Assembly (NCBI GenBank): GCA_013374015.1
Contig: BLLL01000006.1
Location: 24,464 to 88,463 of the forward strand
Reading direction: 5' to 3'
DNA from: Candidatus Desulfovibrio kirbyi
Lineage (GTDB): Bacteria > Desulfobacterota > Desulfovibrionia > Desulfovibrionales > Desulfovibrionaceae
Length of the DNA: 64,000 nt
Shown here: one piece after another, positions 1 to 64,000 of the stretch
Layout of the letters: each line of letters opens with the position of its first letter
Numbering within the stretch: the stretch's first letter is position 1
The notes under the pieces: generated by a model
Database searches by the model: none
The model's input: the letters and a program-made list of their open reading frames with translations, nothing else
What the model was told of the DNA's origin: nothing
Translations under genes and position numbers: made by a program

Positions 1-475
1 TATTCCATCCGTGTTTTGTTATGTGATTTAAGTGTGGTATTAGCTGTGAGTCGAAATTCAGAATATCAAATTCAATGAATGGCTCATCGTCCATAATATT
101 CTTTTCTCGAATATCCGAGTAGATGTTGTATTGTATGCCGTTTGTCAGGATACCGATATGCGCAGACGTGTGGGCGGCGAAGTACCTGCGGAGCTGAGCA
201 CATTTATCCTTGTCCAGTCTGACGTCGCAAGCCTTGCACTCGATAAGAATAATCGGCTTGTTGTCTTGTATAATCGCATAATCTATTTTTTCTCGTCCTT
301 TTTTGCCTGCATCAGAAACAAATTCAGCCGATACTTCAAACGGATCGTGAATGTCATACCCAAGCGCCCCTATAAACGGGAGTATCATGGCGTGTTTTGT
401 CTGTTCTTCGTTCAAGTTTTTTGAGGCATACCGGCGTATCTTTGCGGCGATTTCTTCAATATGCAGGATTTCCAT
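1..475 (-). CDS. HsdR-N-type nuclease-like protein, cut by window edge
   Basis: The first 158 codons of a reverse-strand gene run off the left edge of the window. The start ATG is at 475 and is preceded at a normal distance by a GGAG ribosome site. The protein has the layout of the type I restriction R-subunit N-terminal domain (HSDR_N family): a helical lead, then IDYAI...IILIECKA around residues 70-85, the D...ExK core of a PD-(D/E)xK nuclease, then a GILTNG strand near residue 115. Stand-alone proteins of this type occur in defence and mobile regions. The substrate cannot be told from this part. It lies next to a tRNA-Ser fragment at 581-641, so it probably belongs to an integrated element that continues to the left. 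The domain call is firm; the role is not. Confidence 0.75.
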   Translation of the reverse strand, partial: MEILHIEEIAAKIRRYASKNLNEEQTKHAMILPFIGALGYDIHDPFEVSAEFVSDAGKKGREKIDYAIIQDNKPIILIECKACDVRLDKDKCAQLRRYFAAHTSAHIGILTNGIQYNIYSDIREKNIMDDEPFIEFDILNFDSQLIPHLNHITKHGWN

Positions 476-580
476 AGAATTGCTCCGTTGAGAGGTTATT
501 TGGTGCTGACCCGTCACTTGACGCCATTACTCATTTACAGGTTTATGCCCTACACCCTAAGTCAACCCTTCTTCCTCAAG

Positions 581-641
581 GATTGGAAATCGTGTGGCGG
601 CTAATCCCCGTCCGGGAGTTCGAATCTCCCTCTCTCCGCCA
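581..641 (+). other. 3' half of tRNA-Ser(GGA), probable attachment site
   Basis: The stretch holds the anticodon loop (TTGGAAA), the 3' anticodon strand, a long variable arm, a perfect 5-bp T arm (GGGAG/CTCCC around TTCGAAT) and the acceptor end CTCTCCG followed by CCA. Bases upstream of 581 do not pair to make the 5' acceptor, D arm or 5' anticodon strand, so this is not a whole tRNA gene. A 3' tRNA copy that begins in the anticodon loop is the usual scar of a tyrosine-recombinase element inserted in a tRNA gene. The complete tRNA-Ser would lie at the far end of the element, to the left of the window. Confidence 0.8.
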
Positions 642-696
642 TATTTCAAGGGGTTACTGGAAAGCTGCCATGCTATTTTCGCCTTCCGACATATTT

Positions 697-1590
697 TCAA
701 CCCTGCGCCACAAGATACAACTGGGAAAGCACCAGCATCACCATCACCAAAAGCAGGGGGGAAAAACTCAACAGGGTTTGCGCCCATGTGAGCCGTAGCG
801 CGCTACGGCATCCCGCCACCATGCAGGCGATGCTCCAAACAAAGCCCACAAACGTGCCGAGCAATGGGACTACGGCCAATAATAAAGGCGCGGCGCTGTA
901 AGACACCACCTGAAATGTCAGCGAAAAATCAGCCTGCTTCGGCGTAGCGAACCTGCAGGCCAAATGTATGAGAGCGGAAAAAAAATATAATTGTAAAACC
1001 ATCATGAAAACTCTGAACAGAATCGCCATAACCGAGCTTGTTTCCGGGGCCAGCGCAAGCAGCATTTTTGCCAGTTGCGGATCAGAAGCGGCAGCCGGTC
1101 CAAGGGCGGACAGCAGCGCCTCACCCCAAAAACGCTCTGCCACGGCCTGCAGAAAACCGACAATAACATAAAACGTCAACTCCCGCATCTGCCCCGTGCG
1201 TGGAGAAAGCGCGGCAAAAAACTGCGGCGCGGCAAACATGACCCGCATGACCGTCTGATAAAAGGCGGCAAACCAGCCGTGTCCACCCGGAGCATCCTGC
1301 CAAGGATTGACATGTTCAGAGCGTTCAGTCTCTGTCCGGTCTTCGTTTTCCAGACGCGCGGCCTCACGGGCGTATGCCTCGGCCACCAGTCGCCTCTCGT
1401 CTTCAGCCCTCTGGTCTGCGGGCTGTTCAGGGCGGCGCTCGGGCGGCGCCAGCTCGTCAACAGACGAAGACGCCGACGAAAAACGAAACCGGCAGGCGCA
1501 TTCCGGACACGTGGCAATGACGGCGCGGGCGGGCAAACGGTATTTGGACATATCACGGGCAAAGCCGCATTGAGGACAAACAATCTCCAC
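697..1590 (-). CDS. zinc-ribbon plus Yip1-like membrane protein
   Basis: The N-terminus has a short zinc ribbon made of VCPQC and TCPEC about 25 residues apart, of the kind that starts many deltaproteobacterial membrane proteins. A charged, Arg/Glu-rich linker follows. The C-terminal half has four to five hydrophobic segments in a Yip1-like arrangement, ending LYLVAQG. I chose the GTG at 1590 because GAGGAG sits seven bases upstream and the protein then opens directly with the ribbon; an ATG at 1611 would place the ribosome site inside the gene. The gene stands alone between the tRNA-Ser scar and argD, divergent from argD. Function is unknown; a role in membrane or envelope organisation is only a guess from the family. 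Confidence 0.75.
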   Translation of the reverse strand: MEIVCPQCGFARDMSKYRLPARAVIATCPECACRFRFSSASSSVDELAPPERRPEQPADQRAEDERRLVAEAYAREAARLENEDRTETERSEHVNPWQDAPGGHGWFAAFYQTVMRVMFAAPQFFAALSPRTGQMRELTFYVIVGFLQAVAERFWGEALLSALGPAAASDPQLAKMLLALAPETSSVMAILFRVFMMVLQLYFFSALIHLACRFATPKQADFSLTFQVVSYSAAPLLLAVVPLLGTFVGFVWSIACMVAGCRSALRLTWAQTLLSFSPLLLVMVMLVLSQLYLVAQG

Positions 1591-1742
1591 GCAATACTCC
1601 TCAAACAACATGTTAGCTACAGCAACATAGCACGCCATCGACATAACAGCAAGAATCTCGAAATAACAATTTGCTATCGACACGTTTTGATGACAAAATA
1701 TAGTTCATACATTCACCACTTGCCCAATGAAGGAACGCCGCA

Positions 1743-2945
1743 ATGTCGCAAGCAGTTACCGCAGTGAAAGAACAGGAAGAACTCCTGCTGTGCCGCTCGT
1801 ATAGCCGCTATCCGATTGCCATAGTGCGGGGCAGGGGAGCGCGTCTGTGGGATGTGGACGGCAAGGAATATGTCGATCTGCTGGCAGGCATTGCCGTTAT
1901 CGGACTTGGACACTGCAACGAAGAGCTTTGCGATGCCCTGAACGCGCAATCGCGCATGCTCTGGCACGTGAGCAATCTTTTTTACCAGCAGCCGCAGCTT
2001 GACCTTGCACGCCTTCTGCTCTCCACAACGCACCACGACAAGGCCTTTTTCTGCAATTCCGGGGCGGAAGCCAACGAAGCCTGCATCAAGCTGGTGCGAC
2101 GCTACATGCGCACTGTACAACAGCGCGACGCCTTTGAAATCATCACTCTGAGCGGCTGTTTTCATGGCCGCACGCTGGCCGCGCTGGCCGCTACAAGGCG
2201 CGAAGCCTTAAGCGCCGGCTTTTTTCCGCTCCCGGAAGGCTTCAAACAGGTACTCGCCGGAGATCTGAACGCGCTACGCAACGCTGTCACCACATCCACA
2301 GCTGCGGTGCTGCTTGAAGTGGTGCAGGGCGAAGGCGGCATTGTGCCTCTTGAGGCGCGCTACCTCCGCGGCGTTGAAGCCCTGTGCCGTGAACACGGCA
2401 TCCTCCTGATATGCGACGAAGTACAGTGCGGCCTGTGCCGTACCGGAAAATTCTGGGCTTTTCAAAATTTTGAACTGACGCCCGACATCATAAGCATTGC
2501 GAAATCCCTAGCTAACGGTCTGCCCATGGGTGCGATGCTGACTACGGACGAGGCGGCCAAGGGCTTTGCCGCGGGCAGCCACGCCACGACCTTTGGCGGC
2601 GGCGCGCTGACATCGGCTGTGGCTGCGAAAACAGTGGAAATTATGCTCCGCGACCGCATGGACGAACGCGCGGCCAAACTTGGTACGCATCTCAGGCAAC
2701 GCCTTGCCGCGCTTCAGGAACGCATGCCGCACGCAATCCGCGAAGTGCGGGGGCTTGGTCTGATGACTGGCATTGAGCTTGCCCAAAACGGACAAAAAAT
2801 CTGGGATGAATTGCTGCGCCGGGGCTATATTTGCAATCTGAGCCAAGGCGCCATACTGCGCCTGTTGCCGCCGCTGGTCATCGCACAGGCTGATCTGGAC
2901 GGCTTTGTAGATACGCTGGAACACATTCTTAAAACTTGTCCGTAG
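1743..2945 (+). CDS. argD: acetylornithine aminotransferase
   Basis: This class III PLP aminotransferase of 400 residues converts N-acetylglutamate semialdehyde and glutamate to N-acetylornithine in arginine synthesis; the family often also serves lysine synthesis. Visible marks are CNSGAEANE near residues 104-112 (phosphate loop), SGCFHGRT near 137, CDEVQCG near 224-230 (cofactor aspartate) and the Schiff-base lysine 254 in SIAKSLANG. Length and motif spacing are normal. The ATG at 1743 opens a typical ArgD N-terminus. It is followed by about 280 bases without a gene, so it probably ends its own transcript. Paralogues such as 4-aminobutyrate or succinylornithine transaminase are possible but the short N-terminus favours ArgD. 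Confidence 0.92.
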   Translation: MSQAVTAVKEQEELLLCRSYSRYPIAIVRGRGARLWDVDGKEYVDLLAGIAVIGLGHCNEELCDALNAQSRMLWHVSNLFYQQPQLDLARLLLSTTHHDKAFFCNSGAEANEACIKLVRRYMRTVQQRDAFEIITLSGCFHGRTLAALAATRREALSAGFFPLPEGFKQVLAGDLNALRNAVTTSTAAVLLEVVQGEGGIVPLEARYLRGVEALCREHGILLICDEVQCGLCRTGKFWAFQNFELTPDIISIAKSLANGLPMGAMLTTDEAAKGFAAGSHATTFGGGALTSAVAAKTVEIMLRDRMDERAAKLGTHLRQRLAALQERMPHAIREVRGLGLMTGIELAQNGQKIWDELLRRGYICNLSQGAILRLLPPLVIAQADLDGFVDTLEHILKTCP

Positions 2946-3099
2946 CCACGCCTTGCGAGGTACAATTTTTTTGTGCGCTATTGCCAAAAGCACTCAGGTT
3001 ATCAGGGACGTGTAAAAAAAATTTAACCAAACGCTTCGGCTGTCTGAAATTTTTTATATAAAATACAAATAGATATACTTTATTCCCCAATGACTTTAC

Positions 3100-3115
3100 T
3101 GGCACGCACCTTGCA
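3100..3115 (+). promoter_or_regulatory. sigma-54 (-24/-12) promoter
   Basis: The bases TGGCACGCACCTTGCA match the sigma-54 consensus TGGCACRNNNNTTGCW at every fixed position, with the GG and GC doublets at the proper spacing. Transcription should start near 3126 on the plus strand. Sigma-54 itself (rpoN) is encoded at 37642-39066. The upstream 100 bases are AT-rich and could hold an activator site, but I see no clear palindrome. Confidence 0.8.
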
Positions 3116-3125
3116 ATATTTAGTG

Positions 3126-3193
3126 TACCTTCCTTTCTCTATGTTGACAGCCTCCTCCAAAAAAACGGCCTGCCCCCCAGCAGGTCGTTTTTT
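3126..3193 (+). ncRNA. candidate short sigma-54-dependent RNA
   Basis: The span from the predicted start of the sigma-54 promoter to the end of the intrinsic terminator would give an RNA of about 68 nt. The part before the hairpin is pyrimidine-rich and has CCTCCTCC at 3151-3158, which is complementary to Shine-Dalgarno sequences and would be single-stranded. An 18-codon open frame from ATG 3141 to TGA 3197 runs through the hairpin, but it lacks a ribosome site and resembles no leader peptide I know. The unit could be a small RNA, or the leftover promoter and terminator of a deleted gene. Read-through would continue into speB. Confidence 0.4.
3165..3193 (+). terminator. intrinsic terminator
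   Basis: ACGGCCTGC and GCAGGTCGT form a near-perfect stem around a C-rich loop and are followed by six T residues at 3188-3193. It lies between the sigma-54 promoter and speB. Confidence 0.75.
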
Positions 3194-3225
3194 ATGAAGC
3201 CAGGAATTTGCCCGCGAAAAAAAAT

Positions 3226-4116
3226 ATGTTGCCCTTTCTCTTTTCAGAATACCCGCAAAGCACGCCGGAATCCGCAGGCTTTCACATTATCTCCGTCCCT
3301 CTGGAACGCAGCGTTTCCTACGGCGGCGGCACAGCCAAAGGCCCCGCCGCCATCCTTAAGGCGTCACAACAACTTGAAGCGTGGGAAAACGGCCACGCGC
3401 CAGGGGAATCAGGATTTTATACCGCCCCTGCCATAGACTGCGCAGGAACCCCTGAGGTTGTCCTTGACCGCGTCAGGGCGGCGGTTGCCTTTGCCCTTAC
3501 ATGCGGGGCAACACCCGTTGTCCTAGGAGGCGAACATAGTGTCACTCTGGGCGCGCTGCGGGCGTTTGGCGCTCTTTCAGACAATGCCTCTTCAGACAGC
3601 CTCCCCCTGGGCATTGTCCATATTGACGCACACGCGGATTTGCGTAAAATATATGAAGACGACCCATACTCACACGCCTGCGTCATGTACCGTATCGCGA
3701 ACGAGCTGAAACTGCCGCTTGCGCAATTTGCCGTGCGAGAACTGGCAAAAGAAGAAGCGGACGCGCGCAAACAGTTTTCTGTATTGCACTATGATGCCGA
3801 TATTCTTGCAAAAACAGGGATGCCGTTCCGCCCCTTACCGCCGGACTTTCCGCGCCGCCTGTACATCAGCTTTGATGTGGACGGACTGGATTCCTCGCTC
3901 ATGCCGGCAACGGGTACGCCGTCTCCCGGAGGGCTGTTCTGGCACGACGCCCTGCGGTTGCTTGCAAACTGTTGTGAAGAGCGGGAGGTGGCCGGCATGG
4001 ACATTGTAGAACTTGCGCCCATACCGGGCATGCACCACGCTGATTTTACCGCGGCAAAACTCACACACGCGCTCATGGTTTTGGCGCTCACGACAAAACG
4101 GAACTCGGTGCCATGA
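3226..4116 (+). CDS. speB: agmatinase (ureohydrolase family)
   Basis: The enzyme hydrolyses agmatine to putrescine and urea in polyamine synthesis, using two manganese ions. All metal ligands of the ureohydrolase family are present: GGEHS (His104), HIDAHAD (residues 132-138) and SFDVDGLD (Asp217 and Asp219), with a GMDIVELAP end motif near 257. The protein is 296 residues from ATG 3226. A TTG at 3208 would add six residues, but neither start has a well-placed ribosome site, so the start is uncertain. The stop overlaps the panB start by four bases (ATGA), so the two genes are translationally coupled. The family also contains arginase and formiminoglutamase; agmatinase is the best fit from the bacterial context. 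Confidence 0.85.
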   Translation: MLPFLFSEYPQSTPESAGFHIISVPLERSVSYGGGTAKGPAAILKASQQLEAWENGHAPGESGFYTAPAIDCAGTPEVVLDRVRAAVAFALTCGATPVVLGGEHSVTLGALRAFGALSDNASSDSLPLGIVHIDAHADLRKIYEDDPYSHACVMYRIANELKLPLAQFAVRELAKEEADARKQFSVLHYDADILAKTGMPFRPLPPDFPRRLYISFDVDGLDSSLMPATGTPSPGGLFWHDALRLLANCCEEREVAGMDIVELAPIPGMHHADFTAAKLTHALMVLALTTKRNSVP

Positions 4117-4931
4117 AAAATACGGTCACAACGTTTCAGGAAGCAAAGGGACGCGAAAAACTTGTCATGCTCACGGCCTACGACTACAGCACGGCGCGCA
4201 TTATGGACGAGTGCGGCGTCAACGCCCTGCTTGTGGGGGACAGCCTCGGCAATGTCATGCTGGGACATCCAAATACCCTTTCCGTCACTCTGGACGACAT
4301 GCTGCGCGCCTGCGCGAGCGTTGCCCGGGCCGCAAACAGCGCCCTCGTCGTCTGCGACATGCCCTTTATGAGCTGCCATGTCAGCAAACAACAAACCCTG
4401 CGCAATGCAGGCCGCCTGCTGGCCGAAGGCGGCGCGCACGCTGTAAAAATTGAGGGCAGGTACTGCCATGAAGTGCGGGCGCTCACCAGAACCGGCATTC
4501 CGGTGATGGGGCATCTGGGTTTGACGCCGCAGTCTGTACACACCCTTGGCGGCTACAAGGTGCAGGGCAAAACCCTTGCTGCGGCCCAAAAACTGCTTGA
4601 CGACGCTCGCGCTCTGCAGGATTCGGGCGCGTTTTCCCTGTTGCTGGAATGTGTTCCGGCGGCGCTGGCGGCGCGCGTTACCCGAGCACTTGCCGTCCCG
4701 ACCATCGGCATCGGCGCCGGCCTGCAGTGTGACGGACAGGTTCTCGTGTGGCAGGATATGTGCGGCATAAGCCAATCTCCGGCAAAATTTGTTAAAAAAT
4801 TCGGAGAAGTCGGCCTTGCCCTGCGCTCCGCGTTCACAGCCTATGCGGAAGACACGCGCAACGGCCTTTTCCCCGCCGGCGAGCACTGCTACGCCACGAC
4901 TGACGACACGCTGTTTGACGCGCTGGTCTGA
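4113..4931 (+). CDS. panB: 3-methyl-2-oxobutanoate hydroxymethyltransferase
   Basis: PanB is the first committed enzyme of pantothenate and coenzyme A synthesis; it adds a hydroxymethyl group from methylene-tetrahydrofolate to 2-oxoisovalerate. The 272-residue protein shows the family signatures MLTAYDYSTA near the start, LVGDSLGNVMLG, VKIEG, MGHLGLTPQS and PTIGIGAG in order, with a normal length for a (beta/alpha)8 barrel of this family. It overlaps speB by four bases. Its last 43 bases overlap the 3' end of the convergent acyltransferase gene. No panC is adjacent in the window. Confidence 0.95.
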   Translation: MKNTVTTFQEAKGREKLVMLTAYDYSTARIMDECGVNALLVGDSLGNVMLGHPNTLSVTLDDMLRACASVARAANSALVVCDMPFMSCHVSKQQTLRNAGRLLAEGGAHAVKIEGRYCHEVRALTRTGIPVMGHLGLTPQSVHTLGGYKVQGKTLAAAQKLLDDARALQDSGAFSLLLECVPAALAARVTRALAVPTIGIGAGLQCDGQVLVWQDMCGISQSPAKFVKKFGEVGLALRSAFTAYAEDTRNGLFPAGEHCYATTDDTLFDALV

Positions 4932-5593
4932 CCGGATTCCAGAGATTTGACAACGTGCGCCGGCACGCCGACCGCAAGACAGCGCGGCGGCACATCACGG
5001 GTAACAACGCTGCCCGCGCCGACGCAAGCCCCTTCTCCAATAGTCACACCTTTAAGGATCAGACAGTTCATGCCGATCCAGGCGCAGTCGCCTATGCTGA
5101 CCGGCGCGTCGTTTTCGTATCCCGGGCTGTCGCGGCGCCCTTCAGGCGGCCAGAGCGCGTGAAAATCCGAATCCACAATGACGCAGTTGGGCGCGATCAG
5201 CACATTGCGGCCAACGGCAATGCGCGTTGAGCGCGCAGTCACGGACGTACCGCTCAGTTCCGCGCCATCGCCTATGTCAATAACGGCGCCGGGGCCGAAG
5301 ACGCGCAGACGCACAGGCGCCGCCAGCGTTGCCGCGCTTGCCCGCCGCCAGGAAGAAACAAGGCTGACGTCCGCGCCGATGCGTATCTGCCCGCCCGGCC
5401 AACGCATAAGGCATACCTGACCGTGGGCGCGCGTGCCGCTGCCCACAGTCACTCCCAGAAGCAGGGCTTTGCAGCGTAGCCGTGCCGTGCCGGTGGCGGC
5501 GCCAAAAACGCGCATACCTTCCAGACACAGCCAACTCAGGACGTTAGCCGGTGAGATTCCCCGTTGCAAGGCTTTTTGGATAAATCCGGACAC
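4889..5593 (-). CDS. hexapeptide-repeat acyltransferase
   Basis: The 234-residue protein ends in a left-handed beta-helix of hexapeptide repeats: imperfect [LIV]-G-x4 units run through IDIGDGAELSG, IAVGRNVLIAPNC, VSIGDCAWIGMNC and VTIGEGACVGAGSVVTRDVP. This is the LbH fold of LacA/WbbJ-type acetyltransferases. HALW near residue 150 may carry the catalytic histidine. The N-terminal 90 residues are less conserved and may bind the acceptor. Acceptor sugars or lipids cannot be read from the sequence; envelope polysaccharide modification is the common role. The start is GTG 5593, two bases after the stop of a small upstream ORF, which suggests a two-gene transcript. The 3' end overlaps panB by 43 bp. 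Confidence 0.8.
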   Translation of the reverse strand: MSGFIQKALQRGISPANVLSWLCLEGMRVFGAATGTARLRCKALLLGVTVGSGTRAHGQVCLMRWPGGQIRIGADVSLVSSWRRASAATLAAPVRLRVFGPGAVIDIGDGAELSGTSVTARSTRIAVGRNVLIAPNCVIVDSDFHALWPPEGRRDSPGYENDAPVSIGDCAWIGMNCLILKGVTIGEGACVGAGSVVTRDVPPRCLAVGVPAHVVKSLESGQTSASNSVSSVVA

Positions 5594-5595
5594 GC

Positions 5596-5760
5596 TTATT
5601 CTGCCTTGCCGTTGTCGGGTTGCTCAAGGGCGTCGCGTATGCGGCACACTCCACGTGGGGCGCAAAACGCGGCATTGTGGCTCTTGAGCGCAACGTGCGC
5701 CTGTTCTCTGCATACCTTCATTTCATATCGGCATCCCGGAAACTGCGGTGACATGCGCAT
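5596..5760 (-). CDS. small Cys-containing protein of unknown function
   Basis: An ORF of about 54 codons from ATG 5760 ends two bases before the start of the acyltransferase gene. Its product has three cysteines (GCRYEMKVC and GVCR) and a mixed charge that looks protein-like, not like a shadow frame. The open frame extends further upstream, so the start is unsure, and no strong ribosome site is seen. I do not recognise the family. Close packing against the next gene is the main support. Confidence 0.35.
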   Translation of the reverse strand: MRMSPQFPGCRYEMKVCREQAHVALKSHNAAFCAPRGVCRIRDALEQPDNGKAE

Positions 5761-5840
5761 CGTACGAAACACATCCGCTCTGTGCAAGCAAAAAACAGGA
5801 GAGCCGAAAAAATATACGCGCGTTTTATGTCGAATTTTGC

Positions 5841-5869
5841 TTGACATTGCCTCCAAAAACAGATAGTTA
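5841..5869 (+). promoter_or_regulatory. sigma-70-type promoter of initiator tRNA
   Basis: TTGACA at 5841-5846 is a perfect -35 box. A 17-bp spacer leads to TAGTTA at 5864-5869, and the tRNA begins six bases later. Confidence 0.7.
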
Positions 5870-5874
5870 ATTAA

Positions 5875-5951
<77 letters not shown>

Positions 5952-6205
5952 AGAAAATCAAGGGGTTACGAGTAAAATCGTAGGCCATTTTTGTTTGACA
6001 AATCTCATTCCCACCAATTTTTTTGGATGCTGATGGCAGGGCTTGTCTTACGCGAGGCATATAAGACATTTGGCAACTTGTGCTGATTTGATGCGGCATT
6101 GTGGGGTTTGGCGTTGCATCGGAGAGATGTGTCGCTTTTCAACGGATGAACGCAACAAAAGACCACACTCCCATTCACAGTTTTATGGCTGAACCACCAA
6201 AAAAA

Positions 6206-7822
6206 TCAAGGTAAAGGCAGTAAGCCAAGCTCCTTGAGAAACGCATTGTGTTTTTTCGTAGCCGCCATGATGTTCTGTTCAATCGTCTCCAGTTCATCGT
6301 GAACCGCCTTAAGGTCAATTTCTTTTTCTTGCTCAGCCGTGCTAATATATCTGGAGATGTTCAAGTTATAGTCATTGGCGGCAATCTCTTCCATGGTTAC
6401 ACGCCGGGAGTAGCGTTCTTCTTCCTTGCGGCACTGGTATGTGGAAACAATCTTGTCAATATGTTCCGGCAACAGGCGATTTTGTCGTTTGGCTTTCTCG
6501 AAATGCTCGCTGGCATTGATGAACAGTACATCATCAGGCTTCTTGCATTTTTTCAGCACCAGAATGCAGACTGGAATGCCGGTGGAATAGAACAGGTTGG
6601 CAGGCAGGCCGATCACCGTGTCGATATGTCCATCTTCCAGCAGCTTGCGGCGGATGCGTTCCTCCGCACCGCCACGGAAGAGTACGCCATGGGGCAGGAT
6701 AATGGCCATGACGCCTTCCTGCTTCAGGTAGTGAAAGCCGTGCAGCAAAAAGGCGAAATCTGCTGCGGATTTGGGCGCAAGACCGTAATTTTTGAAACGC
6801 ACATCGTCGCCCATGGTCTCGCTGGGATCCCAACGGTAACTGAATGGCGGATTGGCTACCACGGCATCAAAATAGGGTTTCTTAGCGGGGTTGGTTTCCC
6901 GCAACATATCCCAATCGTTGGTCAACGTGTCACCGTGAAAAATCTCGAACTCGGAATCCTTTACCCCGTGCATCAACATGTTCATGCGCGCCAGATTATA
7001 GGTGGTAATATTTTTTTCCTGTCCGTAGATTTTGCCGATACCGCGCGATTTCATGCGGCTGTGCACATTCAGCAACAGTGATCCGGAACCGCAGGTAAAA
7101 TCAAACAGACTTTCCAAACGTTTTTTTTGACCAGTGGCCGGCTCCTGGCTATCCAGGGTAACAATAGCAGACAGAATACTGGAAATTTGTCGAGGCGTGT
7201 AGAACTCGCCAGCTTTTTTACCGGAACCGGCGGCAAACTGACCGATCAGGTACTCGTAAGCGCCACCCAGAGAATCACCGTTTGTGGAGAACCCTGCCAA
7301 TCCATCGACAATTTTAGTGATAATTTTACAGAGCATGGCATTGCGGTCTGTATAATTTTTCCCAAGTTTTTCAGAGTTCAGGTTAATTTCCGAGAACAAA
7401 CCCTGCAAGGTGCTTTCAAAGGATTCATTTTCAATGTACTTAAAGCTCTCCTGCAGGATTTCCAGCAGCCTGTCTTTATCTTTATGCGTACTGCGGGCCA
7501 TTTCCGCAATGCTGCCCCAGAGAAACTGCGGCTTGAGCACATAATGCACCTTGCGGCGCATCTGTTTTTCAAATGCGCCAATATCTTCCGCATTGTTTTC
7601 ATACCAGATTTGTAGTGGTATTATATGGGGCTGATCCTGCTTATCCGGGTAATCCTTCCCCAATTCTTTTTTTGCCGCTACTTCATAGCTGTTTGACAGA
7701 TAGCGCAGGAAGAGGAAGGAGAGCATATAATCGCGAAAATCGTCCGCGTTCATCGCGCCACGCAGTTGATCCGCAATACTCCAAAGCGTATTACCCAGTT
7801 GTTTTTGTTCTGGTTCAGTCAT
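6206..7822 (-). CDS. hsdM: type I restriction-modification methyltransferase subunit
   Basis: HsdM carries the N6-adenine methyltransferase activity of the type I complex and, with HsdS, protects host DNA. The N-terminal helical HsdM_N domain (residues about 5-150) is followed by the SAM-binding motif DFTCGSGSLL near residue 240 and the catalytic ANPPFSY near 324. Length (538 residues) is normal. It is the last gene of hsdR-hsdS-ATPase-hsdM; its ATG overlaps the stop of the broken ATPase gene. The sequence is closest in feel to type IC-like systems. Because hsdM comes after a frameshifted gene, its translation may have lost coupling, but its own frame is intact. Confidence 0.93.
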   Translation of the reverse strand: MTEPEQKQLGNTLWSIADQLRGAMNADDFRDYMLSFLFLRYLSNSYEVAAKKELGKDYPDKQDQPHIIPLQIWYENNAEDIGAFEKQMRRKVHYVLKPQFLWGSIAEMARSTHKDKDRLLEILQESFKYIENESFESTLQGLFSEINLNSEKLGKNYTDRNAMLCKIITKIVDGLAGFSTNGDSLGGAYEYLIGQFAAGSGKKAGEFYTPRQISSILSAIVTLDSQEPATGQKKRLESLFDFTCGSGSLLLNVHSRMKSRGIGKIYGQEKNITTYNLARMNMLMHGVKDSEFEIFHGDTLTNDWDMLRETNPAKKPYFDAVVANPPFSYRWDPSETMGDDVRFKNYGLAPKSAADFAFLLHGFHYLKQEGVMAIILPHGVLFRGGAEERIRRKLLEDGHIDTVIGLPANLFYSTGIPVCILVLKKCKKPDDVLFINASEHFEKAKRQNRLLPEHIDKIVSTYQCRKEEERYSRRVTMEEIAANDYNLNISRYISTAEQEKEIDLKAVHDELETIEQNIMAATKKHNAFLKELGLLPLP

Positions 7823-8270
7823 GACTGTTCCATTTTTCTTGTGGGGTCAGCTGTGATTTTTGGAAGTTTGAACTCATACCGCATTAAAAACTCAGCCAAA
7901 ATTTTCTTAAAAAGATCTTTTGTATCCGCATTAACATAACGAGAGAGGTAATCAGATATTTTCCCTTCCAAAGCGAGTTCTTTGAAGCCTGAAAAAAACG
8001 AGAAGCTGAATTAATTCGTAAAATGCGCGTAGCATCACCTTGCAAATCATTATCCCATGAAAATAGATCTTCAGTATAGGCATTAAAATAAAGAGTATCG
8101 CGCTGACCTTTTTGCTTCCCTCGATCTTTAAAGGCCATGGAAAGTCGTGTCTTGCCTGTGCCATTATAGGCATAGAGCAATACAAAATCATGATCATTCA
8201 GATCATCACGCAATCGCATCACCACGTTACTAAGTGTTTTGTACTGGCAAATTTTAGGCTGCTTGCTCAT
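7819..8270 (-). pseudogene. hsd-linked ABC/AAA ATPase, deleted and frameshifted
   Basis: The first 90 codons encode a Walker A ATPase start (LLYAYNGTGKTRLSMAFKD) and a FNAYTEDLFSWDND stretch, typical of the ATPase found inside type I loci and related to PrrC/RloC-like anticodon nucleases. At a run of T after ...NSASRFF one base is missing. In the restored frame the text goes on as SGFKELALEGKISDYLSRYV and then directly to KDLFKKILAEFLMRYEF, which I recall as the very C-terminus of the family. So the middle of the gene, probably some 250 codons including Walker B, is gone. The ends still overlap hsdS and hsdM by four bases each, which shows that the intact gene was a member of the operon. Confidence 0.75.
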
Positions 8271-8974
8271 CCTCTTGCCTCCTCAAGAGAAGGGAAAAGC
8301 TGCTGCATCAGCCCCTTTTTATGGGATTTGAGCATGTCGAGTTTTTGGGTTTGCGCAGCGATCAGTGCATCAATGGAAGAAAGACAATCAGCGATTGTCT
8401 GTTGTTCCAATAAATCGTCTCTATCTTCATTGTGCGGAGGGGTTGGAATAGGTAACATAGCATATTCATTAGCGTTGATGCCTGGTTGACTACTGCGAGC
8501 AGAGGTAATAGCAACCCAATTCCAATATTGCCTTGTGTAAAAAAAATTGAACAGAAAAGTAGAATTAACCTCACTATGGTCTGGCTTTATTCGTATCAGA
8601 AAACCGGCAAATACTAATTTGCCATCTTCTTTTCTATACTTGTATGATTTTCCAACACTCCCAGTTCTAGCCAGAACAATATCACCTTCGCTCAGATAGT
8701 TTCCATCTGTTATATCAATATTAACAGAGGTTTTTTTATCACTAAGAAAATGTCCATCATCAGAAATATCAGTTATTCTTAGATATGTGGGTAAATTTTC
8801 TGAATATGGAACGGCTGGTGCATTCACTCCATAGTCAGGATGATTCAATAAGAGATCTCCCAATCGCCTAGTCTTCCACTCCGGCGCACTCCGAAATTCC
8901 GGAAAACGCAGTTTCGGCTTCAGTTCGCGTTTTGTCGCTTCGTTCATTTTCGTTGCATCCACCTTATTGCTCAT
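8267..8974 (-). CDS. hsdS: type I specificity subunit, half-size
   Basis: HsdS reads the DNA target through two target recognition domains separated by conserved helices; usual length is about 400-450 residues. This protein has only 235. It contains one recognition domain (from LRFPEF to about residue 185) and one conserved helix region with the family ending KLDMLKSHKKGLMQQLFP. It may be a deletion product with a single recognition domain, or a natural half-subunit that pairs with itself and reads a palindromic site. It overlaps hsdR by 11 bases and the ATPase remnant by 4. Confidence 0.88.
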   Translation of the reverse strand: MSNKVDATKMNEATKRELKPKLRFPEFRSAPEWKTRRLGDLLLNHPDYGVNAPAVPYSENLPTYLRITDISDDGHFLSDKKTSVNIDITDGNYLSEGDIVLARTGSVGKSYKYRKEDGKLVFAGFLIRIKPDHSEVNSTFLFNFFYTRQYWNWVAITSARSSQPGINANEYAMLPIPTPPHNEDRDDLLEQQTIADCLSSIDALIAAQTQKLDMLKSHKKGLMQQLFPSLEEARG

Positions 8975-11900
8975 ACGCGGCCAACCCTGAAATATCGTGC
9001 CCCTGGGCGCGTTTACGCAGCAAAGGCATCAAATCGTCCATCAGGGCAAGCTCCTTGTGCGTGCGTGCTTTCCAACTCAATTCCAAGGGAGCCAACAAGT
9101 CACTGAGTTGTTCTCCGTCAAAAATCATGCGCTGCATGATGTGATCCACAAAGACTTGTAGCGCGGCGCTTTCCAGTCCGTATTTTGCGGCAATACCGTC
9201 CAACTCCTTGGCATTCTTCTCGATTTTGAATTGCTCATAGCCCTGACGGATGGCTTTTTCGTTCAAGGCTTCACCTGTGTTCAGTATATTGATATAGGCG
9301 GCGATGTCCTCCCGTTCGTCCATAAACTTGGCATCGGACTGAATCAAACCGATGATCTGCTCACGGGTCATCGTCTGCTTGCCCGGCGCTTGCTGGGTAT
9401 AACGAGCTATAAGGTCCATAATGTAATCATAATCGATCACTGCGGAAGCAAAAAGTACAAACTCGAAATCCAGTTGCTGCACTGCCAAGCAGGCCGAACC
9501 ATCGTCTTTGTCCTGCTGGACCTTCAGGCGCTGGGCTGTTTCCAGATAAACGCCACGGAATGCTTGCAGCTGATCCGGTGGAATGATTTGTTTAATTGTC
9601 TCAGCGTAATCCGCCGTCAAATCGGTGTATTGATCAAGCTGGGTCTTGAGGCGTTGCACTTCTTTGAAAAGGTTGATGAACTGGCCGCGCGCTTCGTCGC
9701 CCTTGAGGTTAGGCACTTCCTCCGGGGCACAGGCCAGGCCCTGAGATTGCATGAAATAACACAGTTTTTTGATAGCTGTTTGCAATTTATTGATAACTTG
9801 CGGGGCGGCATCAACCAGCCAGATTTCCCTGGCGTGTTCGCCTTGTGCGCCAGAAAACATGGCAATAGCCTCATTGACCGCATCCTGCTGTTGGCGGAAG
9901 TCCATGATATTGCCATAGGGTTTGGTATCGTTCAGCACTCGATTAGTACGTGAGAATGCCTGAATCAGCCCATGGTATTTGAGGTTCTTATCCACATACA
10001 AGGTGTTCAGAAATTTTGAATCGAAGCCGGTGAGCAGCATTTCCACCACGATGACAATATCGATCTTTTGCGTGTGCGGCAGATCCTGATTGGGATATTG
10101 CTGATCTTTAATGCGTTTTTGCACATCCTGATAGTAAAGGTCAAATTCGTAGATGCTGTGATTGGTGTTATAACTGGCGTTGTAATCATCAATAATAACT
10201 TTGAGCGCAGCCTTCTTTTCTTCAGGCGCTTCTGTGTTATCAGCCTTTTCCTGCGGCAGGTCTTCCTGAATTTGCTGTACGTCCCTGTTGCTTTCGGCGG
10301 GCGGTGAGAACACGCAGGCGATGTTCAGCAGTTGAAAATCGCTGTTTGCTGCTCGTTTTTCCATTTGAACCGTTTTGAACAGCTCGTAATATTCAATAGC
10401 ATTGTTGATGGAGGCAGTTGCCAGAATTCCATTGAATTTACGGTTCGCGGTGGCGGCATCGTGTTTATCCAGCATGGCTTCAACAATGGCTTTTTTGGTC
10501 AGACTTTCCCCCAGCCTGAGCTTATGTGGGCCTTCAGGTTTATAATAATCGATATGAAAACGCAGAACGTTATTGTCCTCAATGGCGTTGGTTATAGTAT
10601 AGGAGTGCAACAACCGCTGGAAAATGTCTTCCGTGGTTTTGCACGAGGCTTGCTGGCCTTCGATCTGCTGAGAATTGGCGTTTTCCGCAAAAATAGGCGT
10701 ACCAGTGAAGCCAAAAAGCTGAGAATTGGGAAAAAACTCCTTTATGGCTTTATGGTTCTCGCCGAATTGGGAGCGATGGCATTCATCGAAGATGAAAACC
10801 ATGCGCTTATGGCGCAAGGGTTCCAGCCGTTTTTTATAATTACGCTTATTGCTGTCATCCAACGCCAAGCCGAGTTTCTGGATGGTGGAGACAATTACCT
10901 TGTCAGCGTAATCGGTTGAAAGCAGTCGTTGTACTAAGGTTTCGGTATTGGTATTCTCTTCGACGCAACCTTCCTGAAAGCGGTTGAATTCTTCCCGCGT
11001 CTGGCGGTCGAGATCCTTACGATCCACTATGAACAGGCATTTTTCAATGTCCGGGTTATCCTTGAGCAAGGTGGATGCCTTAAACGATGTGAGGGTTTTG
11101 CCACTGCCGGTAGTGTGCCAGATATAGCCGTTGCCGCAGTTTTGATGGATGCAGTCCATAATGGCCTTAACCGCATAAATTTGATACGGGCGCATCACCA
11201 TCAGCTTTTGTTCGCTGGCCACCAGCACCATATAGCGACTGATCATCTGGCCCAGTGTGCATTTGACCAAAAACTTTTCGGCGAAGTTGTCCAGATGGAT
11301 AATTTTCTTGTTGTCTTCCCCTGCAAACTGGTACAACGGCAGAAAGCGCTCGTCAGCGTTAAAGCTGAAATGACGGTTGTTATTGTTGGCGAAGTACCAG
11401 GTATCACTGTGATTGCTGACGATGAAAAGTTGAAGAAAACACAGGAGAGTTTTGCCATAGCCGTTGCCGGGATCATTTTTGTAATCAATGATTTGCTGCA
11501 TGGCCCGGCGCGGACTGAGGGGCAAAGCCTTCAGTTCAATCTGCACCACGGGCACGCCGTTGATGAGCAGGATCACATCGTACCGATGGTGACTGTTGTC
11601 AGTATTAATACGCAGTTGGTTGACCACTTCAAACCTGTTCTTGCACCAGTCCTTGATGTTGACTAAGGTGTAAAACAGCGGCGTGCCATCGTCTCGCTCG
11701 AAGCTCTGACGTTCTCGCAAGATGCGGGCTGCGGCAAAAACATCCGGGGTGATAATTTGTTCCAGCAATCTTGGAAACTCATTAGGCGTCAGCGTAACAC
11801 GGTTAAGAGTTTCGAATTTCTCACGGAAATTTTTTTCCAATGCGGTCCGGTCACGGATATCCGGTCTATAGCTGTATTTAAGTTCGGACAGCTTTTTGAC

Positions 11901-11981
11901 CAAATCTTGTTCGATTTCTTGTTCTTTCATGAGCTGTTTGATCCCGCTGTGAGCGAAAAATTTATACGGGTTCAGACGCAA
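8964..11981 (-). CDS. hsdR: type I restriction endonuclease subunit
   Basis: HsdR is the ATP-driven translocase and nuclease of the type I complex. The N-terminal nuclease domain shows YDVILLINGVPVVQIELKA near residue 140 (D...ExK core). Two RecA-like helicase domains follow: Walker A TTGSGKT near 292, DECHRSQFGE near 395 and FTGTP near 425. The C-terminal third is the helical region that binds HsdM. The length of 1005 residues is typical, and the frame is intact. The closest known style is EcoR124I-like. It is the first gene of the operon, whose start codon at 11981 lies 325 bases from priA, which is divergent. Confidence 0.94.
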   Translation of the reverse strand: MRLNPYKFFAHSGIKQLMKEQEIEQDLVKKLSELKYSYRPDIRDRTALEKNFREKFETLNRVTLTPNEFPRLLEQIITPDVFAAARILRERQSFERDDGTPLFYTLVNIKDWCKNRFEVVNQLRINTDNSHHRYDVILLINGVPVVQIELKALPLSPRRAMQQIIDYKNDPGNGYGKTLLCFLQLFIVSNHSDTWYFANNNNRHFSFNADERFLPLYQFAGEDNKKIIHLDNFAEKFLVKCTLGQMISRYMVLVASEQKLMVMRPYQIYAVKAIMDCIHQNCGNGYIWHTTGSGKTLTSFKASTLLKDNPDIEKCLFIVDRKDLDRQTREEFNRFQEGCVEENTNTETLVQRLLSTDYADKVIVSTIQKLGLALDDSNKRNYKKRLEPLRHKRMVFIFDECHRSQFGENHKAIKEFFPNSQLFGFTGTPIFAENANSQQIEGQQASCKTTEDIFQRLLHSYTITNAIEDNNVLRFHIDYYKPEGPHKLRLGESLTKKAIVEAMLDKHDAATANRKFNGILATASINNAIEYYELFKTVQMEKRAANSDFQLLNIACVFSPPAESNRDVQQIQEDLPQEKADNTEAPEEKKAALKVIIDDYNASYNTNHSIYEFDLYYQDVQKRIKDQQYPNQDLPHTQKIDIVIVVEMLLTGFDSKFLNTLYVDKNLKYHGLIQAFSRTNRVLNDTKPYGNIMDFRQQQDAVNEAIAMFSGAQGEHAREIWLVDAAPQVINKLQTAIKKLCYFMQSQGLACAPEEVPNLKGDEARGQFINLFKEVQRLKTQLDQYTDLTADYAETIKQIIPPDQLQAFRGVYLETAQRLKVQQDKDDGSACLAVQQLDFEFVLFASAVIDYDYIMDLIARYTQQAPGKQTMTREQIIGLIQSDAKFMDEREDIAAYINILNTGEALNEKAIRQGYEQFKIEKNAKELDGIAAKYGLESAALQVFVDHIMQRMIFDGEQLSDLLAPLELSWKARTHKELALMDDLMPLLRKRAQGHDISGLAAYEQ

Positions 11982-12305
11982 TCAGATAATGCTGCCTGTG
12001 GTAGGCAGACATCCAAGTCGACCCCGTAACTTTTTCTGAGAATGCCACAGCTTGCTTTGTAAGGCAATCTATAAAATCGTGAGGGACAATTTTGGGAAAC
12101 ACATTATAGATGTCGGTTGCTCGCCTGTAGCTCCGGCTGTTGTTCTTCCTGCCGTTGTCTGTCCAATTCTTCCTTTTCTCGCTGTGCTTCCCGACTGGCC
12201 GCTCTTTGCGACAGTTTGACATCTCCTTCTATGTCGAAAGCACGGGCTGTGGCCCGTTTCGCCCTTGCCGCCGCACACGGCACGGCGTACACTCGCAGCA
12301 TAGAC
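11982..12305. other. hsdR-priA divergent spacer with possible remnant ORF
   Basis: This 324-bp gap separates the divergent hsdR and priA genes. On the minus strand 12104-12301 stays open and would give a charged, Gln/Glu-rich peptide (EKEELDRQRQEEQQPELQ) that looks more protein-like than a random frame. It reaches up to the priA start, has no good ribosome site, and I do not recognise it. It may be a scrap left by insertion of the restriction island. No clear promoter pair, terminator or tRNA repeat is seen. Confidence 0.3.
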
Positions 12306-14627
12306 ATGTACGCCACCATTTCTCTGCTCGCCCCGCCCTATGCGGACTTGAGCTACGCGCTCCCGCCGGAGTTTCCCGCCGCGTTCTGGCAGCCTGGCCT
12401 GCGCGTTGCCGTGCCGCTCGGCGCGGGAGCGCCGCGCGCGGGCATTGTCACAGCCTCCGCAACGCCGTCGGGGGATATCGTCTGCAAACCCGTTGCCTGG
12501 CCTCTGGAAAGTACCCCACTACTACCCGAGGATATGCTCGCGCTGGCGCGGGACATGGCGCGCCGCCAGGGAGTCACAATCGGGCATATTCTTGGGCATA
12601 TTCTGCCCCAGGGCCTACGCGGTGCGCGGGTGCGCATGCTTGTGCCCGGACGGACGAATCCGCTGTCCTTGCGGCAAATTCTGGAGTGCGCGGAACGCGA
12701 CGGCCTAGCAAAAGCCCTCCTGTCCGGAGCGGCCAAACTGCTGGCCCCGGGCGTTGACGCCGCCGAGGCGGCTTTTTGCCGTCTGCGCGTTGACCCGCCC
12801 TGGCCGGTGCGCCCTGCCGCCAGACGCCAGATCGCCCTGCTGGAATTCCTTTACGAGCACGGCCTTGTGAGCCGCCAGCGCGTACAGCAGGCGCTGGGCG
12901 CCGGCATCGCTCCAGCCCTGCGCGCGCTGCGCGCCGCCGGCCTGATTGACATCGTCTGTCAGGAAAACGAAGGCGGCGACCCACTGATCCTGCCGCCGCC
13001 GCCTTTGCCGTTCACGCTCAACGACGACCAGTCCAAAGCGCTGCAAGAGCTTCTCGTGGCCCTGAAGGCCGCGCGGGAAACATCCGTCCACGAATCCCGC
13101 CTGCTCTTCGGCGTTACCGGCAGCGGCAAGACCGCCGTGTATCTGGAACTGGCAAAACACTGCCTGGCTGACGACAAAAGCCTGCTGTTGCTCGCCCCGG
13201 AGGTGGCGCTTGCCCACAAGCTGCGACGCGACGCGGACGCCGCCCTGCCGGACGCACCGATTTTTTTCTACCACGGCTATCAGACGCCCGCACGACGCGA
13301 GGCCACATTCCGTGCCCTGGCCGCACGGCGCGAGCCTTGCCTTGTGGTAGGGACGCGCTCGGCGCTTTTTTTGCCCATACCGCGTCTTGGCTGCATTGTT
13401 ATGGATGAGGAGCACGACACCTCCTTCAAACAGGACGAAACCCTGCCCTACCAGGCCAAGGAAGTGGCCTGGCGCCGCGTTGCCCAGACAGGGGGGCTGC
13501 TCCTCCTCGGTTCCGCCACGCCGGACATAAAAACTTTTTACGCTGCGGAAAACGGCAGCCTGCCCCTGTTGAGCCTGCCCGGGCGCGTGGGCGGCCGTCC
13601 CTTGCCCTCTGTGGAACTGGTGAACATCCACGCTGCCGACACACTACTGGCGCCGCAAAGCGAAGCCGCGCTGCGCGAAACTCTGGGCAGAGGAGAACAG
13701 GCCGTTGTCCTGCTGAACAGACGCGGCTATGCTCCGGTGATATACTGTCTGGACTGCAAGGCAACAATGCGCTGTCCCCACTGCGAGATCGGCCTTACCT
13801 ACCACAAGGGCAGGGAAAAACTGCTCTGCCACTACTGCGGGCATGCAGTCCCCTTTCCCTCCCCCTGTCCGCAGTGCGGAGGAATGAACTTTCTGCCGCT
13901 GGGGGAAGGCACGGAACGGCTGACAGAACAGCTCAGTCTTCTGGCCGGTCAGCCGATTCTGCGCCTTGACAGGGACAGCGCCCGCCGCGCCGGACGCATG
14001 GAGGAAATTCTTGCCGCTTTTGCGCGGCAGCAGTCCCCCATTCTGGTCGGCACGCAAATGCTCTCCAAGGGACACCATTTCCCACAGGTAACGCTTGTTG
14101 TGGCGGCTGACGGCGACTTGGGGCTTAATCTTCCGGACTACCGGGCCGCGGAGCGAACCTTCCAGCTGCTTGTGCAGTCCGCCGGCCGCGCCGGACGGGG
14201 CGACAAGCCCGGGCGAATCCTCATACAGACCCGCGACACCGGCCACTATTGCTGGCGCTACATCCAGTCCGGCGACTATGCGGGATTTTACGCCGAAGAA
14301 CTCCAGCGCAGGCGCAGGCGCAGCTACCCGCCCTTTGTGCGCCTCGCCCTGCTGCGCCTGTCCTTTGCGCTTGACGACTCCAAAGGTCCTTCCGAACTCG
14401 CCGCCTTTGCCGAGGCAGCGCGCGCGCGCGCCAACTTGTTAAACGTACGGATGCTTGGCCCGGCAGCGGCGCCGCTGTCCGTAATTCGCGGCAGACGGCG
14501 TTTTCACTGCCTTTTCAAAGCCAATGACTGGCAAAGCATCCGCAAACTGTATTTCTCGGCCAAAGCGGACACGGCACCGCGCGCGCTACGGCTCTTCCTT
14601 GACCTTGATCCCGTCAACATGATGTAA
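12306..14627 (+). CDS. priA: replication restart helicase PriA
   Basis: PriA recognises stalled forks and reloads DnaB. An N-terminal 3'-DNA-binding domain (from YATISLLAPP) is followed by helicase motifs: Walker A GVTGSGKT near residue 268, MDEEHD near 367 and LGSATPDI near 400. A zinc-binding insert has four CxxC pairs (CLDC, CPHC, CHYC, CPQC) near 480-530, then GEGTERL and the C-terminal helicase part. At 773 residues it has normal size. The frame is open upstream to 12117, but the PriA N-terminus fits ATG 12306; the ribosome site is weak. Confidence 0.93.
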   Translation: MYATISLLAPPYADLSYALPPEFPAAFWQPGLRVAVPLGAGAPRAGIVTASATPSGDIVCKPVAWPLESTPLLPEDMLALARDMARRQGVTIGHILGHILPQGLRGARVRMLVPGRTNPLSLRQILECAERDGLAKALLSGAAKLLAPGVDAAEAAFCRLRVDPPWPVRPAARRQIALLEFLYEHGLVSRQRVQQALGAGIAPALRALRAAGLIDIVCQENEGGDPLILPPPPLPFTLNDDQSKALQELLVALKAARETSVHESRLLFGVTGSGKTAVYLELAKHCLADDKSLLLLAPEVALAHKLRRDADAALPDAPIFFYHGYQTPARREATFRALAARREPCLVVGTRSALFLPIPRLGCIVMDEEHDTSFKQDETLPYQAKEVAWRRVAQTGGLLLLGSATPDIKTFYAAENGSLPLLSLPGRVGGRPLPSVELVNIHAADTLLAPQSEAALRETLGRGEQAVVLLNRRGYAPVIYCLDCKATMRCPHCEIGLTYHKGREKLLCHYCGHAVPFPSPCPQCGGMNFLPLGEGTERLTEQLSLLAGQPILRLDRDSARRAGRMEEILAAFARQQSPILVGTQMLSKGHHFPQVTLVVAADGDLGLNLPDYRAAERTFQLLVQSAGRAGRGDKPGRILIQTRDTGHYCWRYIQSGDYAGFYAEELQRRRRRSYPPFVRLALLRLSFALDDSKGPSELAAFAEAARARANLLNVRMLGPAAAPLSVIRGRRRFHCLFKANDWQSIRKLYFSAKADTAPRALRLFLDLDPVNMM

Positions 14628-14718
14628 TTTCAGAGTAAAAAATATCACACTTCTTTTTGGCGCGATATTTGCATACTCTCTCCGGTACAGAAATACTGCA
14701 CAGTTTTTAAATAATCTA

Positions 14719-14747
14719 TTGACATTTTCTAAAAATACGGAAATACT
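14719..14747 (+). promoter_or_regulatory. sigma-70-type promoter before outer-membrane protein
   Basis: TTGACA at 14719-14724, a 17-bp spacer and AATACT at 14742-14747 lie in an AT-rich gap upstream of the barrel gene. Confidence 0.5.
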
Positions 14748-14790
14748 AAAAAACCCTTCACTAAGGAAGGAAAAATTCAGGAGGACTGTT

Positions 14791-15468
14791 ATGAAACGAG
14801 CTCTCGCTATTGTTGTCTTTATTGCCGGCCTTGCCGCGCCCGCCCTGTCGGCGGCCGAAGGCACGGGCATGTATCTGGCCCCAAAATTTCTGGTGAGCAT
14901 TCAGGACAGCGGGCGCATCCACCGATCCGCCGCCCTGGCCGGTTCGGGCGTCAGCGATTACAGCCAGTTTACCTTGGGCGGCGCGCTGGCCGCGGGCTAT
15001 GATTTCTGGCCCCAGCACATGCTGCCGATCCGCGCGGAAATTGAATTGGCCCTGCGCGGCGACAGTGAAAAAAAATGGAATGACGACGGCAGGAATCTGA
15101 ACAAGGTTAATGCGATATGGAACAATTCCACCCTGTTTGCCAATCTGTTCTGGGACTTCCGTAACGACACGCTCTTTACGCCCTATGTCGGTGCCGGCCT
15201 CGGCGTGGCCTTCAAGTACGCGGGATTTGACTATACCACCGCCGGCGGCGACAAATTCACGGTGGATGACCGCTTCAACAGCTTTGCCTGGAACGTGGGG
15301 GCCGGCGTGGCCTATTCCTTTGCCGAACAGCTTACCGTTGACGCCGGATACCGCTTTGTGAGTCTTGGCAACGATTCGCTGACAACCCACTACGGCGGAC
15401 AAAAGTACGAAGTCAGCAGCAGCCCCTACAACAACGAATTTACGCTCGGGCTGCGCTTCTCCTTCTAG
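14791..15468 (+). CDS. outer-membrane beta-barrel protein
   Basis: A signal peptide of about 21 residues (MKRALAIVV... ending ALSA) precedes a 200-residue domain of alternating strands with aromatic pairs, ending in TLGLRFSF, a C-terminal phenylalanine as expected for insertion by the BAM complex. The pattern fits the small Opa/OmpW-like 8-strand barrel families, with strands such as FTPYVGAGLGVAFKYAG and LTVDAGYRFVSLG. ATG 14791 was chosen because GGAGGA lies 7-12 bases upstream. A promoter precedes it and a strong terminator follows, so it is a single-gene transcript. Cargo or ligand is unknown. Confidence 0.85.
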   Translation: MKRALAIVVFIAGLAAPALSAAEGTGMYLAPKFLVSIQDSGRIHRSAALAGSGVSDYSQFTLGGALAAGYDFWPQHMLPIRAEIELALRGDSEKKWNDDGRNLNKVNAIWNNSTLFANLFWDFRNDTLFTPYVGAGLGVAFKYAGFDYTTAGGDKFTVDDRFNSFAWNVGAGVAYSFAEQLTVDAGYRFVSLGNDSLTTHYGGQKYEVSSSPYNNEFTLGLRFSF

Positions 15469-15581
15469 GCAGGCGGAGGATTTAAGGCTTGGCGCGGCGC
15501 TTTGAAAATATTCTCACGTGTGGCGCATACGGAGCAGACTGTCGCTGATTTTTTGCCTCAAATCTTGCAGCGGCAGAAGTA

Positions 15582-15620
15582 GGCGGGATACACGCAAATA
15601 GCGTCTATCCCGCCGATTTT
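15582..15620 (+). terminator. strong hairpin terminator
   Basis: GGCGGGATA at 15582-15590 pairs with TATCCCGCC at 15606-15614. Inside, ACGC and GCGT extend the stem after one mismatch, around the loop AAATA. GATTTTATT follows. It terminates the barrel gene and may also serve the convergent dehydrogenase transcript. Confidence 0.75.
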
Positions 15621-15712
15621 ATTCGCGACAATATTTTCCATTCAGACAAACTGCATTGAAAGCGCCTGGAAAAACTCCTATCAAAAAACTGAAAACCGGA
15701 GAGAGGGCATCG

Positions 15713-16636
15713 CTACAAATTCAGGTCGCGCAGCAGATTGTCCACGGCCATGCGTCCCATCGCTTCTGTCGCGCCAAGGGTGGAAGAAGCGCAGTGCGAC
15801 CCCATGACCACGGTTTCCAGGCCGCGCCAGGCGGCCTCTGTCGGCGGCTCCTCCTCAAAAACGTCCAGTCCCGCGCCGTAGATACGCCCCCCCCGCAGCG
15901 CGGCAAGCAGAGCGCCCTCGTCAATCAGCCCGCCCCGCGCCGTATTGATCACAATAGCCGATGTTTTCATTACGGACAGACGCTTGGCGTTGATCATGGC
16001 CCTGGTGTCCTCCGTCAATTCCGTGTGCAGGGTAATAATATCCGCCTCGCGGCACAGCGTTTCAATATCAACACGCTCTATGCCCATTGTTTCCGCATAC
16101 GGATCGTCCCAGACAATGTCGCTCGCCAGAATGCGCATGTCAAAACCGCGCGCCCGTCTGACCACGCATTTGCCCACAGCCCCAAGCCCCACAATGCCCA
16201 GCGTTTTGCCGTAAACATCAGCACCGGTGATTTTGCCCCAGTCCCCTGCCCGGCAACGGCGGTCAATCGCCGCCATCTTGCGCGCCACCGCCAGAATGAG
16301 GGCAAAGGCATAGTCCGCCACCGCATTGCTGTTTGCGCCTGTCGTGCGCGACACGGCAATGCCGCGCTGTTTGCAGCGGTTCAAATCAATATTGTCCAGC
16401 CCCACGCCGTATTTCGCAATGGCGCGCAAACGCGGTGCGGCCGCCAGCACTTCGGCGTTCATGGGATCAACGCCAAGGATGACGCCCTCGCAGCCGGCAA
16501 GCATCTCCCGCATCTGATCCGCAGAAAGGATACCGCCCGTGTTGTTGCGCGCCACCGTAAGCCCTGCATCGCGCAGTCTGTCAAAAAGTTCCGGATTCGT
16601 TTTGCCGAAAGAGCGCGGAGTAACGAGTATGTTCAC
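15713..16636 (-). CDS. D-2-hydroxyacid dehydrogenase (phosphoglycerate dehydrogenase-like)
   Basis: The 307-residue protein has the two-domain fold of D-isomer specific 2-hydroxyacid dehydrogenases. AKYGVGLDNID near residue 95 holds the substrate arginine region, GIVGLGAVGK near 148 is the NAD-binding loop, INTARGGLIDEGAL near 230 carries the catalytic arginine, and GSHCASST near 280 the catalytic histidine. It lacks the C-terminal ACT domain of long SerA. It could make 3-phosphohydroxypyruvate, but a substrate cannot be fixed from sequence. It follows the SLBB export gene by 11 bases in what looks like one operon, so a role in sugar-acid supply for polysaccharide is possible. Confidence 0.87.
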   Translation of the reverse strand: MNILVTPRSFGKTNPELFDRLRDAGLTVARNNTGGILSADQMREMLAGCEGVILGVDPMNAEVLAAAPRLRAIAKYGVGLDNIDLNRCKQRGIAVSRTTGANSNAVADYAFALILAVARKMAAIDRRCRAGDWGKITGADVYGKTLGIVGLGAVGKCVVRRARGFDMRILASDIVWDDPYAETMGIERVDIETLCREADIITLHTELTEDTRAMINAKRLSVMKTSAIVINTARGGLIDEGALLAALRGGRIYGAGLDVFEEEPPTEAAWRGLETVVMGSHCASSTLGATEAMGRMAVDNLLRDLNL

Positions 16637-16647
16637 AAAATTTTCTC

Positions 16648-17949
16648 CTACAGTGAAGAAAGCCCCAGCACTGCGCGGGCGGAAATCGCCACCTGCATGA
16701 GCACCTGCGAAATGTCCTTGACTGTCTGCATGCTTTTGGACTGCGCTTTCGGCAGCACCAGTATCTGATCGCCGGCCATGATATCGCCGTCGTCACGCGA
16801 AACCATGCCGTTCTGGCGCATGATCAGCACAGTGTCCTTATCCGCCTTGGCGCTGTAGCCCCCGGCAGCTTTTATATAATCGCCCGCGGCTTTTTTTTTG
16901 TTCCAGAGCATGGCCTGCGGCGCCATAACTTCCCCGCTGACAAGAACCACGTCACTCTTTGCGGGAATGACAATGATATCGCCGTCTTCCAGGGTCAGGT
17001 CCCCGCCGTTGTCCAGCGCCACAACGCCTTCCGGATCAACATTTTTGGCACGTTCTACAAATCTGGAAACCATTTCCGCTTCCTTTGCGCGAATCTGGGC
17101 TTCTTCAGCGCTGGAGGAACCCGCCGTCATGACAGTTTCTTCCAGCCGGCGTAGCGAATCGGCAATGGCTTTTTTTTGTCTGACAGCCACACTCTTACGT
17201 TTTATATAAACGGCGTTGAGATTGGCCTGAGCAGGATCAACAGCGATAAAATTCCGCACTTCCTTCAGGCGCGCGCCCTGTCGCACGGGAAAACGCGAAG
17301 CGCCGCGCACGGCGCCCTGCACCTCAATCATAATGGTGGCGGCGGGAGCGTCGGCCATAAACCGCACACTGTCGCCGTCTTCCAGGTTCAAACGACGCAG
17401 ATCGCGCAAAGGCAGATACGTGCTGTAAGGAGCGTGGTTGCGCGTGCCGCTGATGCTCACATGCGAAGCGCGGCTTTCAGGCTCCGCCAAGTCAATAAGC
17501 GCCGCACCCGTTGCCTGCCCGGCGGGAAATTCAAAGTCGGCCTGCGTCCGAACAGCGCCTGTGGCCACAATCGCAGGCCCCCTAGCGTCCACAACAATTG
17601 TGTCGCCGTCGCGCACCTCCACCTGGGGCAGTTCCCCCCTGCGCACAAAAGGGTACAGATCAAAACCGGCAAGGGTCGCGCCATCGCGGAGCAGGCGAAC
17701 GGATCTGTAACTGCCGCGCGCCGGATCAATGCCGCCCGCCCTGTCCAGATACGCCAGCACGGAATCATCGGTAGCGCCGCTGTACCGCCCGGGACTGAGC
17801 ACGCTGCCGGTCACGATAACAGACACATCCCCCATGCTTTTGGCAAAATTGCCCTGAAAAAGATTGGCGCCGTAGGGCTGAATCGTATCCGCGGCACACG
17901 CGACCGACACAAGACAATACAGCACCGCACCACAAAGAATTCTGAACAT
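16648..17949 (-). CDS. SLBB-domain polysaccharide export-type protein
   Basis: A signal peptide (MFRILCGAVLYCLVSVACA) leads into repeated SLBB/soluble-ligand-binding beta-grasp units: VIVTGSVLSPGRYS near residue 45, TIMIEVQGAVRGASRFPV near 205 and VVLVSGEVMAPQAMLW near 335, each followed by a DGD[TI] turn. This is the periplasmic part of Wza-like export proteins, but the usual N-terminal Poly_export barrel motif is not clear. Between repeats two and three is a charged helical stretch. The C-terminus ends in a short hydrophobic segment (ISARAVLGLSSL). A part in capsule or exopolysaccharide secretion is likely but not shown; no Wzc or glycosyltransferase lies in the window. Confidence 0.75.
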   Translation of the reverse strand: MFRILCGAVLYCLVSVACAADTIQPYGANLFQGNFAKSMGDVSVIVTGSVLSPGRYSGATDDSVLAYLDRAGGIDPARGSYRSVRLLRDGATLAGFDLYPFVRRGELPQVEVRDGDTIVVDARGPAIVATGAVRTQADFEFPAGQATGAALIDLAEPESRASHVSISGTRNHAPYSTYLPLRDLRRLNLEDGDSVRFMADAPAATIMIEVQGAVRGASRFPVRQGARLKEVRNFIAVDPAQANLNAVYIKRKSVAVRQKKAIADSLRRLEETVMTAGSSSAEEAQIRAKEAEMVSRFVERAKNVDPEGVVALDNGGDLTLEDGDIIVIPAKSDVVLVSGEVMAPQAMLWNKKKAAGDYIKAAGGYSAKADKDTVLIMRQNGMVSRDDGDIMAGDQILVLPKAQSKSMQTVKDISQVLMQVAISARAVLGLSSL

Positions 17950-18037
17950 ATCCTTACACCGTCACAGATCAAAAGGGCCAACGCACGGTCTTTTGCATAT
18001 CTATATTATTTTTATTGATATATTGTTACAACAACGC

Positions 18038-18388
18038 TTAGGGTTTTTCAATACCCTGCCCCCAGACGCGCGGCACCATCGCCCATTGCCCCGAGGCGTC
18101 GCGACAGACAACCACCACTTCAGCCTCCTTTGCTCCGACGATCACGCTTGCGCGGCGGCACTCTTCACCGCTGGCGGAAGTAAAACTGTTTTCCATCACA
18201 ACAGTGACGTTTTTGCCGAACGCGGGATCGTCTAGGCGCGTGGAATCACCTATCGCGGCGGACGCCATATAGCCTTCCACAGGGGCGCGCCGCGCCGGCG
18301 GCGCCGGCGGCGCCTCCGAAAGCATGCCGCAGGCCGACGAAAACAGAAAACACGCAATCCCCAAAAAAAACATAAAAAATCTGCGCAT
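18038..18388 (-). CDS. small lipoprotein of unknown function
   Basis: The protein has a lipoprotein signal (MRRFFMFFLGIACFLFSSAC) with the lipobox FSSAC near residue 20, a Pro/Ala-rich spacer, and a globular end with three valine-rich strands (VTVVMENSF, RASVIVGAKEAEVVVVC) and QWAMVPRVWG. The start at 18388 is supported by GGAG seven bases upstream; the open frame continues further but would bury the signal. The second cysteine pair (EEC and VVVVC) could form a disulfide. No family is recognised. The neighbouring Cys-cluster gene lies 78 bases upstream on the same strand. Confidence 0.75.
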   Translation of the reverse strand: MRRFFMFFLGIACFLFSSACGMLSEAPPAPPARRAPVEGYMASAAIGDSTRLDDPAFGKNVTVVMENSFTSASGEECRRASVIVGAKEAEVVVVCRDASGQWAMVPRVWGQGIEKP

Positions 18389-18466
18389 TGCATTCTCCAA
18401 AATACGGCAACAGGAACGGCATTTGAACCTTCGCACCGTTTCATCTTGCAGAGAAAGCGGCTTCTG

Positions 18467-19039
18467 TCAATCAGTTTCACGCTTCTCCAGAGGCGGACAT
18501 TCAACCATCCCCTTTTCATCAAAAATACGGATATCCAGTGAAATGTAGCTCCGCGCCAGCGTTTCCACAGAAAGACCCAGCGAAATGTGACGCGCGTCCT
18601 CCACACGCAACCCGGCGAGCCGGCGGGCAGCCTCAAGACCAATCTCGGCAAACGCAGCTATGGGTGTGAGCAATACAGCCGGGCAGATTTTGTAGAGATA
18701 CAGACAACCGTTTGCCAGCACCAGCGGAAAAATGCCGCACGCGGGCGGGCGCCTGACGCGCTCCAAACGGCATCCGCGCTCTGTGGCCGCCTTGCAGCCC
18801 CGCGCGTCCATAAAGGCTGTGGCTCTGTCAAACAGATAAAAATCTTCACTGAGGTTCGGACGGATCTGCTCCGGCAGCAACGCCATGTAAAAAGGATCGC
18901 CGGAATCCTGCGGGCCGCAACAGAAACGGCAGTCGCGGCAATAGTCATTCTGAAGCCAAGACCCCCGCCACCGTAAGCTCCGTCTGCGGGGAAAACGCGC
19001 GCGCCAGAGCGCCAGATACCGCCAAAATCCTTTTGACAT
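18467..19039 (-). CDS. Cys-cluster protein (YkgJ-like)
   Basis: About 190 residues with a CRDCRFCCG cluster near residue 35, further cysteines at GCKAATERGC and ACGIF, and a KICP motif near 120. This resembles the YkgJ-type family, in which conserved cysteines probably bind a metal or an iron-sulfur cluster. The ATG at 19039 puts the cluster near the N-terminus; the frame extends to 19147 but that part is basic and unlike the family. No activity is known for this family. The call is moderate. Confidence 0.6.
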   Translation of the reverse strand: MSKGFWRYLALWRARFPRRRSLRWRGSWLQNDYCRDCRFCCGPQDSGDPFYMALLPEQIRPNLSEDFYLFDRATAFMDARGCKAATERGCRLERVRRPPACGIFPLVLANGCLYLYKICPAVLLTPIAAFAEIGLEAARRLAGLRVEDARHISLGLSVETLARSYISLDIRIFDEKGMVECPPLEKRETD

Positions 19040-19187
19040 GACACAACCCGACAAACAAAAAGTTCCCCCTTGGCTACGCCTGAAACAAACGCCTGTCAAA
19101 CAGCGTGGCGCGCTGTTCTCGCCATATTTTCTGATAGTTTTTATCAAATTTTTAAAATACCTAACAAAAATTTCGTGAAAAAAATAA

Positions 19188-19216
19188 TTGCCAAAAACAC
19201 AACTTCAGGCTATTTT
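19188..19216 (+). promoter_or_regulatory. promoter of tRNA-Leu
   Basis: TTGCCA at 19188-19193, a 17-bp spacer and TATTTT at 19211-19216 stand ten bases before the mature tRNA. Confidence 0.6.
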
Positions 19217-19225
19217 TATGCACGC

Positions 19226-19312
19226 GCCCAAGTGGTGGAATTGGTAGACACGCCAGGTTCAGGGTCTGGTTCTCGCAAGGGAGTGGGAGTTCGAGTCTCC
19301 CTTTGGGCACCA
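19226..19312 (+). tRNA. tRNA-Leu (CAG)
   Basis: An 87-nt class II tRNA with encoded CCA. Acceptor GCCCAAG pairs with TTTGGGC, the anticodon arm is CCAGG-TTCAGGG-TCTGG, the variable arm is long, and the T arm is GGGAG-TTCGAGT-CTCCC. Confidence 0.96.
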
Positions 19313-19323
19313 AAATCAAAAAA

Positions 19324-19348
19324 CTCCGACAGCGTGCTGCCGGGGTTT
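19324..19348 (+). terminator. hairpin between tRNA-Leu and rpmB
   Basis: CCGACAGC pairs with GCTGCCGG with one mismatch and is flanked by A-run and TTT, so it could act from both sides for the convergent tRNA-Leu and rpmB. Confidence 0.45.
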
Positions 19349-19379
19349 GAACATCAAAAAATTTTCAAAAATACGTACT

Positions 19380-19589
19380 TCAGATCTGCTTGCGCACAAC
19401 AGGCTTAACCAGAGCGCCCGAACGCATACATCTAGTACACACCATCAGCGTACGCACCTGTCCGTTGGGAAACTGATGGCGAACGCGTTGCAGATTTGGG
19501 TTAAAACGGCGTTTTGTCTTAATATTTGAATGACTCACCAAATTGCCTGTCTGCGGCTTTTTGCCGCAGAAATCACATTCCTTACTCAT
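19380..19589 (-). CDS. rpmB: 50S ribosomal protein L28
   Basis: L28 binds 23S rRNA in the large subunit. The 69-residue protein opens with [15 protein letters not shown] and ends in [11 protein letters not shown], so it is the zinc-binding (C+) form with two CxxC pairs. ATG 19589 has a good GGAGGG site ten bases upstream; the open frame starts earlier but those residues are not ribosomal. It is a single gene convergent with tRNA-Leu. The upstream region has an AT-rich TATATAAT stretch that could be its -10 box. Confidence 0.95.
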
Positions 19590-19720
19590 GTCGGTTACCC
19601 TCCGTATATGTAAAAAATGACGTCCGGCCAAAAAAATCCGTTTTTGCCCGAAACAATAACTGGTTTATATATTATTATATAGCACGCGACCAGTAAAAAA
19701 TAAGCCAAAAATCAGGCGTC

Positions 19721-19927
19721 GTGACGGCGCAAGCAGATATTGAACAACTTCTGGCCGAGAACGACCTTATTTCGCGTTTACGGGCACGGATGCGGGCAGA
19801 GGCTGAACCGGTTCATTCCATATCAGGCATGTTTATCTATAATGTGAAAAAAAGCAAATCGCGCATAAACTCAATCACGGCAAGGACAACCAGAAAAGCG
19901 GGGCGACTGCCTGTGCATAATGGTTAG
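19721..19927 (+). CDS. uncertain short ORF, possibly a gene remnant
   Basis: A GTG-started frame of 68 codons lies between the divergent end of rpmB and the 3' end of rel. Its first 30 residues (TAQADIEQLLAENDLISRL and following) look helical and protein-like; the rest is basic and unlike a folded protein. No ribosome site is evident. It may be the decayed start of a lost gene. Its end overlaps the rel stop by four bases. Confidence 0.2.
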   Translation: MTAQADIEQLLAENDLISRLRARMRAEAEPVHSISGMFIYNVKKSKSRINSITARTTRKAGRLPVHNG

Positions 19928-22077
19928 TCCACACCCTCGCTATCCCGCACAACTTCCAGAATAAACGGCAAAACGCGTATGGCCTCTATCAATTCATAAA
20001 GCTGGGTTGAGTTGCCGACTTCAACAGTAAAATGCAGATTGGCGCGCCCGTCCACTCTGGTTTCCAGCGTAAGCTCGGTAATATTGACCTTGTTTTTTGC
20101 CAGAATCTGCGTCACTGCGGCCAGCACGCCGTGTTCATTTTTCGCGATAATAAAGATACCCGCTTCATAGGGCTTTTGCTCCCCGTTGCTCCAATGGACG
20201 CTGAGGATCCTTTCGGTCTCCATATTCGCCACATTGGGACAGTCGTTCCGGTGCACGCTGATGCCCATGCCGCGGCTGATATAGCCCACAATGGCGTCTC
20301 CGGGCACGGGATTACAGCATTTGGCAAAGCGCATCAGCACATCGTTCACTCCGGAAACCGTCACGCCTTCACTTTTGCGCTGCCCCCCGTCTTTTGCCAC
20401 GGAAGGAGGGGCGACCGTAGCCGCAACCTCTTCAGGGTGCAGCACAGCGTACAAACGATTCAGCACACGGCGCGGCGTCACGCCGGCATACCCCACAGCC
20501 GCTACCAACTCGTCCACGTTTTCATAGTTCAGATCGTGCGCGACAAGTGCCAGATGCCCGTCTTTGAGCGCCTTGCCCACATTCAGGCTCACTTTGCGCC
20601 CTTCTTTTTCCAGCATTTCACGGCCAAGGGCAATAGCGTGGGTGCGCTCCTCGGTGCGCAGATAGTGTTGAATCCGGTTACGCGCCTTGGCTGTTTTGAC
20701 AAGTTTGAGCCAGTCACGGTTGGGATTACGCGCGGAATCAGTTATGATTTCAACGCAATCACCATTTTTAAGTTCTGTATGCAGGGGCACAAGACGCCCG
20801 TTGACCTTGGCGCCGGCGCAGTGCTGCCCCACCTGCGTATGGATAAGATACGCAAAATCCAGCGGCATCGCCCCTTCCGGCAGTTCCTTGATATCGCCGG
20901 CAGGGGTATAGATGTACACTTCGTCCTTGAACAGATCCATTTTAAGAGAACGCATGAACTCGCGGGAATCCGCTTCTTCGCTCTGGCGCTCAAAAATTTC
21001 GCGCAGCCACGAAAACTGCTCCAGATCCCTGCTGTGGATGCGCCCGTTTTCCTTATAAACCCAATGCGCGGCAACGCCGTGCTCCGCCTGCTTGTGCATG
21101 TCTTCGGTACGGATCTGGATTTCGATGCGCTCGCCCTCAGGCCCGATGACGGTAGTGTGCAGGCTGCGGTATCCATTGGATTTCGGCATGGAAATATAGT
21201 CTTTAAAGCGTCCGTGCACAGGCCGCCACTGGGAATGCACAAGCCCAAGCACTGCGTAACAGTCCTTGATATCGTCAACCAGCACTCTGAACGCCATAAT
21301 ATCGTGCATCTCATCCAGCGCCAGGGACTGGGACTGCATTTTCTTGTAAATACTGTATAAATGCTTGATTCGTCCGTACACGTCGCCGTGGATGCCGTTG
21401 GAAGCCAAAAGGTCGGTAATAAGACTCACCACCTTGTCGATAATCTGCTTTTCAACGACCTTGTGCGTTTCCAGCCAATGGCTGATCTGATTGAATACGT
21501 CCGGCCACAGATACTGAAGACTCAAATCCTCCAGATCGCGTTTCAGACTGTGCAGCCCGAGACGGTTTGCCAGAGGCGCGTAAATATCCATTGTTTCCTG
21601 GGCGATACGACGCTGTTTGTGGACTTTCTGAAAATTCAGGGTGCGCATGTTGTGCAGACGATCCGCCAGCTTGACCATAAGCACACGCACATCGTGGCTC
21701 ATGGCAAGAATCATCTTGCGGATATTCTCCGCCTGCGCCTCTTCCTTGTTTTCAAAAGGAATGAGGCTTATCTTGGTAACGCCGTCAACTAGATCCGCCA
21801 CATTCTCGCCAAAATTCTCTTCAATGCCCTCAAGATTCGCCTTGGTGTCCTCAATGGTATCGTGCAGCAAGCCTGCGGCAATCGTGGCTTCATCAAAGCC
21901 CATCTCCACAAGGGCACTTGCCACGGCCAACGGATGCGAGAGGTACTGCTCCCCGGAAAGCCGCGTCTGGCCGGCATGGGCGGCGGCGGCAAACACATAG
22001 GCGCGCTGTATCAGCTCCAAATCCGCGTTCGGGTTATTGGCTGAAACAGCGTCAAGAATTTCCTGAATACGAATCAT
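19924..22077 (-). CDS. rel: bifunctional (p)ppGpp synthetase/hydrolase
   Basis: The enzyme makes and degrades the stringent-response alarmone. Domains in order are: HD hydrolase (GLLHDTIEDT, His72-Asp73, which implies active hydrolysis), synthetase near residues 230-345 (FKDYISMPKSNGYRSLHTTV and EIQIRT), TGS near 390-450 (YIYTPAGDIKELPEGA), the conserved zinc-finger/helical part with AKCCNPVPGDAIVGY, and a C-terminal ACT domain. At 717 residues it is full length. It appears to be the only long RSH gene here, so it would act as the dual-function Rel/SpoT type. Its ATG overlaps the stop of a short remnant frame upstream. Confidence 0.95.
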   Translation of the reverse strand: MIRIQEILDAVSANNPNADLELIQRAYVFAAAAHAGQTRLSGEQYLSHPLAVASALVEMGFDEATIAAGLLHDTIEDTKANLEGIEENFGENVADLVDGVTKISLIPFENKEEAQAENIRKMILAMSHDVRVLMVKLADRLHNMRTLNFQKVHKQRRIAQETMDIYAPLANRLGLHSLKRDLEDLSLQYLWPDVFNQISHWLETHKVVEKQIIDKVVSLITDLLASNGIHGDVYGRIKHLYSIYKKMQSQSLALDEMHDIMAFRVLVDDIKDCYAVLGLVHSQWRPVHGRFKDYISMPKSNGYRSLHTTVIGPEGERIEIQIRTEDMHKQAEHGVAAHWVYKENGRIHSRDLEQFSWLREIFERQSEEADSREFMRSLKMDLFKDEVYIYTPAGDIKELPEGAMPLDFAYLIHTQVGQHCAGAKVNGRLVPLHTELKNGDCVEIITDSARNPNRDWLKLVKTAKARNRIQHYLRTEERTHAIALGREMLEKEGRKVSLNVGKALKDGHLALVAHDLNYENVDELVAAVGYAGVTPRRVLNRLYAVLHPEEVAATVAPPSVAKDGGQRKSEGVTVSGVNDVLMRFAKCCNPVPGDAIVGYISRGMGISVHRNDCPNVANMETERILSVHWSNGEQKPYEAGIFIIAKNEHGVLAAVTQILAKNKVNITELTLETRVDGRANLHFTVEVGNSTQLYELIEAIRVLPFILEVVRDSEGVD

Positions 22078-22208
22078 GCGTCCTCTCCGGCTGCGACTTC
22101 AAACAGAGGCTTGCAGTATGTCTGCACCAAGGCGCAAATGTCAACGCCCTTGAAGCGTCGTCGGAAATCCGGCCCCTTTGCAAAAGGCAAAAAATCCTCA
22201 AGGCACAC
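22074..22208 (-). pseudogene. short C-terminal fragment upstream of rel
   Basis: A 44-codon frame ends with CKPLFEVAAGEDA and its TGA overlaps the rel ATG, the way a true upstream gene would end. Residues such as EDFLPFAKGPDFRRRFKG look protein-like. Its 5' part is missing: upstream it runs into the DUF1566-like fragment, which is in another frame. I do not recognise the family. It may be the tail of an operon gene whose front was deleted. Confidence 0.35.
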
Positions 22209-22431
22209 AAACGACGCGGGAGTCGCTAGTTTGGTTGACGTTGGTCCAAACGTCATAGCTGCCGTCATCGATAACCCAAGAGATGCCGACGATGTCAGTC
22301 TCTGTGCCCGTCCAATAAGTCGGAGGCATGAACAATTCAGAGCGCCGAAACCTTCCACCGGCGCCGGCGCTGCAAACAGTGCGGATATAGCTGGAAGTAG
22401 TGAAATTCCCGAATTTGACAATATCTTTCAA
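22198..22431 (-). pseudogene. fragment of a DUF1566/Lcl-like C-terminal domain
   Basis: The 77-codon frame contains PPTYWTGTETD, then SWVIDDGSYDVWTN and the ending SRVVCVP. YWT/S-[ST]T-E..., an internal W-V-x-x-x-D-G step and a [VR]CV end are typical of the Lcl C-terminal (DUF1566) domain of secreted or adhesion proteins. The N-terminal part and any signal peptide are absent. It is probably a broken remnant between rel and leuS; a type IV prepilin tail is an alternative. Confidence 0.35.
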
Positions 22432-22498
22432 ATTACGATAGCATGAAGTGGCATTGATGTAATTATTCTGTGATTCTTAACTTTTCTGGTGTTTGCAG

Positions 22499-25012
22499 AT
22501 GACGCATCTTCGTTATGATCCCCAATGGGTGGAAAAAAAATGGCAGGCAATCTGGGGGGCGGTCAACGGCTTTGCCGTTGACGCCGTTTTGGACAAGCCA
22601 AAATATTATGTGCTTGAAATGTTTCCTTATCCTTCCGGCAATATACATATGGGGCATGTGCGCAATTATTCCATCGGCGATGTGGTGGCGCGCTGCAAGC
22701 GCATGCAGGGATTTAACGTGCTGCATCCTATGGGGTGGGACGCCTTTGGGCTACCGGCGGAAAATGCGGCCATCAAACACCGGACACACCCCGTACAATG
22801 GACGTATGCCAATATTGACGCGATGCGCGCCCAGCTTAAACGGCTGGGGTATTCCTATGACTGGGCGCGGGAAATCGCCACCTGCAGGCCGGAATATTAT
22901 CGATGGGAACAGGTATTTTTTTTGCGTCTTCTGCAAAAAGGCCTTGTGTATCGTAAAAAATCGTCGCAAAACTGGTGCCCTTCCTGCAATACCGTACTGG
23001 CCAACGAACAGGTGATTGAGGGTTTGTGCTGGCGTTGTGACAGCCGCGTTGAGCAAAAGGACCTTGAGCAGTGGTTTTTGAAAATCACCGCATACGGGGA
23101 CGAACTGCTCAACGATCTTTCCCGGTTGGAAAGCGGTTGGCCTGCCCGTGTGCTCGCCATGCAGCGTAACTGGATAGGCAAATCAGTTGGCGCTACAGTA
23201 CGCTTTGGCCTTGTCAAAACACATGCGGAGGCGTCCGCCATAGAGGTGTTCACCACGCGTCCGGACACGCTTTTTGGGGTAACGTTTATAACGCTCGCAC
23301 CGGAGCATCCGTTGGTGGAATCTCTTATTGCAGGGCACGCCAAAGCGGATGTGGTGCGCGCCTTTGTAAAACGTATACGGAATATGGACCGTATCGACCG
23401 CCAGTCCGATATACTGGAAAAAGAGGGCGTTTTTACAGGGGCGTATGCGTTGCATCCGTTTACCGGCGAGCGGTTGCCGTTGTGGCTGAGCAATTTTGTG
23501 CTGGCCGATTATGGTTCCGGCGCTGTTATGGGTGTGCCGGCGCACGATCAGCGCGATTTTGATTTTGCCCGCAAGTACGGCCTGCCTGTGCGTGTTGTTG
23601 TCTGTCCGCGCGGGGAAGCGCCTGACGCGGATACTATGGATTCGGCGTACACCGGCGACGGGCACATGGTCAATTCCGGCAGTTTTGACGGCCTGCGGAG
23701 TGAAGACGGCAAAAAAGCCGTGGCCGATGCCCTGACCCGTGAGGGCAAAGGCGCCGCCGATACGCAGTTTCGCCTCCGGGACTGGAACATATCGCGTCAA
23801 CGGTACTGGGGCGCTCCCATTCCTGTCGTGTATTGCGAAACGTGTGGCCATGTGCCGGAAAAAGAAGAGAATTTGCCCGTCCTTCTGCCCCTTGACGCGC
23901 TGATTGGCGCTGACGGGCGTTCTCCGCTGCCGGACACGCCATCATTTGTTGATTGCGTTTGTCCGAAGTGCGGTGCTCCGGCCAGACGCGAAACAGACAC
24001 TATGGACACTTTTGTGGAGTCCTCCTGGTACTTCGCGCGCTACACTGACGCCCGCAACGCGAATGCCCCTTTCAGCCGCGACGCGCTGAACTACTGGCTG
24101 CCTGTGGACCAGTACATCGGCGGTGTGGAGCACGCCATACTGCATCTGCTATATTCCCGTTTTTTTACCAGAGTGTTGCGCGACATGGGCTTTTTCCCGG
24201 GAGATTTGTCTGAGCCTTTCACGAATCTGCTCACTCAGGGCATGGTGCTGAAAGACGGTTTCAAGATGTCAAAATCCAAAGGGAATATCGTAGACCCAAC
24301 GGAGATGATCACACAATACGGCGCGGACGCCGTGCGTCTGTTCTGCCTGTTTGCCGCGCCACCGGAGAGGGATTTTGACTGGTCAGCCGCGGGCATTGAA
24401 GGCGCGTTTCGGTTTTTGGGGCGTGTGTGGCGTTTGTTTGTGGAAGAACACGCAAGGATTTTGCCGCTCACCGCCTGCTGCGCGACCGAAGGTGATGTCC
24501 GCGATGAGCAGGCTGCCGCGTTGCGCCGCAAAGAACATTTGACCGTAAAAAAAGTCGGGGATGACATGGGTGAGCGTTTTCAGTTCAACACTGCCATCGC
24601 TGCCGTTATGGAACTGGTCAACGCCATGTATATTGCCCGTGATACCCTGACCATGGGCGAAGCTGACCGCCGTATTTTTTCCTCGGCAATGGCTACGGTG
24701 CTGACGCTGCTTTCGCCGATTACGCCGCATATTTGTGAGGAGTTGTGGGAGCGTATCGGACATTCCACGCGTATTTTCGACCAGACCTGGCCTGTCTGGG
24801 ACCCTTCCGCTACTACGCGGCAAGTTCTGACCGTTGCCCTGCAGGTGAACGGCAAGCTACGGGGCACGCTGGAGGCGCCTGCGGGAGCGGGCAAAGACGT
24901 TCTGGAGCAGTTGGCGCTGGCGGATGCTTCGGTAAAGCGGCATACTGAAGGCTTGACAGTGTGCAGGGTTGTTGTTGTCGCCGGCAAACTAGTCAACGTG
25001 GTTGCCGGATAG
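22499..25012 (+). CDS. leuS: leucyl-tRNA synthetase
   Basis: LeuRS charges tRNA-Leu. The 837-residue protein has the class I signatures NIHMGHVRN near residue 46 (HIGH) and KMSKSKGNIVDP near 589 (KMSKS), an editing CP1 domain between them with the TTRPDTLFG threonine-rich motif near 250, and the anticodon-binding and C-terminal parts. CPSC and CWRC near 160-180 suggest a zinc site. ATG 22499 begins the usual THLRYDP start; an in-frame TTG lies two codons upstream. It is followed three bases later by holA, and the following genes to ispG may share its transcript. Confidence 0.97.
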   Translation: MTHLRYDPQWVEKKWQAIWGAVNGFAVDAVLDKPKYYVLEMFPYPSGNIHMGHVRNYSIGDVVARCKRMQGFNVLHPMGWDAFGLPAENAAIKHRTHPVQWTYANIDAMRAQLKRLGYSYDWAREIATCRPEYYRWEQVFFLRLLQKGLVYRKKSSQNWCPSCNTVLANEQVIEGLCWRCDSRVEQKDLEQWFLKITAYGDELLNDLSRLESGWPARVLAMQRNWIGKSVGATVRFGLVKTHAEASAIEVFTTRPDTLFGVTFITLAPEHPLVESLIAGHAKADVVRAFVKRIRNMDRIDRQSDILEKEGVFTGAYALHPFTGERLPLWLSNFVLADYGSGAVMGVPAHDQRDFDFARKYGLPVRVVVCPRGEAPDADTMDSAYTGDGHMVNSGSFDGLRSEDGKKAVADALTREGKGAADTQFRLRDWNISRQRYWGAPIPVVYCETCGHVPEKEENLPVLLPLDALIGADGRSPLPDTPSFVDCVCPKCGAPARRETDTMDTFVESSWYFARYTDARNANAPFSRDALNYWLPVDQYIGGVEHAILHLLYSRFFTRVLRDMGFFPGDLSEPFTNLLTQGMVLKDGFKMSKSKGNIVDPTEMITQYGADAVRLFCLFAAPPERDFDWSAAGIEGAFRFLGRVWRLFVEEHARILPLTACCATEGDVRDEQAAALRRKEHLTVKKVGDDMGERFQFNTAIAAVMELVNAMYIARDTLTMGEADRRIFSSAMATVLTLLSPITPHICEELWERIGHSTRIFDQTWPVWDPSATTRQVLTVALQVNGKLRGTLEAPAGAGKDVLEQLALADASVKRHTEGLTVCRVVVVAGKLVNVVAG

Positions 25013-25015
25013 CCA

Positions 25016-25984
25016 ATGCCCGCCGACAAGCCGGGTTTCAATTTTTTACTCTGTCCGGACAGCCTGCTGCTCCGTACGCGCCTTAGACACATGGCTTCGA
25101 CTACTGCAGGCGGCAACGCGTGGGAAGAATACGTTTATTGGGGAGATGAAGAACCGCAGGCCGCTTTTTGGGATAATCTCACCCTTTGCGGCATGGTTGC
25201 GACAGATCGCGTGCTTATTGTACGCCAGGCGCACCAATGGCCGGCAACGGTCTGGAAAAAGATTTCACAGGCCTTGGCGCGTCCGTCCGCTCAGTGCCGG
25301 CCTTTTTTTTGTCTGGAAATGAAATGGGAAAAAGGCAAACCGAAGCTGCCCGCGCATATCAGCAAGCTGCGGTGTTTCGCGTACGCTGATTCGCATAGCT
25401 GGATATGGCGGCATCCGGGATTGACTGAACACAGTGTTGGAAAATATGTGCGGGATCGCGCCGGGGAACTTGAGCTTGAGTTTGCAGCCGACGCCCTGAA
25501 GCAGTTTTGTGTTTCAGTGTTGCCTGATGCCAGCGCTGTTGAAACCGAATTGCAAAAATTTGCGCTTTTGTGCGGCGCAGGGCGGAAAAAGGTCACAACG
25601 GATATGGTGTCCGCCTCAGCTTTAAGCCTAGAATGCAATATTTTTGCCTGTATTCGACATATGGAAGAGGGGAACGCGCTCGCGCTCTGGAAAGAAATGG
25701 CGCGAAGCACTGACAGTGACAACCTTTTTTTCCGGCTGCTGGTGTTTTTGGAACGTGAAATGCGTTTGTTCTGGAATATTCTGGCCGGTGAAGACGTGCG
25801 TCTGTATCCAGCTGAAAGCGCTTTCAAACGCGCTCTGGCCAGACGCATTGGATTTTGTGGCGTGGCCGAAGGGATGGTTCGCGTGATGGAAGCTGAATGG
25901 CAGGTTAAAAACGGCGCTCGCACTACAGAGCAAAGCCTTGCCTTTCTCGTGGTACAATTGACGGATTTATTCCGAAATACCTGA
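25016..25984 (+). CDS. holA: DNA polymerase III delta subunit
   Basis: HolA is the wrench of the clamp loader and opens the beta ring. The 322-residue protein is divergent but has the delta layout: an N-terminal RecA-like fold without a Walker A, VLIVRQAHQWPATVWKKI near residue 65, the central helical part with ETELQKFALLCG near 185, and the C-terminal collar domain with NLFFRLLVFLEREMRLFWNIL. The position immediately after leuS supports it, as leuS and holA are neighbours in many bacteria. Distance to leuS is three bases. Confidence 0.8.
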   Translation: MPADKPGFNFLLCPDSLLLRTRLRHMASTTAGGNAWEEYVYWGDEEPQAAFWDNLTLCGMVATDRVLIVRQAHQWPATVWKKISQALARPSAQCRPFFCLEMKWEKGKPKLPAHISKLRCFAYADSHSWIWRHPGLTEHSVGKYVRDRAGELELEFAADALKQFCVSVLPDASAVETELQKFALLCGAGRKKVTTDMVSASALSLECNIFACIRHMEEGNALALWKEMARSTDSDNLFFRLLVFLEREMRLFWNILAGEDVRLYPAESAFKRALARRIGFCGVAEGMVRVMEAEWQVKNGARTTEQSLAFLVVQLTDLFRNT

Positions 25985-26022
25985 CTCAACTCCTTGCCTA
26001 TCCTTACAGGACTTCTTATTGT

Positions 26023-26724
26023 ATGTTGGAAGAAAATTTCTCAGCCAGAGGGCACCGGAGTCGTCTGCGCACGCGTTTTGAGCGCGACTCTGCAGTTATG
26101 GCGGATTATGAAGTTCTTGAGCTTCTGCTTGGCTACGGATTGACAAGAAAGAATACCAAGCCACTGGCAAAAGAATTGTTGCGGCGTTTCGGCAGTATCC
26201 GTGGCGTGTTGAATGCCCGGTCGGACGAACTGCTTGATGTTCCCGGCTTTGGCGCGGGGCTTATGAGTCTTTGGCTGGTAGTGCGTGAGGTTTTGTCCCG
26301 CCATGCCGATTCGGCGGCGCGCCGCCGTGAGGAACTGGTCACGCCGGACGCTGTGGTGTGCATGGCAAGAGCGCGTCTTGCCGGATGCGCGTATGAGGAA
26401 TGCTGGCTGGCGCTTGTGGACGGACGCAGCAGACTGATAGCCTGGAAGAGACTGTGTCGCGGCGGCGTGAGCGCGGTTGCCGTGCAGCCGGGAGATGTGC
26501 TTGAAAGGGCGCTTGCGCACAAGGCGGCGGGGATTATTCTGGTGCACAATCATCCCGGCGGCTGTCCAACTCCCTCCCGTTCAGATATTGATCTGACAGA
26601 GGAACTGCGCCAACTGTCTCCACGATTAGGTGTGCGTTTTTTAGATCATATTATTGTTACTGATGAAGACTGTTACAGTCTGGCACAGAACAGAGTTATC
26701 CGCCGACAGTCGGGGAGCGTATGA
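26023..26724 (+). CDS. radC: RadC/JAB-domain protein
   Basis: The 233-residue protein has an N-terminal helix-hairpin-helix part (YEVLELLLGYGLTRKNTKPLA and ELLDVPGFGAG) and a C-terminal JAB/MPN metalloprotease-like domain with ILVHNHPGGCPTPSRSD near residue 175 (HxH...D zinc site). The RadC name comes from an old repair claim that was not upheld; the biochemical role remains unclear. The stop is immediately followed by the lon start codon, so the two are cotranscribed. Confidence 0.92.
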   Translation: MLEENFSARGHRSRLRTRFERDSAVMADYEVLELLLGYGLTRKNTKPLAKELLRRFGSIRGVLNARSDELLDVPGFGAGLMSLWLVVREVLSRHADSAARRREELVTPDAVVCMARARLAGCAYEECWLALVDGRSRLIAWKRLCRGGVSAVAVQPGDVLERALAHKAAGIILVHNHPGGCPTPSRSDIDLTEELRQLSPRLGVRFLDHIIVTDEDCYSLAQNRVIRRQSGSV

Positions 26725-29091
26725 ATGGGTAAAACGAAGGACAAGGAAACCGTTGAGCACGAGATGCCAACTGTATTGCCGGTTTTGCCGGTGCGCGATG
26801 TGGTCATATTCAACTATATGATTTTGCCGCTCTTTATTGGTCGGGACAAGTCTGTGCAGGCTGTGGAATCCACCCTGAAGTCCAGCCGGCATCTGTTTGT
26901 TTGCGCACAGCGTGAGGAAGGCATTGAAGACCCAACGCCTGAGGACATGTATTCAACAGGCACTATTGTGCAGGTCATGCGTATGCTCAAGATGCCGGAT
27001 TCACGGGTTAAAATTCTTGTACAGGGCGTGAGTCGCGCGCGTATAAAAGAATATTCCCAGACAGAACCATATCTTGAGGCGCATATTGAGGTAGTGCCTG
27101 AAGTCACGCCCGCAACGGACGCCGCTGTCGAGGCTCTGTTGCGCGCTGCCCGCGAACAGAGCGAAAAAGTTTTTTCTCTGCGCGGCATGACCTCTCCGGA
27201 TATGTTGGCCGTGTTGCAGGGAGTTGATGAGCCGGGGCGTCTGGCGGATTTGATCGCCGCAAATATGCGGCTGAAACTTGCCGATGCCCAGCAAATCCTG
27301 GAAGCGGACGATGCGCTGGAAAGGCTTTCTTTGGTTAATTCTCAGCTTCAGCATGAAGTGGAGGTGGCGACAGTACAGGCGCGCATTCAGAGTTCCGCCC
27401 GCGAGGGCATGGATAAAGCCCAGAAAGATTATTTTTTGCGCGAGCAGATGAAGGCCATTCGTCATGAATTGGGCGACAAGGATGAAGACGCTGAAGAAGA
27501 TCTGGATTTATTGAAAAAGGCGTTGGACAAAGTGGGTCTTCCAAAGGATGTGCGCAAGGAGGCGAACAAGCAGTTACGGCGCTTGTCCAGTATGCACGCG
27601 GATTCCTCGGAAGCCAATGTTGTGCGAACGTATCTGGACTGGCTTGTGGAATTGCCGTGGAAAAAACTTTCGCGTGATCGTCTTGACATTGCCTATGCAA
27701 AACAGGTGTTGGATGAGGACCACTGCGGGCTGGACAAAGTTAAAGGCCGTATTCTGGAGTTTTTGAGCGTGCGCAAGCTTAATCCCGGATCCAAGGGACC
27801 TATTCTTTGTTTTACCGGGCCTCCCGGTGTGGGCAAGACTTCCCTTGGCCGTTCAATCGCACGGGCGCTGGGGCGTAAATTTCAGCGTCTGTCTCTGGGA
27901 GGGATGCACGATGAGGCCGAAATCCGCGGGCACAGACGTACCTATATCGGTTCCATGCCGGGCCGTATCATACAGGCGCTCAAACAGGCCGGAACGCGCA
28001 ATCCTGTCATTGTGCTGGATGAAGTGGACAAGCTCGGCACGGATTTTCGTGGAGATCCCTCCTCAGCCCTACTTGAGGTGCTGGACCCGGAACAAAATCA
28101 TACTTTCAGCGATCATTATCTGAATGTCCCCTTTGACTTGTCCAGAGTTATGTTTCTTTGTACGGCCAATCATCTGGATACCATCCCCGCGCCCCTGCGT
28201 GACCGCATGGAGGTTATTCCCCTTACCGGATACACAATGCAGGAAAAAGTGGAGATAGCCCATAAGCACTTGTTGCCGAAGAAAATTTTGGAAAACGGCC
28301 TCAAGGCGCGTGACGTTGTGGTGAGCGATGCCGCTGTGGAGCGGATGATCAGAGAATACACGCGTGAAGCCGGTTTGCGTAACATTGAACGTGAACTCGC
28401 CGCCGTGTGCCGTAAACTTGCCCGCCGCAGGGCCGAAGGAAAAAAAGGGGTGTTTTCCATAGATGTCAATGAGATCGCAAAGCTGTTGGGCGTACCGCGT
28501 TTTATGGAAGATGAAAAAGAAAAGCGTCTGATGCCCGGCATGGCGCTTGGTCTGGCATGGACTCCTGCCGGCGGCGATGTGCTTACCGTGGAAACGAGCG
28601 TTATGAAAGGCAAGGGCGGATTGACGCTGACAGGGCAGCTGGGCGATGTGATGAAGGAAAGCGCCCAAGCTGCCTTGAGCTATATCCGCAGCCATGCGGA
28701 GAGCTTGGGAATTGATCCGGCATTTGCCGTGAAGCGTGACATACATGTGCATGTGCCCGCCGGCGCGACCCCAAAGGACGGCCCTTCGGCGGGCGTTACG
28801 CTGACAACGGCGATCATCTCCGCTCTGAACGGGCGCAGGGTTCGCGCAGACATTTGCATGACGGGTGAAATTACTTTACAGGGACGCGTGTTGCCCGTGG
28901 GCGGCATCAAGGAAAAAATTTTGGCTGGCGTGGCACGTGGTTTGAAACATGTGATTCTGCCGCAGCAAAATATAAAAGACTTGGAAGACGTACCCAAGGA
29001 TTTGCTCAAGCGTATCAAAGTGCATTCCGTGCACCATTTTGATGACCTGCTCCCCCTGATTTTTGAAGACAGGGGCAAACAGGCGCACTGA
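26725..29091 (+). CDS. lon: ATP-dependent protease Lon
   Basis: Lon degrades misfolded and regulatory proteins in the cytoplasm. The 788-residue protein has the LON substrate domain (VLPVLPVRDVVIFNYM), a coiled region, an AAA+ module with GPPGVGKT near residue 366 and LDEVDKLG near 430, and the protease domain with the serine in KDGPSAGV near 686 and the lysine in GGIKEKILAG near 730. The start ATG touches the radC stop. No heat-shock promoter is evident, as the gene sits inside a longer run of genes. Confidence 0.97.
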   Translation: MGKTKDKETVEHEMPTVLPVLPVRDVVIFNYMILPLFIGRDKSVQAVESTLKSSRHLFVCAQREEGIEDPTPEDMYSTGTIVQVMRMLKMPDSRVKILVQGVSRARIKEYSQTEPYLEAHIEVVPEVTPATDAAVEALLRAAREQSEKVFSLRGMTSPDMLAVLQGVDEPGRLADLIAANMRLKLADAQQILEADDALERLSLVNSQLQHEVEVATVQARIQSSAREGMDKAQKDYFLREQMKAIRHELGDKDEDAEEDLDLLKKALDKVGLPKDVRKEANKQLRRLSSMHADSSEANVVRTYLDWLVELPWKKLSRDRLDIAYAKQVLDEDHCGLDKVKGRILEFLSVRKLNPGSKGPILCFTGPPGVGKTSLGRSIARALGRKFQRLSLGGMHDEAEIRGHRRTYIGSMPGRIIQALKQAGTRNPVIVLDEVDKLGTDFRGDPSSALLEVLDPEQNHTFSDHYLNVPFDLSRVMFLCTANHLDTIPAPLRDRMEVIPLTGYTMQEKVEIAHKHLLPKKILENGLKARDVVVSDAAVERMIREYTREAGLRNIERELAAVCRKLARRRAEGKKGVFSIDVNEIAKLLGVPRFMEDEKEKRLMPGMALGLAWTPAGGDVLTVETSVMKGKGGLTLTGQLGDVMKESAQAALSYIRSHAESLGIDPAFAVKRDIHVHVPAGATPKDGPSAGVTLTTAIISALNGRRVRADICMTGEITLQGRVLPVGGIKEKILAGVARGLKHVILPQQNIKDLEDVPKDLLKRIKVHSVHHFDDLLPLIFEDRGKQAH

Positions 29092-29104
29092 TCACGTGGA
29101 GCGC

Positions 29105-30169
29105 ATGGCAAAAACACGCGCTCTGCGCCTGGGTGGGCTGACTGTCGGTGGCGGCGCGCCTGTTGTGGTGCAGAGCATGACAAATACCGACACGCGAAAT
29201 GTGCCCGCAACGCTTGCCCAGATCAGGCAGCTTGAGGCGCTGGGCTGTGAAGCCGTGCGTCTGGCTGTGCCTGACAGTGACGCTGCCGGATCATTGGCGG
29301 CAATCCGCGCCGAGACGGCGCTGCCCTTGATCGCGGACATACATTTTAACTACCGTCTTGCCCTTGCCGCGCTGGAAGCCGGGGTGGACGGATTGCGAAT
29401 CAATCCGGGAAATATCGCTTCAAAAGCGCATGTCAACAAAATTGTGGACGCGGCAAAGGCGCACGGGGCGGTTATCCGAGTGGGCGTCAATTCCGGTTCT
29501 CTTGAAAAATCACTCTTGCGCCAATACGGTGGCGTTTGCCCTGAAGCACTTGTGCGCAGCGCCCTGCAACATGTTCGCTTATTGGAAAAACGCGGTTTTT
29601 ATGATATCAAAGTTTCGCTCAAGTCCTCCTCTGTTCAGGATACCCTAGCTTCCTACCGATTGCTGGCGGATGCCTGCGAGTATCCCTTGCATATCGGCAT
29701 AACAGAGGCCGGCGGACTTGTGCGCGGCGCTGTCAAGTCCGCAGTGGGCATAGGCATATTGCTGCACGAAGGTATTGGCGACACACTGCGGGTTTCGCTG
29801 ACCGCTGATCCTGCTGAAGAGATAAAAGTCGCCTGGGAAATTTTACGCGCGCTCGGGCTACGTTGCCGAGGGCCTGAAATTATTTCTTGCCCCACATGCG
29901 GACGGACGGAAATTGATCTTTTTGCGTTGCTGCGCGCTGTTGAGGAAACGCTTGCCCACTCCACAGCACAAATCAAGGTGGCGGTGATGGGCTGTGTGGT
30001 CAACGGGCCTGGCGAAGCGCGTGAAGCGGATATTGGAGTGGCCGGCGGACGGGACATGGGCAGTATCTTTTGCAAGGGGCGGGTAGTGCGCACCGTCAAA
30101 GGACAAGATGCTCTGCTTGCGGCCTTTGTGCGGGAGCTGCAAGCCTTGCTCAGCGACCATGCGCCCTGA
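29105..30169 (+). CDS. ispG: 4-hydroxy-3-methylbut-2-enyl-diphosphate synthase
   Basis: IspG performs the [4Fe-4S]-dependent seventh step of the MEP isoprenoid pathway. In 354 residues the TIM barrel opens with VVVQSMTNTDTRN and VRLAVPD, and the Fe-S domain has SCPTCGRTEID near residue 260 and GCVVNGPGEAREADIG near 296, which give the three cysteine ligands and the glutamate. ATG 29105 fits the family; the open frame starts earlier inside the lon end. It is the last gene of the leuS-ispG run. Confidence 0.96.
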   Translation: MAKTRALRLGGLTVGGGAPVVVQSMTNTDTRNVPATLAQIRQLEALGCEAVRLAVPDSDAAGSLAAIRAETALPLIADIHFNYRLALAALEAGVDGLRINPGNIASKAHVNKIVDAAKAHGAVIRVGVNSGSLEKSLLRQYGGVCPEALVRSALQHVRLLEKRGFYDIKVSLKSSSVQDTLASYRLLADACEYPLHIGITEAGGLVRGAVKSAVGIGILLHEGIGDTLRVSLTADPAEEIKVAWEILRALGLRCRGPEIISCPTCGRTEIDLFALLRAVEETLAHSTAQIKVAVMGCVVNGPGEAREADIGVAGGRDMGSIFCKGRVVRTVKGQDALLAAFVRELQALLSDHAP

Positions 30170-30225
30170 CGCAAACACCACTTTGGTTCACCATAAAAAA
30201 TTTGCCAAGCCGAAAATATTCTTCT

Positions 30226-30264
30226 GCCTGATTCGTCTACATAGACAGATGGACGCCATCAGGC
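30226..30264 (+). promoter_or_regulatory. inverted repeat before the ECF module
   Basis: GCCTGAT at 30226-30232 pairs with ATCAGGC at 30258-30264, and an inner GTCTA/TAGAC pair adds a second small hairpin. There is no T-run, so this is more likely an operator or leader structure than a terminator. It lies between ispG and the His-rich membrane protein. Confidence 0.3.
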
Positions 30265-30306
30265 GCCCAAATCGATTTTGAATCACAAAACAGACAGGAA
30301 ATATGT

Positions 30307-30708
30307 ATGCATCGTCATCACAGAAAAATTATCGCCTTGATTCTTCTTTGCATCCCCGTCCTTGCTCTTGCGGTCATGCTGCTCTGGAATACGGCGCTCG
30401 CAGGCGCATTGGGCGTTCCCGCCATAAGTTTTTGGCAGGCATTGGGCATATTGCTGCTGGCCAGGATACTCTTTGGCGGTTTCAAAGGACTCCTAGCATT
30501 GGGCTTGCATGGAAGCGAAAAACACTTTGCGCTACGCAACCGCTGGCACAGCATGATGAACCCGGAGGAAAAAGAAAACTTCCTGCAACGGGGTTTCAGC
30601 TTTCACCATCATAGGCATCATGCAGATACGCACGGTCAGGGTGGAGACAAATCCGGCCCGTGTGAAAAATGCGCATGCCCCAGACACTATTGCGAACGTA
30701 TTCATTAA
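30307..30708 (+). CDS. membrane protein with His/Cys-rich tail, linked to ECF sigma
   Basis: The 133-residue protein has two hydrophobic helices (IIALILLCIPVLALAVMLL and ALGILLLARILFGGF), followed by a soluble tail that is extremely rich in histidine (FSFHHHRHHADTHG) and has four cysteines (CEKCACPRHYC). The N-terminus is also His-rich. Such a tail would bind Zn, Cu, Ni or Co. It is encoded 25 bases upstream of an ECF sigma factor, so it may be its metal-sensing anti-sigma factor. I do not recognise a named family. An AGGAAAT site lies just before the ATG at 30307. Confidence 0.7.
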   Translation: MHRHHRKIIALILLCIPVLALAVMLLWNTALAGALGVPAISFWQALGILLLARILFGGFKGLLALGLHGSEKHFALRNRWHSMMNPEEKENFLQRGFSFHHHRHHADTHGQGGDKSGPCEKCACPRHYCERIH

Positions 30709-30733
30709 GACGCTACACACATCAGGATTGACG

Positions 30734-31303
30734 ATGGCCGCATCATCACGTCTTATACAGGCCGTTCAGTCCTGCCGGGCGCGCCTGCTCGGCTTCATCA
30801 GCAACCGGGTCAAAGTCAGGGATGACGCAGAAGACATCATGCAGGACATTGTATTACGATTGTTCCAGACAGACGTGGCATCCGATCCGGTGGACGATGC
30901 CGTTGCCTGGCTTTTCCGGGCGGCGCGTAACGCAATCACTGACGGATGGCGGAAAAAACGCGAGGAGCAGTTGCCTGCCGCTGATGCCGATGCTCTGGAT
31001 TTCACCCTGGCTTCCACTCCTGAACTTGTGGAAATCACGGAAGTGCTGTGTGCCAGGACAGGCACTGCGGAAGATACATACTTGGCAGGAATCTTCTGGC
31101 AGGAATTGCGGATTGCTTTAGACGCATTGCCGGATACTCAACGGGAAATTTTTGTGAAGACGGAACTGGAAAATTGTTCATACAAACAACTAGCTGAAGA
31201 AATGGACATACCCATTGCTACATTGCTTTCCAAAAAGCACAAGGCGGTATTGCGTCTGCGAGAACGATTACGGAAAGTTTATGATGCAATTATCAATTCT
31301 TAA
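30734..31303 (+). CDS. ECF-type sigma factor
   Basis: The 189-residue protein has sigma region 2 (DAEDIMQDIVLRLFQ and AWLFRAARNAITDGWRKKR) and region 4 (ALDALPDTQREIFVKTELENC followed by the helix-turn-helix YKQLAEEMDIPIATLLSKKHKAVLRLRERL). There is no region 3, as expected for an ECF factor. ATG 30734 has AGG seven bases upstream. Together with the preceding membrane protein it looks like a sigma/anti-sigma pair. The target regulon cannot be read; ECF-like -35/-10 boxes upstream are not obvious. Confidence 0.88.
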   Translation: MAASSRLIQAVQSCRARLLGFISNRVKVRDDAEDIMQDIVLRLFQTDVASDPVDDAVAWLFRAARNAITDGWRKKREEQLPAADADALDFTLASTPELVEITEVLCARTGTAEDTYLAGIFWQELRIALDALPDTQREIFVKTELENCSYKQLAEEMDIPIATLLSKKHKAVLRLRERLRKVYDAIINS

Positions 31304-31578
31304 AAACTGGACTATATTTGGAAGGGTAACAGAATTGATATTCAATTCATCTCCGTTCACAGTCATAGCTTTTATCTAGCTTGTTGTCCGGCGTTCCATG
31401 CGCGATGGCATCCGTACGTGGACATGTTGCTGATTGCGATTCCGGTGTAAAGGGGGATACGCGCAAAATTTTTTGCCCTTTTCGGGCATGCATTTCCGGT
31501 TCCCTTTCAGGCGACAGAGAATTGCATTGACGGCGTTTGCGTCTTGCGCCGACTGCCTGCAGATGCTATTTATACCGA

Positions 31579-32253
31579 ATGCCAAACATTGATTTTACCC
31601 AGGCCATCCATACGCTGTCCATAGAGCTTGTACCCGCGCTTCTGGGCATCATACTGCACGAGGTGGCGCACGGCTATGTGGCCTGGCGTTGCGGCGACCC
31701 TACGGCCGCAGCCCTTGGACGCCTGACCCTCAACCCCTTGCCGCATATTGACCCCGCTGGCCTGCTGGTTTTCGGGCTTACCAGTTTGTCCGGCGCCTTT
31801 GTTTTTGGCTGGGCAAAGCCGGTACCTGTAAACACCGGCTATTTTCGCAATCCCATGAAAAGCATGATGCTTGTAGCACTGGCAGGCCCTGTGACAAATT
31901 TTTTGCTGGCGCTGTTCTTTGGCGCAAGCCTGTTTTGCGCGCTGAAATTTTTTCCCTACGCGCAATGGAACAACAACACGGCGTATGAATTTGCCTTGTC
32001 CGTATTGCAGGCCGGCGTGGTGATAAATTTTGGTCTGGGCTGGCTCAACCTTGTGCCCATACCGCCGCTGGACGGCAGCAAGATACTTTCGTATTTTCTG
32101 CCCGGTGGTGTGGGACTGCAGTATATGCGTTTGGAACGTTACGGTTTTGTTATTCTTTTGTTGTTGCTGTTTTCCGGGTTGCTGGGCAAGACGCTTGGCC
32201 CACTGGTGTTCGGCAGTATGCGCGGGCTGTATTCACTGCTCGGCTTGCAGTGA
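31579..32253 (+). CDS. M50-family site-2-type membrane protease
   Basis: The 224-residue protein is a polytopic membrane zinc protease with the HEVAHG motif near residue 21 and the second metal site NLVPIPPLDG near 165. It is of the short FtsM50/YwhC-like class, without PDZ domain. Substrate is unknown; in this class a link to sigma/anti-sigma cleavage has been shown only for some members, and its nearness to the ECF pair may be by chance. The gene is followed 27 bases later by trpS. The frame extends upstream of ATG 31579, but the protein start fits the family. Confidence 0.87.
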   Translation: MPNIDFTQAIHTLSIELVPALLGIILHEVAHGYVAWRCGDPTAAALGRLTLNPLPHIDPAGLLVFGLTSLSGAFVFGWAKPVPVNTGYFRNPMKSMMLVALAGPVTNFLLALFFGASLFCALKFFPYAQWNNNTAYEFALSVLQAGVVINFGLGWLNLVPIPPLDGSKILSYFLPGGVGLQYMRLERYGFVILLLLLFSGLLGKTLGPLVFGSMRGLYSLLGLQ

Positions 32254-32280
32254 ATGGGGCGTATCCGTAAGGACAATTCC

Positions 32281-33267
32281 ATGCAAAACGACAAACTCAC
32301 GGTTTCCGGCATGCGCCCCACAGGACCGCTGCATTTGGGGCATTATTTCGGCGTGCTGAAAAACTGGATTGCTCTGCAACAGGAAACAGAAGCGTATTTT
32401 TTTGTTGCGGACTGGCACGCCCTGACCAGCGACTTTGCGGACACCACGCTTATCCGCCACAATATCCGTGAGATGGTTACAGACTGGGTGGCTGCGGGTC
32501 TTGATCCGGAGCGCTGTGTTGTCTTTCGTCAGTCTCTGGTTCGAGAAACTGCGGAGCTTTCACTGCTGTTCTCCATGATAACGCCGGTTGCGTGGCTTGA
32601 AAGAAATCCCACATACAAGGAACAGCAACAGCAAATCAGCGGCAAAGACCTGGGCAATGCAGGGTTTCTCTGCTATCCGGTATTGATGGCGGCGGATATT
32701 CTGATGTATCGTCCCTACGGCGTGCCGGTTGGGGAAGATCAGCTTCCGCATCTGGAATTAACCCGTGAGATCGCGCGCCGCTTCAACAGCTTCTACGGTG
32801 CAACATTTCCGGAACCGCAGGCACTGCTCACACCGGCGGCAAAATGCCCTGGCCTGGACGGACGCAAAATGTCAAAAAGCTACTATAATGGCATCTTTCT
32901 TTCAGATTCTTTTGAAGACATTGGGAAAAAAGTGCGCGGCATGTTTACGGACAAGGCGCGGCTACGCAAATCTGACCCGGGCAATCCAGGGGTGTGTAAT
33001 CTCTTTCCCTATCATTTGCTGCTTTCAACGGATGAAGAACAGGCAGAGGTACGCGCCGGCTGTGTTTCCGCAAATCTTGGTTGTGTGGACTGCAAAAAAC
33101 TGTTTTTGAAAAATTTGAAAGTTTTTTTGACGCCCCTACACGAACGACGCATACTGTTCACCGAGAAGCCGGGAATGGCCGAAGAGATTCTCGCGATCGG
33201 CAACGAGCAGGCGCGTGCGGCCGCTCGCGCCACAATGGCGGACGTGCGGGAAAAAATGGGACTTTGA
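32281..33267 (+). CDS. trpS: tryptophanyl-tRNA synthetase
   Basis: TrpRS charges tRNA-Trp. The 328-residue class I enzyme shows MRPTGPLHLGHYFG near residue 10-23 and GRKMSKSYYN near 196, with GEDQLPHLELTREIA between them. The start at 32281 has AAGGAC eight bases upstream. It is of normal length. The order is M50 protease - trpS - ruvX - mltG, all with small gaps. Confidence 0.96.
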   Translation: MQNDKLTVSGMRPTGPLHLGHYFGVLKNWIALQQETEAYFFVADWHALTSDFADTTLIRHNIREMVTDWVAAGLDPERCVVFRQSLVRETAELSLLFSMITPVAWLERNPTYKEQQQQISGKDLGNAGFLCYPVLMAADILMYRPYGVPVGEDQLPHLELTREIARRFNSFYGATFPEPQALLTPAAKCPGLDGRKMSKSYYNGIFLSDSFEDIGKKVRGMFTDKARLRKSDPGNPGVCNLFPYHLLLSTDEEQAEVRAGCVSANLGCVDCKKLFLKNLKVFLTPLHERRILFTEKPGMAEEILAIGNEQARAAARATMADVREKMGL

Positions 33268-33271
33268 GACT

Positions 33272-33721
33272 GTGAAATTTGTCGCTGTTGACTATGGACT
33301 GGCGCGCGTGGGCTTGGCCGTGTCCGATCCGGGTGAACGGCTAGCCTTTCCGTTGACCACGCTGCATTTTAAAAATTTTGCCGACCGCAAGGCGCTTCTG
33401 AATGCCCTTGCCGATATCATTATAGCCGGAAAGGCGGAGGGAGTGGTCATTGGCTTGCCGTTGCTTGTAACCGACAATGGAAACAATGCAATAACCTTGA
33501 CCACGCGGCAGGTGTACAATATTGCCATACGCCTCAAGCGGCGTCTTGGGCTGCCTCTTTTTTTTATGTCAGAATTTTTGAGCACGCACGAAGCGCTGGC
33601 TGATCTGCGTCAGGCAAGGCTTGTGCCGCACAGGCGTAAGGCAGTGCTTGATCAGCAGGCCGCCGTGCGCATTCTGCTGTCTTTTTTGGCCTTGGCGCCG
33701 GATGAGCGTATGTCGGCATGA
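33272..33721 (+). CDS. ruvX: RuvX/YqgF Holliday-junction resolvase-like protein
   Basis: The 149-residue protein belongs to the RNase H-fold family that is essential in many bacteria and has been linked to 16S rRNA 5'-end processing. Marks are VAVDYGLARVGLAVSDP at the start (first Asp) and VVIGLPLLVTDNGN with DQQAAVRILLSFL near the end. The GTG start at 33272 lies four bases after trpS. Its stop overlaps mltG by four bases. YqgF is next to mltG in many proteobacteria, which supports the call. Confidence 0.9.
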   Translation: MKFVAVDYGLARVGLAVSDPGERLAFPLTTLHFKNFADRKALLNALADIIIAGKAEGVVIGLPLLVTDNGNNAITLTTRQVYNIAIRLKRRLGLPLFFMSEFLSTHEALADLRQARLVPHRRKAVLDQQAAVRILLSFLALAPDERMSA

Positions 33722-34773
33722 AAACGGCGCAGACAGTGGCGGGTTTGGGGCTGATTGCCCTTGTGGCGCTAGCCCTGTGGATCTGGCGCGAAGCGCATGT
33801 TTTTTTGAACACGCCGCCGCAATCACCAGGCGTTGTTGTGTATTTTGACGTTGCTCCAGGTGCGAATGATATTGCCGCAGAGCTTGCCAAAAAGGGCATT
33901 GTGACCGATGCTGAAAAATTTTCCTGGCTTACGCGCCTTACACGGCAGGACAAGCGTTTGCAGGCAGGATATTTTGCCCTGAACACCGGCTGGCTACCGG
34001 AAAAAGTGCTGGATGAACTTGTGAACGGTCGCCCTGCGCTGTACCGTATTACTCTGCCGGAAGGTCTGACATGGTGGCAGACGGGGCGTCTGCTGGAGTC
34101 GGCAGGATTTGTGCGTTTTGAGGATTTCCGCGATATGATTGCGGATGTGGATTTTTTGCGCCGTTACGGCATCCCCTTTACCACGGCGGAAGGTTTTTTG
34201 ATGCCGGACACCTATCTGCTCAAAAAACCGGACGGACAAGATGTGCCCGATGGAACTGACGAACGCGTTGCGGCGTGGTCGGTGGCAGGGCGTCTTGTGG
34301 ACAATTTCTGGCGCAAGGCAGCCAGCGCTTGGCCGGACAAAATAAAACCCGACACGACGCATCTGAAGCAGTGGGTAATACTGGCCTCCATTGTGGAAAA
34401 AGAAACCGCGCTTGACGCGGAGCGGGCGCGTGTAGCCGGCGTGTATACCAACCGTCTTGAAAAACGCATGTTGCTGCAGGCCGACCCAACTGTTATCTAT
34501 GGTTTAGGAGCGGCGTTTGACGGCAATTTGCGGCGCAGGCATCTGGACGATGCGGCAAATCTCTACAATACCTATCAGCGGTTGGGATTGCCGCCGGGGC
34601 CGATCTGCTCCTTTGGGGTGGCTGCGCTGTCAGCGGCTGTACGCCCGGAAAGACACAATTTTCTGTATTTTGTCGCTGTGCAGGACGGCGGAGCGCACGA
34701 ATTTACCACAAACTTGACAGACCATAACCGCGCTGTGCAGCGCTATCTGCAAAACCGCCGTTCCGCGAGATAG
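33718..34773 (+). CDS. mltG: endolytic murein transglycosylase MltG
   Basis: MltG cuts nascent peptidoglycan glycan strands at the cytoplasmic membrane. In 351 residues there is one N-terminal membrane helix (GLIALVALALWIW), a LysM-like region and the YceG domain with the catalytic glutamate in ASIVEKET near residue 227, then QADPTVIYGLG and the ending FLYFVAVQDGGAHEF. It overlaps ruvX by four bases, and a strong hairpin covers its stop. Confidence 0.93.
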   Translation: MKTAQTVAGLGLIALVALALWIWREAHVFLNTPPQSPGVVVYFDVAPGANDIAAELAKKGIVTDAEKFSWLTRLTRQDKRLQAGYFALNTGWLPEKVLDELVNGRPALYRITLPEGLTWWQTGRLLESAGFVRFEDFRDMIADVDFLRRYGIPFTTAEGFLMPDTYLLKKPDGQDVPDGTDERVAAWSVAGRLVDNFWRKAASAWPDKIKPDTTHLKQWVILASIVEKETALDAERARVAGVYTNRLEKRMLLQADPTVIYGLGAAFDGNLRRRHLDDAANLYNTYQRLGLPPGPICSFGVAALSAAVRPERHNFLYFVAVQDGGAHEFTTNLTDHNRAVQRYLQNRRSAR

Positions 34774-34790
34774 CGGCGAAACGGCGGTTT
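34752..34790 (+). terminator. hairpin terminator at end of mltG
   Basis: AAACCGCCGTT pairs with AACGGCGGTTT, and CCGC with GCGG inside, around GAGATA. It covers the mltG stop codon and ends the trpS-ruvX-mltG run; the convergent cupin gene lies just beyond. Confidence 0.6.
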
Positions 34791-34809
34791 GCAGAGTTAC
34801 AGAAATTCC

Positions 34810-35235
34810 CTATTGCTGGGCGGCAACGATATCCAGAAAGACGAGCGGCTTTTTGCCGGTGTTTTTGAGCGCGTGCGACTCGCCTTTTTTGGCAATGGTG
34901 ATATCACCGACCTTGACGAGTGTTTCCTTACCTGTCGAATCGGTAAAAACGCCCTGACCTTTGACAATAATATAGGCGTCCTCATTATTTTCGTGCTTGT
35001 GCATGCCGATGGATGCGCCGGGCAACAGCGTCATCCAGCCAATTTCCTTGATGGCGTCGTCTTTTTTGACGTCATTGCGGGTAAAGGAAAATTTGCCGAA
35101 AAGTGTGCCCTGCCCGCCGGCCACATTTTCGCGGTCCCATGTTTTCAGTTCTTTTTTGGGATACTTCTGTTGAGCAAAACCCGGAGATGCGATAAAAAGG
35201 GAACACATGGCAAAGGCAACGAGTGCTTTGTACAT
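34810..35235 (-). CDS. periplasmic cupin-domain protein
   Basis: A signal peptide (MYKALVAFAMCSLFIASPGFA) precedes a single small cupin barrel: PGASIGMHKHENNEDAYIIV near residue 80 gives two histidines and a glutamate of the first cupin motif, and KKGESHALKNTG near 120 the final histidine. These are the usual metal ligands. The protein could be an enzyme or a sugar/metal-binding protein; the sequence does not tell which. It seems a single-gene unit. Confidence 0.8.
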   Translation of the reverse strand: MYKALVAFAMCSLFIASPGFAQQKYPKKELKTWDRENVAGGQGTLFGKFSFTRNDVKKDDAIKEIGWMTLLPGASIGMHKHENNEDAYIIVKGQGVFTDSTGKETLVKVGDITIAKKGESHALKNTGKKPLVFLDIVAAQQ

Positions 35236-35381
35236 AAATATACTCTCCTTGATTCAGCCGTTGTTGCGCTGCAACTTACGGATGAAGTCAGTCATTGGTT
35301 ACGCGACATGCAAGATAAAGATGTCGCTGTCGCTGCCCGAAGCGGACGTCCCGCAACGGCTAGCGCGTTTGAACCACGCTT

Positions 35382-35804
35382 TTACGCGAACTTGATATAG
35401 TCGTCCAGACTCTCCGCGGAACGGCTACGGCTAACCCAGAACGCCGACGCCCAGACCATGAGGGCCGTCGCTTCGGTATCGTCCAGACTTTTCAGCTTGG
35501 ATTCTAGGCTAGATTTGCTCGCGCCGTGGCGCAAATGCACACTGTTCACGTCACAGGCGTCTACGATACGCAGCAACAGATAGGACAACCGGGTATGGTC
35601 GGGTAGCAGCCTCATATCCTTGTGCGCTTCAACAATGGTCTTCAGTTCCGCCGCGCTGAAAATATGTTTGATGGCGGTAATGGCGCGAAAAAACGTGTCA
35701 ACCGCCCAAGGAAGAATAAATTCCGCGCCGGCGCTTTTTGTACGAAAATAGTCCTTAAGCCACCGTTCCTGATCGTTATTGATGCGTGCTGCTACCTGCG
35801 GCAT
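35382..35804 (-). CDS. possible ribbon-helix-helix-like protein, unknown function
   Basis: A 140-residue soluble protein without signal peptide. The first 20 residues (QVAARINNDQERWLKDYF) resemble a ribbon-helix-helix DNA-binding start; the rest is helical, with a region rich in hydrophobic and charged residues. No toxin or partner gene is adjacent. I do not recognise the family; such proteins occur in Desulfovibrio genomes and in phage-derived regions. The 146 bases to the cupin gene contain nothing clear. Confidence 0.55.
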   Translation of the reverse strand: MPQVAARINNDQERWLKDYFRTKSAGAEFILPWAVDTFFRAITAIKHIFSAAELKTIVEAHKDMRLLPDHTRLSYLLLRIVDACDVNSVHLRHGASKSSLESKLKSLDDTEATALMVWASAFWVSRSRSAESLDDYIKFA

Positions 35805-35975
35805 GTATGGCTCCCGTTGTTCGGCTTCAATACAAAACCAGACCCTTTCTAAAAATTCTATAAAAGCACTCTACACCATCTCGAAATATTTTTCAACACA
35901 CTGTCCGGATATGATTTTTAATGCCGGCCTGCGCCCACCATGATGATTAGGGCAGGCGCGGGAAACGACTGACCG

Positions 35976-36407
35976 CTATCCTTCGTTTGCCTTCGTCTTG
36001 TTGCGCAGCATACTGCCTGCCACAACAATGCCCTTTGTGCCTGCCTCGTGGGCCTGTCGTGCAACTTCCTCCAGCGATTTGTCGCGTTCGGTAAAAACTT
36101 TCATGAGCATGGGCAAGTTCACGCCCGTCACCACTTCCACATTGAGCTTTCCAAGCAGGGCAAGGGCAAGATTTGTGGGGGTACCTCCAAACATATCCGT
36201 CAGAATGATGACGCCTGCTCCCTTGTCCAGCAGCTTTGCCGCATCGTCCAGACGGCGCACGGTATCCGCGACCTGATCCGAGAGTTCAACGCTGATGGAA
36301 CAGCAATCGCTTAACGGCCCCAAAATAAACTCCGCAGTGCGCAATATGGACGCGCCGTAGTCAAGGTGGGAAACGATGATAATGCCTACCTGCGCTGTGT
36401 TTTCCAT
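35976..36407 (-). CDS. PTS mannose-family EIIA domain protein
   Basis: The 143-residue single-domain protein has the EIIA(Man) fold with the phosphorylatable histidine in IIIVSHLDYG near residue 13 and the TDMFGGTPTN motif near 70. ATG 36407 is preferred because GAGG lies eight bases upstream; a second ATG lies four codons further up. No EIIB, EIIC, HPr or EI gene is in the window, so here it may serve in regulation and not in sugar uptake. It follows rapZ by about 30 bases in the rpoN-rapZ block. Confidence 0.88.
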   Translation of the reverse strand: MENTAQVGIIIVSHLDYGASILRTAEFILGPLSDCCSISVELSDQVADTVRRLDDAAKLLDKGAGVIILTDMFGGTPTNLALALLGKLNVEVVTGVNLPMLMKVFTERDKSLEEVARQAHEAGTKGIVVAGSMLRNKTKANEG

Positions 36408-36436
36408 AGCCTGCCTCATGCCATTAACGGCATTAG

Positions 36437-37354
36437 TTAGTTGAGTTTAAGGTGGCGGTGCTCAAGACAAACACGGTAGTCCGCCTGACGGAGCGCTCTG
36501 AAGAGTTCTTCAGCCATTGCCACGGAACGGTGCCGTCCGCCGGTACAGCCGAGGGCAACAGTAAGGCGGTAACGCCCCTCGGCTTCCATTTGCGGCAGCA
36601 TGCAGAAAAACAACTCCTGCAATTTGTTACGAAATTCAAGCGAATTTTGCGATGCAAAAACATAGGCGCTCACTTTTTCATCCTTGCCTGACAGCGGGCG
36701 CAACTGCTCGTCAAAATAAGGATTTGGCAAAAAACGCAGATCAAAAACCATATCTGCCTCACGCGGCACGCCATACTTGAAGCCAAAAGAAATAAGGTTG
36801 ATCCTGAGCAACCGCAAACGGTTCTGATCGTCACTCCAGCGTTGTTGAACGGCGCGGCGCAAATCATGGATAGAAAAAAGTGAGGTGTCAATGACCAGAT
36901 CAGCCATATCGCGCAAGGGCTTCAGGCTTGTGCGTTCCGCGGCGAGAGCCGCTTCAAGGCCAATGCCTTCCCGCTCAAGCGGATGCGGCCTGCGTGTCGT
37001 GGCGTAACGGCGTATGAGTTCCTGAGTATCCGCCTCCAAAAAAAGCAGGGTCAGCATGACGTTTTGCGCGGACAAGGCCTCCAGTGCGGCGCGCATCTCC
37101 TCCGGAAAATTGCTTTGACGCATATCCATGCCAAGGGCAATGCCCTTGAAATGGGACATAGATCGACGCCGCATCATCGCGGTCATCTCAGGCGCCAAAC
37201 TTGCCGGAAGCCCGTCAACCGTAAAATAGCGCAGGTCTTCAAAAACCTGCAAGGCAGTGCTTTTGCCGGCGCCTGAAAGACCGGTAACAATACAAACGCC
37301 CTGAACAACGCACGCCCCTGCTGCGGACAAAGATTCTGGAGAACTGCTTGCCAT
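36437..37354 (-). CDS. rapZ: RapZ-type nucleotide-binding RNA adaptor
   Basis: RapZ (YvcJ family) binds nucleotides and in enterobacteria guides RNase E to small RNAs that control glucosamine-6-phosphate synthesis. The 305-residue protein has Walker A GLSGAGKS near residue 25-32, a DMR...[13 protein letters not shown] middle and the C-terminal signature [10 protein letters not shown] near 265. In related bacteria it lies with rpoN, hpf and ptsN; here ptsN is missing and hpf is broken. Whether it acts on RNA in this organism is not known. Confidence 0.92.
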
Positions 37355-37457
37355 ATGTTGTTTTACAGCGCAGGTCTGCCGTCTGTCAAAAACAGCCGGC
37401 CCTGTTTGCCCTTGCCGTTACAGCACAGGATCAATAAGAGCATATTCCCCTGATTTT

Positions 37458-37613
37458 CTAGCGATGCCGGAACTTGTCCACGGTCAGCACAACGCCGGCG
37501 TCCAAGCCAGAAGATTTGCAAAAAAATCTTCCAAGTTTTTCCATACGCCGCCGCGCGTATTTTTTGAGATGGTCTGAGGCTTCAAAATTTTTAAACACAA
37601 AAGAAATATTCAT
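37458..37613 (-). pseudogene. hpf: truncated ribosome hibernation factor
   Basis: ATG 37613 opens a frame that encodes MNISFVFKNFEASDHLKKYA and then KLGRFFCKSSGLDAGVVLTVDKFRHR, a clear HPF/RaiA N-terminus, but it ends in TAG at 37458 after 51 residues. The following bases do not continue the domain in any frame, so the rest (short forms are about 100 residues, long ones 180) has been lost, not only stopped. It lies between rpoN and rapZ, where hpf and ptsN stand in relatives. Both functions appear to be gone from this locus. Confidence 0.85.
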
Positions 37614-37641
37614 CTAGTTTCTCCAGGGTCATATGTTTTGT

Positions 37642-39066
37642 TCAAAAATGCTCCTTGCGTCTGGACGATGGCTGAATATTGAGCGCCGTGCGGTATTTCG
37701 CCACAGTACGCCTGGCGATCTGGACCTGCAGAGCGTCTTTGAGCATATCGCCGATACGTTCGTCGCTCAAGGGAGCCTTGGGGTCTTCATCAGAAATATA
37801 TTTTTTTATTAAGGCCTTGACGCTTTCTGAACCAAGCTGTGTGCCGTTGTCCAATTCCAACCCGCTGTTGAAAAAAAATTTCAATTCAAAAATACCGTGG
37901 GGCGTTGCCATATATTTGTTGGTGGTAATACGGCTGACTGTTGATTCGTGCATGTCTATGTCGTCGGCAATATCTTTAAGAATGAGCGGCATAAGTTTGG
38001 TAATACCCTCGTCAAAAAAAGCCTTTTGCTGACGGACAATGCTTTCGGCAACTTTATAGAGTGTGCGATTGCGCTGGTGCATGGCCTTGATAAGCCATGA
38101 GGCCGAGCGTCTTTTCTCCGCACAGTATTCCCTGTCCTGCTCAGAGGCGTCCTTGGTGTTCATTTTGCAAGAATCGGACAGTCGCAATTGTGGCAGCGAA
38201 TCGTCATTCAACAGAATAATAAACTCGCCGTCAACATTGTATACAAAAATATCCGGACTGACAAATGTTGGTTCACCGCCGCCGAAACTCGCACCGGGCA
38301 GCGGTTCAAGGTTTTGGATAATATCCATATACTCCTTGAGTTCCTCCATTGTGAAATTAAATTTACGCAATAAGGGTTTGTAACGCTTTGCTTCCATATC
38401 TTCAAGATGTGACTGGATAAGCTCAACCAGTATGCTGTCTCTGTCATAATGCAGATTCTTCACTTGAATCAAAAGACATTCACTGGCGTTGCGCGCTGCC
38501 ACTCCCACAGGGTCAAACCGCTGCACCCGATCAAGAACACTGAGCGTTTCAGCAGGCGTTGCCCGGCACATTTCGGCAATCTCCTCCACTGTCGCGCTCA
38601 GATATCCCGAAGACGCAAGATTGCCGATAATAACTTCGCCAATCGCCTGCTGGGTCTCAGTGAGCGTTGACAGGCGCAACTGCCAGAGCAGGTGTCCTTC
38701 CAGAGTGGGCTTTGCGGTATACCGCGCTTCAAGGGAGGAAATTTCTTCAAGAGCTTCAAACTCACGGGATTGCGAAAGTCTGGGGGTGCTGGCGAATTCA
38801 CCGAGATAGTCTTCCCAGTCCGCATTGCTCGTCAGCTCCGTTCCGTAGGCGTCATCATCCTGGCTTTGTTTGCGCTCATCTTCCATCTCCAAGGCTTTGT
38901 CCTCATAATCCGCCTCTTCAAGAAAAGGGTTTTCCAAAAGTTCCTGCTGCACGGTTTCCAAAAGCTCAATGCGTGAAAGTTGTAGAAGTTTGATGGCCTG
39001 CTGCAACTGCGGCGTCATTATCAGCTGCTGCGCAAGTTTTAATTGCTGTCGGAGTTCCAGTGCCAT
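37642..39066 (-). CDS. rpoN: RNA polymerase sigma-54 factor
   Basis: The 474-residue protein has all three sigma-54 regions: the Gln/Leu-rich region I (QQLIMTPQLQQAIKLLQLSR), an acidic region II, and region III with the core-binding part, the helix-turn-helix (ADDIDMHESTVSRITTNKY) and the RpoN box ARRTVAKYR near the end. It is full length. Sigma-54 needs an AAA+ activator; none is in the window. A perfect -24/-12 target lies at 3100-3115, so the factor is probably in use. Confidence 0.97.
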   Translation of the reverse strand: MALELRQQLKLAQQLIMTPQLQQAIKLLQLSRIELLETVQQELLENPFLEEADYEDKALEMEDERKQSQDDDAYGTELTSNADWEDYLGEFASTPRLSQSREFEALEEISSLEARYTAKPTLEGHLLWQLRLSTLTETQQAIGEVIIGNLASSGYLSATVEEIAEMCRATPAETLSVLDRVQRFDPVGVAARNASECLLIQVKNLHYDRDSILVELIQSHLEDMEAKRYKPLLRKFNFTMEELKEYMDIIQNLEPLPGASFGGGEPTFVSPDIFVYNVDGEFIILLNDDSLPQLRLSDSCKMNTKDASEQDREYCAEKRRSASWLIKAMHQRNRTLYKVAESIVRQQKAFFDEGITKLMPLILKDIADDIDMHESTVSRITTNKYMATPHGIFELKFFFNSGLELDNGTQLGSESVKALIKKYISDEDPKAPLSDERIGDMLKDALQVQIARRTVAKYRTALNIQPSSRRKEHF

Positions 39067-39279
39067 AGGGGGGGTCTACAGTATAAAATATAGCAAGTTG
39101 TTACAATGGATTGCGCGTCTGCCGTAGAAAACTTGTTTCAAAAACTATGCCATATCCTGCAAAAATATGCAACTGATTGATTTTTGCGCTTAAATCCTGT
39201 TATGTCGAAACTCCGGTATTGCGATGCCGGCCATTTTCAGGTATGCAGGGAAAGACATCTCGCTTCGGAGGTAGCCTGC

Positions 39280-39870
39280 ATGCAGCACTTGCCCATACAG
39301 CGCGCGCTGTTGAGCGTCACGGACAAAAGCGGCCTTATAGAGTTTGCGGCTTTTCTCGCCGACAACGCTGTCAGGATAGTTTCCACCGGCGGCACGCAAA
39401 AAACACTCGAATCCGCAGGGATACAGGTAACATCCGTCAGCGCCGTGACGGGCTTTCCGGAAATTCTGGACGGACGGGTCAAAACTCTGCATCCCGCCAT
39501 TCATGCCGGAATTCTTGCAAACAAGGACGATCCCTCGCAGTTGCAAACACTTGATGAACAAAACATACATGCCTTTGACCTTATCTGCGTCAATCTTTAC
39601 GACTTTGTCGGTGCTGTGGAACGCAAACTTTCCCTAGAAGACGCTGTGGAAGCAATCGACATCGGCGGCCCCTGCATGTTGCGCGCGGCAGCCAAAAATT
39701 TTCACAGCGTCCTTGTGCTGCCCTCCCCCCAATGGTACCAGACGGCTATGGAAGAACTGCAAAAAAACAACATGACTGCGGGACTGAAATTCCGGCAGAC
39801 TATGGCCTCACGCGTCTTTGAGGCAACATCGCGATACGATGCGCTTATCACGTCTTATTTACGCCCGTAA
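39280..39870 (+). CDS. purH: IMP cyclohydrolase (stand-alone PurH N-domain)
   Basis: The 196-residue protein is the MGS-like IMP cyclohydrolase domain of PurH, which closes the purine ring in the last step of IMP synthesis. [40 protein letters not shown] and [11 protein letters not shown] appear in order, then [15 protein letters not shown]. The AICAR transformylase half of ordinary PurH is absent; as far as I recall, Desulfovibrio species encode it elsewhere. ATG 39280 has CGGAGG about eight bases upstream; the frame is open further up but not conserved in appearance. Confidence 0.9.
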
Positions 39871-39914
39871 ACACAAACGCGCCATTTCAAAACACAGATC
39901 GGCTTTGCCGTAAC

Positions 39915-40067
39915 ATGCAAAATATTCGGAACATACGCAACATTGGAATCATTGCCCATATTGACGCCGGAAAAATCACGCTTTCCGAGCGTATGCTCTT
40001 TTACAGCAGCAAGATACACCGCATGGGCGAAGTGCACGACGGCGCCGCCACATTTGATTTGCCCTAG
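39915..40067 (+). pseudogene. N-terminal remnant of an EF-G paralogue
   Basis: Fifty codons read [20 protein letters not shown] then [20 protein letters not shown] and [10 protein letters not shown] before TAG at 40065-40067. This is the start of an elongation factor G-type GTPase, including the G1 loop, which should read AHIDAGKTT; here the first threonine after the lysine is isoleucine. The effector region, G2 onwards, and the other ~640 residues are missing. The wording is closest to the second EF-G (FusA2-type) copies. The stop codon lies six bases before rsmA. Confidence 0.85.
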
Positions 40068-40073
40068 CCGCTC

Positions 40074-42483
<2,410 letters not shown>

Positions 42484-42637
42484 CTACTACGCAGCCCCCT
42501 CGAAACGCAAGAACGGAATTTTGGCGCGTTCTGAAGATTTTATCCGCAAAAAACTGTTGAACATGTTATTGAAAAAGATTAAGCTAATTCTTTATGTCAT
42601 GATATTCACCATAACAGTATTTTATAAGGACAACACT

Positions 42638-43189
42638 ATGCAAACCCGCCTTTATTTGCCGCTGATTTTACTGCTTCTCCTTGCGTTGCCTGCCTGCCAG
42701 CAGTCCGGCAACGCCCCTAAAATAGTGGTTGTGGATATGAACCGTATAATGCGTGACAGCGAACCGGCAAAGGCTGGCGTGAAATTCCTAGAAAGCCTGC
42801 ATACCGACATGCAGGAAAAAATCAATGCAATTCAGGAACGTCTGGCAAAAAAACCTAACGACGAATCCACCCAGAAAGAGCTGCAGAGCGTCTACATGAC
42901 CGCCCAGCAGCGTATGCAGACAGAACAGCAGAACGTGATAAATCTGCTGAATGACGCCATTCAGCGCGTCATCAACCAGTGCCGCGAACAAAATGGCTAT
43001 GATATCGTCATCAACGTGGAAATGACTGCCTCTTACAACACCGCTGTTGACGTGACGGCGGAAATTATTGAGCAGGTAAACAAACTCACGATTACGTTCA
43101 AGCCGACGGTTGAAGAAACGGCCCCAGCGGTTGTTCCTGACGCGCCCGGCGGCGACGCGCGACCTGCGGCAAAAACGCCTAAAAAATAA
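42638..43189 (+). CDS. OmpH/Skp-like lipoprotein
   Basis: A lipoprotein signal ends in LPAC near residue 22. The rest has the OmpH pattern: KIVVVDMNRIMRDSEPAKAG, a long helical hairpin rich in Gln/Glu, then GYDIVINVEMTASYNTAVDVT and a Pro/Ala-rich tail. Skp-type chaperones hold outer-membrane proteins in the periplasm, and a lipid anchor is unusual for them. ATG 42638 has AAGGA eight bases upstream. A second, soluble OmpH gene lies at 53971. The stop lies nine bases from the convergent tsaD end. Confidence 0.8.
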   Translation: MQTRLYLPLILLLLLALPACQQSGNAPKIVVVDMNRIMRDSEPAKAGVKFLESLHTDMQEKINAIQERLAKKPNDESTQKELQSVYMTAQQRMQTEQQNVINLLNDAIQRVINQCREQNGYDIVINVEMTASYNTAVDVTAEIIEQVNKLTITFKPTVEETAPAVVPDAPGGDARPAAKTPKK

Positions 43190-43198
43190 ATTTTGCTT

Positions 43199-44233
43199 TT
43201 ATTTTGATGAGATAGATAGCATGTCATCAGGGATGACACGCCCGCGCGGTATGGTTTCCATATCCAAGGAATGATAGTAGCGGTTGCTGTATAAAAGCCA
43301 TCCGGCGTAGGCTATCATGACGGCATTGTCGGTGCACAGATCCGGGGGCGGCACAAGCGTCTTGCCCCCGCGTTTGCCCATAAGCGCCGTCATGCGTTCG
43401 CGCAGCAGGAAATTTGACGCCACGCCGCCGGCCAGCAACAGGACGCGCAAAGACGGGCGCCGGTCAAGCGCCCGCTCCACCTTGACGCACAACGTGTCAA
43501 CAACCGCCAGATTGAATGACGCGCAACATTTTTTCAGGTCGTCATCCGTCTTGTCTGGCAAGCGCCGGCTGCCAAGATGGGCGGCCACAGCGGTCTTTAA
43601 GCCGCTGAAGCTGAAATCCAGATTGTCGTTGTCAAGATAGGGGCGCGGAAAAAGCGTAGGATCCGCCACGCCCTCCCTGCCCAGCGCGTCTATCAAATGT
43701 CCGCTGGGATAGGGGAACCCAAGAAGTTTGCCCACCTTGTCAAAAGCCTCGCCCGCCGCATCGTCCAGCGTTCGCCCCAACTGTGTGAAAAATTGGGGAG
43801 AGTGTATATGATACAGATGCGTGTGTCCGCCGGAAACAAGCAGCCCCAGCGCGGGAAACGACAGTTTGTGGGCAAGTCCATTGACCAGCAGATGGGCATG
43901 CAGATGATTGACGCCGATGAATTTGCAGTCAAGCCCCAAGGCCAGGGCTTTGGCAAAAGCCACGCCGACCAACAGACTCCCCAGAAGACCGGGACCGCGC
44001 GCAACGGCCACATACGTGATGTCCGCCGGCCTAAGGCAACAGCGCCGCATGAGTTCGTCAAACAGCGGCCCGATATACCGGCAGTGTTCGCGTGAGGCAA
44101 GCTCGGGCACAACGCCGCCAAAGAGCGCGTGCAGATTCGTCTGGCTTGCCAGAACAGAACCTGCCACGCGCCCGTCCTCAATAACCGCAAGGGCTGTTTC
44201 GTCGCAGGAAGTTTCAATGCCGAGGCAGATCAC
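43199..44233 (-). CDS. tsaD: tRNA threonylcarbamoyladenosine synthase subunit TsaD
   Basis: TsaD transfers the threonylcarbamoyl group to A37 of ANN-decoding tRNAs in a complex with TsaB and TsaE. The 344-residue ASKHA-fold protein shows [15 protein letters not shown] at the start, the metal motif [10 protein letters not shown] near residue 110, and [10 protein letters not shown] near 133, with [15 protein letters not shown] near 270. Its ATG overlaps the fbp stop by four bases. Confidence 0.96.
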
Positions 44234-45231
44234 GCGTGTTTGGCATAGATAGTTTCAACGGCTGTCACATCGTCGGCTGAGCCGATAAACAGCGGCATAC
44301 GAGCGTGCAGTTTGTCCGGCTTGCGTTCAAGAATGCGCCCCATGCCGTCGCTTGCTTTGCCGCCGGCCTGTTCCGCCAGAAAGGCCAGCGGCGAGGCCTC
44401 ACAGAGCAGACGCAGCTTTCCGTCGGGTTTTTTTGCGTCAGGCGGGTACATATAGATTCCGCCATAGATGAGGGTGCGGTGAAAATCGGCCACAAGCGAA
44501 CCCACATACCGCGAGGAATAGGGGCTTCCCGTGGGCGACGGACAGTTGTGGAACCAGTCGATCACGTCCCGGGTAGCCGCGCTCCAGTTTTTCCAGTTGC
44601 CCTCATTGACGGAATAGACATGCCCCTGCTGTGGTATGCGCATGTCCGGATGGGAGAGCAAAAATTCGCCAACGCCGGGATCCAGCGTGAAGCCGTGCAC
44701 TCCCTGGCCTGTGCTGAACACAAGCATCGTTGCGGGACCATACAGTATGTACCCGGCAGCCACCTGCCTGACCCCCTGCTGGAGCACTTCTTCTAGGGCG
44801 ACCTCACCCCTGTTACCGTCCGGACGACGTAAAATGGAAAAAATTGTGCCCACATTGATGTTGGCGTCAATATTTGACGAGCCGTCCAACGGGTCAAACA
44901 CAAGAATATAGTCGCCATGCGGAAATTCCGGCCGAACGCGGATAAGCTCAGGCTCTTCTTCCGAACTCATGGCGCACAGCGCTCCACAACGCTCCATGCG
45001 GTATATCATGATCCGGTTTGCTATTTCATCCAGTTTCTGAACATCTTCGCCCTGCACGTTCACTTCGCCGGTGCCGCCGAGAATGTCGAGCAACCCGGCC
45101 TTTGTTATACGACGGGCAATCGTTTTGCCTGAAAGGATAAGATCATAGAGCAAGCCCGTAAATTGTCCCGTAGCGTGGGGAGACTGTTTCTGATGCAGCA
45201 GAAGGTATTCTGTAACAGTGATATCGGCCAT
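44230..45231 (-). CDS. fbp: class I fructose-1,6-bisphosphatase
   Basis: FBPase drives gluconeogenesis by removing the 1-phosphate from fructose 1,6-bisphosphate. In 333 residues, [13 protein letters not shown] near 110 is the metal-binding motif of class I enzymes, with MSSEEEPE upstream (acidic ligands) and [12 protein letters not shown] and GGIYMYP in the sugar site. Length is normal. It is upstream of tsaD and overlaps it by four bases. Confidence 0.96.
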
Positions 45232-45303
45232 GAGAGCCTCCCGGATGAAAATAGCACAACTGACTTTGCGCTGAACAACCCTATACTCATGCGCGTCATT
45301 ATG

Positions 45304-46311
45304 TTATTCTTGCACACGGCTTTTCCCGCCGGACGGGGTTTTCTTCAGCAGGACACTTTCACTGTTGCCGGGCTGAATATCCTTTGCGCCGTCGGCAGCC
45401 TGTCCGGCGAGCAGATCAACCTGTTGTCCCTCCGGAGGCGTGTCTTTATTTTTTCTTTCCGGTTGTGGGGGCGGAAGCTTTTCGCGTTCCTTGGGGAAAA
45501 ACGTGATCCCCTTGCTCACATCGCCGTCGCCCTCGGCAAAGGCGCCCGATTCGGCAACGGCGAAGACAAGCGGCAAATTCCCGAGATAGCGCACTATATA
45601 GTAAAAAGAGCCGGTTGCGTTTTTGCAAACGCCTGAGGAATTTTTGGAAACCACATCTTCCCAGTTGACGCCCGCCAGAGGCGTGGCGGCAAAATCATAC
45701 TTTCCCGTCCAGAGCAACGCCTGCGGAGAAAGCACAACAAGACTTTGCGGGTCCACCGAATACTGCATCAGCGTCCGCATGTCAAAATGGGACAGCATAA
45801 TGCCCAAAAAATCCACGCTGTCGTAGAGCGGAATCGCAAGCAGAACTTCCGGCCCAAGAAGCGTATTTTGCACATCGCCGCGCAAAGCGCGGCTGTTCTG
45901 TTTTTTATCTTCATAGAGCAACGGGATGAAATCCAGTTGCTTGAGCGGGGAAGCCGGCATCTGTCCCAAAATCGTGCCGTCGTATTTGACGCCGGCAAAA
46001 CCGCTGATCCAGGGAAATTTTTTCATAAAATCCGCAACCCATGCGCGGGTCGGCGGTTTGTCCGCATTAAGCATGACGCGTTCCAGACGTTCCAGCTCAA
46101 GATCTATGCCCAGCATACTGTTTGTCAGCGCAAGCGCCTGTGGAGAAAGATCACTTTTTTCCTGATAGTCTACTTCAACAGGCGGACTGACATAGACGTT
46201 CCAGAAACCCCTGGCCGATTTCCAGACATTTTTTGTGGGTTGATACGCGCTGCAGCCGACTGTCAGGGCAAGCGCCGCCAAGGGCAGAAAACAACGTAAC
46301 AAATTTAGCAC
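45304..46311 (-). CDS. lipoprotein with possible sensor-like domain, unknown function
   Basis: A 335-residue lipoprotein: signal MLNLLRCFLPLAALALTVGC with the lipobox VGC near residue 20. A helical part (ALALTNSMLGIDLELERLER) is followed by FPWISGFAGVKYDGTILGQM and YDSVDFLGIMLSHFDMRTLMQY, whose order recalls a Cache/PAS-like periplasmic fold. The C-terminal 70 residues are Pro/Glu/Lys-rich and probably unstructured. Function is unknown; it stands between fbp and a TPR/FtsB cluster, and could be envelope-related. Confidence 0.7.
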   Translation of the reverse strand: MLNLLRCFLPLAALALTVGCSAYQPTKNVWKSARGFWNVYVSPPVEVDYQEKSDLSPQALALTNSMLGIDLELERLERVMLNADKPPTRAWVADFMKKFPWISGFAGVKYDGTILGQMPASPLKQLDFIPLLYEDKKQNSRALRGDVQNTLLGPEVLLAIPLYDSVDFLGIMLSHFDMRTLMQYSVDPQSLVVLSPQALLWTGKYDFAATPLAGVNWEDVVSKNSSGVCKNATGSFYYIVRYLGNLPLVFAVAESGAFAEGDGDVSKGITFFPKEREKLPPPQPERKNKDTPPEGQQVDLLAGQAADGAKDIQPGNSESVLLKKTPSGGKSRVQE

Positions 46312-46402
46312 ACTGAACTCCTGTCATTTATGCACGCAGCGCATATAGTTGGGCAAATTCCTGTTCTTTATTTTTCATCGCCGGCGCGCGCTTTCCAGCC
46401 TA

Positions 46403-47203
46403 TCAGCTTTGCGCTCTGGCTTCAACACGTTCGGCCAACGCTTCAAGCATGCTGATAAGTTTGTCCTTGCCCGATGAAGATTCTGGCTGTGCAGTCAGAC
46501 TTTCCGACAGATCAGCTGCAGGGGCGTTGGCGAGCAATACGCTCAATGTGGTTATGCGATGTTGCAAATCTTCGCTTTCTCCAAAGTTTGACGCCCCGGC
46601 CAACAATTCATGATAGATATCCAGCGCTCCCTGTATGTCGCCCTGCTCTGCCAGCACGTCGGCCATTGAGCGGGTACGCAGGGAAAACTGTTCTTCGACG
46701 GGTTCTGACTCGGTGGGGTTCGACATCGGTTCGGCGAAAGGCGGCATGTCCGAATGTTTAACAACGGATTGCTGGGAATTTTGCGCCTGCTTCTCGTCCA
46801 GCAGGGAGGCCAGCCCCCTGTCCAGCACGTCATGGATTGATATCGTGCTGTTCGTAAACCAGGCGGAGAGAAATCGCAGGGCAAAGGCAGTGTCCGGGGC
46901 ATCGCCCGCGATGTTCAGGCTGGCACCCCACGCCTGCCAAAAACCCGCATAGGCGGCAAACATCTTGCTGAGTTTGGCAATCTGGGCTGTGCATACGGTG
47001 CGGCGCTCCGTTTTATAGAGCAGTTCTATAAAAAAAAGACGCGCCTCCAGAAATTCAGGATGCCTTTCAAGCCCCTGTTCCAGAATATCCAGAGCCTCGT
47101 CAATACGTTGAACTTCAGAAAGCAGGCGCGCCAGCGGAAAAAAAATCTTGGAATTGGGTTCCAGTTCAAGAACCTCTTTGTACCATTCAATTTTTTCTGT
47201 CAT
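46403..47203 (-). CDS. tetratricopeptide-repeat protein
   Basis: The 266-residue protein has TPR-type helical pairs near the N-terminus (WYKEVLELEPNSKIFFPLAR and RIDEALDILEQGLERHPEFL), a linker rich in Ser/Glu, and a further repeat (AEQGDIQGALDIYHELL) near residue 200. The start at 47203 is supported by AGGAG nine bases upstream and overlaps the upstream FtsB-like gene by 17 bases. No signal peptide, so it is cytoplasmic. Partners are unknown; the position after an FtsB-like divisome gene hints at an envelope or division link. Confidence 0.8.
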   Translation of the reverse strand: MTEKIEWYKEVLELEPNSKIFFPLARLLSEVQRIDEALDILEQGLERHPEFLEARLFFIELLYKTERRTVCTAQIAKLSKMFAAYAGFWQAWGASLNIAGDAPDTAFALRFLSAWFTNSTISIHDVLDRGLASLLDEKQAQNSQQSVVKHSDMPPFAEPMSNPTESEPVEEQFSLRTRSMADVLAEQGDIQGALDIYHELLAGASNFGESEDLQHRITTLSVLLANAPAADLSESLTAQPESSSGKDKLISMLEALAERVEARAQS

Positions 47204-47510
47204 CGTTTGTGGCTCCTGAGTTAATTCCGGATGAATTTTCAAAGAGGTATAATACTTCATTGTCTCGAACATAGTGCAAACGCTGCCGGATCATTTTTTC
47301 CATATACTGGTTGTCTGACTGCATGAGGCGAATTTCACGGCTCAATGCAAGATTCCGGGCATCAAGATCGGAAATTTTTTGTTTTATTTCAGTATGCTGT
47401 TGTTTGAGTGCGCGATATTCCAGAAGCCCTGTGGGCCCCCAGACCATACGGCTGAACAACACAACCGCAACAATGCCCAAGGCTACAAGCAGAAAAACAC
47501 GCCAAAACAT
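47187..47510 (-). CDS. FtsB/DivIC-like septum protein
   Basis: A 107-residue bitopic protein: a short N-terminus, one membrane helix (VFLLVALGIVAVVLFSRMVW), then a coiled coil (ALKQQHTEIKQKISDLDARN) and a YMEKMIRQRLHYVRDNEVLY end. That plan, size and the RxxLxYVRxxExxY-like motif are typical of the FtsB/DivIC family, which links FtsL and FtsQ in the divisome. Position in a row of small genes with pgsA supports a core role. Confidence 0.8.
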   Translation of the reverse strand: MFWRVFLLVALGIVAVVLFSRMVWGPTGLLEYRALKQQHTEIKQKISDLDARNLALSREIRLMQSDNQYMEKMIRQRLHYVRDNEVLYLFENSSGINSGATNDDRKN

Positions 47511-47521
47511 AACAATTACTG

Positions 47522-47779
47522 CTACTGCAACAGTCTTTTTTGTTGTGCCCCTTCCTTGTGGGATGAGGGCCTGAGTTCCGACAAAAAGCTGTCGGTAGCG
47601 GCCTCAAGACGACGAACATCGTCTTCAACCAGTTCAATTAAATCTATGCGTTGCAGATAATCTTTGAGTATTGAAAATTCTTCATTGAAATGCCGCCTCC
47701 AGATGCCGGAATTCAGCTCTGTCTCAAATTCCAGAATCGTCTGGATACAATTTTTGAGGCGAATTTGCAATGTGCTCAT
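47522..47779 (-). CDS. small helical protein of unknown function
   Basis: An 85-residue, mostly helical acidic protein (STLQIRLKNCIQTILEFETE and a RIDLIELVEDDVRRLEAATD stretch). The start at 47779 overlaps the pgsA stop by four bases (ATGA), which fixes it; the longer frame would run into pgsA. It is followed 11 bases later by the FtsB-like gene. No known family is recognised. Confidence 0.65.
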   Translation of the reverse strand: MSTLQIRLKNCIQTILEFETELNSGIWRRHFNEEFSILKDYLQRIDLIELVEDDVRRLEAATDSFLSELRPSSHKEGAQQKRLLQ

Positions 47780-48339
47780 ACGTTGTTCTTTGCCTGCTGC
47801 TTGCGACAAGCAAGACGGTAAAAATCATAACTGTAATTGACACCGGAAAAAATGGCCAGAATAAGCGCGACATAGAGCAGGTATTCTCCCACAGGCCAGA
47901 GTGTTATGCCGAAATACGGATAATGCAGCATCAACGGGACAATGGCAAATATTTGCAGAACCGTCTTGAGTTTGCCGAGATTGTCGGCGGCCAGCACAAT
48001 ATTTTCATCAATAGCCATCGCGCGCAACCCTGTCACCACAAGTTCGCGGCAAACCGTTAAAATTACTACCCATGCCGGCGCCCAGTCAAGCTTGACAAAC
48101 ATGATCAGCACTGAACAGATAAGCACTTTATCGGCCAGCGGGTCCAAAAATTTCCCCATACTGGTCACCATGTTCTCGCGACGGGCAATATAGCCGTCCG
48201 CCCAGTCGGTGAGGGAGGCGAAAATGAAGGCCAAAGCCGCCAGCACACAAGTAAGGGGGCTTTCAAAATAGAGCAGCGCAATGACAAAGGGAACCATAAG
48301 AATTCGTAATAAAGTGATTTTATTCGCAAGATTGAACAT
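47776..48339 (-). CDS. pgsA: CDP-diacylglycerol-glycerol-3-phosphate phosphatidyltransferase
   Basis: PgsA makes phosphatidylglycerol phosphate in the cytoplasmic membrane. The 187-residue polytopic protein has the CDP-alcohol phosphatidyltransferase motif DWADGYIARR...GKFLDPLADK near residues 52-76 with all aspartates, and LRILMVPFVIALL at the start. ATG 48339 follows a GAGAG site and fits family length; a start nine codons upstream is also open. It leads the pgsA - small protein - ftsB - TPR row. Confidence 0.93.
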   Translation of the reverse strand: MFNLANKITLLRILMVPFVIALLYFESPLTCVLAALAFIFASLTDWADGYIARRENMVTSMGKFLDPLADKVLICSVLIMFVKLDWAPAWVVILTVCRELVVTGLRAMAIDENIVLAADNLGKLKTVLQIFAIVPLMLHYPYFGITLWPVGEYLLYVALILAIFSGVNYSYDFYRLACRKQQAKNNV

Positions 48340-48424
48340 TTTTTCTCTCGTTGGCGATTTGTTCACTATTTTTAAAACTTATTAGCACAAAAAAACATGA
48401 GGGCAAAGAGAAATATAGGCATTT

Positions 48425-49090
48425 TCAAGGAGAACGCTGCCATCCGTGATTGCCTATCAAATCAACAAAAACAACGCCGCCAAGGTCTTCCTGTAGTGTA
48501 CATCCCCGGGTTTTTCGCACGCGTACCAGTGTTTGCGCGCGCTGTTGCGCGCCGACGGGCATGAGCAACAGGCCGTTTTCGTCAAGCTGCTCTGTCAGCG
48601 GGGGCGGGATGACCGGGCCGCCGGCGGTCACAATAATGCGTTCAAAAGGGGCGGTTTCAGGCAGGCCCAATGTGCCGTCGCGGCGCAGCGTGTGGATGTC
48701 GTGAAAGTTCAGTTGCCGCAAAAGAGCGGTTGCCGGTTGATAGAGTTCGCGCAGGCGTTCAATCGTGAACACCGTGCAGCCCATCGTTGCGAGAACGGCG
48801 GCCTGGTAGCCGGAACCTGTGCCGATTTCAAGCACCCGCATGCCCGGCGCGACCTCAAGCGCTTCGCTCATGACGGCCACAATATAAGGCTGGGATATGG
48901 TTTGCCCGTAGCCCAAGGGCAGGGGGGTGTCTTCGTAGGCCTGGGCGCGCAGGGCGTCCTGCACAAAAAGATGCCTCGGTACAGAGGCCATTGCCGCAAG
49001 CACCAAGGGATTACTGATGCCATGCGCCTCAAGCTGTTCTACCATGCGCTGACGCAGGCGTACGGGGTCAACATTCCGGCGTTGCGGCAC
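48425..49090 (-). CDS. pcm: protein-L-isoaspartate O-methyltransferase
   Basis: Pcm repairs isoaspartyl residues in aged proteins using SAM. The 221-residue protein shows [11 protein letters not shown] and [15 protein letters not shown] near residues 35-70, the SAM loop [16 protein letters not shown] near 85 and [14 protein letters not shown] near 150. Length is normal. It starts seven bases after the phosphoesterase stop. Confidence 0.94.
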
Positions 49091-49097
49091 GGCGGCG

Positions 49098-49790
49098 TTA
49101 TGCCTTCATCACGCATAAGCGCGCGGAGAGTTCGCCCGCCCTCATGCACACCGCCACATAGCCGCCCATGACAAGCGGTCCGGGATTGACGATAACGGTG
49201 CGCCCGATGCGGTCTTCAGACCTGCCTTCGTGAATGTGCCCGCAAAGGCATATGTCCGGCTGAGTTTTTTCGATAAATTCCCGTACGGCTGTGGAGCCGA
49301 CATGCGCGCCGTTCGGCAGGGCGTCACAGGCCGTGTCCTTTGGCGGATTGTGCGACACAAGCACTGTGTGCCGATATGCGCGAGCGCGTTGCCGGCAGGC
49401 GTCAAGCCATGTCGTGTAGGCGGATTCCGGAAATTCGCTGGGCGTGTTAAACGGCGTGATCGTGGACCCTCCTACGCCAAACATGAGTATTTCCGGCGTC
49501 AGTTCACGGACATGCGTGTGCAGGTTTATGCCCTGCCCACTCAGCCATGCGTCCACCTCAGGTTTATCCATATTGCCTATTTGCGCAAAAACGGGAACGC
49601 CGCAAGCGCGCAAGGAGTTCAACACCGCTTCAGCCTCCGCGATACCGCCGACGTTTGTCAAATCGCCGGTAACAATGATCCCGCCGGCCTCGGCCAGTTC
49701 CGGAATACGGGAAAAAAGAGCGGTATCCTCGTGAATATCGCCCACCGCAACCCAGAGGAGGTCACGGGCTGTTGTTTGAGGGGGCGGCAT
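49098..49790 (-). CDS. calcineurin-like metallophosphoesterase
   Basis: The 230-residue protein has the binuclear metal motifs of the family: VAVGDIHED near residue 13 (DxH), GDLTNVGG near 37 (GD), GNMDKPE near 70 (GNxD/E), VSHNPPK near 145 and CGHIHEG near 180 (GHxH). It is like the YfcE/MJ0936-type phosphodiesterases; substrate unknown. The frame is open to 50015, but the ATG at 49790 has AAGGA seven bases upstream and gives the family start. It forms a pair with pcm. Confidence 0.85.
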
Positions 49791-49872
49791 GGAAAAATCC
49801 TTTGCTGAGGTGGCAAAATTTTTTATCTGTTCTTTACTCCGAAAAAAACATATGCTATCCTGCAAAATCTGT

Positions 49873-52800
49873 TCAAAACAGGGGCAGGTGGGTTTCCGCC
49901 CGTTTTTTTCCGACAAGCAGAGCGGAGCGCCTGACGGTGTCCGTCGGCAAGTCGGCAAGAAAGCGCGATGGCCTGAGGCGCGTTTCCCTGCCGAAAATCT
50001 TGCGGCTGCCGGCAAAAGAAAGGAAAAGATTCTCCCTTGCCCGTGTCAGGCCAACATACATAAGCCGTCTTTCTTCATCCGGATTCGGCGGGTCGTTTTT
50101 TGTCCGGCATGTCAGGGCGGCGGATCCGGCATAGGGAAGGATGCCGTCCTCCAGAGCGGGCAAAAACACAGACCTGAATTCCAGCCCTTTGGCCGCATGA
50201 AGGCTCATGATCTGCACCCGTTCGCTTTTGCTTTTCACAAGTTCCAGTTCCGTCTGCAAGCTGACCCAGTTGATGACTTCCTGCCAACCCCCGTGTTCTT
50301 TATACGCGCGCGTCAACGCCTTGAATGCCGAAGAAGAGCGGAACAGCGCGTCGAAACATTCCGTCCTGTCAAAATGCGCCGCGATAGACTCGGGACCCTG
50401 GGCAAGAACAGCGTCGGAGATGGGCAGCTTATCCTCTTCACGACTGTCGCAAATGCCGAGCATGCGCCCCGCCTCACGGAGTATACGGGCCGCGCGCTCG
50501 TCCGCCCAGAAGCCGTCCGTTTCCGGTGCGGCAACAGGGATTCCGGCGCGCGCCAAAGCCTTTTGCAATGCGGGTGCAAGAACGCGCATCCGCACCAGAA
50601 CGGCAATGTCGCCGGGACTGTGCGTTCCCGCCTCCGGCAAAAACAGATCTGTTTTTCGCACCTTATCGCGCAGAGTGAGGCTGCCCCCACCGACAAGCGC
50701 GCTCACACGCGCCGCAATCCATGCGATCTCCGCTTCCGCTGTGGGCGCTTCAAACAGATGGATATGCGGGATGCCTTCCGCATCTTCAGACAAACGCCGG
50801 TACGCCGCAACCAGAGGCCCGCAAGCGGATTTCCGCCCCAGCAGCGTGGATGCGGTATGCAGGATGTCTTGGCGGGAACGGTAGTTTTCCCACAAGGGCA
50901 TACTTTCCATCGTCGGCCAGGCGGATTGCAGAAATGCCCGCGCGTCCGCGCACGCGCCGCGAAAAGCGTAAATGCTCTGGTCAGGATCTCCTATACCGAA
51001 AAATCCCTTGCCGTCCTTGGGCAGCAGTGCTCTAACAAGGCTTAACTGAAGGGTTGAAAAATCCTGTATTTCATCCGCCAGAATTTCTGTCCAGGGTGGG
51101 GTGAAAAGGCCGGTCTGTATCCGCTGGAGCCAGAATTCGAGCAGATCTGTGTAATCCGCGAGATTCCAGGCGGTTTTGCGCCGCGCATAGGCCACGCGCA
51201 TACGCGCGAGATCGCCTTGGGGCGTTTCCTGTTTTTCCCTGATGAGAGAAAGGCTTTCCCATGCCTCACGCACCGCAGCCGTCGGGACGGTTATGTTTGC
51301 TTCGGCAAACACCCTGCCGGCGGATTCTTCATTCAGAAGCGTCGGGGGAACGCCGTGGACACGCTGCCAGACCTCAAAGGCAAGCGCGTGCAGGGTGTCC
51401 GAACGCGGCACGAATTCCTGCGAATCGTTCCCGAGCATGGACGCAAGGCGTTCGTGCATCTCCTTGGCCGCGCGACGAGTGAACGTAACAGCCAAGATAT
51501 GCCGCGGGTTGACGCCTTCCGCAAGCAAACGCGCTGTCCGCTCAACCAGAGTACGCGTTTTCCCTGTGCCCGGGCCTGCGAGCACCAGCACCGGCCATGG
51601 CCCTGCACGCACGGCTTTTGTCTGGGCATCGTTCAATCTGTAACGCTCTTTTTGCGGCGCCGCCCCGGGTTTCGCAGGAGCAGGCATGACAGCGGGCATG
51701 GTTGGGGCGGGCATATTATCCGGTATGCCCGCGAGAAAGCTTCCCGGGCCGCCGTAACGGAACGCGCGTTTCTCTTTTTCCGAAAACAAACGAATCACGC
51801 CATATTCTCCGTCATAGCCGCCTTCACGGATAACCTGCCCCTTGCGCATGCGGGCTATTCCTTCTCCAAGCGGCGGCATAAATCGGGCAATGTCCGCAAC
51901 TGGCACGGACTGCAACACATCCAGTTCTGAACCGAACTTCTTCACAGCGCTCGCGTGCGCGGCGTAAACCTTTTGTGTTTTGGCGCCGCAGGAAAAAATT
52001 TCGGCAATAATCTCCGCAAGGGGAATGAGGGAGGAAAAGCCTTTCCCATCCGCAACACGGGTATAGACAGGTTCCCGCCTGTCAGCGAGTTCCCGCACGC
52101 GGGAGAGCACGCCCACCGTAAGGGGTTTTCCGCACACCGGACAAATGCCCCCAAGAGATCGTGTTTCCGGCGGGTTTAAGACGACATTGCATTTTCTGTG
52201 CCCGTCAAGATGATATTTGCCTTCTTCAGGATAAAATTCAAGGGTGCCGTCAAAGGCTGTGTCCGAAGGAAGCCCTTTAAGCGAACGGTGTATCCCGTCG
52301 TACGAAATCCGGCCGGAAAAAAGGTTTGCCTCGCGCCCGAGATTTTCTCCCGAATGGGCGTCGGAATTGGACACAAGTGCATAACCGTCCAGAGCGGTCA
52401 GCAGGCGGTTCATCGCCGGATCAGAAGAAAGGCCGGTCTCCAGAGCGAAAATTTCCTGAGAAAGATCGTCAAAGCATTCACGAATGTCGTCAAATCCCGA
52501 CTTTGACCCAAACAGAGAAAACCACGGCGTCCAGATATGCGCGGGAATAAGAAAAGCGCGCGGATCCGTTTCCAGCACAATCTCCAGCAGGTTGCGCGAA
52601 TCAAGCCCAAGAATGGGACGCCCGTCGGATTCCAGATTGCCGGCCTGGGCGAGTTTGCAACTGAGTTTTTCCGCAGCCTCAAAGTTCGGCAGATATACCA
52701 GATTATGAACTTTGCGCACCGCGCCCGCGCGTTTGTAAATGGAACTGATTTCCCCCTGAAGCATGAAGAACGGGCTTGCAGCATCCTCTGTTTTTTCGAC

Positions 52801-53043
52801 ATATTCCGGCAAGGCCGCGTCCGCGGCCCGGGTATCGGCAAGCCGGTACAAACCGCTGGCCTCGTCAAAGATCAGGGTGTCTTGCAGTTCCTTGCGCCAT
52901 GCTCCGTGCGTGATGTCCCCAGTGCCGAGCACATGCAGCCCCTTGACCCGCGCCCAAGCCGCAAGGAGAGCGGAGGTCAGCTTTTTGCTCGTGGCGCGTG
53001 AATACCGCGAATGGATATGGAGATCCGCCCGAAACTCGTTCAT
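49873..53043 (-). CDS. EndoQ-like PHP nuclease fused to UvrD helicase
   Basis: A 1056-residue two-part protein. Residues 1-420 match the endonuclease Q plan (COG1379 style): DLHIHSRYSRATS near residue 7, GTGDITHGAW near 40, IPAHIWTPWFSLFGS near 166 and SNSDAHS near 225 supply the PHP metal ligands; a zinc ribbon (C285, C301, C304, probably H282) follows, then a helical region ending GYDGEYGVIRLF near 420. From about 465 to the end is a UvrD-type superfamily 1 helicase: GPGTGKTRTLVERT near 489, FTRRAAKEMHERL, DEIQDFS, GDPDQSIYAFRG, and YVGLTRARENLFLSFAG near 1005. EndoQ cuts 5' of deaminated bases, so the fusion could nick and then unwind. Catalytic residues of both halves are present. GGGGAG five bases before ATG 53043 supports the start. 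Confidence 0.88.
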   Translation of the reverse strand: MNEFRADLHIHSRYSRATSKKLTSALLAAWARVKGLHVLGTGDITHGAWRKELQDTLIFDEASGLYRLADTRAADAALPEYVEKTEDAASPFFMLQGEISSIYKRAGAVRKVHNLVYLPNFEAAEKLSCKLAQAGNLESDGRPILGLDSRNLLEIVLETDPRAFLIPAHIWTPWFSLFGSKSGFDDIRECFDDLSQEIFALETGLSSDPAMNRLLTALDGYALVSNSDAHSGENLGREANLFSGRISYDGIHRSLKGLPSDTAFDGTLEFYPEEGKYHLDGHRKCNVVLNPPETRSLGGICPVCGKPLTVGVLSRVRELADRREPVYTRVADGKGFSSLIPLAEIIAEIFSCGAKTQKVYAAHASAVKKFGSELDVLQSVPVADIARFMPPLGEGIARMRKGQVIREGGYDGEYGVIRLFSEKEKRAFRYGGPGSFLAGIPDNMPAPTMPAVMPAPAKPGAAPQKERYRLNDAQTKAVRAGPWPVLVLAGPGTGKTRTLVERTARLLAEGVNPRHILAVTFTRRAAKEMHERLASMLGNDSQEFVPRSDTLHALAFEVWQRVHGVPPTLLNEESAGRVFAEANITVPTAAVREAWESLSLIREKQETPQGDLARMRVAYARRKTAWNLADYTDLLEFWLQRIQTGLFTPPWTEILADEIQDFSTLQLSLVRALLPKDGKGFFGIGDPDQSIYAFRGACADARAFLQSAWPTMESMPLWENYRSRQDILHTASTLLGRKSACGPLVAAYRRLSEDAEGIPHIHLFEAPTAEAEIAWIAARVSALVGGGSLTLRDKVRKTDLFLPEAGTHSPGDIAVLVRMRVLAPALQKALARAGIPVAAPETDGFWADERAARILREAGRMLGICDSREEDKLPISDAVLAQGPESIAAHFDRTECFDALFRSSSAFKALTRAYKEHGGWQEVINWVSLQTELELVKSKSERVQIMSLHAAKGLEFRSVFLPALEDGILPYAGSAALTCRTKNDPPNPDEERRLMYVGLTRARENLFLSFAGSRKIFGRETRLRPSRFLADLPTDTVRRSALLVGKKRAETHLPLF

Positions 53044-53130
53044 GCAACTCCCCGGTAGTGTGTCTTTTTCATAAAAGACCTCAAAGCCACATTACGACAG
53101 GCGGACGCTGATGGCAACAGCCCGCTGTTT

Positions 53131-53679
53131 TTAAACTGTCCAGATACATACGCGTGTCTGGCCGAAAAGCCGGTCGGTTTGCAGGGTAAGGAGAGGGGGC
53201 GGTGTGAAGGCGGCGTTTTTTTCTACTTCCGCTGAGACAAAAGCCTGTAAAGACAGCCAGTTGTTTTTTACAAGCGTGCACAACGCGGATTTTGTCAAAT
53301 TTTTGCCGTAGGGCGGATCAATGAAGACAAGATCAAAGGGCAGGCCGGGCTGTTGCCGCAAAAAGGCCTGCACGTCTTTATCGACAACGCGCGTCCGGGA
53401 TTCAAGACCGAGGGCCTGAATATTTTCTTGCAGGCATTTTACAGCCGCATGGGCGTTTTCCACCAGCAACGCGTACGGCGCGCCGCGACTGAGAGCTTCA
53501 AAAGCCAAACTGCCGCTGCCCGCGAACAGGTCAAGCACGCGGACAGATTGCCAGTCCACGCCGCGCGCGGCAAGCATGGAAAACAACGCTTCGCGTGTTT
53601 TGCCCATGGCCGGACGAAAGCCTTCGCATGCCACGGTTTTAAGTTTGCGTCCGCCTAATGTTCCCGCTATGATTCGCAT
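53131..53679 (-). CDS. rsmD: 16S rRNA (guanine966-N2)-methyltransferase
   Basis: RsmD methylates G966 of 16S rRNA. The 182-residue protein has MRIIAGTLGGRKL at the start, RPAMGKTREALFSML near residue 25, the SAM loop VLDLFAGSGSLAFEAL near 50 and the catalytic FIDPPYGKNL near 120. Length is normal. It follows an uncertain small ORF by 15 bases. Confidence 0.94.
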   Translation of the reverse strand: MRIIAGTLGGRKLKTVACEGFRPAMGKTREALFSMLAARGVDWQSVRVLDLFAGSGSLAFEALSRGAPYALLVENAHAAVKCLQENIQALGLESRTRVVDKDVQAFLRQQPGLPFDLVFIDPPYGKNLTKSALCTLVKNNWLSLQAFVSAEVEKNAAFTPPPLLTLQTDRLFGQTRVCIWTV

Positions 53680-53694
53680 ATCCTGTGCCGAATT

Positions 53695-53907
53695 TTATAT
53701 GACAGGCGGCGCTGAAACCGCGCTACCTGAACTGACTTTGCCCTTCATGGCAAAAAATCGCCAGTGTTTTTCCAAATTGGCATCAAAATGCATATGCCGT
53801 GTGTGCTTTGGGAAGCGGAAGGCATCTTTACTTATAAAAATCGTCTTGATGACGGAATTGCGGAGAACTTCTTGACGTTTGACGGTCACGGTGATAAGTG
53901 ATTGCAA
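53695..53907 (-). CDS. uncertain small ORF upstream of rsmD
   Basis: A 70-codon frame with a TTG start. KDAFRFPKHTRHMHFDANLE and KHWRFFAMKG look protein-like and basic. No convincing ribosome site is present. It lies in the position of a leading gene for rsmD. I do not recognise the family, and it may be a chance frame. Confidence 0.25.
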   Translation of the reverse strand: MQSLITVTVKRQEVLRNSVIKTIFISKDAFRFPKHTRHMHFDANLEKHWRFFAMKGKVSSGSAVSAPPVI

Positions 53908-53970
53908 GTGCCGCGCAAATTACGCGCCGAAAATTTTAATAAAATATTTCGTTCTTAAGGAGAACAACCC

Positions 53971-54531
53971 ATGCGCATCATGATACCGACCGCCCTTGCG
54001 GTATGCTTTTTTATGGCAAACGCCGCTCTGGCCGCTGACAGCGCCGTTCCGACAGTCAAAATAGGCGTGGTTGACATGCAGGATGTCGCCACAAGAAGCG
54101 ACCCGGCACAGGCCGCCAGAAAACAGATGGAATCCAAATTCGGCAAGGAACGCCAGACCTTGGAAAAGCAGGGCGAAGATTTGAAAAAGAAGGCCGAGTC
54201 GCTGAAGAGCGCAAAAACCAGTGAAGAAAAAAAGCTGGATTTCATCCGCGCCAAGCAGGCCCTGGATCAAAAAACCCGCAACTTCCTGCGCCAGGTGGAA
54301 CAGGAAGAAATCAAGCTGCGCCAGGAGATGATGACCCTTGCCTTTTCCGCATCCGCTGAGATTGCCCAGGCAAAGGGCTTCAACTTTATAGTGGACGTGA
54401 CCGCCGGCGGCGTGCTGTATGCAGACAAGCCCATGGATTTGACTGAGGATGTGCTGACGGAAGTGAACAGGCTGTACAAGAAAAAAGACGCTGAAAAACC
54501 GCAGGACGAGAGAAAGTCCGACAAAAAATAG
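53971..54531 (+). CDS. skp: periplasmic chaperone OmpH/Skp-like
   Basis: A signal peptide (MRIMIPTALAVCFFMANAALA) precedes the OmpH domain: VKIGVVDMQDVATRSDPAQA, a long charged helical hairpin (EKQGEDLKKKAESLKSAKTS), and GFNFIVDVTAGGVLYA near residue 140 with a Lys/Glu-rich tail. Skp escorts outer-membrane proteins through the periplasm. AAGGAG nine bases before ATG 53971 fixes the start. It is followed by fabZ after 31 bases. In many relatives lpxD and lpxA flank fabZ here; they are absent in this window. Confidence 0.88.
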   Translation: MRIMIPTALAVCFFMANAALAADSAVPTVKIGVVDMQDVATRSDPAQAARKQMESKFGKERQTLEKQGEDLKKKAESLKSAKTSEEKKLDFIRAKQALDQKTRNFLRQVEQEEIKLRQEMMTLAFSASAEIAQAKGFNFIVDVTAGGVLYADKPMDLTEDVLTEVNRLYKKKDAEKPQDERKSDKK

Positions 54532-54562
54532 CGCGCGATGTTTTTGGAGTATGCGACACAGT

Positions 54563-54994
54563 ATGGACATACAGCACATATTAGGGCTGTTGCCGCACCG
54601 CTACCCTTTTTTACTGGTTGACAGGGTTGTGGAATGTACGCCCGGCTTCAGTATCCGGGCGTACAAAAACGTCACTGTCAACGAGCCTTTTTTTCAGGGG
54701 CATTTCCCCGGCCGACCCATACTGCCCGGCGTTCTTGTTCTGGAAGCCCTTGCTCAGGCCGGCGCCCTGCTGGCCTTGGCGGACATGGAAAACCTTCCGG
54801 GTGACAAGCTGTTTTTGTTTACCGGACTTGACGGCGTAAAGTTTCGCCGTCAGGTTGTGCCGGGCGACCGCCTGGACCTAGAATGCGACAACATACATAA
54901 AAAACTCAACCTCTGCAAGATGGACGCCCGCGCCTTGGTGGGCGGGAAACTGGCCGCCGAAGCGCGGATTACAGCCGCGCTTGCCGACAGATGA
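54563..54994 (+). CDS. fabZ: 3-hydroxyacyl-ACP dehydratase
   Basis: FabZ dehydrates 3-hydroxyacyl-ACP in fatty-acid elongation. The protein (143 residues from ATG 54563) begins DIQHILGLLPHRYPFLLVDR and has GHFPGRPILPGVLVLEALAQ near residues 48-67, which carries the catalytic histidine and glutamate. An ATG four codons upstream (54551) is also possible, but GGAG lies only two bases before it. Length is normal for the hot-dog fold family. Confidence 0.94.
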   Translation: MDIQHILGLLPHRYPFLLVDRVVECTPGFSIRAYKNVTVNEPFFQGHFPGRPILPGVLVLEALAQAGALLALADMENLPGDKLFLFTGLDGVKFRRQVVPGDRLDLECDNIHKKLNLCKMDARALVGGKLAAEARITAALADR

Positions 54995-55052
54995 ACACAG
55001 CATCAGTCTTTTCACAATACGGATTTTCAAATCCGTCCTACGGAGTTTGTCC

Positions 55053-55649
55053 ATGATCGCCAACCTCTTTCGCCTGTTCCTTTCAGCGACGCTCACCCTG
55101 ATGCTTGTGCCGGCAATATTCGGCAACACGTTCGCCGCGTCGGAAAAAGAACACACGGTAAAGCTGGTAACCAGCCTTGGGGACATTGTGGTGCGCCTGG
55201 ATTCCCGCAAGGCCACCAATACCGATTCCAACTTCATCCAGTATGTCAAATCCGGGCACTACGACAATACCATCTTTCATCGCGTCATTAAGGGCTTTAT
55301 GATTCAGGGCGGCGGTTTTACGCCCGAGATGAAGGAAAAGCCCACCCGACCGCCCATACACAATGAAGCGGACAACGGTCTTAAAAACCAAAAATACACC
55401 ATAGCCATGGCGCGTACCGATGAGCCGCACTCGGCAACGGCGCAATTTTTTATCAATGTCAGCAACAACGCTTTCCTGGATTTCAGGGGCAAGACACCTC
55501 AGGACTGGGGCTATGCAGTCTTCGGCAAGGTAATTAGCGGACAGGATGTTGTGGACAGAATAGCGCTTGTGCGCACCGAGCGCAAAAGACACTACAGCGA
55601 TGTGCCGGTGGAGCCGGTGATCATCAAAAAGGCTGTGATTATGGAATGA
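55053..55649 (+). CDS. ppiA: periplasmic peptidyl-prolyl isomerase (cyclophilin)
   Basis: A signal peptide (MIANLFRLFLSATLTLMLVP... ending TFAA) is followed by a cyclophilin domain: HTVKLVTSLGDIVVRL, TIFHRVIKGFMIQGG with the catalytic arginine near residue 85, and MARTDEPHSATAQFFINVSN near 125. This is the PpiA-type periplasmic proline isomerase. The start at 55053 has GGAG seven bases upstream. Its stop overlaps alr by four bases (ATGA). Confidence 0.9.
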   Translation: MIANLFRLFLSATLTLMLVPAIFGNTFAASEKEHTVKLVTSLGDIVVRLDSRKATNTDSNFIQYVKSGHYDNTIFHRVIKGFMIQGGGFTPEMKEKPTRPPIHNEADNGLKNQKYTIAMARTDEPHSATAQFFINVSNNAFLDFRGKTPQDWGYAVFGKVISGQDVVDRIALVRTERKRHYSDVPVEPVIIKKAVIME

Positions 55650-56782
55650 GCGCCGGCACGGTTACGCCCTCCAGGTGCCATATTGATCTTGCCGCATTAC
55701 AGCGTAATTTTGCGCGACTGGAGCGCGTGGCGCAGCCGGGTGCGCTGATGCCGGTTATCAAGAGCGACGCATACGGGCATGGGCTTTTGCCTGTGGCGCG
55801 GGCATTGGCCCAAGCAGGGGCGAGGCGGTTTGCCGTGGGCACGGTTGATGAAGGGGTTGCTCTGCGTAGGGCGGGGTTCAGCCAGGAAATCGTGCCCCTG
55901 CTGGGTTGCCTGTCTGAGGATTGGCGCGCCGCCGCCGCCCACACGCTGACGCCGCTGATAGCAGATTTTGAGGATATGGACAGGGCGGCGGCGTGCAGCC
56001 ACCATGACCGTTTGTTTCGTGTCGCGCTCAAGTGGGACACCGGCATGAACCGCCTTGGCTTTTCGCTTGAGGATATGCCCGATGTGGTGGAGCGGCTGCG
56101 CCTGACTCCGGGCATCGCGCCCGTGTTGGCGATTTCCCACATGGCCTGCGCCGACATGCCCGAAAAAATTGCCTTTTCCAGGGAACAGACAGAATGTTTT
56201 GCTACGATCTCCGGCGCGTTGCGCGCTGTTTTTCCGGATATCGCGTGTTCCCTTGCCAATTCCGCGGCAATGCTGGCCCTGCCGAAAAGCCGCTTTGACG
56301 TGTGCCGGCCCGGCATTGCCCTTTACGGGGGCAACCCCCTGGCCGATACCGTGTGGGCAAAACGCGGCGCGGGTCTTGAATGGGTGATGAGTGTCAGCGC
56401 TCCTGTTGTGCGGACGCGTCTTGTGCGGGCAGGACGAAGCGTGTCCTACGGACAGATGTTTATCGCGCCCAAGGACATGACGGTTGCTGTGGCGGCTGCA
56501 GGATACGCGTCCGGCGTTGCGCACACGCTTTCCAACCGTATGGACGTGCTGATTGACGGCCATCGCGCCCCGCAGACAGGCAAAATTTGCATGGGGCTTC
56601 TGATGGCGGATGTTTCCGCCATTCCCGGCGCGCGCGCCGGGGATACGGCATGGATACTGGGTGGCAATGCCGCGCCCGGCGTATCGCCGGTCACGGCGTT
56701 TGAAATGGCACGCGCACTCGGCACAATCCCTTATGAAATACTGTGCCGCATGGGCAGCATGAATCCGCGCGTGTACGATTAG
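55646..56782 (+). CDS. alr: alanine racemase
   Basis: Alr makes D-alanine for peptidoglycan. The 378-residue fold-type III PLP enzyme has CHIDLAALQRNF at the start, the Schiff-base lysine 39 in VIKSDAYGHG, KWDTGMNRLGF near 130, ANSAAMLALP near 210 and the second-site tyrosine in SVSYGQMFIAP near 270. Length is normal. It is coupled to ppiA by a four-base overlap and is the last gene before tRNA-Phe. Confidence 0.95.
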   Translation: MSAGTVTPSRCHIDLAALQRNFARLERVAQPGALMPVIKSDAYGHGLLPVARALAQAGARRFAVGTVDEGVALRRAGFSQEIVPLLGCLSEDWRAAAAHTLTPLIADFEDMDRAAACSHHDRLFRVALKWDTGMNRLGFSLEDMPDVVERLRLTPGIAPVLAISHMACADMPEKIAFSREQTECFATISGALRAVFPDIACSLANSAAMLALPKSRFDVCRPGIALYGGNPLADTVWAKRGAGLEWVMSVSAPVVRTRLVRAGRSVSYGQMFIAPKDMTVAVAAAGYASGVAHTLSNRMDVLIDGHRAPQTGKICMGLLMADVSAIPGARAGDTAWILGGNAAPGVSPVTAFEMARALGTIPYEILCRMGSMNPRVYD

Positions 56783-56824
56783 CGGCACGGATGCAACAGA
56801 AAATCTTCGTCTGTGGAAAAACGC

Positions 56825-56853
56825 TTGTCAAAATACCGCCAAACAGATACACA
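56825..56853 (+). promoter_or_regulatory. promoter of tRNA-Phe
   Basis: TTGTCA at 56825-56830, a 17-bp spacer and TACACA at 56848-56853 lie 12 bases before the mature tRNA. Confidence 0.55.
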
Positions 56854-56864
56854 CCATAGTCAGC

Positions 56865-56940
<76 letters not shown>

Positions 56941-56995
56941 CTTAAAAATCTTACTAAGTCCCGAAACGTCACTCCCGAACATGCGGACTTGCACA

Positions 56996-57109
56996 ATGCC
57001 CGTCTTATCCGCTGCCCGCATGGAACAGGACTTGACCGCCACACTGACAACCCAAGGCAAGACCCTGGACAACCAAAAGCGGGGGTTGTCAGCCCAACGC
57101 GAATCATGA
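56996..57109 (+). CDS. small coiled-coil ORF A after tRNA-Phe
   Basis: A 37-codon frame (product ...TATLTTQGKTLDNQKRGLSA...) ends in TGA that overlaps the next ATG by four bases. Its product and that of the next ORF read as one continuous helical, Gln-rich protein, so a single gene may have been frameshifted here, or two tiny genes are coupled. No clear ribosome site. No family recognised; small coiled-coil proteins of this sort occur in mobile elements. Confidence 0.3.
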   Translation: MPVLSAARMEQDLTATLTTQGKTLDNQKRGLSAQRES

Positions 57110-57246
57110 ACCGCCAACAGGAACAAATCCGGCAAATGACCAACGATTTGCAGGCATTGATGCGGCGATTGCAAGATTTAAGCAATGCGTACAAGAGCTT
57201 GGAACCCTTGTTGCTGCGCTTGGACAGTTTATTGAACGGCAGGTAG
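57106..57246 (+). CDS. small coiled-coil ORF B after tRNA-Phe
   Basis: Forty-six codons: a Gln-rich start (RQQEQIRQMTNDLQALMRRL) and a heptad-like pattern of leucines through KSLEPLLLRLDSLLNG. It overlaps ORF A by four bases. The heptad pattern makes a real, short coiled coil likely, perhaps the C-terminal end of a longer broken protein. Confidence 0.4.
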   Translation: MNRQQEQIRQMTNDLQALMRRLQDLSNAYKSLEPLLLRLDSLLNGR

Positions 57247-57357
57247 AGCGGGAGCAGAACCGGGGGCCGGGGATGAGGCTATAGATATTTTGCGTTTCCA
57301 GCCATTTTCATATACATTAAATTAATTTTGTCATTATAAAAAAACACAATAGGAATC

Positions 57358-60300
57358 ATGGGCAGTCATATTGCTGATTTCATCCAGCGCTGGAAAGCGT
57401 CCGGTGGTTCAGAGCAAGCTAATTCCCAGCTTTTTCTGGCGGAATTGTGTAATGCATTGGCATTGCCCTGCCCCGAGCCCTCCAAGCCCGTCAACGAAAA
57501 AAATATCTATTCCTTTGAGCGCAAGGTATATGTGCCACGCGGCGATGGCACGAATGAACTAAAACGCTTGGATCTATATCGTAAGGGCTGTTTTGTGCTG
57601 GAATCCAAGCAGGGGCAGGACAAAGCCGCTCCGCTTTCTTTGCCCGGCCTGACCGCCTCCAGCGCTGTCAAAAGAGGCACCCGCCAGTGGGAAGACTCCA
57701 TGCAGCGGGCCAAACGACAGGCGGAAAACTACATCCGTAGCCTGCCAGCCGATGAAGGCCGTCCGCCCTTCCTGATTGTGGCCGATGTGGGTTTCTGCTT
57801 TGACATCTACGCGGAATTTTCCCGTAGCGGCGGCGTCTATCTGCATTTTCCAGATGCCCGCACTCATCGGATCAGGTTGGACGATCTGGAAAAGCCCGAG
57901 ATTCAGTCAATGTTCCGGAGCATCTGGCATGATCCCCTGTCTCTTGACCCTTCGCGCCGCTCCGCCCGCGTCACCGAGGAAGTGGCCGTGCATCTGGCGG
58001 AACTGGCCCGCCTCCTAGAGACGGACGGCCATAGTCCCGAAAAAGTTTCGCAGTTCCTCATGCGCTGCATCTTCACCATGTTCGCCGAGGACGTGAGCCT
58101 GATCCCCGCCAACAGTTTCACGGATATGTTGCAAAAGGCTGCTATGGAGTCGGGCCTGTACGAGCATTTCCTTCGGGATTTGTGGACAGCCATGAACAAC
58201 GGCACTGTTTCCGTGGCTCTGGGCCGCAAGCTCCTGCGCTTTAATGGCAATATTTTCGCCAACCCGGAGGTTTTGCCGCTAACCAAAGCCCAGATCAGCA
58301 TTTTGCTGGAAGCGGCCAAGGCGGATTGGCGGGAGGTGGAACCGACCATTTTCGGCACCCTGCTGGAACGAGCCCTTAACCCCAAAGAACGGCACAAGCT
58401 GGGAGCGCATTACACACCCCGCGCCTACGTGGAGCGTCTGGTCATCCCAACCGTCATGCAACCCTTGCGTAAGGAATGGGACGACGTGCAGGCGGCGGCA
58501 AGCCTTTTGTTCAGCCAGGGCAAGACGAAAGAGGCCGAAAAAACCATTGCCGACTTTCACAAGCGGTTATTAGCAATTCGCATCCTTGACCCGGCTTGCG
58601 GCTCCGGCAATTTCCTCTATGTGACGTTGGAACACATGAAGCGCCTGGAAGGCGAAGTGCTGCAAACCTTGGCTACTTACGGCGAGCTGCAGGAAACTCT
58701 TTTGCAGGTTGACCCGCATCAGTTTTTGGGTCTTGAAATCAACCCCCGCGCGGCGCATATCGCGGAAATGGTTTTGTGGATCGGCTACTTGCAATGGCAT
58801 TTCCGCACCCACGGCAACGTCAGCCCGCCGGAGCCGGTGATCAGGAAATTCGAGAATATTCAATGCCGGGACGCGCTCATTGACTGGAAAAGCAGAAAGT
58901 ACGCGACTGATAAGAACGGCAGACCCATAACCCGCTGGGACGGCGAAACCTGGAAGACCGATCCGGCCACCGGGCGGCACGTGCCGGACGAAGCCGCCAC
59001 AACAGTGGATATGGTATATGAGGGGGTGGTGGTAACGCAATGGCCGAAAGCGGATTTTATTGTGGGCAATCCTCCGTTCGCCAGAGGGAAAACCAGAAAA
59101 AAAGATTTGGGATATGGTTACTTTAACGCCATAAGCAAAGCTTACTCCGAATTGGCTAAATCTTGTGATTTTGTCATGTACTGGTGGCACAAGGCTGCAG
59201 AACTGGTCAGGGAGGGCAAAGCAAGACAGTTCGGCTTCATCACTACCAACAGCATTGCTATGGTTTTCAACCGCCGGCTGGTTTCCCCGCACTTGGAAGA
59301 TAAGAAAAAGCCGTTGCATCTAGCTTTTGCCGTACCTGATCATCCTTGGGTGGATGCGGTGGATGGGGCGGCCGTGCGTATCGCTATGACCGTTGGGGCA
59401 AAAGGCGCGAAAAAAGGCGTTCTGGCCTCTGTTACGGAAGAACGGGAGACTGAAGGCCGAGAATGTTTTGTCGCCTTGCGAGAAAGCGAGGGAATAATTC
59501 ATGCCGATCTGCGGCAAGGCACGGATATTACCGGGGTTTGTCCGCTGAAAGCCAATGCGGGACTTACCGGGCAAGGCATGAAACTGCATGGGTCTGGCTT
59601 CATCGTAACCCCGGAAGAAGCAACACTTTTAGGCTTAGGGCGTATTCCAGGGCTGGAACGGCATATCCGGCCCTACCGCAATGGACGTGACTTGGCGGAC
59701 AGGGCACGCAACGTCATGGTGATTGATCTGTTCGGACTGACGGCGCAAGAGGTCAGAGATAAGTACCCGGAGGTCTATCAGTGGGTATATACGCGGGTGA
59801 AGCCGGAACGGAATCAAAACAACGAAGAATACATCCGCGTCAACTGGTGGCTCTTTGGTGGTAAAAATACAAAATTACGCAGTGCCCTTGCCGGTCTGCC
59901 GCATTATATCGCCACAGTGCGCGTGGCAAAACACCATTTTTTCGTGTTTCTGGATGGGAGGATTATTCCGGACAGCGCCCTTGTTGCCGTTGCATCTTCT
60001 GACCCCTTTTTTTTGGGCGTACTCTCCAGCCGGATTCATGTGTGCTGGGCGCTGTCCGCGAGTGGGCGACTGGGATACGGCAACGATCCCTACTACAATA
60101 ACACGCTTTGCCTCGACCCCTTCCCCTTTCCCGATGCCACGCCGGAACAACAAACCCGTATCCGCGACTTGGGCAAAAAACTGGACACCCACCGCAAGGC
60201 GCGGCAGGAGCTTCATCTTGATTTGACCATGACCGGCATGTACAACGCGCTGCAAGCCCTGCGTGAAGGCCGCGCACTCACGGCCAAAGAAAAGACCGCC

Positions 60301-60795
60301 CATGAACAGGGCATTGTGGCCGTGTTGCGTGAACTGCACGACGAACTGGACGCAGCTGTGGCTGATGCTTACGGCTGGCACGCTGATTTGTCGGATGAAG
60401 ACATTCTGGCCCGCCTCGTCGCCCTCAACGCTGAACGGGCGGAAGAAGAAAAACAAGGAAAAATCCGTTGGCTGCGCCCGGAATACCAGACAAAATCCAA
60501 AGCCGAGCGGCAGACAATACAGATAAAACTGGATCTCGCCCCACCCGCTGAACCTGTTGCCAAGGGCAAGAAGAGCAAGACCGCCAAAGCCGCGCCGGAA
60601 GCCAAGATCGCTTGGCCGTCCGCACTTCTGGAACAAACCCAGGCCGTGCGTGGTGTGGTGAAAGCCTTGCAAGACGTCGGAATAGCTATTGCGCTGGAGG
60701 CTGTGGCCGAGTGCTTTACCCGCGCCCCCCGCGCCAGAGTGGAAGAAATTTTGCGTGTGTTGGAGACGTTGGGGTTTATAGCCATAAATAAGTAA
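57358..60795 (+). CDS. MmeI-like single-chain restriction-modification enzyme
   Basis: The 1145-residue protein joins nuclease and methylase. LDLYRKGCFVLESKQG near residues 71-86 has D72, then nine residues, then E82-S-K84, the D-x9-ExK core of MmeI-type (type IIL) enzymes. A helical linker leads to the SAM motif DPACGSGNFL near 411 and the adenine-methylase motif IVGNPPFARGK near 567. The region to about 950 is the presumed target recognition part. The last 130 residues have a Lys/Ala-rich linker and a winged-helix-like end (RVEEILRVLETLGFI). Such enzymes cut one strand pair and protect by methylating only one strand. An AGGA site precedes ATG 57358. It is the first gene of the SIR2-HerA operon, 10 bases before the SIR2 gene. 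BrxX/PglX-type methylases are related, but those lack this nuclease motif. Confidence 0.85.
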   Translation: MGSHIADFIQRWKASGGSEQANSQLFLAELCNALALPCPEPSKPVNEKNIYSFERKVYVPRGDGTNELKRLDLYRKGCFVLESKQGQDKAAPLSLPGLTASSAVKRGTRQWEDSMQRAKRQAENYIRSLPADEGRPPFLIVADVGFCFDIYAEFSRSGGVYLHFPDARTHRIRLDDLEKPEIQSMFRSIWHDPLSLDPSRRSARVTEEVAVHLAELARLLETDGHSPEKVSQFLMRCIFTMFAEDVSLIPANSFTDMLQKAAMESGLYEHFLRDLWTAMNNGTVSVALGRKLLRFNGNIFANPEVLPLTKAQISILLEAAKADWREVEPTIFGTLLERALNPKERHKLGAHYTPRAYVERLVIPTVMQPLRKEWDDVQAAASLLFSQGKTKEAEKTIADFHKRLLAIRILDPACGSGNFLYVTLEHMKRLEGEVLQTLATYGELQETLLQVDPHQFLGLEINPRAAHIAEMVLWIGYLQWHFRTHGNVSPPEPVIRKFENIQCRDALIDWKSRKYATDKNGRPITRWDGETWKTDPATGRHVPDEAATTVDMVYEGVVVTQWPKADFIVGNPPFARGKTRKKDLGYGYFNAISKAYSELAKSCDFVMYWWHKAAELVREGKARQFGFITTNSIAMVFNRRLVSPHLEDKKKPLHLAFAVPDHPWVDAVDGAAVRIAMTVGAKGAKKGVLASVTEERETEGRECFVALRESEGIIHADLRQGTDITGVCPLKANAGLTGQGMKLHGSGFIVTPEEATLLGLGRIPGLERHIRPYRNGRDLADRARNVMVIDLFGLTAQEVRDKYPEVYQWVYTRVKPERNQNNEEYIRVNWWLFGGKNTKLRSALAGLPHYIATVRVAKHHFFVFLDGRIIPDSALVAVASSDPFFLGVLSSRIHVCWALSASGRLGYGNDPYYNNTLCLDPFPFPDATPEQQTRIRDLGKKLDTHRKARQELHLDLTMTGMYNALQALREGRALTAKEKTAHEQGIVAVLRELHDELDAAVADAYGWHADLSDEDILARLVALNAERAEEEKQGKIRWLRPEYQTKSKAERQTIQIKLDLAPPAEPVAKGKKSKTAKAAPEAKIAWPSALLEQTQAVRGVVKALQDVGIAIALEAVAECFTRAPRARVEEILRVLETLGFIAINK

Positions 60796-60805
60796 GTATG
60801 AAACA

Positions 60806-62026
60806 ATGAATACCGGGGCAAACATGCAACAACCTGAAATATCACCCACTGTTGAACCGAGTTTCCGCAAGCCTGGAACACAGGATTGGGAATCTTTACA
60901 AACGCCAATTACCACAGAGGGTACGGAAGACAAAACTGCAGAAGATGTCCACAAGGTAGAACAGGCCAATGAAAACTTAAAAGCTACACTTTTGCAATCA
61001 TTGCAAATGCAACACCTTATTGTTTTAGCTGGGTCAGGTTGTTCGTGTTATGCAGGCGGTCCTAGGATGAGTGACCTCTGGAATATGGTGGTCGGGAAAA
61101 CTCCATCTGATGATGCAGAAAAAGCTGCTTCCATAGTTCACTATAACTTAGAAGATAGCAATATAGAAAAATTTTTATCGCAAGTTGAGGCTTTTCTCTC
61201 TTTTGTATCGGATTCGGATGTCGTTATAAAAAAATTCTTGGACGACGCTCAACAGAAAATCCTTCATGCATGTTCTGACTTTCTTACCGATGACAAACTG
61301 GACTCTCACAAAACCCTTCTACACCGGCTCTCACGTCGCCGGACCCGTGACCAGCGTCTTCGAATATTCACCACAAATTACGATCTTTGCTTTGAACGCG
61401 CCGCCGCTCATATCGGTTGTGTCGCTATTGATGGATTCTCTTTCACGACTCCGCGCAGATATGACCCGCGTCATTTTGACTATGATATCATTCGCCGCCC
61501 GCGTTCAGGCGACGACAACGGAAACTACCTTGAGGGCGTCTTCCTGCTCTATAAATTGCATGGCTCGGTAAATTGGGAAAAAACGGCGAATGGCATCGTC
61601 GAAAAAAATCCAGACCCGCAAAAAGAATGTTTGATTTATCCTGCTAACGGTAAATATCAACAAAGTTACAACCAGCCTTTTATTGAATCCATTTCTCAAT
61701 ATCTGACGGCAATCCGTGAGCCGAGTACTTGTCTATTGGTTATAGGGTTCGGCTTTAAAGATGATCATCTTTCGGAACCAATTTTGTCCGCTGTGCGTTC
61801 CAATCCGCACTTGCGTCTTATTGTTGTTGCCCCCTCCCTTAAAGAGAGCGCGAACGGTTGCCAAAATCTTTATATGGAAAAGCTCGTTGAGTTATCTACA
61901 AAAGGCTTTGATGTATGGTTCATCAACGAATTATTTGAGAACTTTGTGAATCGGGTTCCTGATTTGAAATCTCTTACCCCAGCGGAACGTTTAGCTAAAG
62001 CTATCAGTGGAGTTATGCAGCAATAA
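60806..62026 (+). CDS. SIR2-domain defence protein
   Basis: The 406-residue protein has the NAD-binding marks of the SIR2_2 family: VLAGSGCS near residues 73-80, FTTNYD near 188-193, the catalytic histidine in YKLHGSVNW near 252, and LLVIGFGFKDDHLSEPI near 308. The first 55 residues are loosely charged and may be a linker. Defence SIR2 proteins degrade NAD+ to stop infected cells; this is known for the family and inferred here. Its TAA overlaps the HerA start (TAATG), so SIR2 and HerA are coupled and probably form one complex. An internal ATG at 60824 is an alternative start. Confidence 0.88.
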   Translation: MNTGANMQQPEISPTVEPSFRKPGTQDWESLQTPITTEGTEDKTAEDVHKVEQANENLKATLLQSLQMQHLIVLAGSGCSCYAGGPRMSDLWNMVVGKTPSDDAEKAASIVHYNLEDSNIEKFLSQVEAFLSFVSDSDVVIKKFLDDAQQKILHACSDFLTDDKLDSHKTLLHRLSRRRTRDQRLRIFTTNYDLCFERAAAHIGCVAIDGFSFTTPRRYDPRHFDYDIIRRPRSGDDNGNYLEGVFLLYKLHGSVNWEKTANGIVEKNPDPQKECLIYPANGKYQQSYNQPFIESISQYLTAIREPSTCLLVIGFGFKDDHLSEPILSAVRSNPHLRLIVVAPSLKESANGCQNLYMEKLVELSTKGFDVWFINELFENFVNRVPDLKSLTPAERLAKAISGVMQQ

Positions 62027-63798
62027 TGAAAACTTTGGAAATCAATAAAGAGTTCCCACGCGGACTTCTCCGCCCGGAATTGTTTCTAGGCGTGGCATCG
62101 TCGATTTCCGCGCGAAGTATCGGCGTGAACCTAAGTGAAGCGGGACGTCCCAGCGGTTCTCACTATTCCGGCAGTCGCTATGGACGTGGCGAAGTCGGGG
62201 AGTTTGTTTTGGTGGAAGGTCAACAATGCCTTCTTTTGGGACGCATTTCCGAAGTCCGCTTACGAGAGCAAGAACGCCGCTCAATAAAGCCAGGTTTAGC
62301 TGGCGGCAAGAATCTTGACGCAATTGGACAAATCCAACTTTTGGGAAGTGTTGCGCTGGACGAACTTCGCGTGACACCAGGCGTAGAAACTTATCCTCGT
62401 CTTGGCGACCGTATTTATGCCGCTCCGCACCGATTTATCTCGCTTCTGCCTCTGCTTATGGAGAAAAAAGAGACTGAGAGTCAAGTCTCCCTTGACATTG
62501 GTTTCGTTGATTCCGTCAGCGATAGCAAAGTTTCTGTGAAACCTGAAAAATTGTTTGGTCGTCACTGTGCAATTCTTGGCTCAACAGGTGGCGGCAAAAG
62601 TTGGACGACAGCGCGTATTGTTGAAGAGTGTATACAACACAAATCAAAAATTATTCTGCTTGACGCTACAGGAGAGTACAGGGATTTCCACGGGCAGTAT
62701 ATAGAAAATTGCCATCTTGGTTCTCCAGTGAGAACAGCAAATGTTTCTCAGGTATGTTCTTTACCGCCGACAAGTTTTATTGAGTCTGATTTCATCGCAT
62801 TGTTTGAGCCGTCAGGAAAAGTGCAAGGACCAAAATTAAAATCTGCAATTGAAAGTTTACGTCTTGCAAAGATATGTACAGATAATTCAATTGAAAATGG
62901 AGGCATTGTTATTGAAAATGGAGTCCTTGTTAAGGAAGGCAAAGAGAAACTACCAATACAAAGGGCACTCGTAAAATATGCCGAAACGATACAAGACCCA
63001 AGTGCTCCATTTGATGTTAAATTGCTACCAAGACAAATTGTTGCTGAATGTGTGAATGATTATGGTGATCAGAAATGGAAAGGAAAAAACGAACAAGAAA
63101 TTGGGTGGTGTGCAGCATTAATTGCACGTATTAACGCCGTATTTAAATCGCATGTCCTCAAGTGTGTATTCTCTGCTAACGGAATGCCACCTATTACACA
63201 AAAATTTGATAGTTTTTTGGCATATGACAAACGCCTTTTTCGCATTTGTATGAGTGGTATTGGATACGAATTTAAAGCCAGAGAAATTATTGCTAACGTC
63301 ATCGGCAGGTATTTGTTGAACAGGGCAAGAAACGGAGACTTTCATGAAAAACCTACAATAGTTATTGTGGATGAAGCCCATAATTTTCTTGGTCGGCATA
63401 TTGGGGCAGAAGACTACATTGCCAAACTTGACGCTTTTGAAATTATTGCCAAAGAAGGTAGAAAATACGGGCTGAGTATCTGCTTGGCGACACAGAGGCC
63501 ACGGGACATTACCGAAGGCGTTCTAAGCCAGATGGGCACCATGATTGTCCACCGCCTCACCAATGACAAAGACAGGGAAGTTGTTGAACGCGCTTGTGGC
63601 GAAATAGACAAGGCGGCATCTGCCTTTCTGCCCAACCTTCGCCCAGGACAAGCCGCCATTATTGGAGTTGACTTTCCCATTCCCCTGACAGTTCAAATAG
63701 AAAAGCCAAATACGCGGCCTAAATCCGATGGGCCTGACTATCAAACATACTGGAAGTTACAGAAAGCAGCTGTTCAGCGAACTCTCCGTTCTCATTGA
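62026..63798 (+). CDS. herA: HerA/FtsK-like ATPase
   Basis: The 590-residue protein has an N-terminal HAS-barrel region (about 1-150), Walker A GSTGGGKSW near residue 185-193, KIILLDATGEYRDF near 212, Walker B TIVIVDEAHNF near 447 and CLATQRPRDI near 485, then a C-terminal FIPLTVQIEKP-like strand (IGVDFPIPLTVQ) near 550. HerA forms hexameric DNA translocases; with SIR2 it forms an NADase complex in known SIR2-HerA anti-phage systems. The middle of the gene is more AT-rich than its neighbours, which suggests acquired DNA. It is the last intact gene of the operon. Confidence 0.9.
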   Translation: MKTLEINKEFPRGLLRPELFLGVASSISARSIGVNLSEAGRPSGSHYSGSRYGRGEVGEFVLVEGQQCLLLGRISEVRLREQERRSIKPGLAGGKNLDAIGQIQLLGSVALDELRVTPGVETYPRLGDRIYAAPHRFISLLPLLMEKKETESQVSLDIGFVDSVSDSKVSVKPEKLFGRHCAILGSTGGGKSWTTARIVEECIQHKSKIILLDATGEYRDFHGQYIENCHLGSPVRTANVSQVCSLPPTSFIESDFIALFEPSGKVQGPKLKSAIESLRLAKICTDNSIENGGIVIENGVLVKEGKEKLPIQRALVKYAETIQDPSAPFDVKLLPRQIVAECVNDYGDQKWKGKNEQEIGWCAALIARINAVFKSHVLKCVFSANGMPPITQKFDSFLAYDKRLFRICMSGIGYEFKAREIIANVIGRYLLNRARNGDFHEKPTIVIVDEAHNFLGRHIGAEDYIAKLDAFEIIAKEGRKYGLSICLATQRPRDITEGVLSQMGTMIVHRLTNDKDREVVERACGEIDKAASAFLPNLRPGQAAIIGVDFPIPLTVQIEKPNTRPKSDGPDYQTYWKLQKAAVQRTLRSH

Positions 63799-63895
63799 GC
63801 AAGCTAGAAGCACGGTTGATGCCCTGACTCTGCTTTTCTGGAAAATCGGCAAGCGTGTCAATGAGGCAGTTTTACGGAATCACAAACTATACTGA
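63770..63895 (+). pseudogene. DUF1016 (YhcG-like nuclease) N-terminal remnant
   Basis: A frame that overlaps the end of herA reads LFSELSVLIEQARSTVDALT and then LLFWKIGKRVNEAVLRN before a stop. This matches the start of DUF1016 N-domain proteins, PDDEXK-type nucleases found in defence islands. No ATG is in phase upstream, and the remaining 300 or so residues are absent. The last 16 bases overlap the end of the convergent nadE-like gene. So an island gene lost its rest when the locus was joined to core sequence. Confidence 0.6.
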
Positions 63896-64000
63896 CAGGC
63901 GACAGGCATACGCCACCCCACCCCAAAAGCCTGCCGCGTGATTTTCAGCACGGGCGCCGCCTGACGGCGCTTGAATTCCGACAGACGCACAAGGCGCGCC
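63880..64000 (-). CDS. nadE: C-terminal end of probable NAD+ synthetase
   Basis: Thirty-nine codons run from the right edge to TGA at 63880. The text SEFKRRQAAPVLKITRQAFG and GWRMPVA fits the conserved tail of glutamine-dependent NAD+ synthetase (EYKRRQ-xxP-x-K-x3-x-AFG...RRxPI). The rest is outside the window. The enzyme amidates deamido-NAD+. It is a core gene and marks the right border of the defence island. A link with the SIR2 protein's NAD+ use is probably chance. Only the tail is visible, so the call is moderate. Confidence 0.6.
   Translation of the reverse strand, partial: ARLVRLSEFKRRQAAPVLKITRQAFGVGWRMPVACQYSL

Follow-up and report, generated by a model that had tools for sequence, protein, structure and literature searches.

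The window, a 64,000-nucleotide stretch of the Candidatus Desulfovibrio kirbyi genome (assembly GCA_013374015.1, contig BLLL01000006.1, positions 24,464 to 88,463 of the forward strand), contains two adjacent genes on the forward strand. The coordinates of this locus are given as window positions, and the genome itself (1.61 Mb, G000) was compared with that of a sister species (G618). The first gene (30307..30708), defined from its open reading frame and by homologue comparison, encodes a membrane hairpin protein of 133 amino acids, a putative anti-sigma factor that we refer to as the partner. The second gene (30734..31303) encodes an ECF sigma factor of 189 amino acids with regions 2 and 4. 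In the list of open reading frames the sigma gene began at 30620, inside the partner gene. The ATG at 30734 is better supported, because it opens a conserved N-terminus, MAASxRL (MAASSRL in the window and MAASPRL in G618), and is preceded by a Shine-Dalgarno-like AGGA; it is therefore probably the true start. The pair is preceded by ispG, then lon and radC, and the sigma gene is followed by an open reading frame with an HEVAHG motif, trpS, ruvX, and mltG. The HEVAHG reading frame (31537-32253, site-2-protease-like) lies directly 3' of the sigma gene; since it is not beside the pair in G618, its neighborhood may be incidental.

The sigma factor matched Sigma70_r2 (PF04542) and r4_2 (PF08281) above the Pfam cut-offs and no further domain, and it thus has regions 2 and 4 without regions 1 or 3, the composition of group IV (ECF) sigma factors. 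The superfamily model TIGR02937 scored 71.6 bits against a cut-off of 42.9 and was the only NCBIfam model whose cut-off was passed. The best subfamily models for the sigma proteins were PRK12513, SigZ, and Sig70_bacteroi1, yet all of them fell far below their cut-offs.

The partner has two hydrophobic helices. Membrane helix 1 (approximately residues 8-28, 30328..30390) was delimited by the AlphaFold model, the alignment, and hydropathy with flanking charge, and ends with the invariant W27-N28; membrane helix 2 (approximately residues 42-58, 30430..30480) was placed by the alignment and the model and carries the conserved Q44, G47, R53, and G57. Across the family, W27, N28, Q44, G47, and G57 of the hairpin are invariant or nearly so. 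Two short C-terminal helices (residues 71-83 and 86-96, 30517..30594) follow; the model and the charge pattern place them probably in the cytosol, and they are the candidate sigma-binding part of the protein. Most family members share a C-terminal motif, W-x2/3-M-[TS]-P-E-E-R-x2-F. The AlphaFold model, of moderate confidence (mean pLDDT 70, pTM 0.31), has helices at residues 3-35, 42-56, 71-83, and 86-96 and a disordered, low-confidence tail. The mean net charge in the family is +3.2 before helix 1, -0.3 in the loop, and +3.8 after helix 2; with positive charge outside both helices and a loop near zero, both ends of the partner and its tail should be cytosolic.

No Pfam or NCBIfam model matched the partner above its cut-off, none of 59 family members had a Pfam match, and a PDB search with the family profile returned nothing below an E value of 0.6. 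Class I anti-sigma domains (ASDI) are recognized by profiles and consist of a three-helix bundle plus a fourth helix; the partner family does not fit this description, and the model of the partner shows only two short cytosolic helices as against four. The zinc-binding anti-sigma (ZAS) pattern, Hx3Cx2C across helices 2 and 3, is also absent. The initial annotation had described a protein with two membrane helices and a four-cysteine tail, assignable to no recognized anti-sigma class and encoded directly upstream of an ECF sigma factor, and these features were all borne out, the last by Pfam regions 2 and 4. In a subset of loci (L005-L008, L014-L020, and L194-L203), the C-terminus Y-D-E-W/F-W-K-E-x-G-E-K-S/A-F replaces M-T-P-E-E-R, and in most of these loci the sigma factor also differs somewhat and the promoter resembles GCAATAAAAC...CGTCTTA. 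They possibly represent a second sigma-binding type.

A conserved promoter-like element lies upstream of the pair. Between the window and G618, whose partners are 73% identical, the upstream DNA is conserved in a block around AAAATATT...CGTCT; at the matching position, Enterobacterales have GCAATATT-N13-CGTCTACCTCAT and Bacteroidales have AAAATATTTT...TTTGTCT. The window element comprises a -35 hexamer AATATT on the forward strand (30215..30220; extended form GAAAATATT, 30212-30220), conserved in G618, Enterobacterales, and other phyla, and, 13 nucleotides after it, a conserved -10 element CGTCTAC (30234..30240) with no mismatch to the consensus. Transcription is predicted to start at about 30247. 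The AAC that is usual in the -35 element of ECF promoters (PMC8103513) is absent from AATATT. A loose ECF motif of the GAAC/GTC type was also tried and was rejected, as it is absent upstream of the pair. Searches around the pair for sigma-70 promoters and intrinsic terminators, and a search of 29800-31700 against Rfam, found none.

The motif was derived by aligning Enterobacterales upstream DNA. All 13 letters of AATATT-N13-CGTCTAC were present in 43 of 96 upstream regions, compared with approximately 0.05% of shuffled regions. A weight matrix seeded from the Enterobacterales consensus and refined on sites from outside that order detected 144 sites in the loci, mostly upstream of the pair, versus none in a reversed-sequence control of 2.05 Mb; its test on Enterobacterales (42/43) is, unlike this control, not fully independent of the seed. 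In G000 the exact pattern occurs once in 1.61 Mb, at the pair (30215-30240). The scan of this genome gave no site with one mismatch, sites with two mismatches stayed at background, and no further target of the promoter was detected beyond the pair. The exact site was likewise single in 17 of the 18 genomes or records that have one, while a looser pattern gave few sites in each of 21 Bacteroidota genomes, not far above control. An ECF sigma factor is expected to have its promoter upstream of its own operon, and on sequence grounds only this holds here, with AATATT-N13-CGTCT found across phyla. The conservation of the motif upstream of the pair and its single exact occurrence in most genomes support autoregulation and a tiny regulon. 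Thus, positive autoregulation by the sigma factor is well supported at the level of the promoter, and the regulon predicted from these scans is very small.

The initial annotation had drawn attention to an inverted repeat just before the pair (GCCTGAT, 30226-30232, and ATCAGGC, 30258-30264; 30226..30264 overall, with a gap of 25 nucleotides). As a functional element it did not hold up: the arms are only 7 nucleotides long, G618 has not retained the right one, and RNA folding reached a z-score of only -1.7. The repeat overlaps the conserved ECF-type promoter and is probably incidental.

The pairing of the two genes was then followed in other genomes, where the proposal of a sigma-partner pair would have been undermined by homologues of the membrane protein occurring mostly away from sigma factors. 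A scan of GTDB species contigs yielded at least 445 partner relatives, which occur in Bacteroidota, Enterobacterales, Desulfobacterota-type genomes, Acidobacteriota, Verrucomicrobiota, and SAR324. A set of 96 distinct loci was assembled from 80 retained GTDB loci together with Desulfovibrio-type genomes and Pantoea plasmids, and a same-strand ECF sigma gene adjoins the partner in all 96. In a draw of 396 whole Bacteroidota genomes, 57 partner genes were found in 56 genomes (approximately 14%), each adjoined by a sigma gene (57/57). A Pseudomonadota draw gave 13 paired genes out of 15, the two exceptions being the most distant matches, and both of two additional loci from the same genus as the window were paired. 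With each locus counted once, 165 of 167 homologues directly adjoin an ECF sigma gene on the same strand. The refuting pattern was thus not seen, and this near-obligate pairing makes a functional sigma-partner unit hard to doubt. The distance matrices of partner and sigma factor are correlated (r = 0.62 for 99 nonredundant pairs; permutation maximum, 0.11), and on a tree of the sigma factors the gene order changes a single time (support, 98/94; mean after shuffling, 21), indicating that the pair moves as a unit. In Enterobacterales, a 4-nucleotide overlap of the two genes, consistent with translational coupling, is frequent. Taken together with the promoter, the comparison indicates that the pair and its putatively self-activating promoter recur in at least five phyla.

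Within the window's genus the distribution is patchy, with 4 convincing pairs in 79 genomes; a fifth match, in G634, is weak and yielded neither a partner nor a sigma reading frame. The G000 genome is small and nearly complete in a genus of mostly 2 to 4 Mb, and it keeps the pair, which most of the genus lacks. Separately, two loci (L265 and L266) encode distant hairpin relatives (LWN..PDV....I...Q) with no adjoining sigma gene, and the hairpin motif may therefore exist outside the sigma-partner system.

We consider it reasonably likely that the pair constitutes a self-activating stress switch, in which an autoregulated ECF sigma factor is held by a membrane-hairpin anti-sigma factor. The sigma factor would transcribe its own two-gene operon from AATATT-N13-CGTCTAC. 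The partner, a hairpin whose two termini would both be cytosolic, would most likely use its C-terminal helix pair (W..M[TS]PEERe.F...) to hold the sigma factor and would let go of it upon stress. The anti-sigma reading draws on the obligate linkage, the translational coupling seen in many pairs, cytosolic helices that match the CnrY pair in size, and the self-activation. Sigma binding, inhibition as the direction of control, topology, metal binding, and the signal are inferred. In a coevolution analysis of partner and sigma factor (mutual information with APC), the top scores joined partner residues 83-93 to the sigma2 region and coincided with the predicted helices at 71-83 and 86-96; at the available depth (Neff of approximately 70 to 93), within-cluster shuffles gave similar maxima, and the scores, which did not exceed this stricter null, were set aside as evidence.

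The small regulon also accommodates a different role for the partner, namely that it is the output of the system rather than its inhibitor. The sigma factor would then be activated in some other way and would serve to produce a small membrane protein with a protective function, which in this case has a metal-buffering tail; given the single promoter, the regulon would consist of the partner alone. The sole promoter detectable in G000 does drive the pair itself, as in most genomes tested, and the extra targets linked to the pair elsewhere are likewise small His/Cys-rich, Fe-S, or membrane proteins. However, the near-absolute one-to-one linkage, the conserved cytosolic helix motif, and the frequent 4-nucleotide overlap are what would be expected of a stoichiometric regulator, whereas an effector would be expected to occur alone or in multiple copies more often. 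We regard a purely effector role as somewhat unlikely, although the partner may be both anti-sigma factor and effector. The obligate pairing and the membrane location fit equally well with a membrane receptor needed for sigma activity, acting in a pro-sigma mode like that of FecR with FecI instead of as a pure inhibitor. The periplasmic part, however, has only about 10 to 14 residues and no sensor domain, and the neighborhood Pfam counts revealed no regularly linked outer-membrane receptor gene; we regard this mode as very unlikely.

An ECF sigma factor with a membrane partner is a known kind of system, and the anti-sigma reading was set against described pairs. CnrH-CnrY, a class II anti-sigma system of the Cupriavidus metal response, likewise combines an ECF sigma factor with a small regulator that is membrane bound and encoded alongside it. 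In CnrY the sigma-binding helices are N-terminal, ahead of one membrane helix, whereas the candidate helices of the partner come after the membrane hairpin. The two systems are alike in a possible metal signal and in that a pair of cytosolic helices likely contacts the sigma factor, CnrY being described as binding its sigma factor through two helices (PMC7406223). No sequence similarity between the partner and CnrY was found, and no CnrX-like periplasmic sensor was seen. The class I anti-sigma factors, ZAS proteins included (RseA, RsiW, ChrR, and RsrA), are likewise encoded beside an ECF sigma factor, co-transcribed, and autoregulated, and some of them bind zinc through Cys and His. The partner differs from them in having neither the four-helix ASD nor the Hx3Cx2C signature by which ZAS proteins are defined (PMC7406223), and in carrying its cysteine cluster, CEKCACPRHYC, in a disordered C-terminal tail. 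Pfam, NCBIfam, and PDB searches showed no similarity of the partner to known anti-sigma domains. EcfO-Reo of Bacteroides/Phocaeicola is likewise an ECF sigma/anti-sigma pair in Bacteroidota; Reo, however, is described as extending from the cytoplasm to the cell surface (PMC13114119), whereas members of the partner family have approximately 100 to 150 amino acids and two helices.

The His/Cys-rich tail of the window partner (residues 97-133, 30595..30705) has the sequence FSFHHHRHHADTHGQGGDKSGPCEKCACPRHYCERIH. It includes the string FSFHHHRHHADTHG and a four-cysteine (Cys4) cluster, PCEKCACPRHYC, formed by residues 119, 122, 124, and 129 (codons 30661-30693). The four cysteines are kept in G618; the His-rich stretch is not the same in the two species. 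Ka/Ks between the window and G618 was approximately 0.16 for the tail and 0.09 for the Cys4 motif, indicating that the Cys4 clusters of the two species are under purifying selection. The Cys4/His tail is limited to these two species, and the rest of the family lacks it. Among 71 members that bear the C-terminal motif, at least one tail cysteine was found in 57, compared with about 20 expected, and in 32 of the 71 a cysteine lies exactly 10 residues after the motif. Metal ligands are not conserved across members as they would be in a family of metal-binding regulators, since outside the two species there is usually one cysteine. The His/Cys tail is thus a lineage-specific elaboration of a region in which relatives often have a thiol.

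Additional evidence on the tail came from genes linked to the pair in Desulfovibrio-type genomes. In G618, a second copy of the promoter lies downstream of the sigma gene, ahead of a free 72-amino-acid His/Cys-rich protein, MFHHHHRHHCHAHG...APCAKCACPRHYCRTRHE (locus L105, 5908-6126, reverse complement). The C-terminus of this protein consists of PCAKCACPRHYC, which is nearly the same as the Cys cluster of the window partner, followed by a short extension. In G000 the Cys motif occurs in the partner only, with no free-standing copy. In a third Desulfovibrio-type genome (G616), the promoter precedes an 85-amino-acid Cys-rich reading frame that leads the operon (locus L106; promoter and reading frame at 4558-4878, reverse complement), and the gene before this reading frame encodes a heavy-metal P1B-type ATPase, above the curated cut-off. 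Free His/Cys-rich targets of this kind are limited to a few Desulfovibrio-type genomes.

Alternatively, the tail could be low-complexity sequence that drifts and has no role with metals, in which case only the hairpin and the C-terminal helices would matter. Its variation across the family, its absence from most members, and the dissimilar His-rich stretches of the window species and G618 would fit such drift, but the retention of Cys4 between sister species with the Ka/Ks values given above, and the recurrence of the Cys motif in a separate G618 protein behind a matching promoter, do not, and we regard drift as unlikely. The tail in the window species and G618 probably binds metal. The very likely metal-binding region of the initial annotation was thus upheld in part: a metal or thiol role is supported in this lineage by the Cys4 kept in G618, the free His/Cys-rich protein with a matching Cys motif and the same promoter, and the G616 promoter before a Cys-rich reading frame adjoining a heavy-metal ATPase gene, but not as a family trait, Cys4 being absent elsewhere. 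Release of the sigma factor through metal or thiol modification of the tail would be consistent with the ligands and with the linked His/Cys-rich targets. In Desulfovibrionaceae, the His/Cys tail would most likely sense either a thiophilic metal or a change in thiol redox state; one conserved cytosolic cysteine may do the sensing in many other members.

Different genes are linked to the pair in other lineages. In five Bacteroidales loci (L026, L037, L100, L101, and L169; several of the genomes are metagenome assembled), the promoter stands before a small 2[4Fe-4S] ferredoxin gene beside the pair, and some of these ferredoxins have a membrane anchor, which suggests a redox or Fe-S link. In others, the protein encoded behind the promoter is TolC, a Na+/H+ exchanger, an outer-membrane barrel, an Hsp20 with a His-rich start, or a membrane protein of 84 to 98 amino acids. 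In Enterobacter, the pair sits 5' of DsbD-like and DsbA-like genes, which resemble the Scs copper-tolerance operon. A rhodanese-domain protein is encoded next to the pair in three Desulfovibrionaceae. Neighborhood Pfam counts across the loci showed no family-wide partner function. With targets as varied as ferredoxins, TolC, Hsp20, and small membrane proteins, a single metal signal for the whole family is unlikely. A further group of Bacteroidota loci (L066, L160-L164, L168, L170, L177, and L184) encodes a second protein, of 65 to 96 amino acids, behind a promoter copy beside the pair; these proteins usually have membrane helices, and several share DKIR.M(D/N)(E/D)E(E/Q/D)Y, which resembles the M-T-P-E-E-R helix of the partner.

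Literature searches that combined ECF factors with Scs, with His-rich proteins, or with small membrane proteins revealed nothing on the pair. Neither the partner family nor its promoter or distribution is described in the literature covered; the current ECF catalogue, which our search did not cover, may list the sigma group with no mechanism assigned. Mechanistic insight of any kind is lacking for 102 of 157 ECF groups (PMC8103513). In a survey of Bacteroidota, a class I anti-sigma factor was found near only 6% of ECF sigma factors, and the survey suggested that other anti-sigma classes may dominate in this phylum (PMC7406223). With its presence in approximately 14% of the sampled Bacteroidota genomes and its near-constant adjacency to an ECF gene, the partner family offers a specific candidate for a class of this kind. 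We tentatively propose, at slightly below even confidence, an undescribed class of anti-sigma factors in which a membrane hairpin would hold the ECF sigma factor through its C-terminal helix pair (W..M[TS]PEERe.F..W.xRC). If this is true, the class would be conserved together with its promoter in at least five phyla and would form a switch whose regulon is often limited to the pair and, linked to it, one or two genes for small proteins of the His/Cys, Fe-S, or membrane kind. The defined promoter makes the idea easy to test, and the combination of a tight promoter and a one-target regulon could give a useful orthogonal switch.
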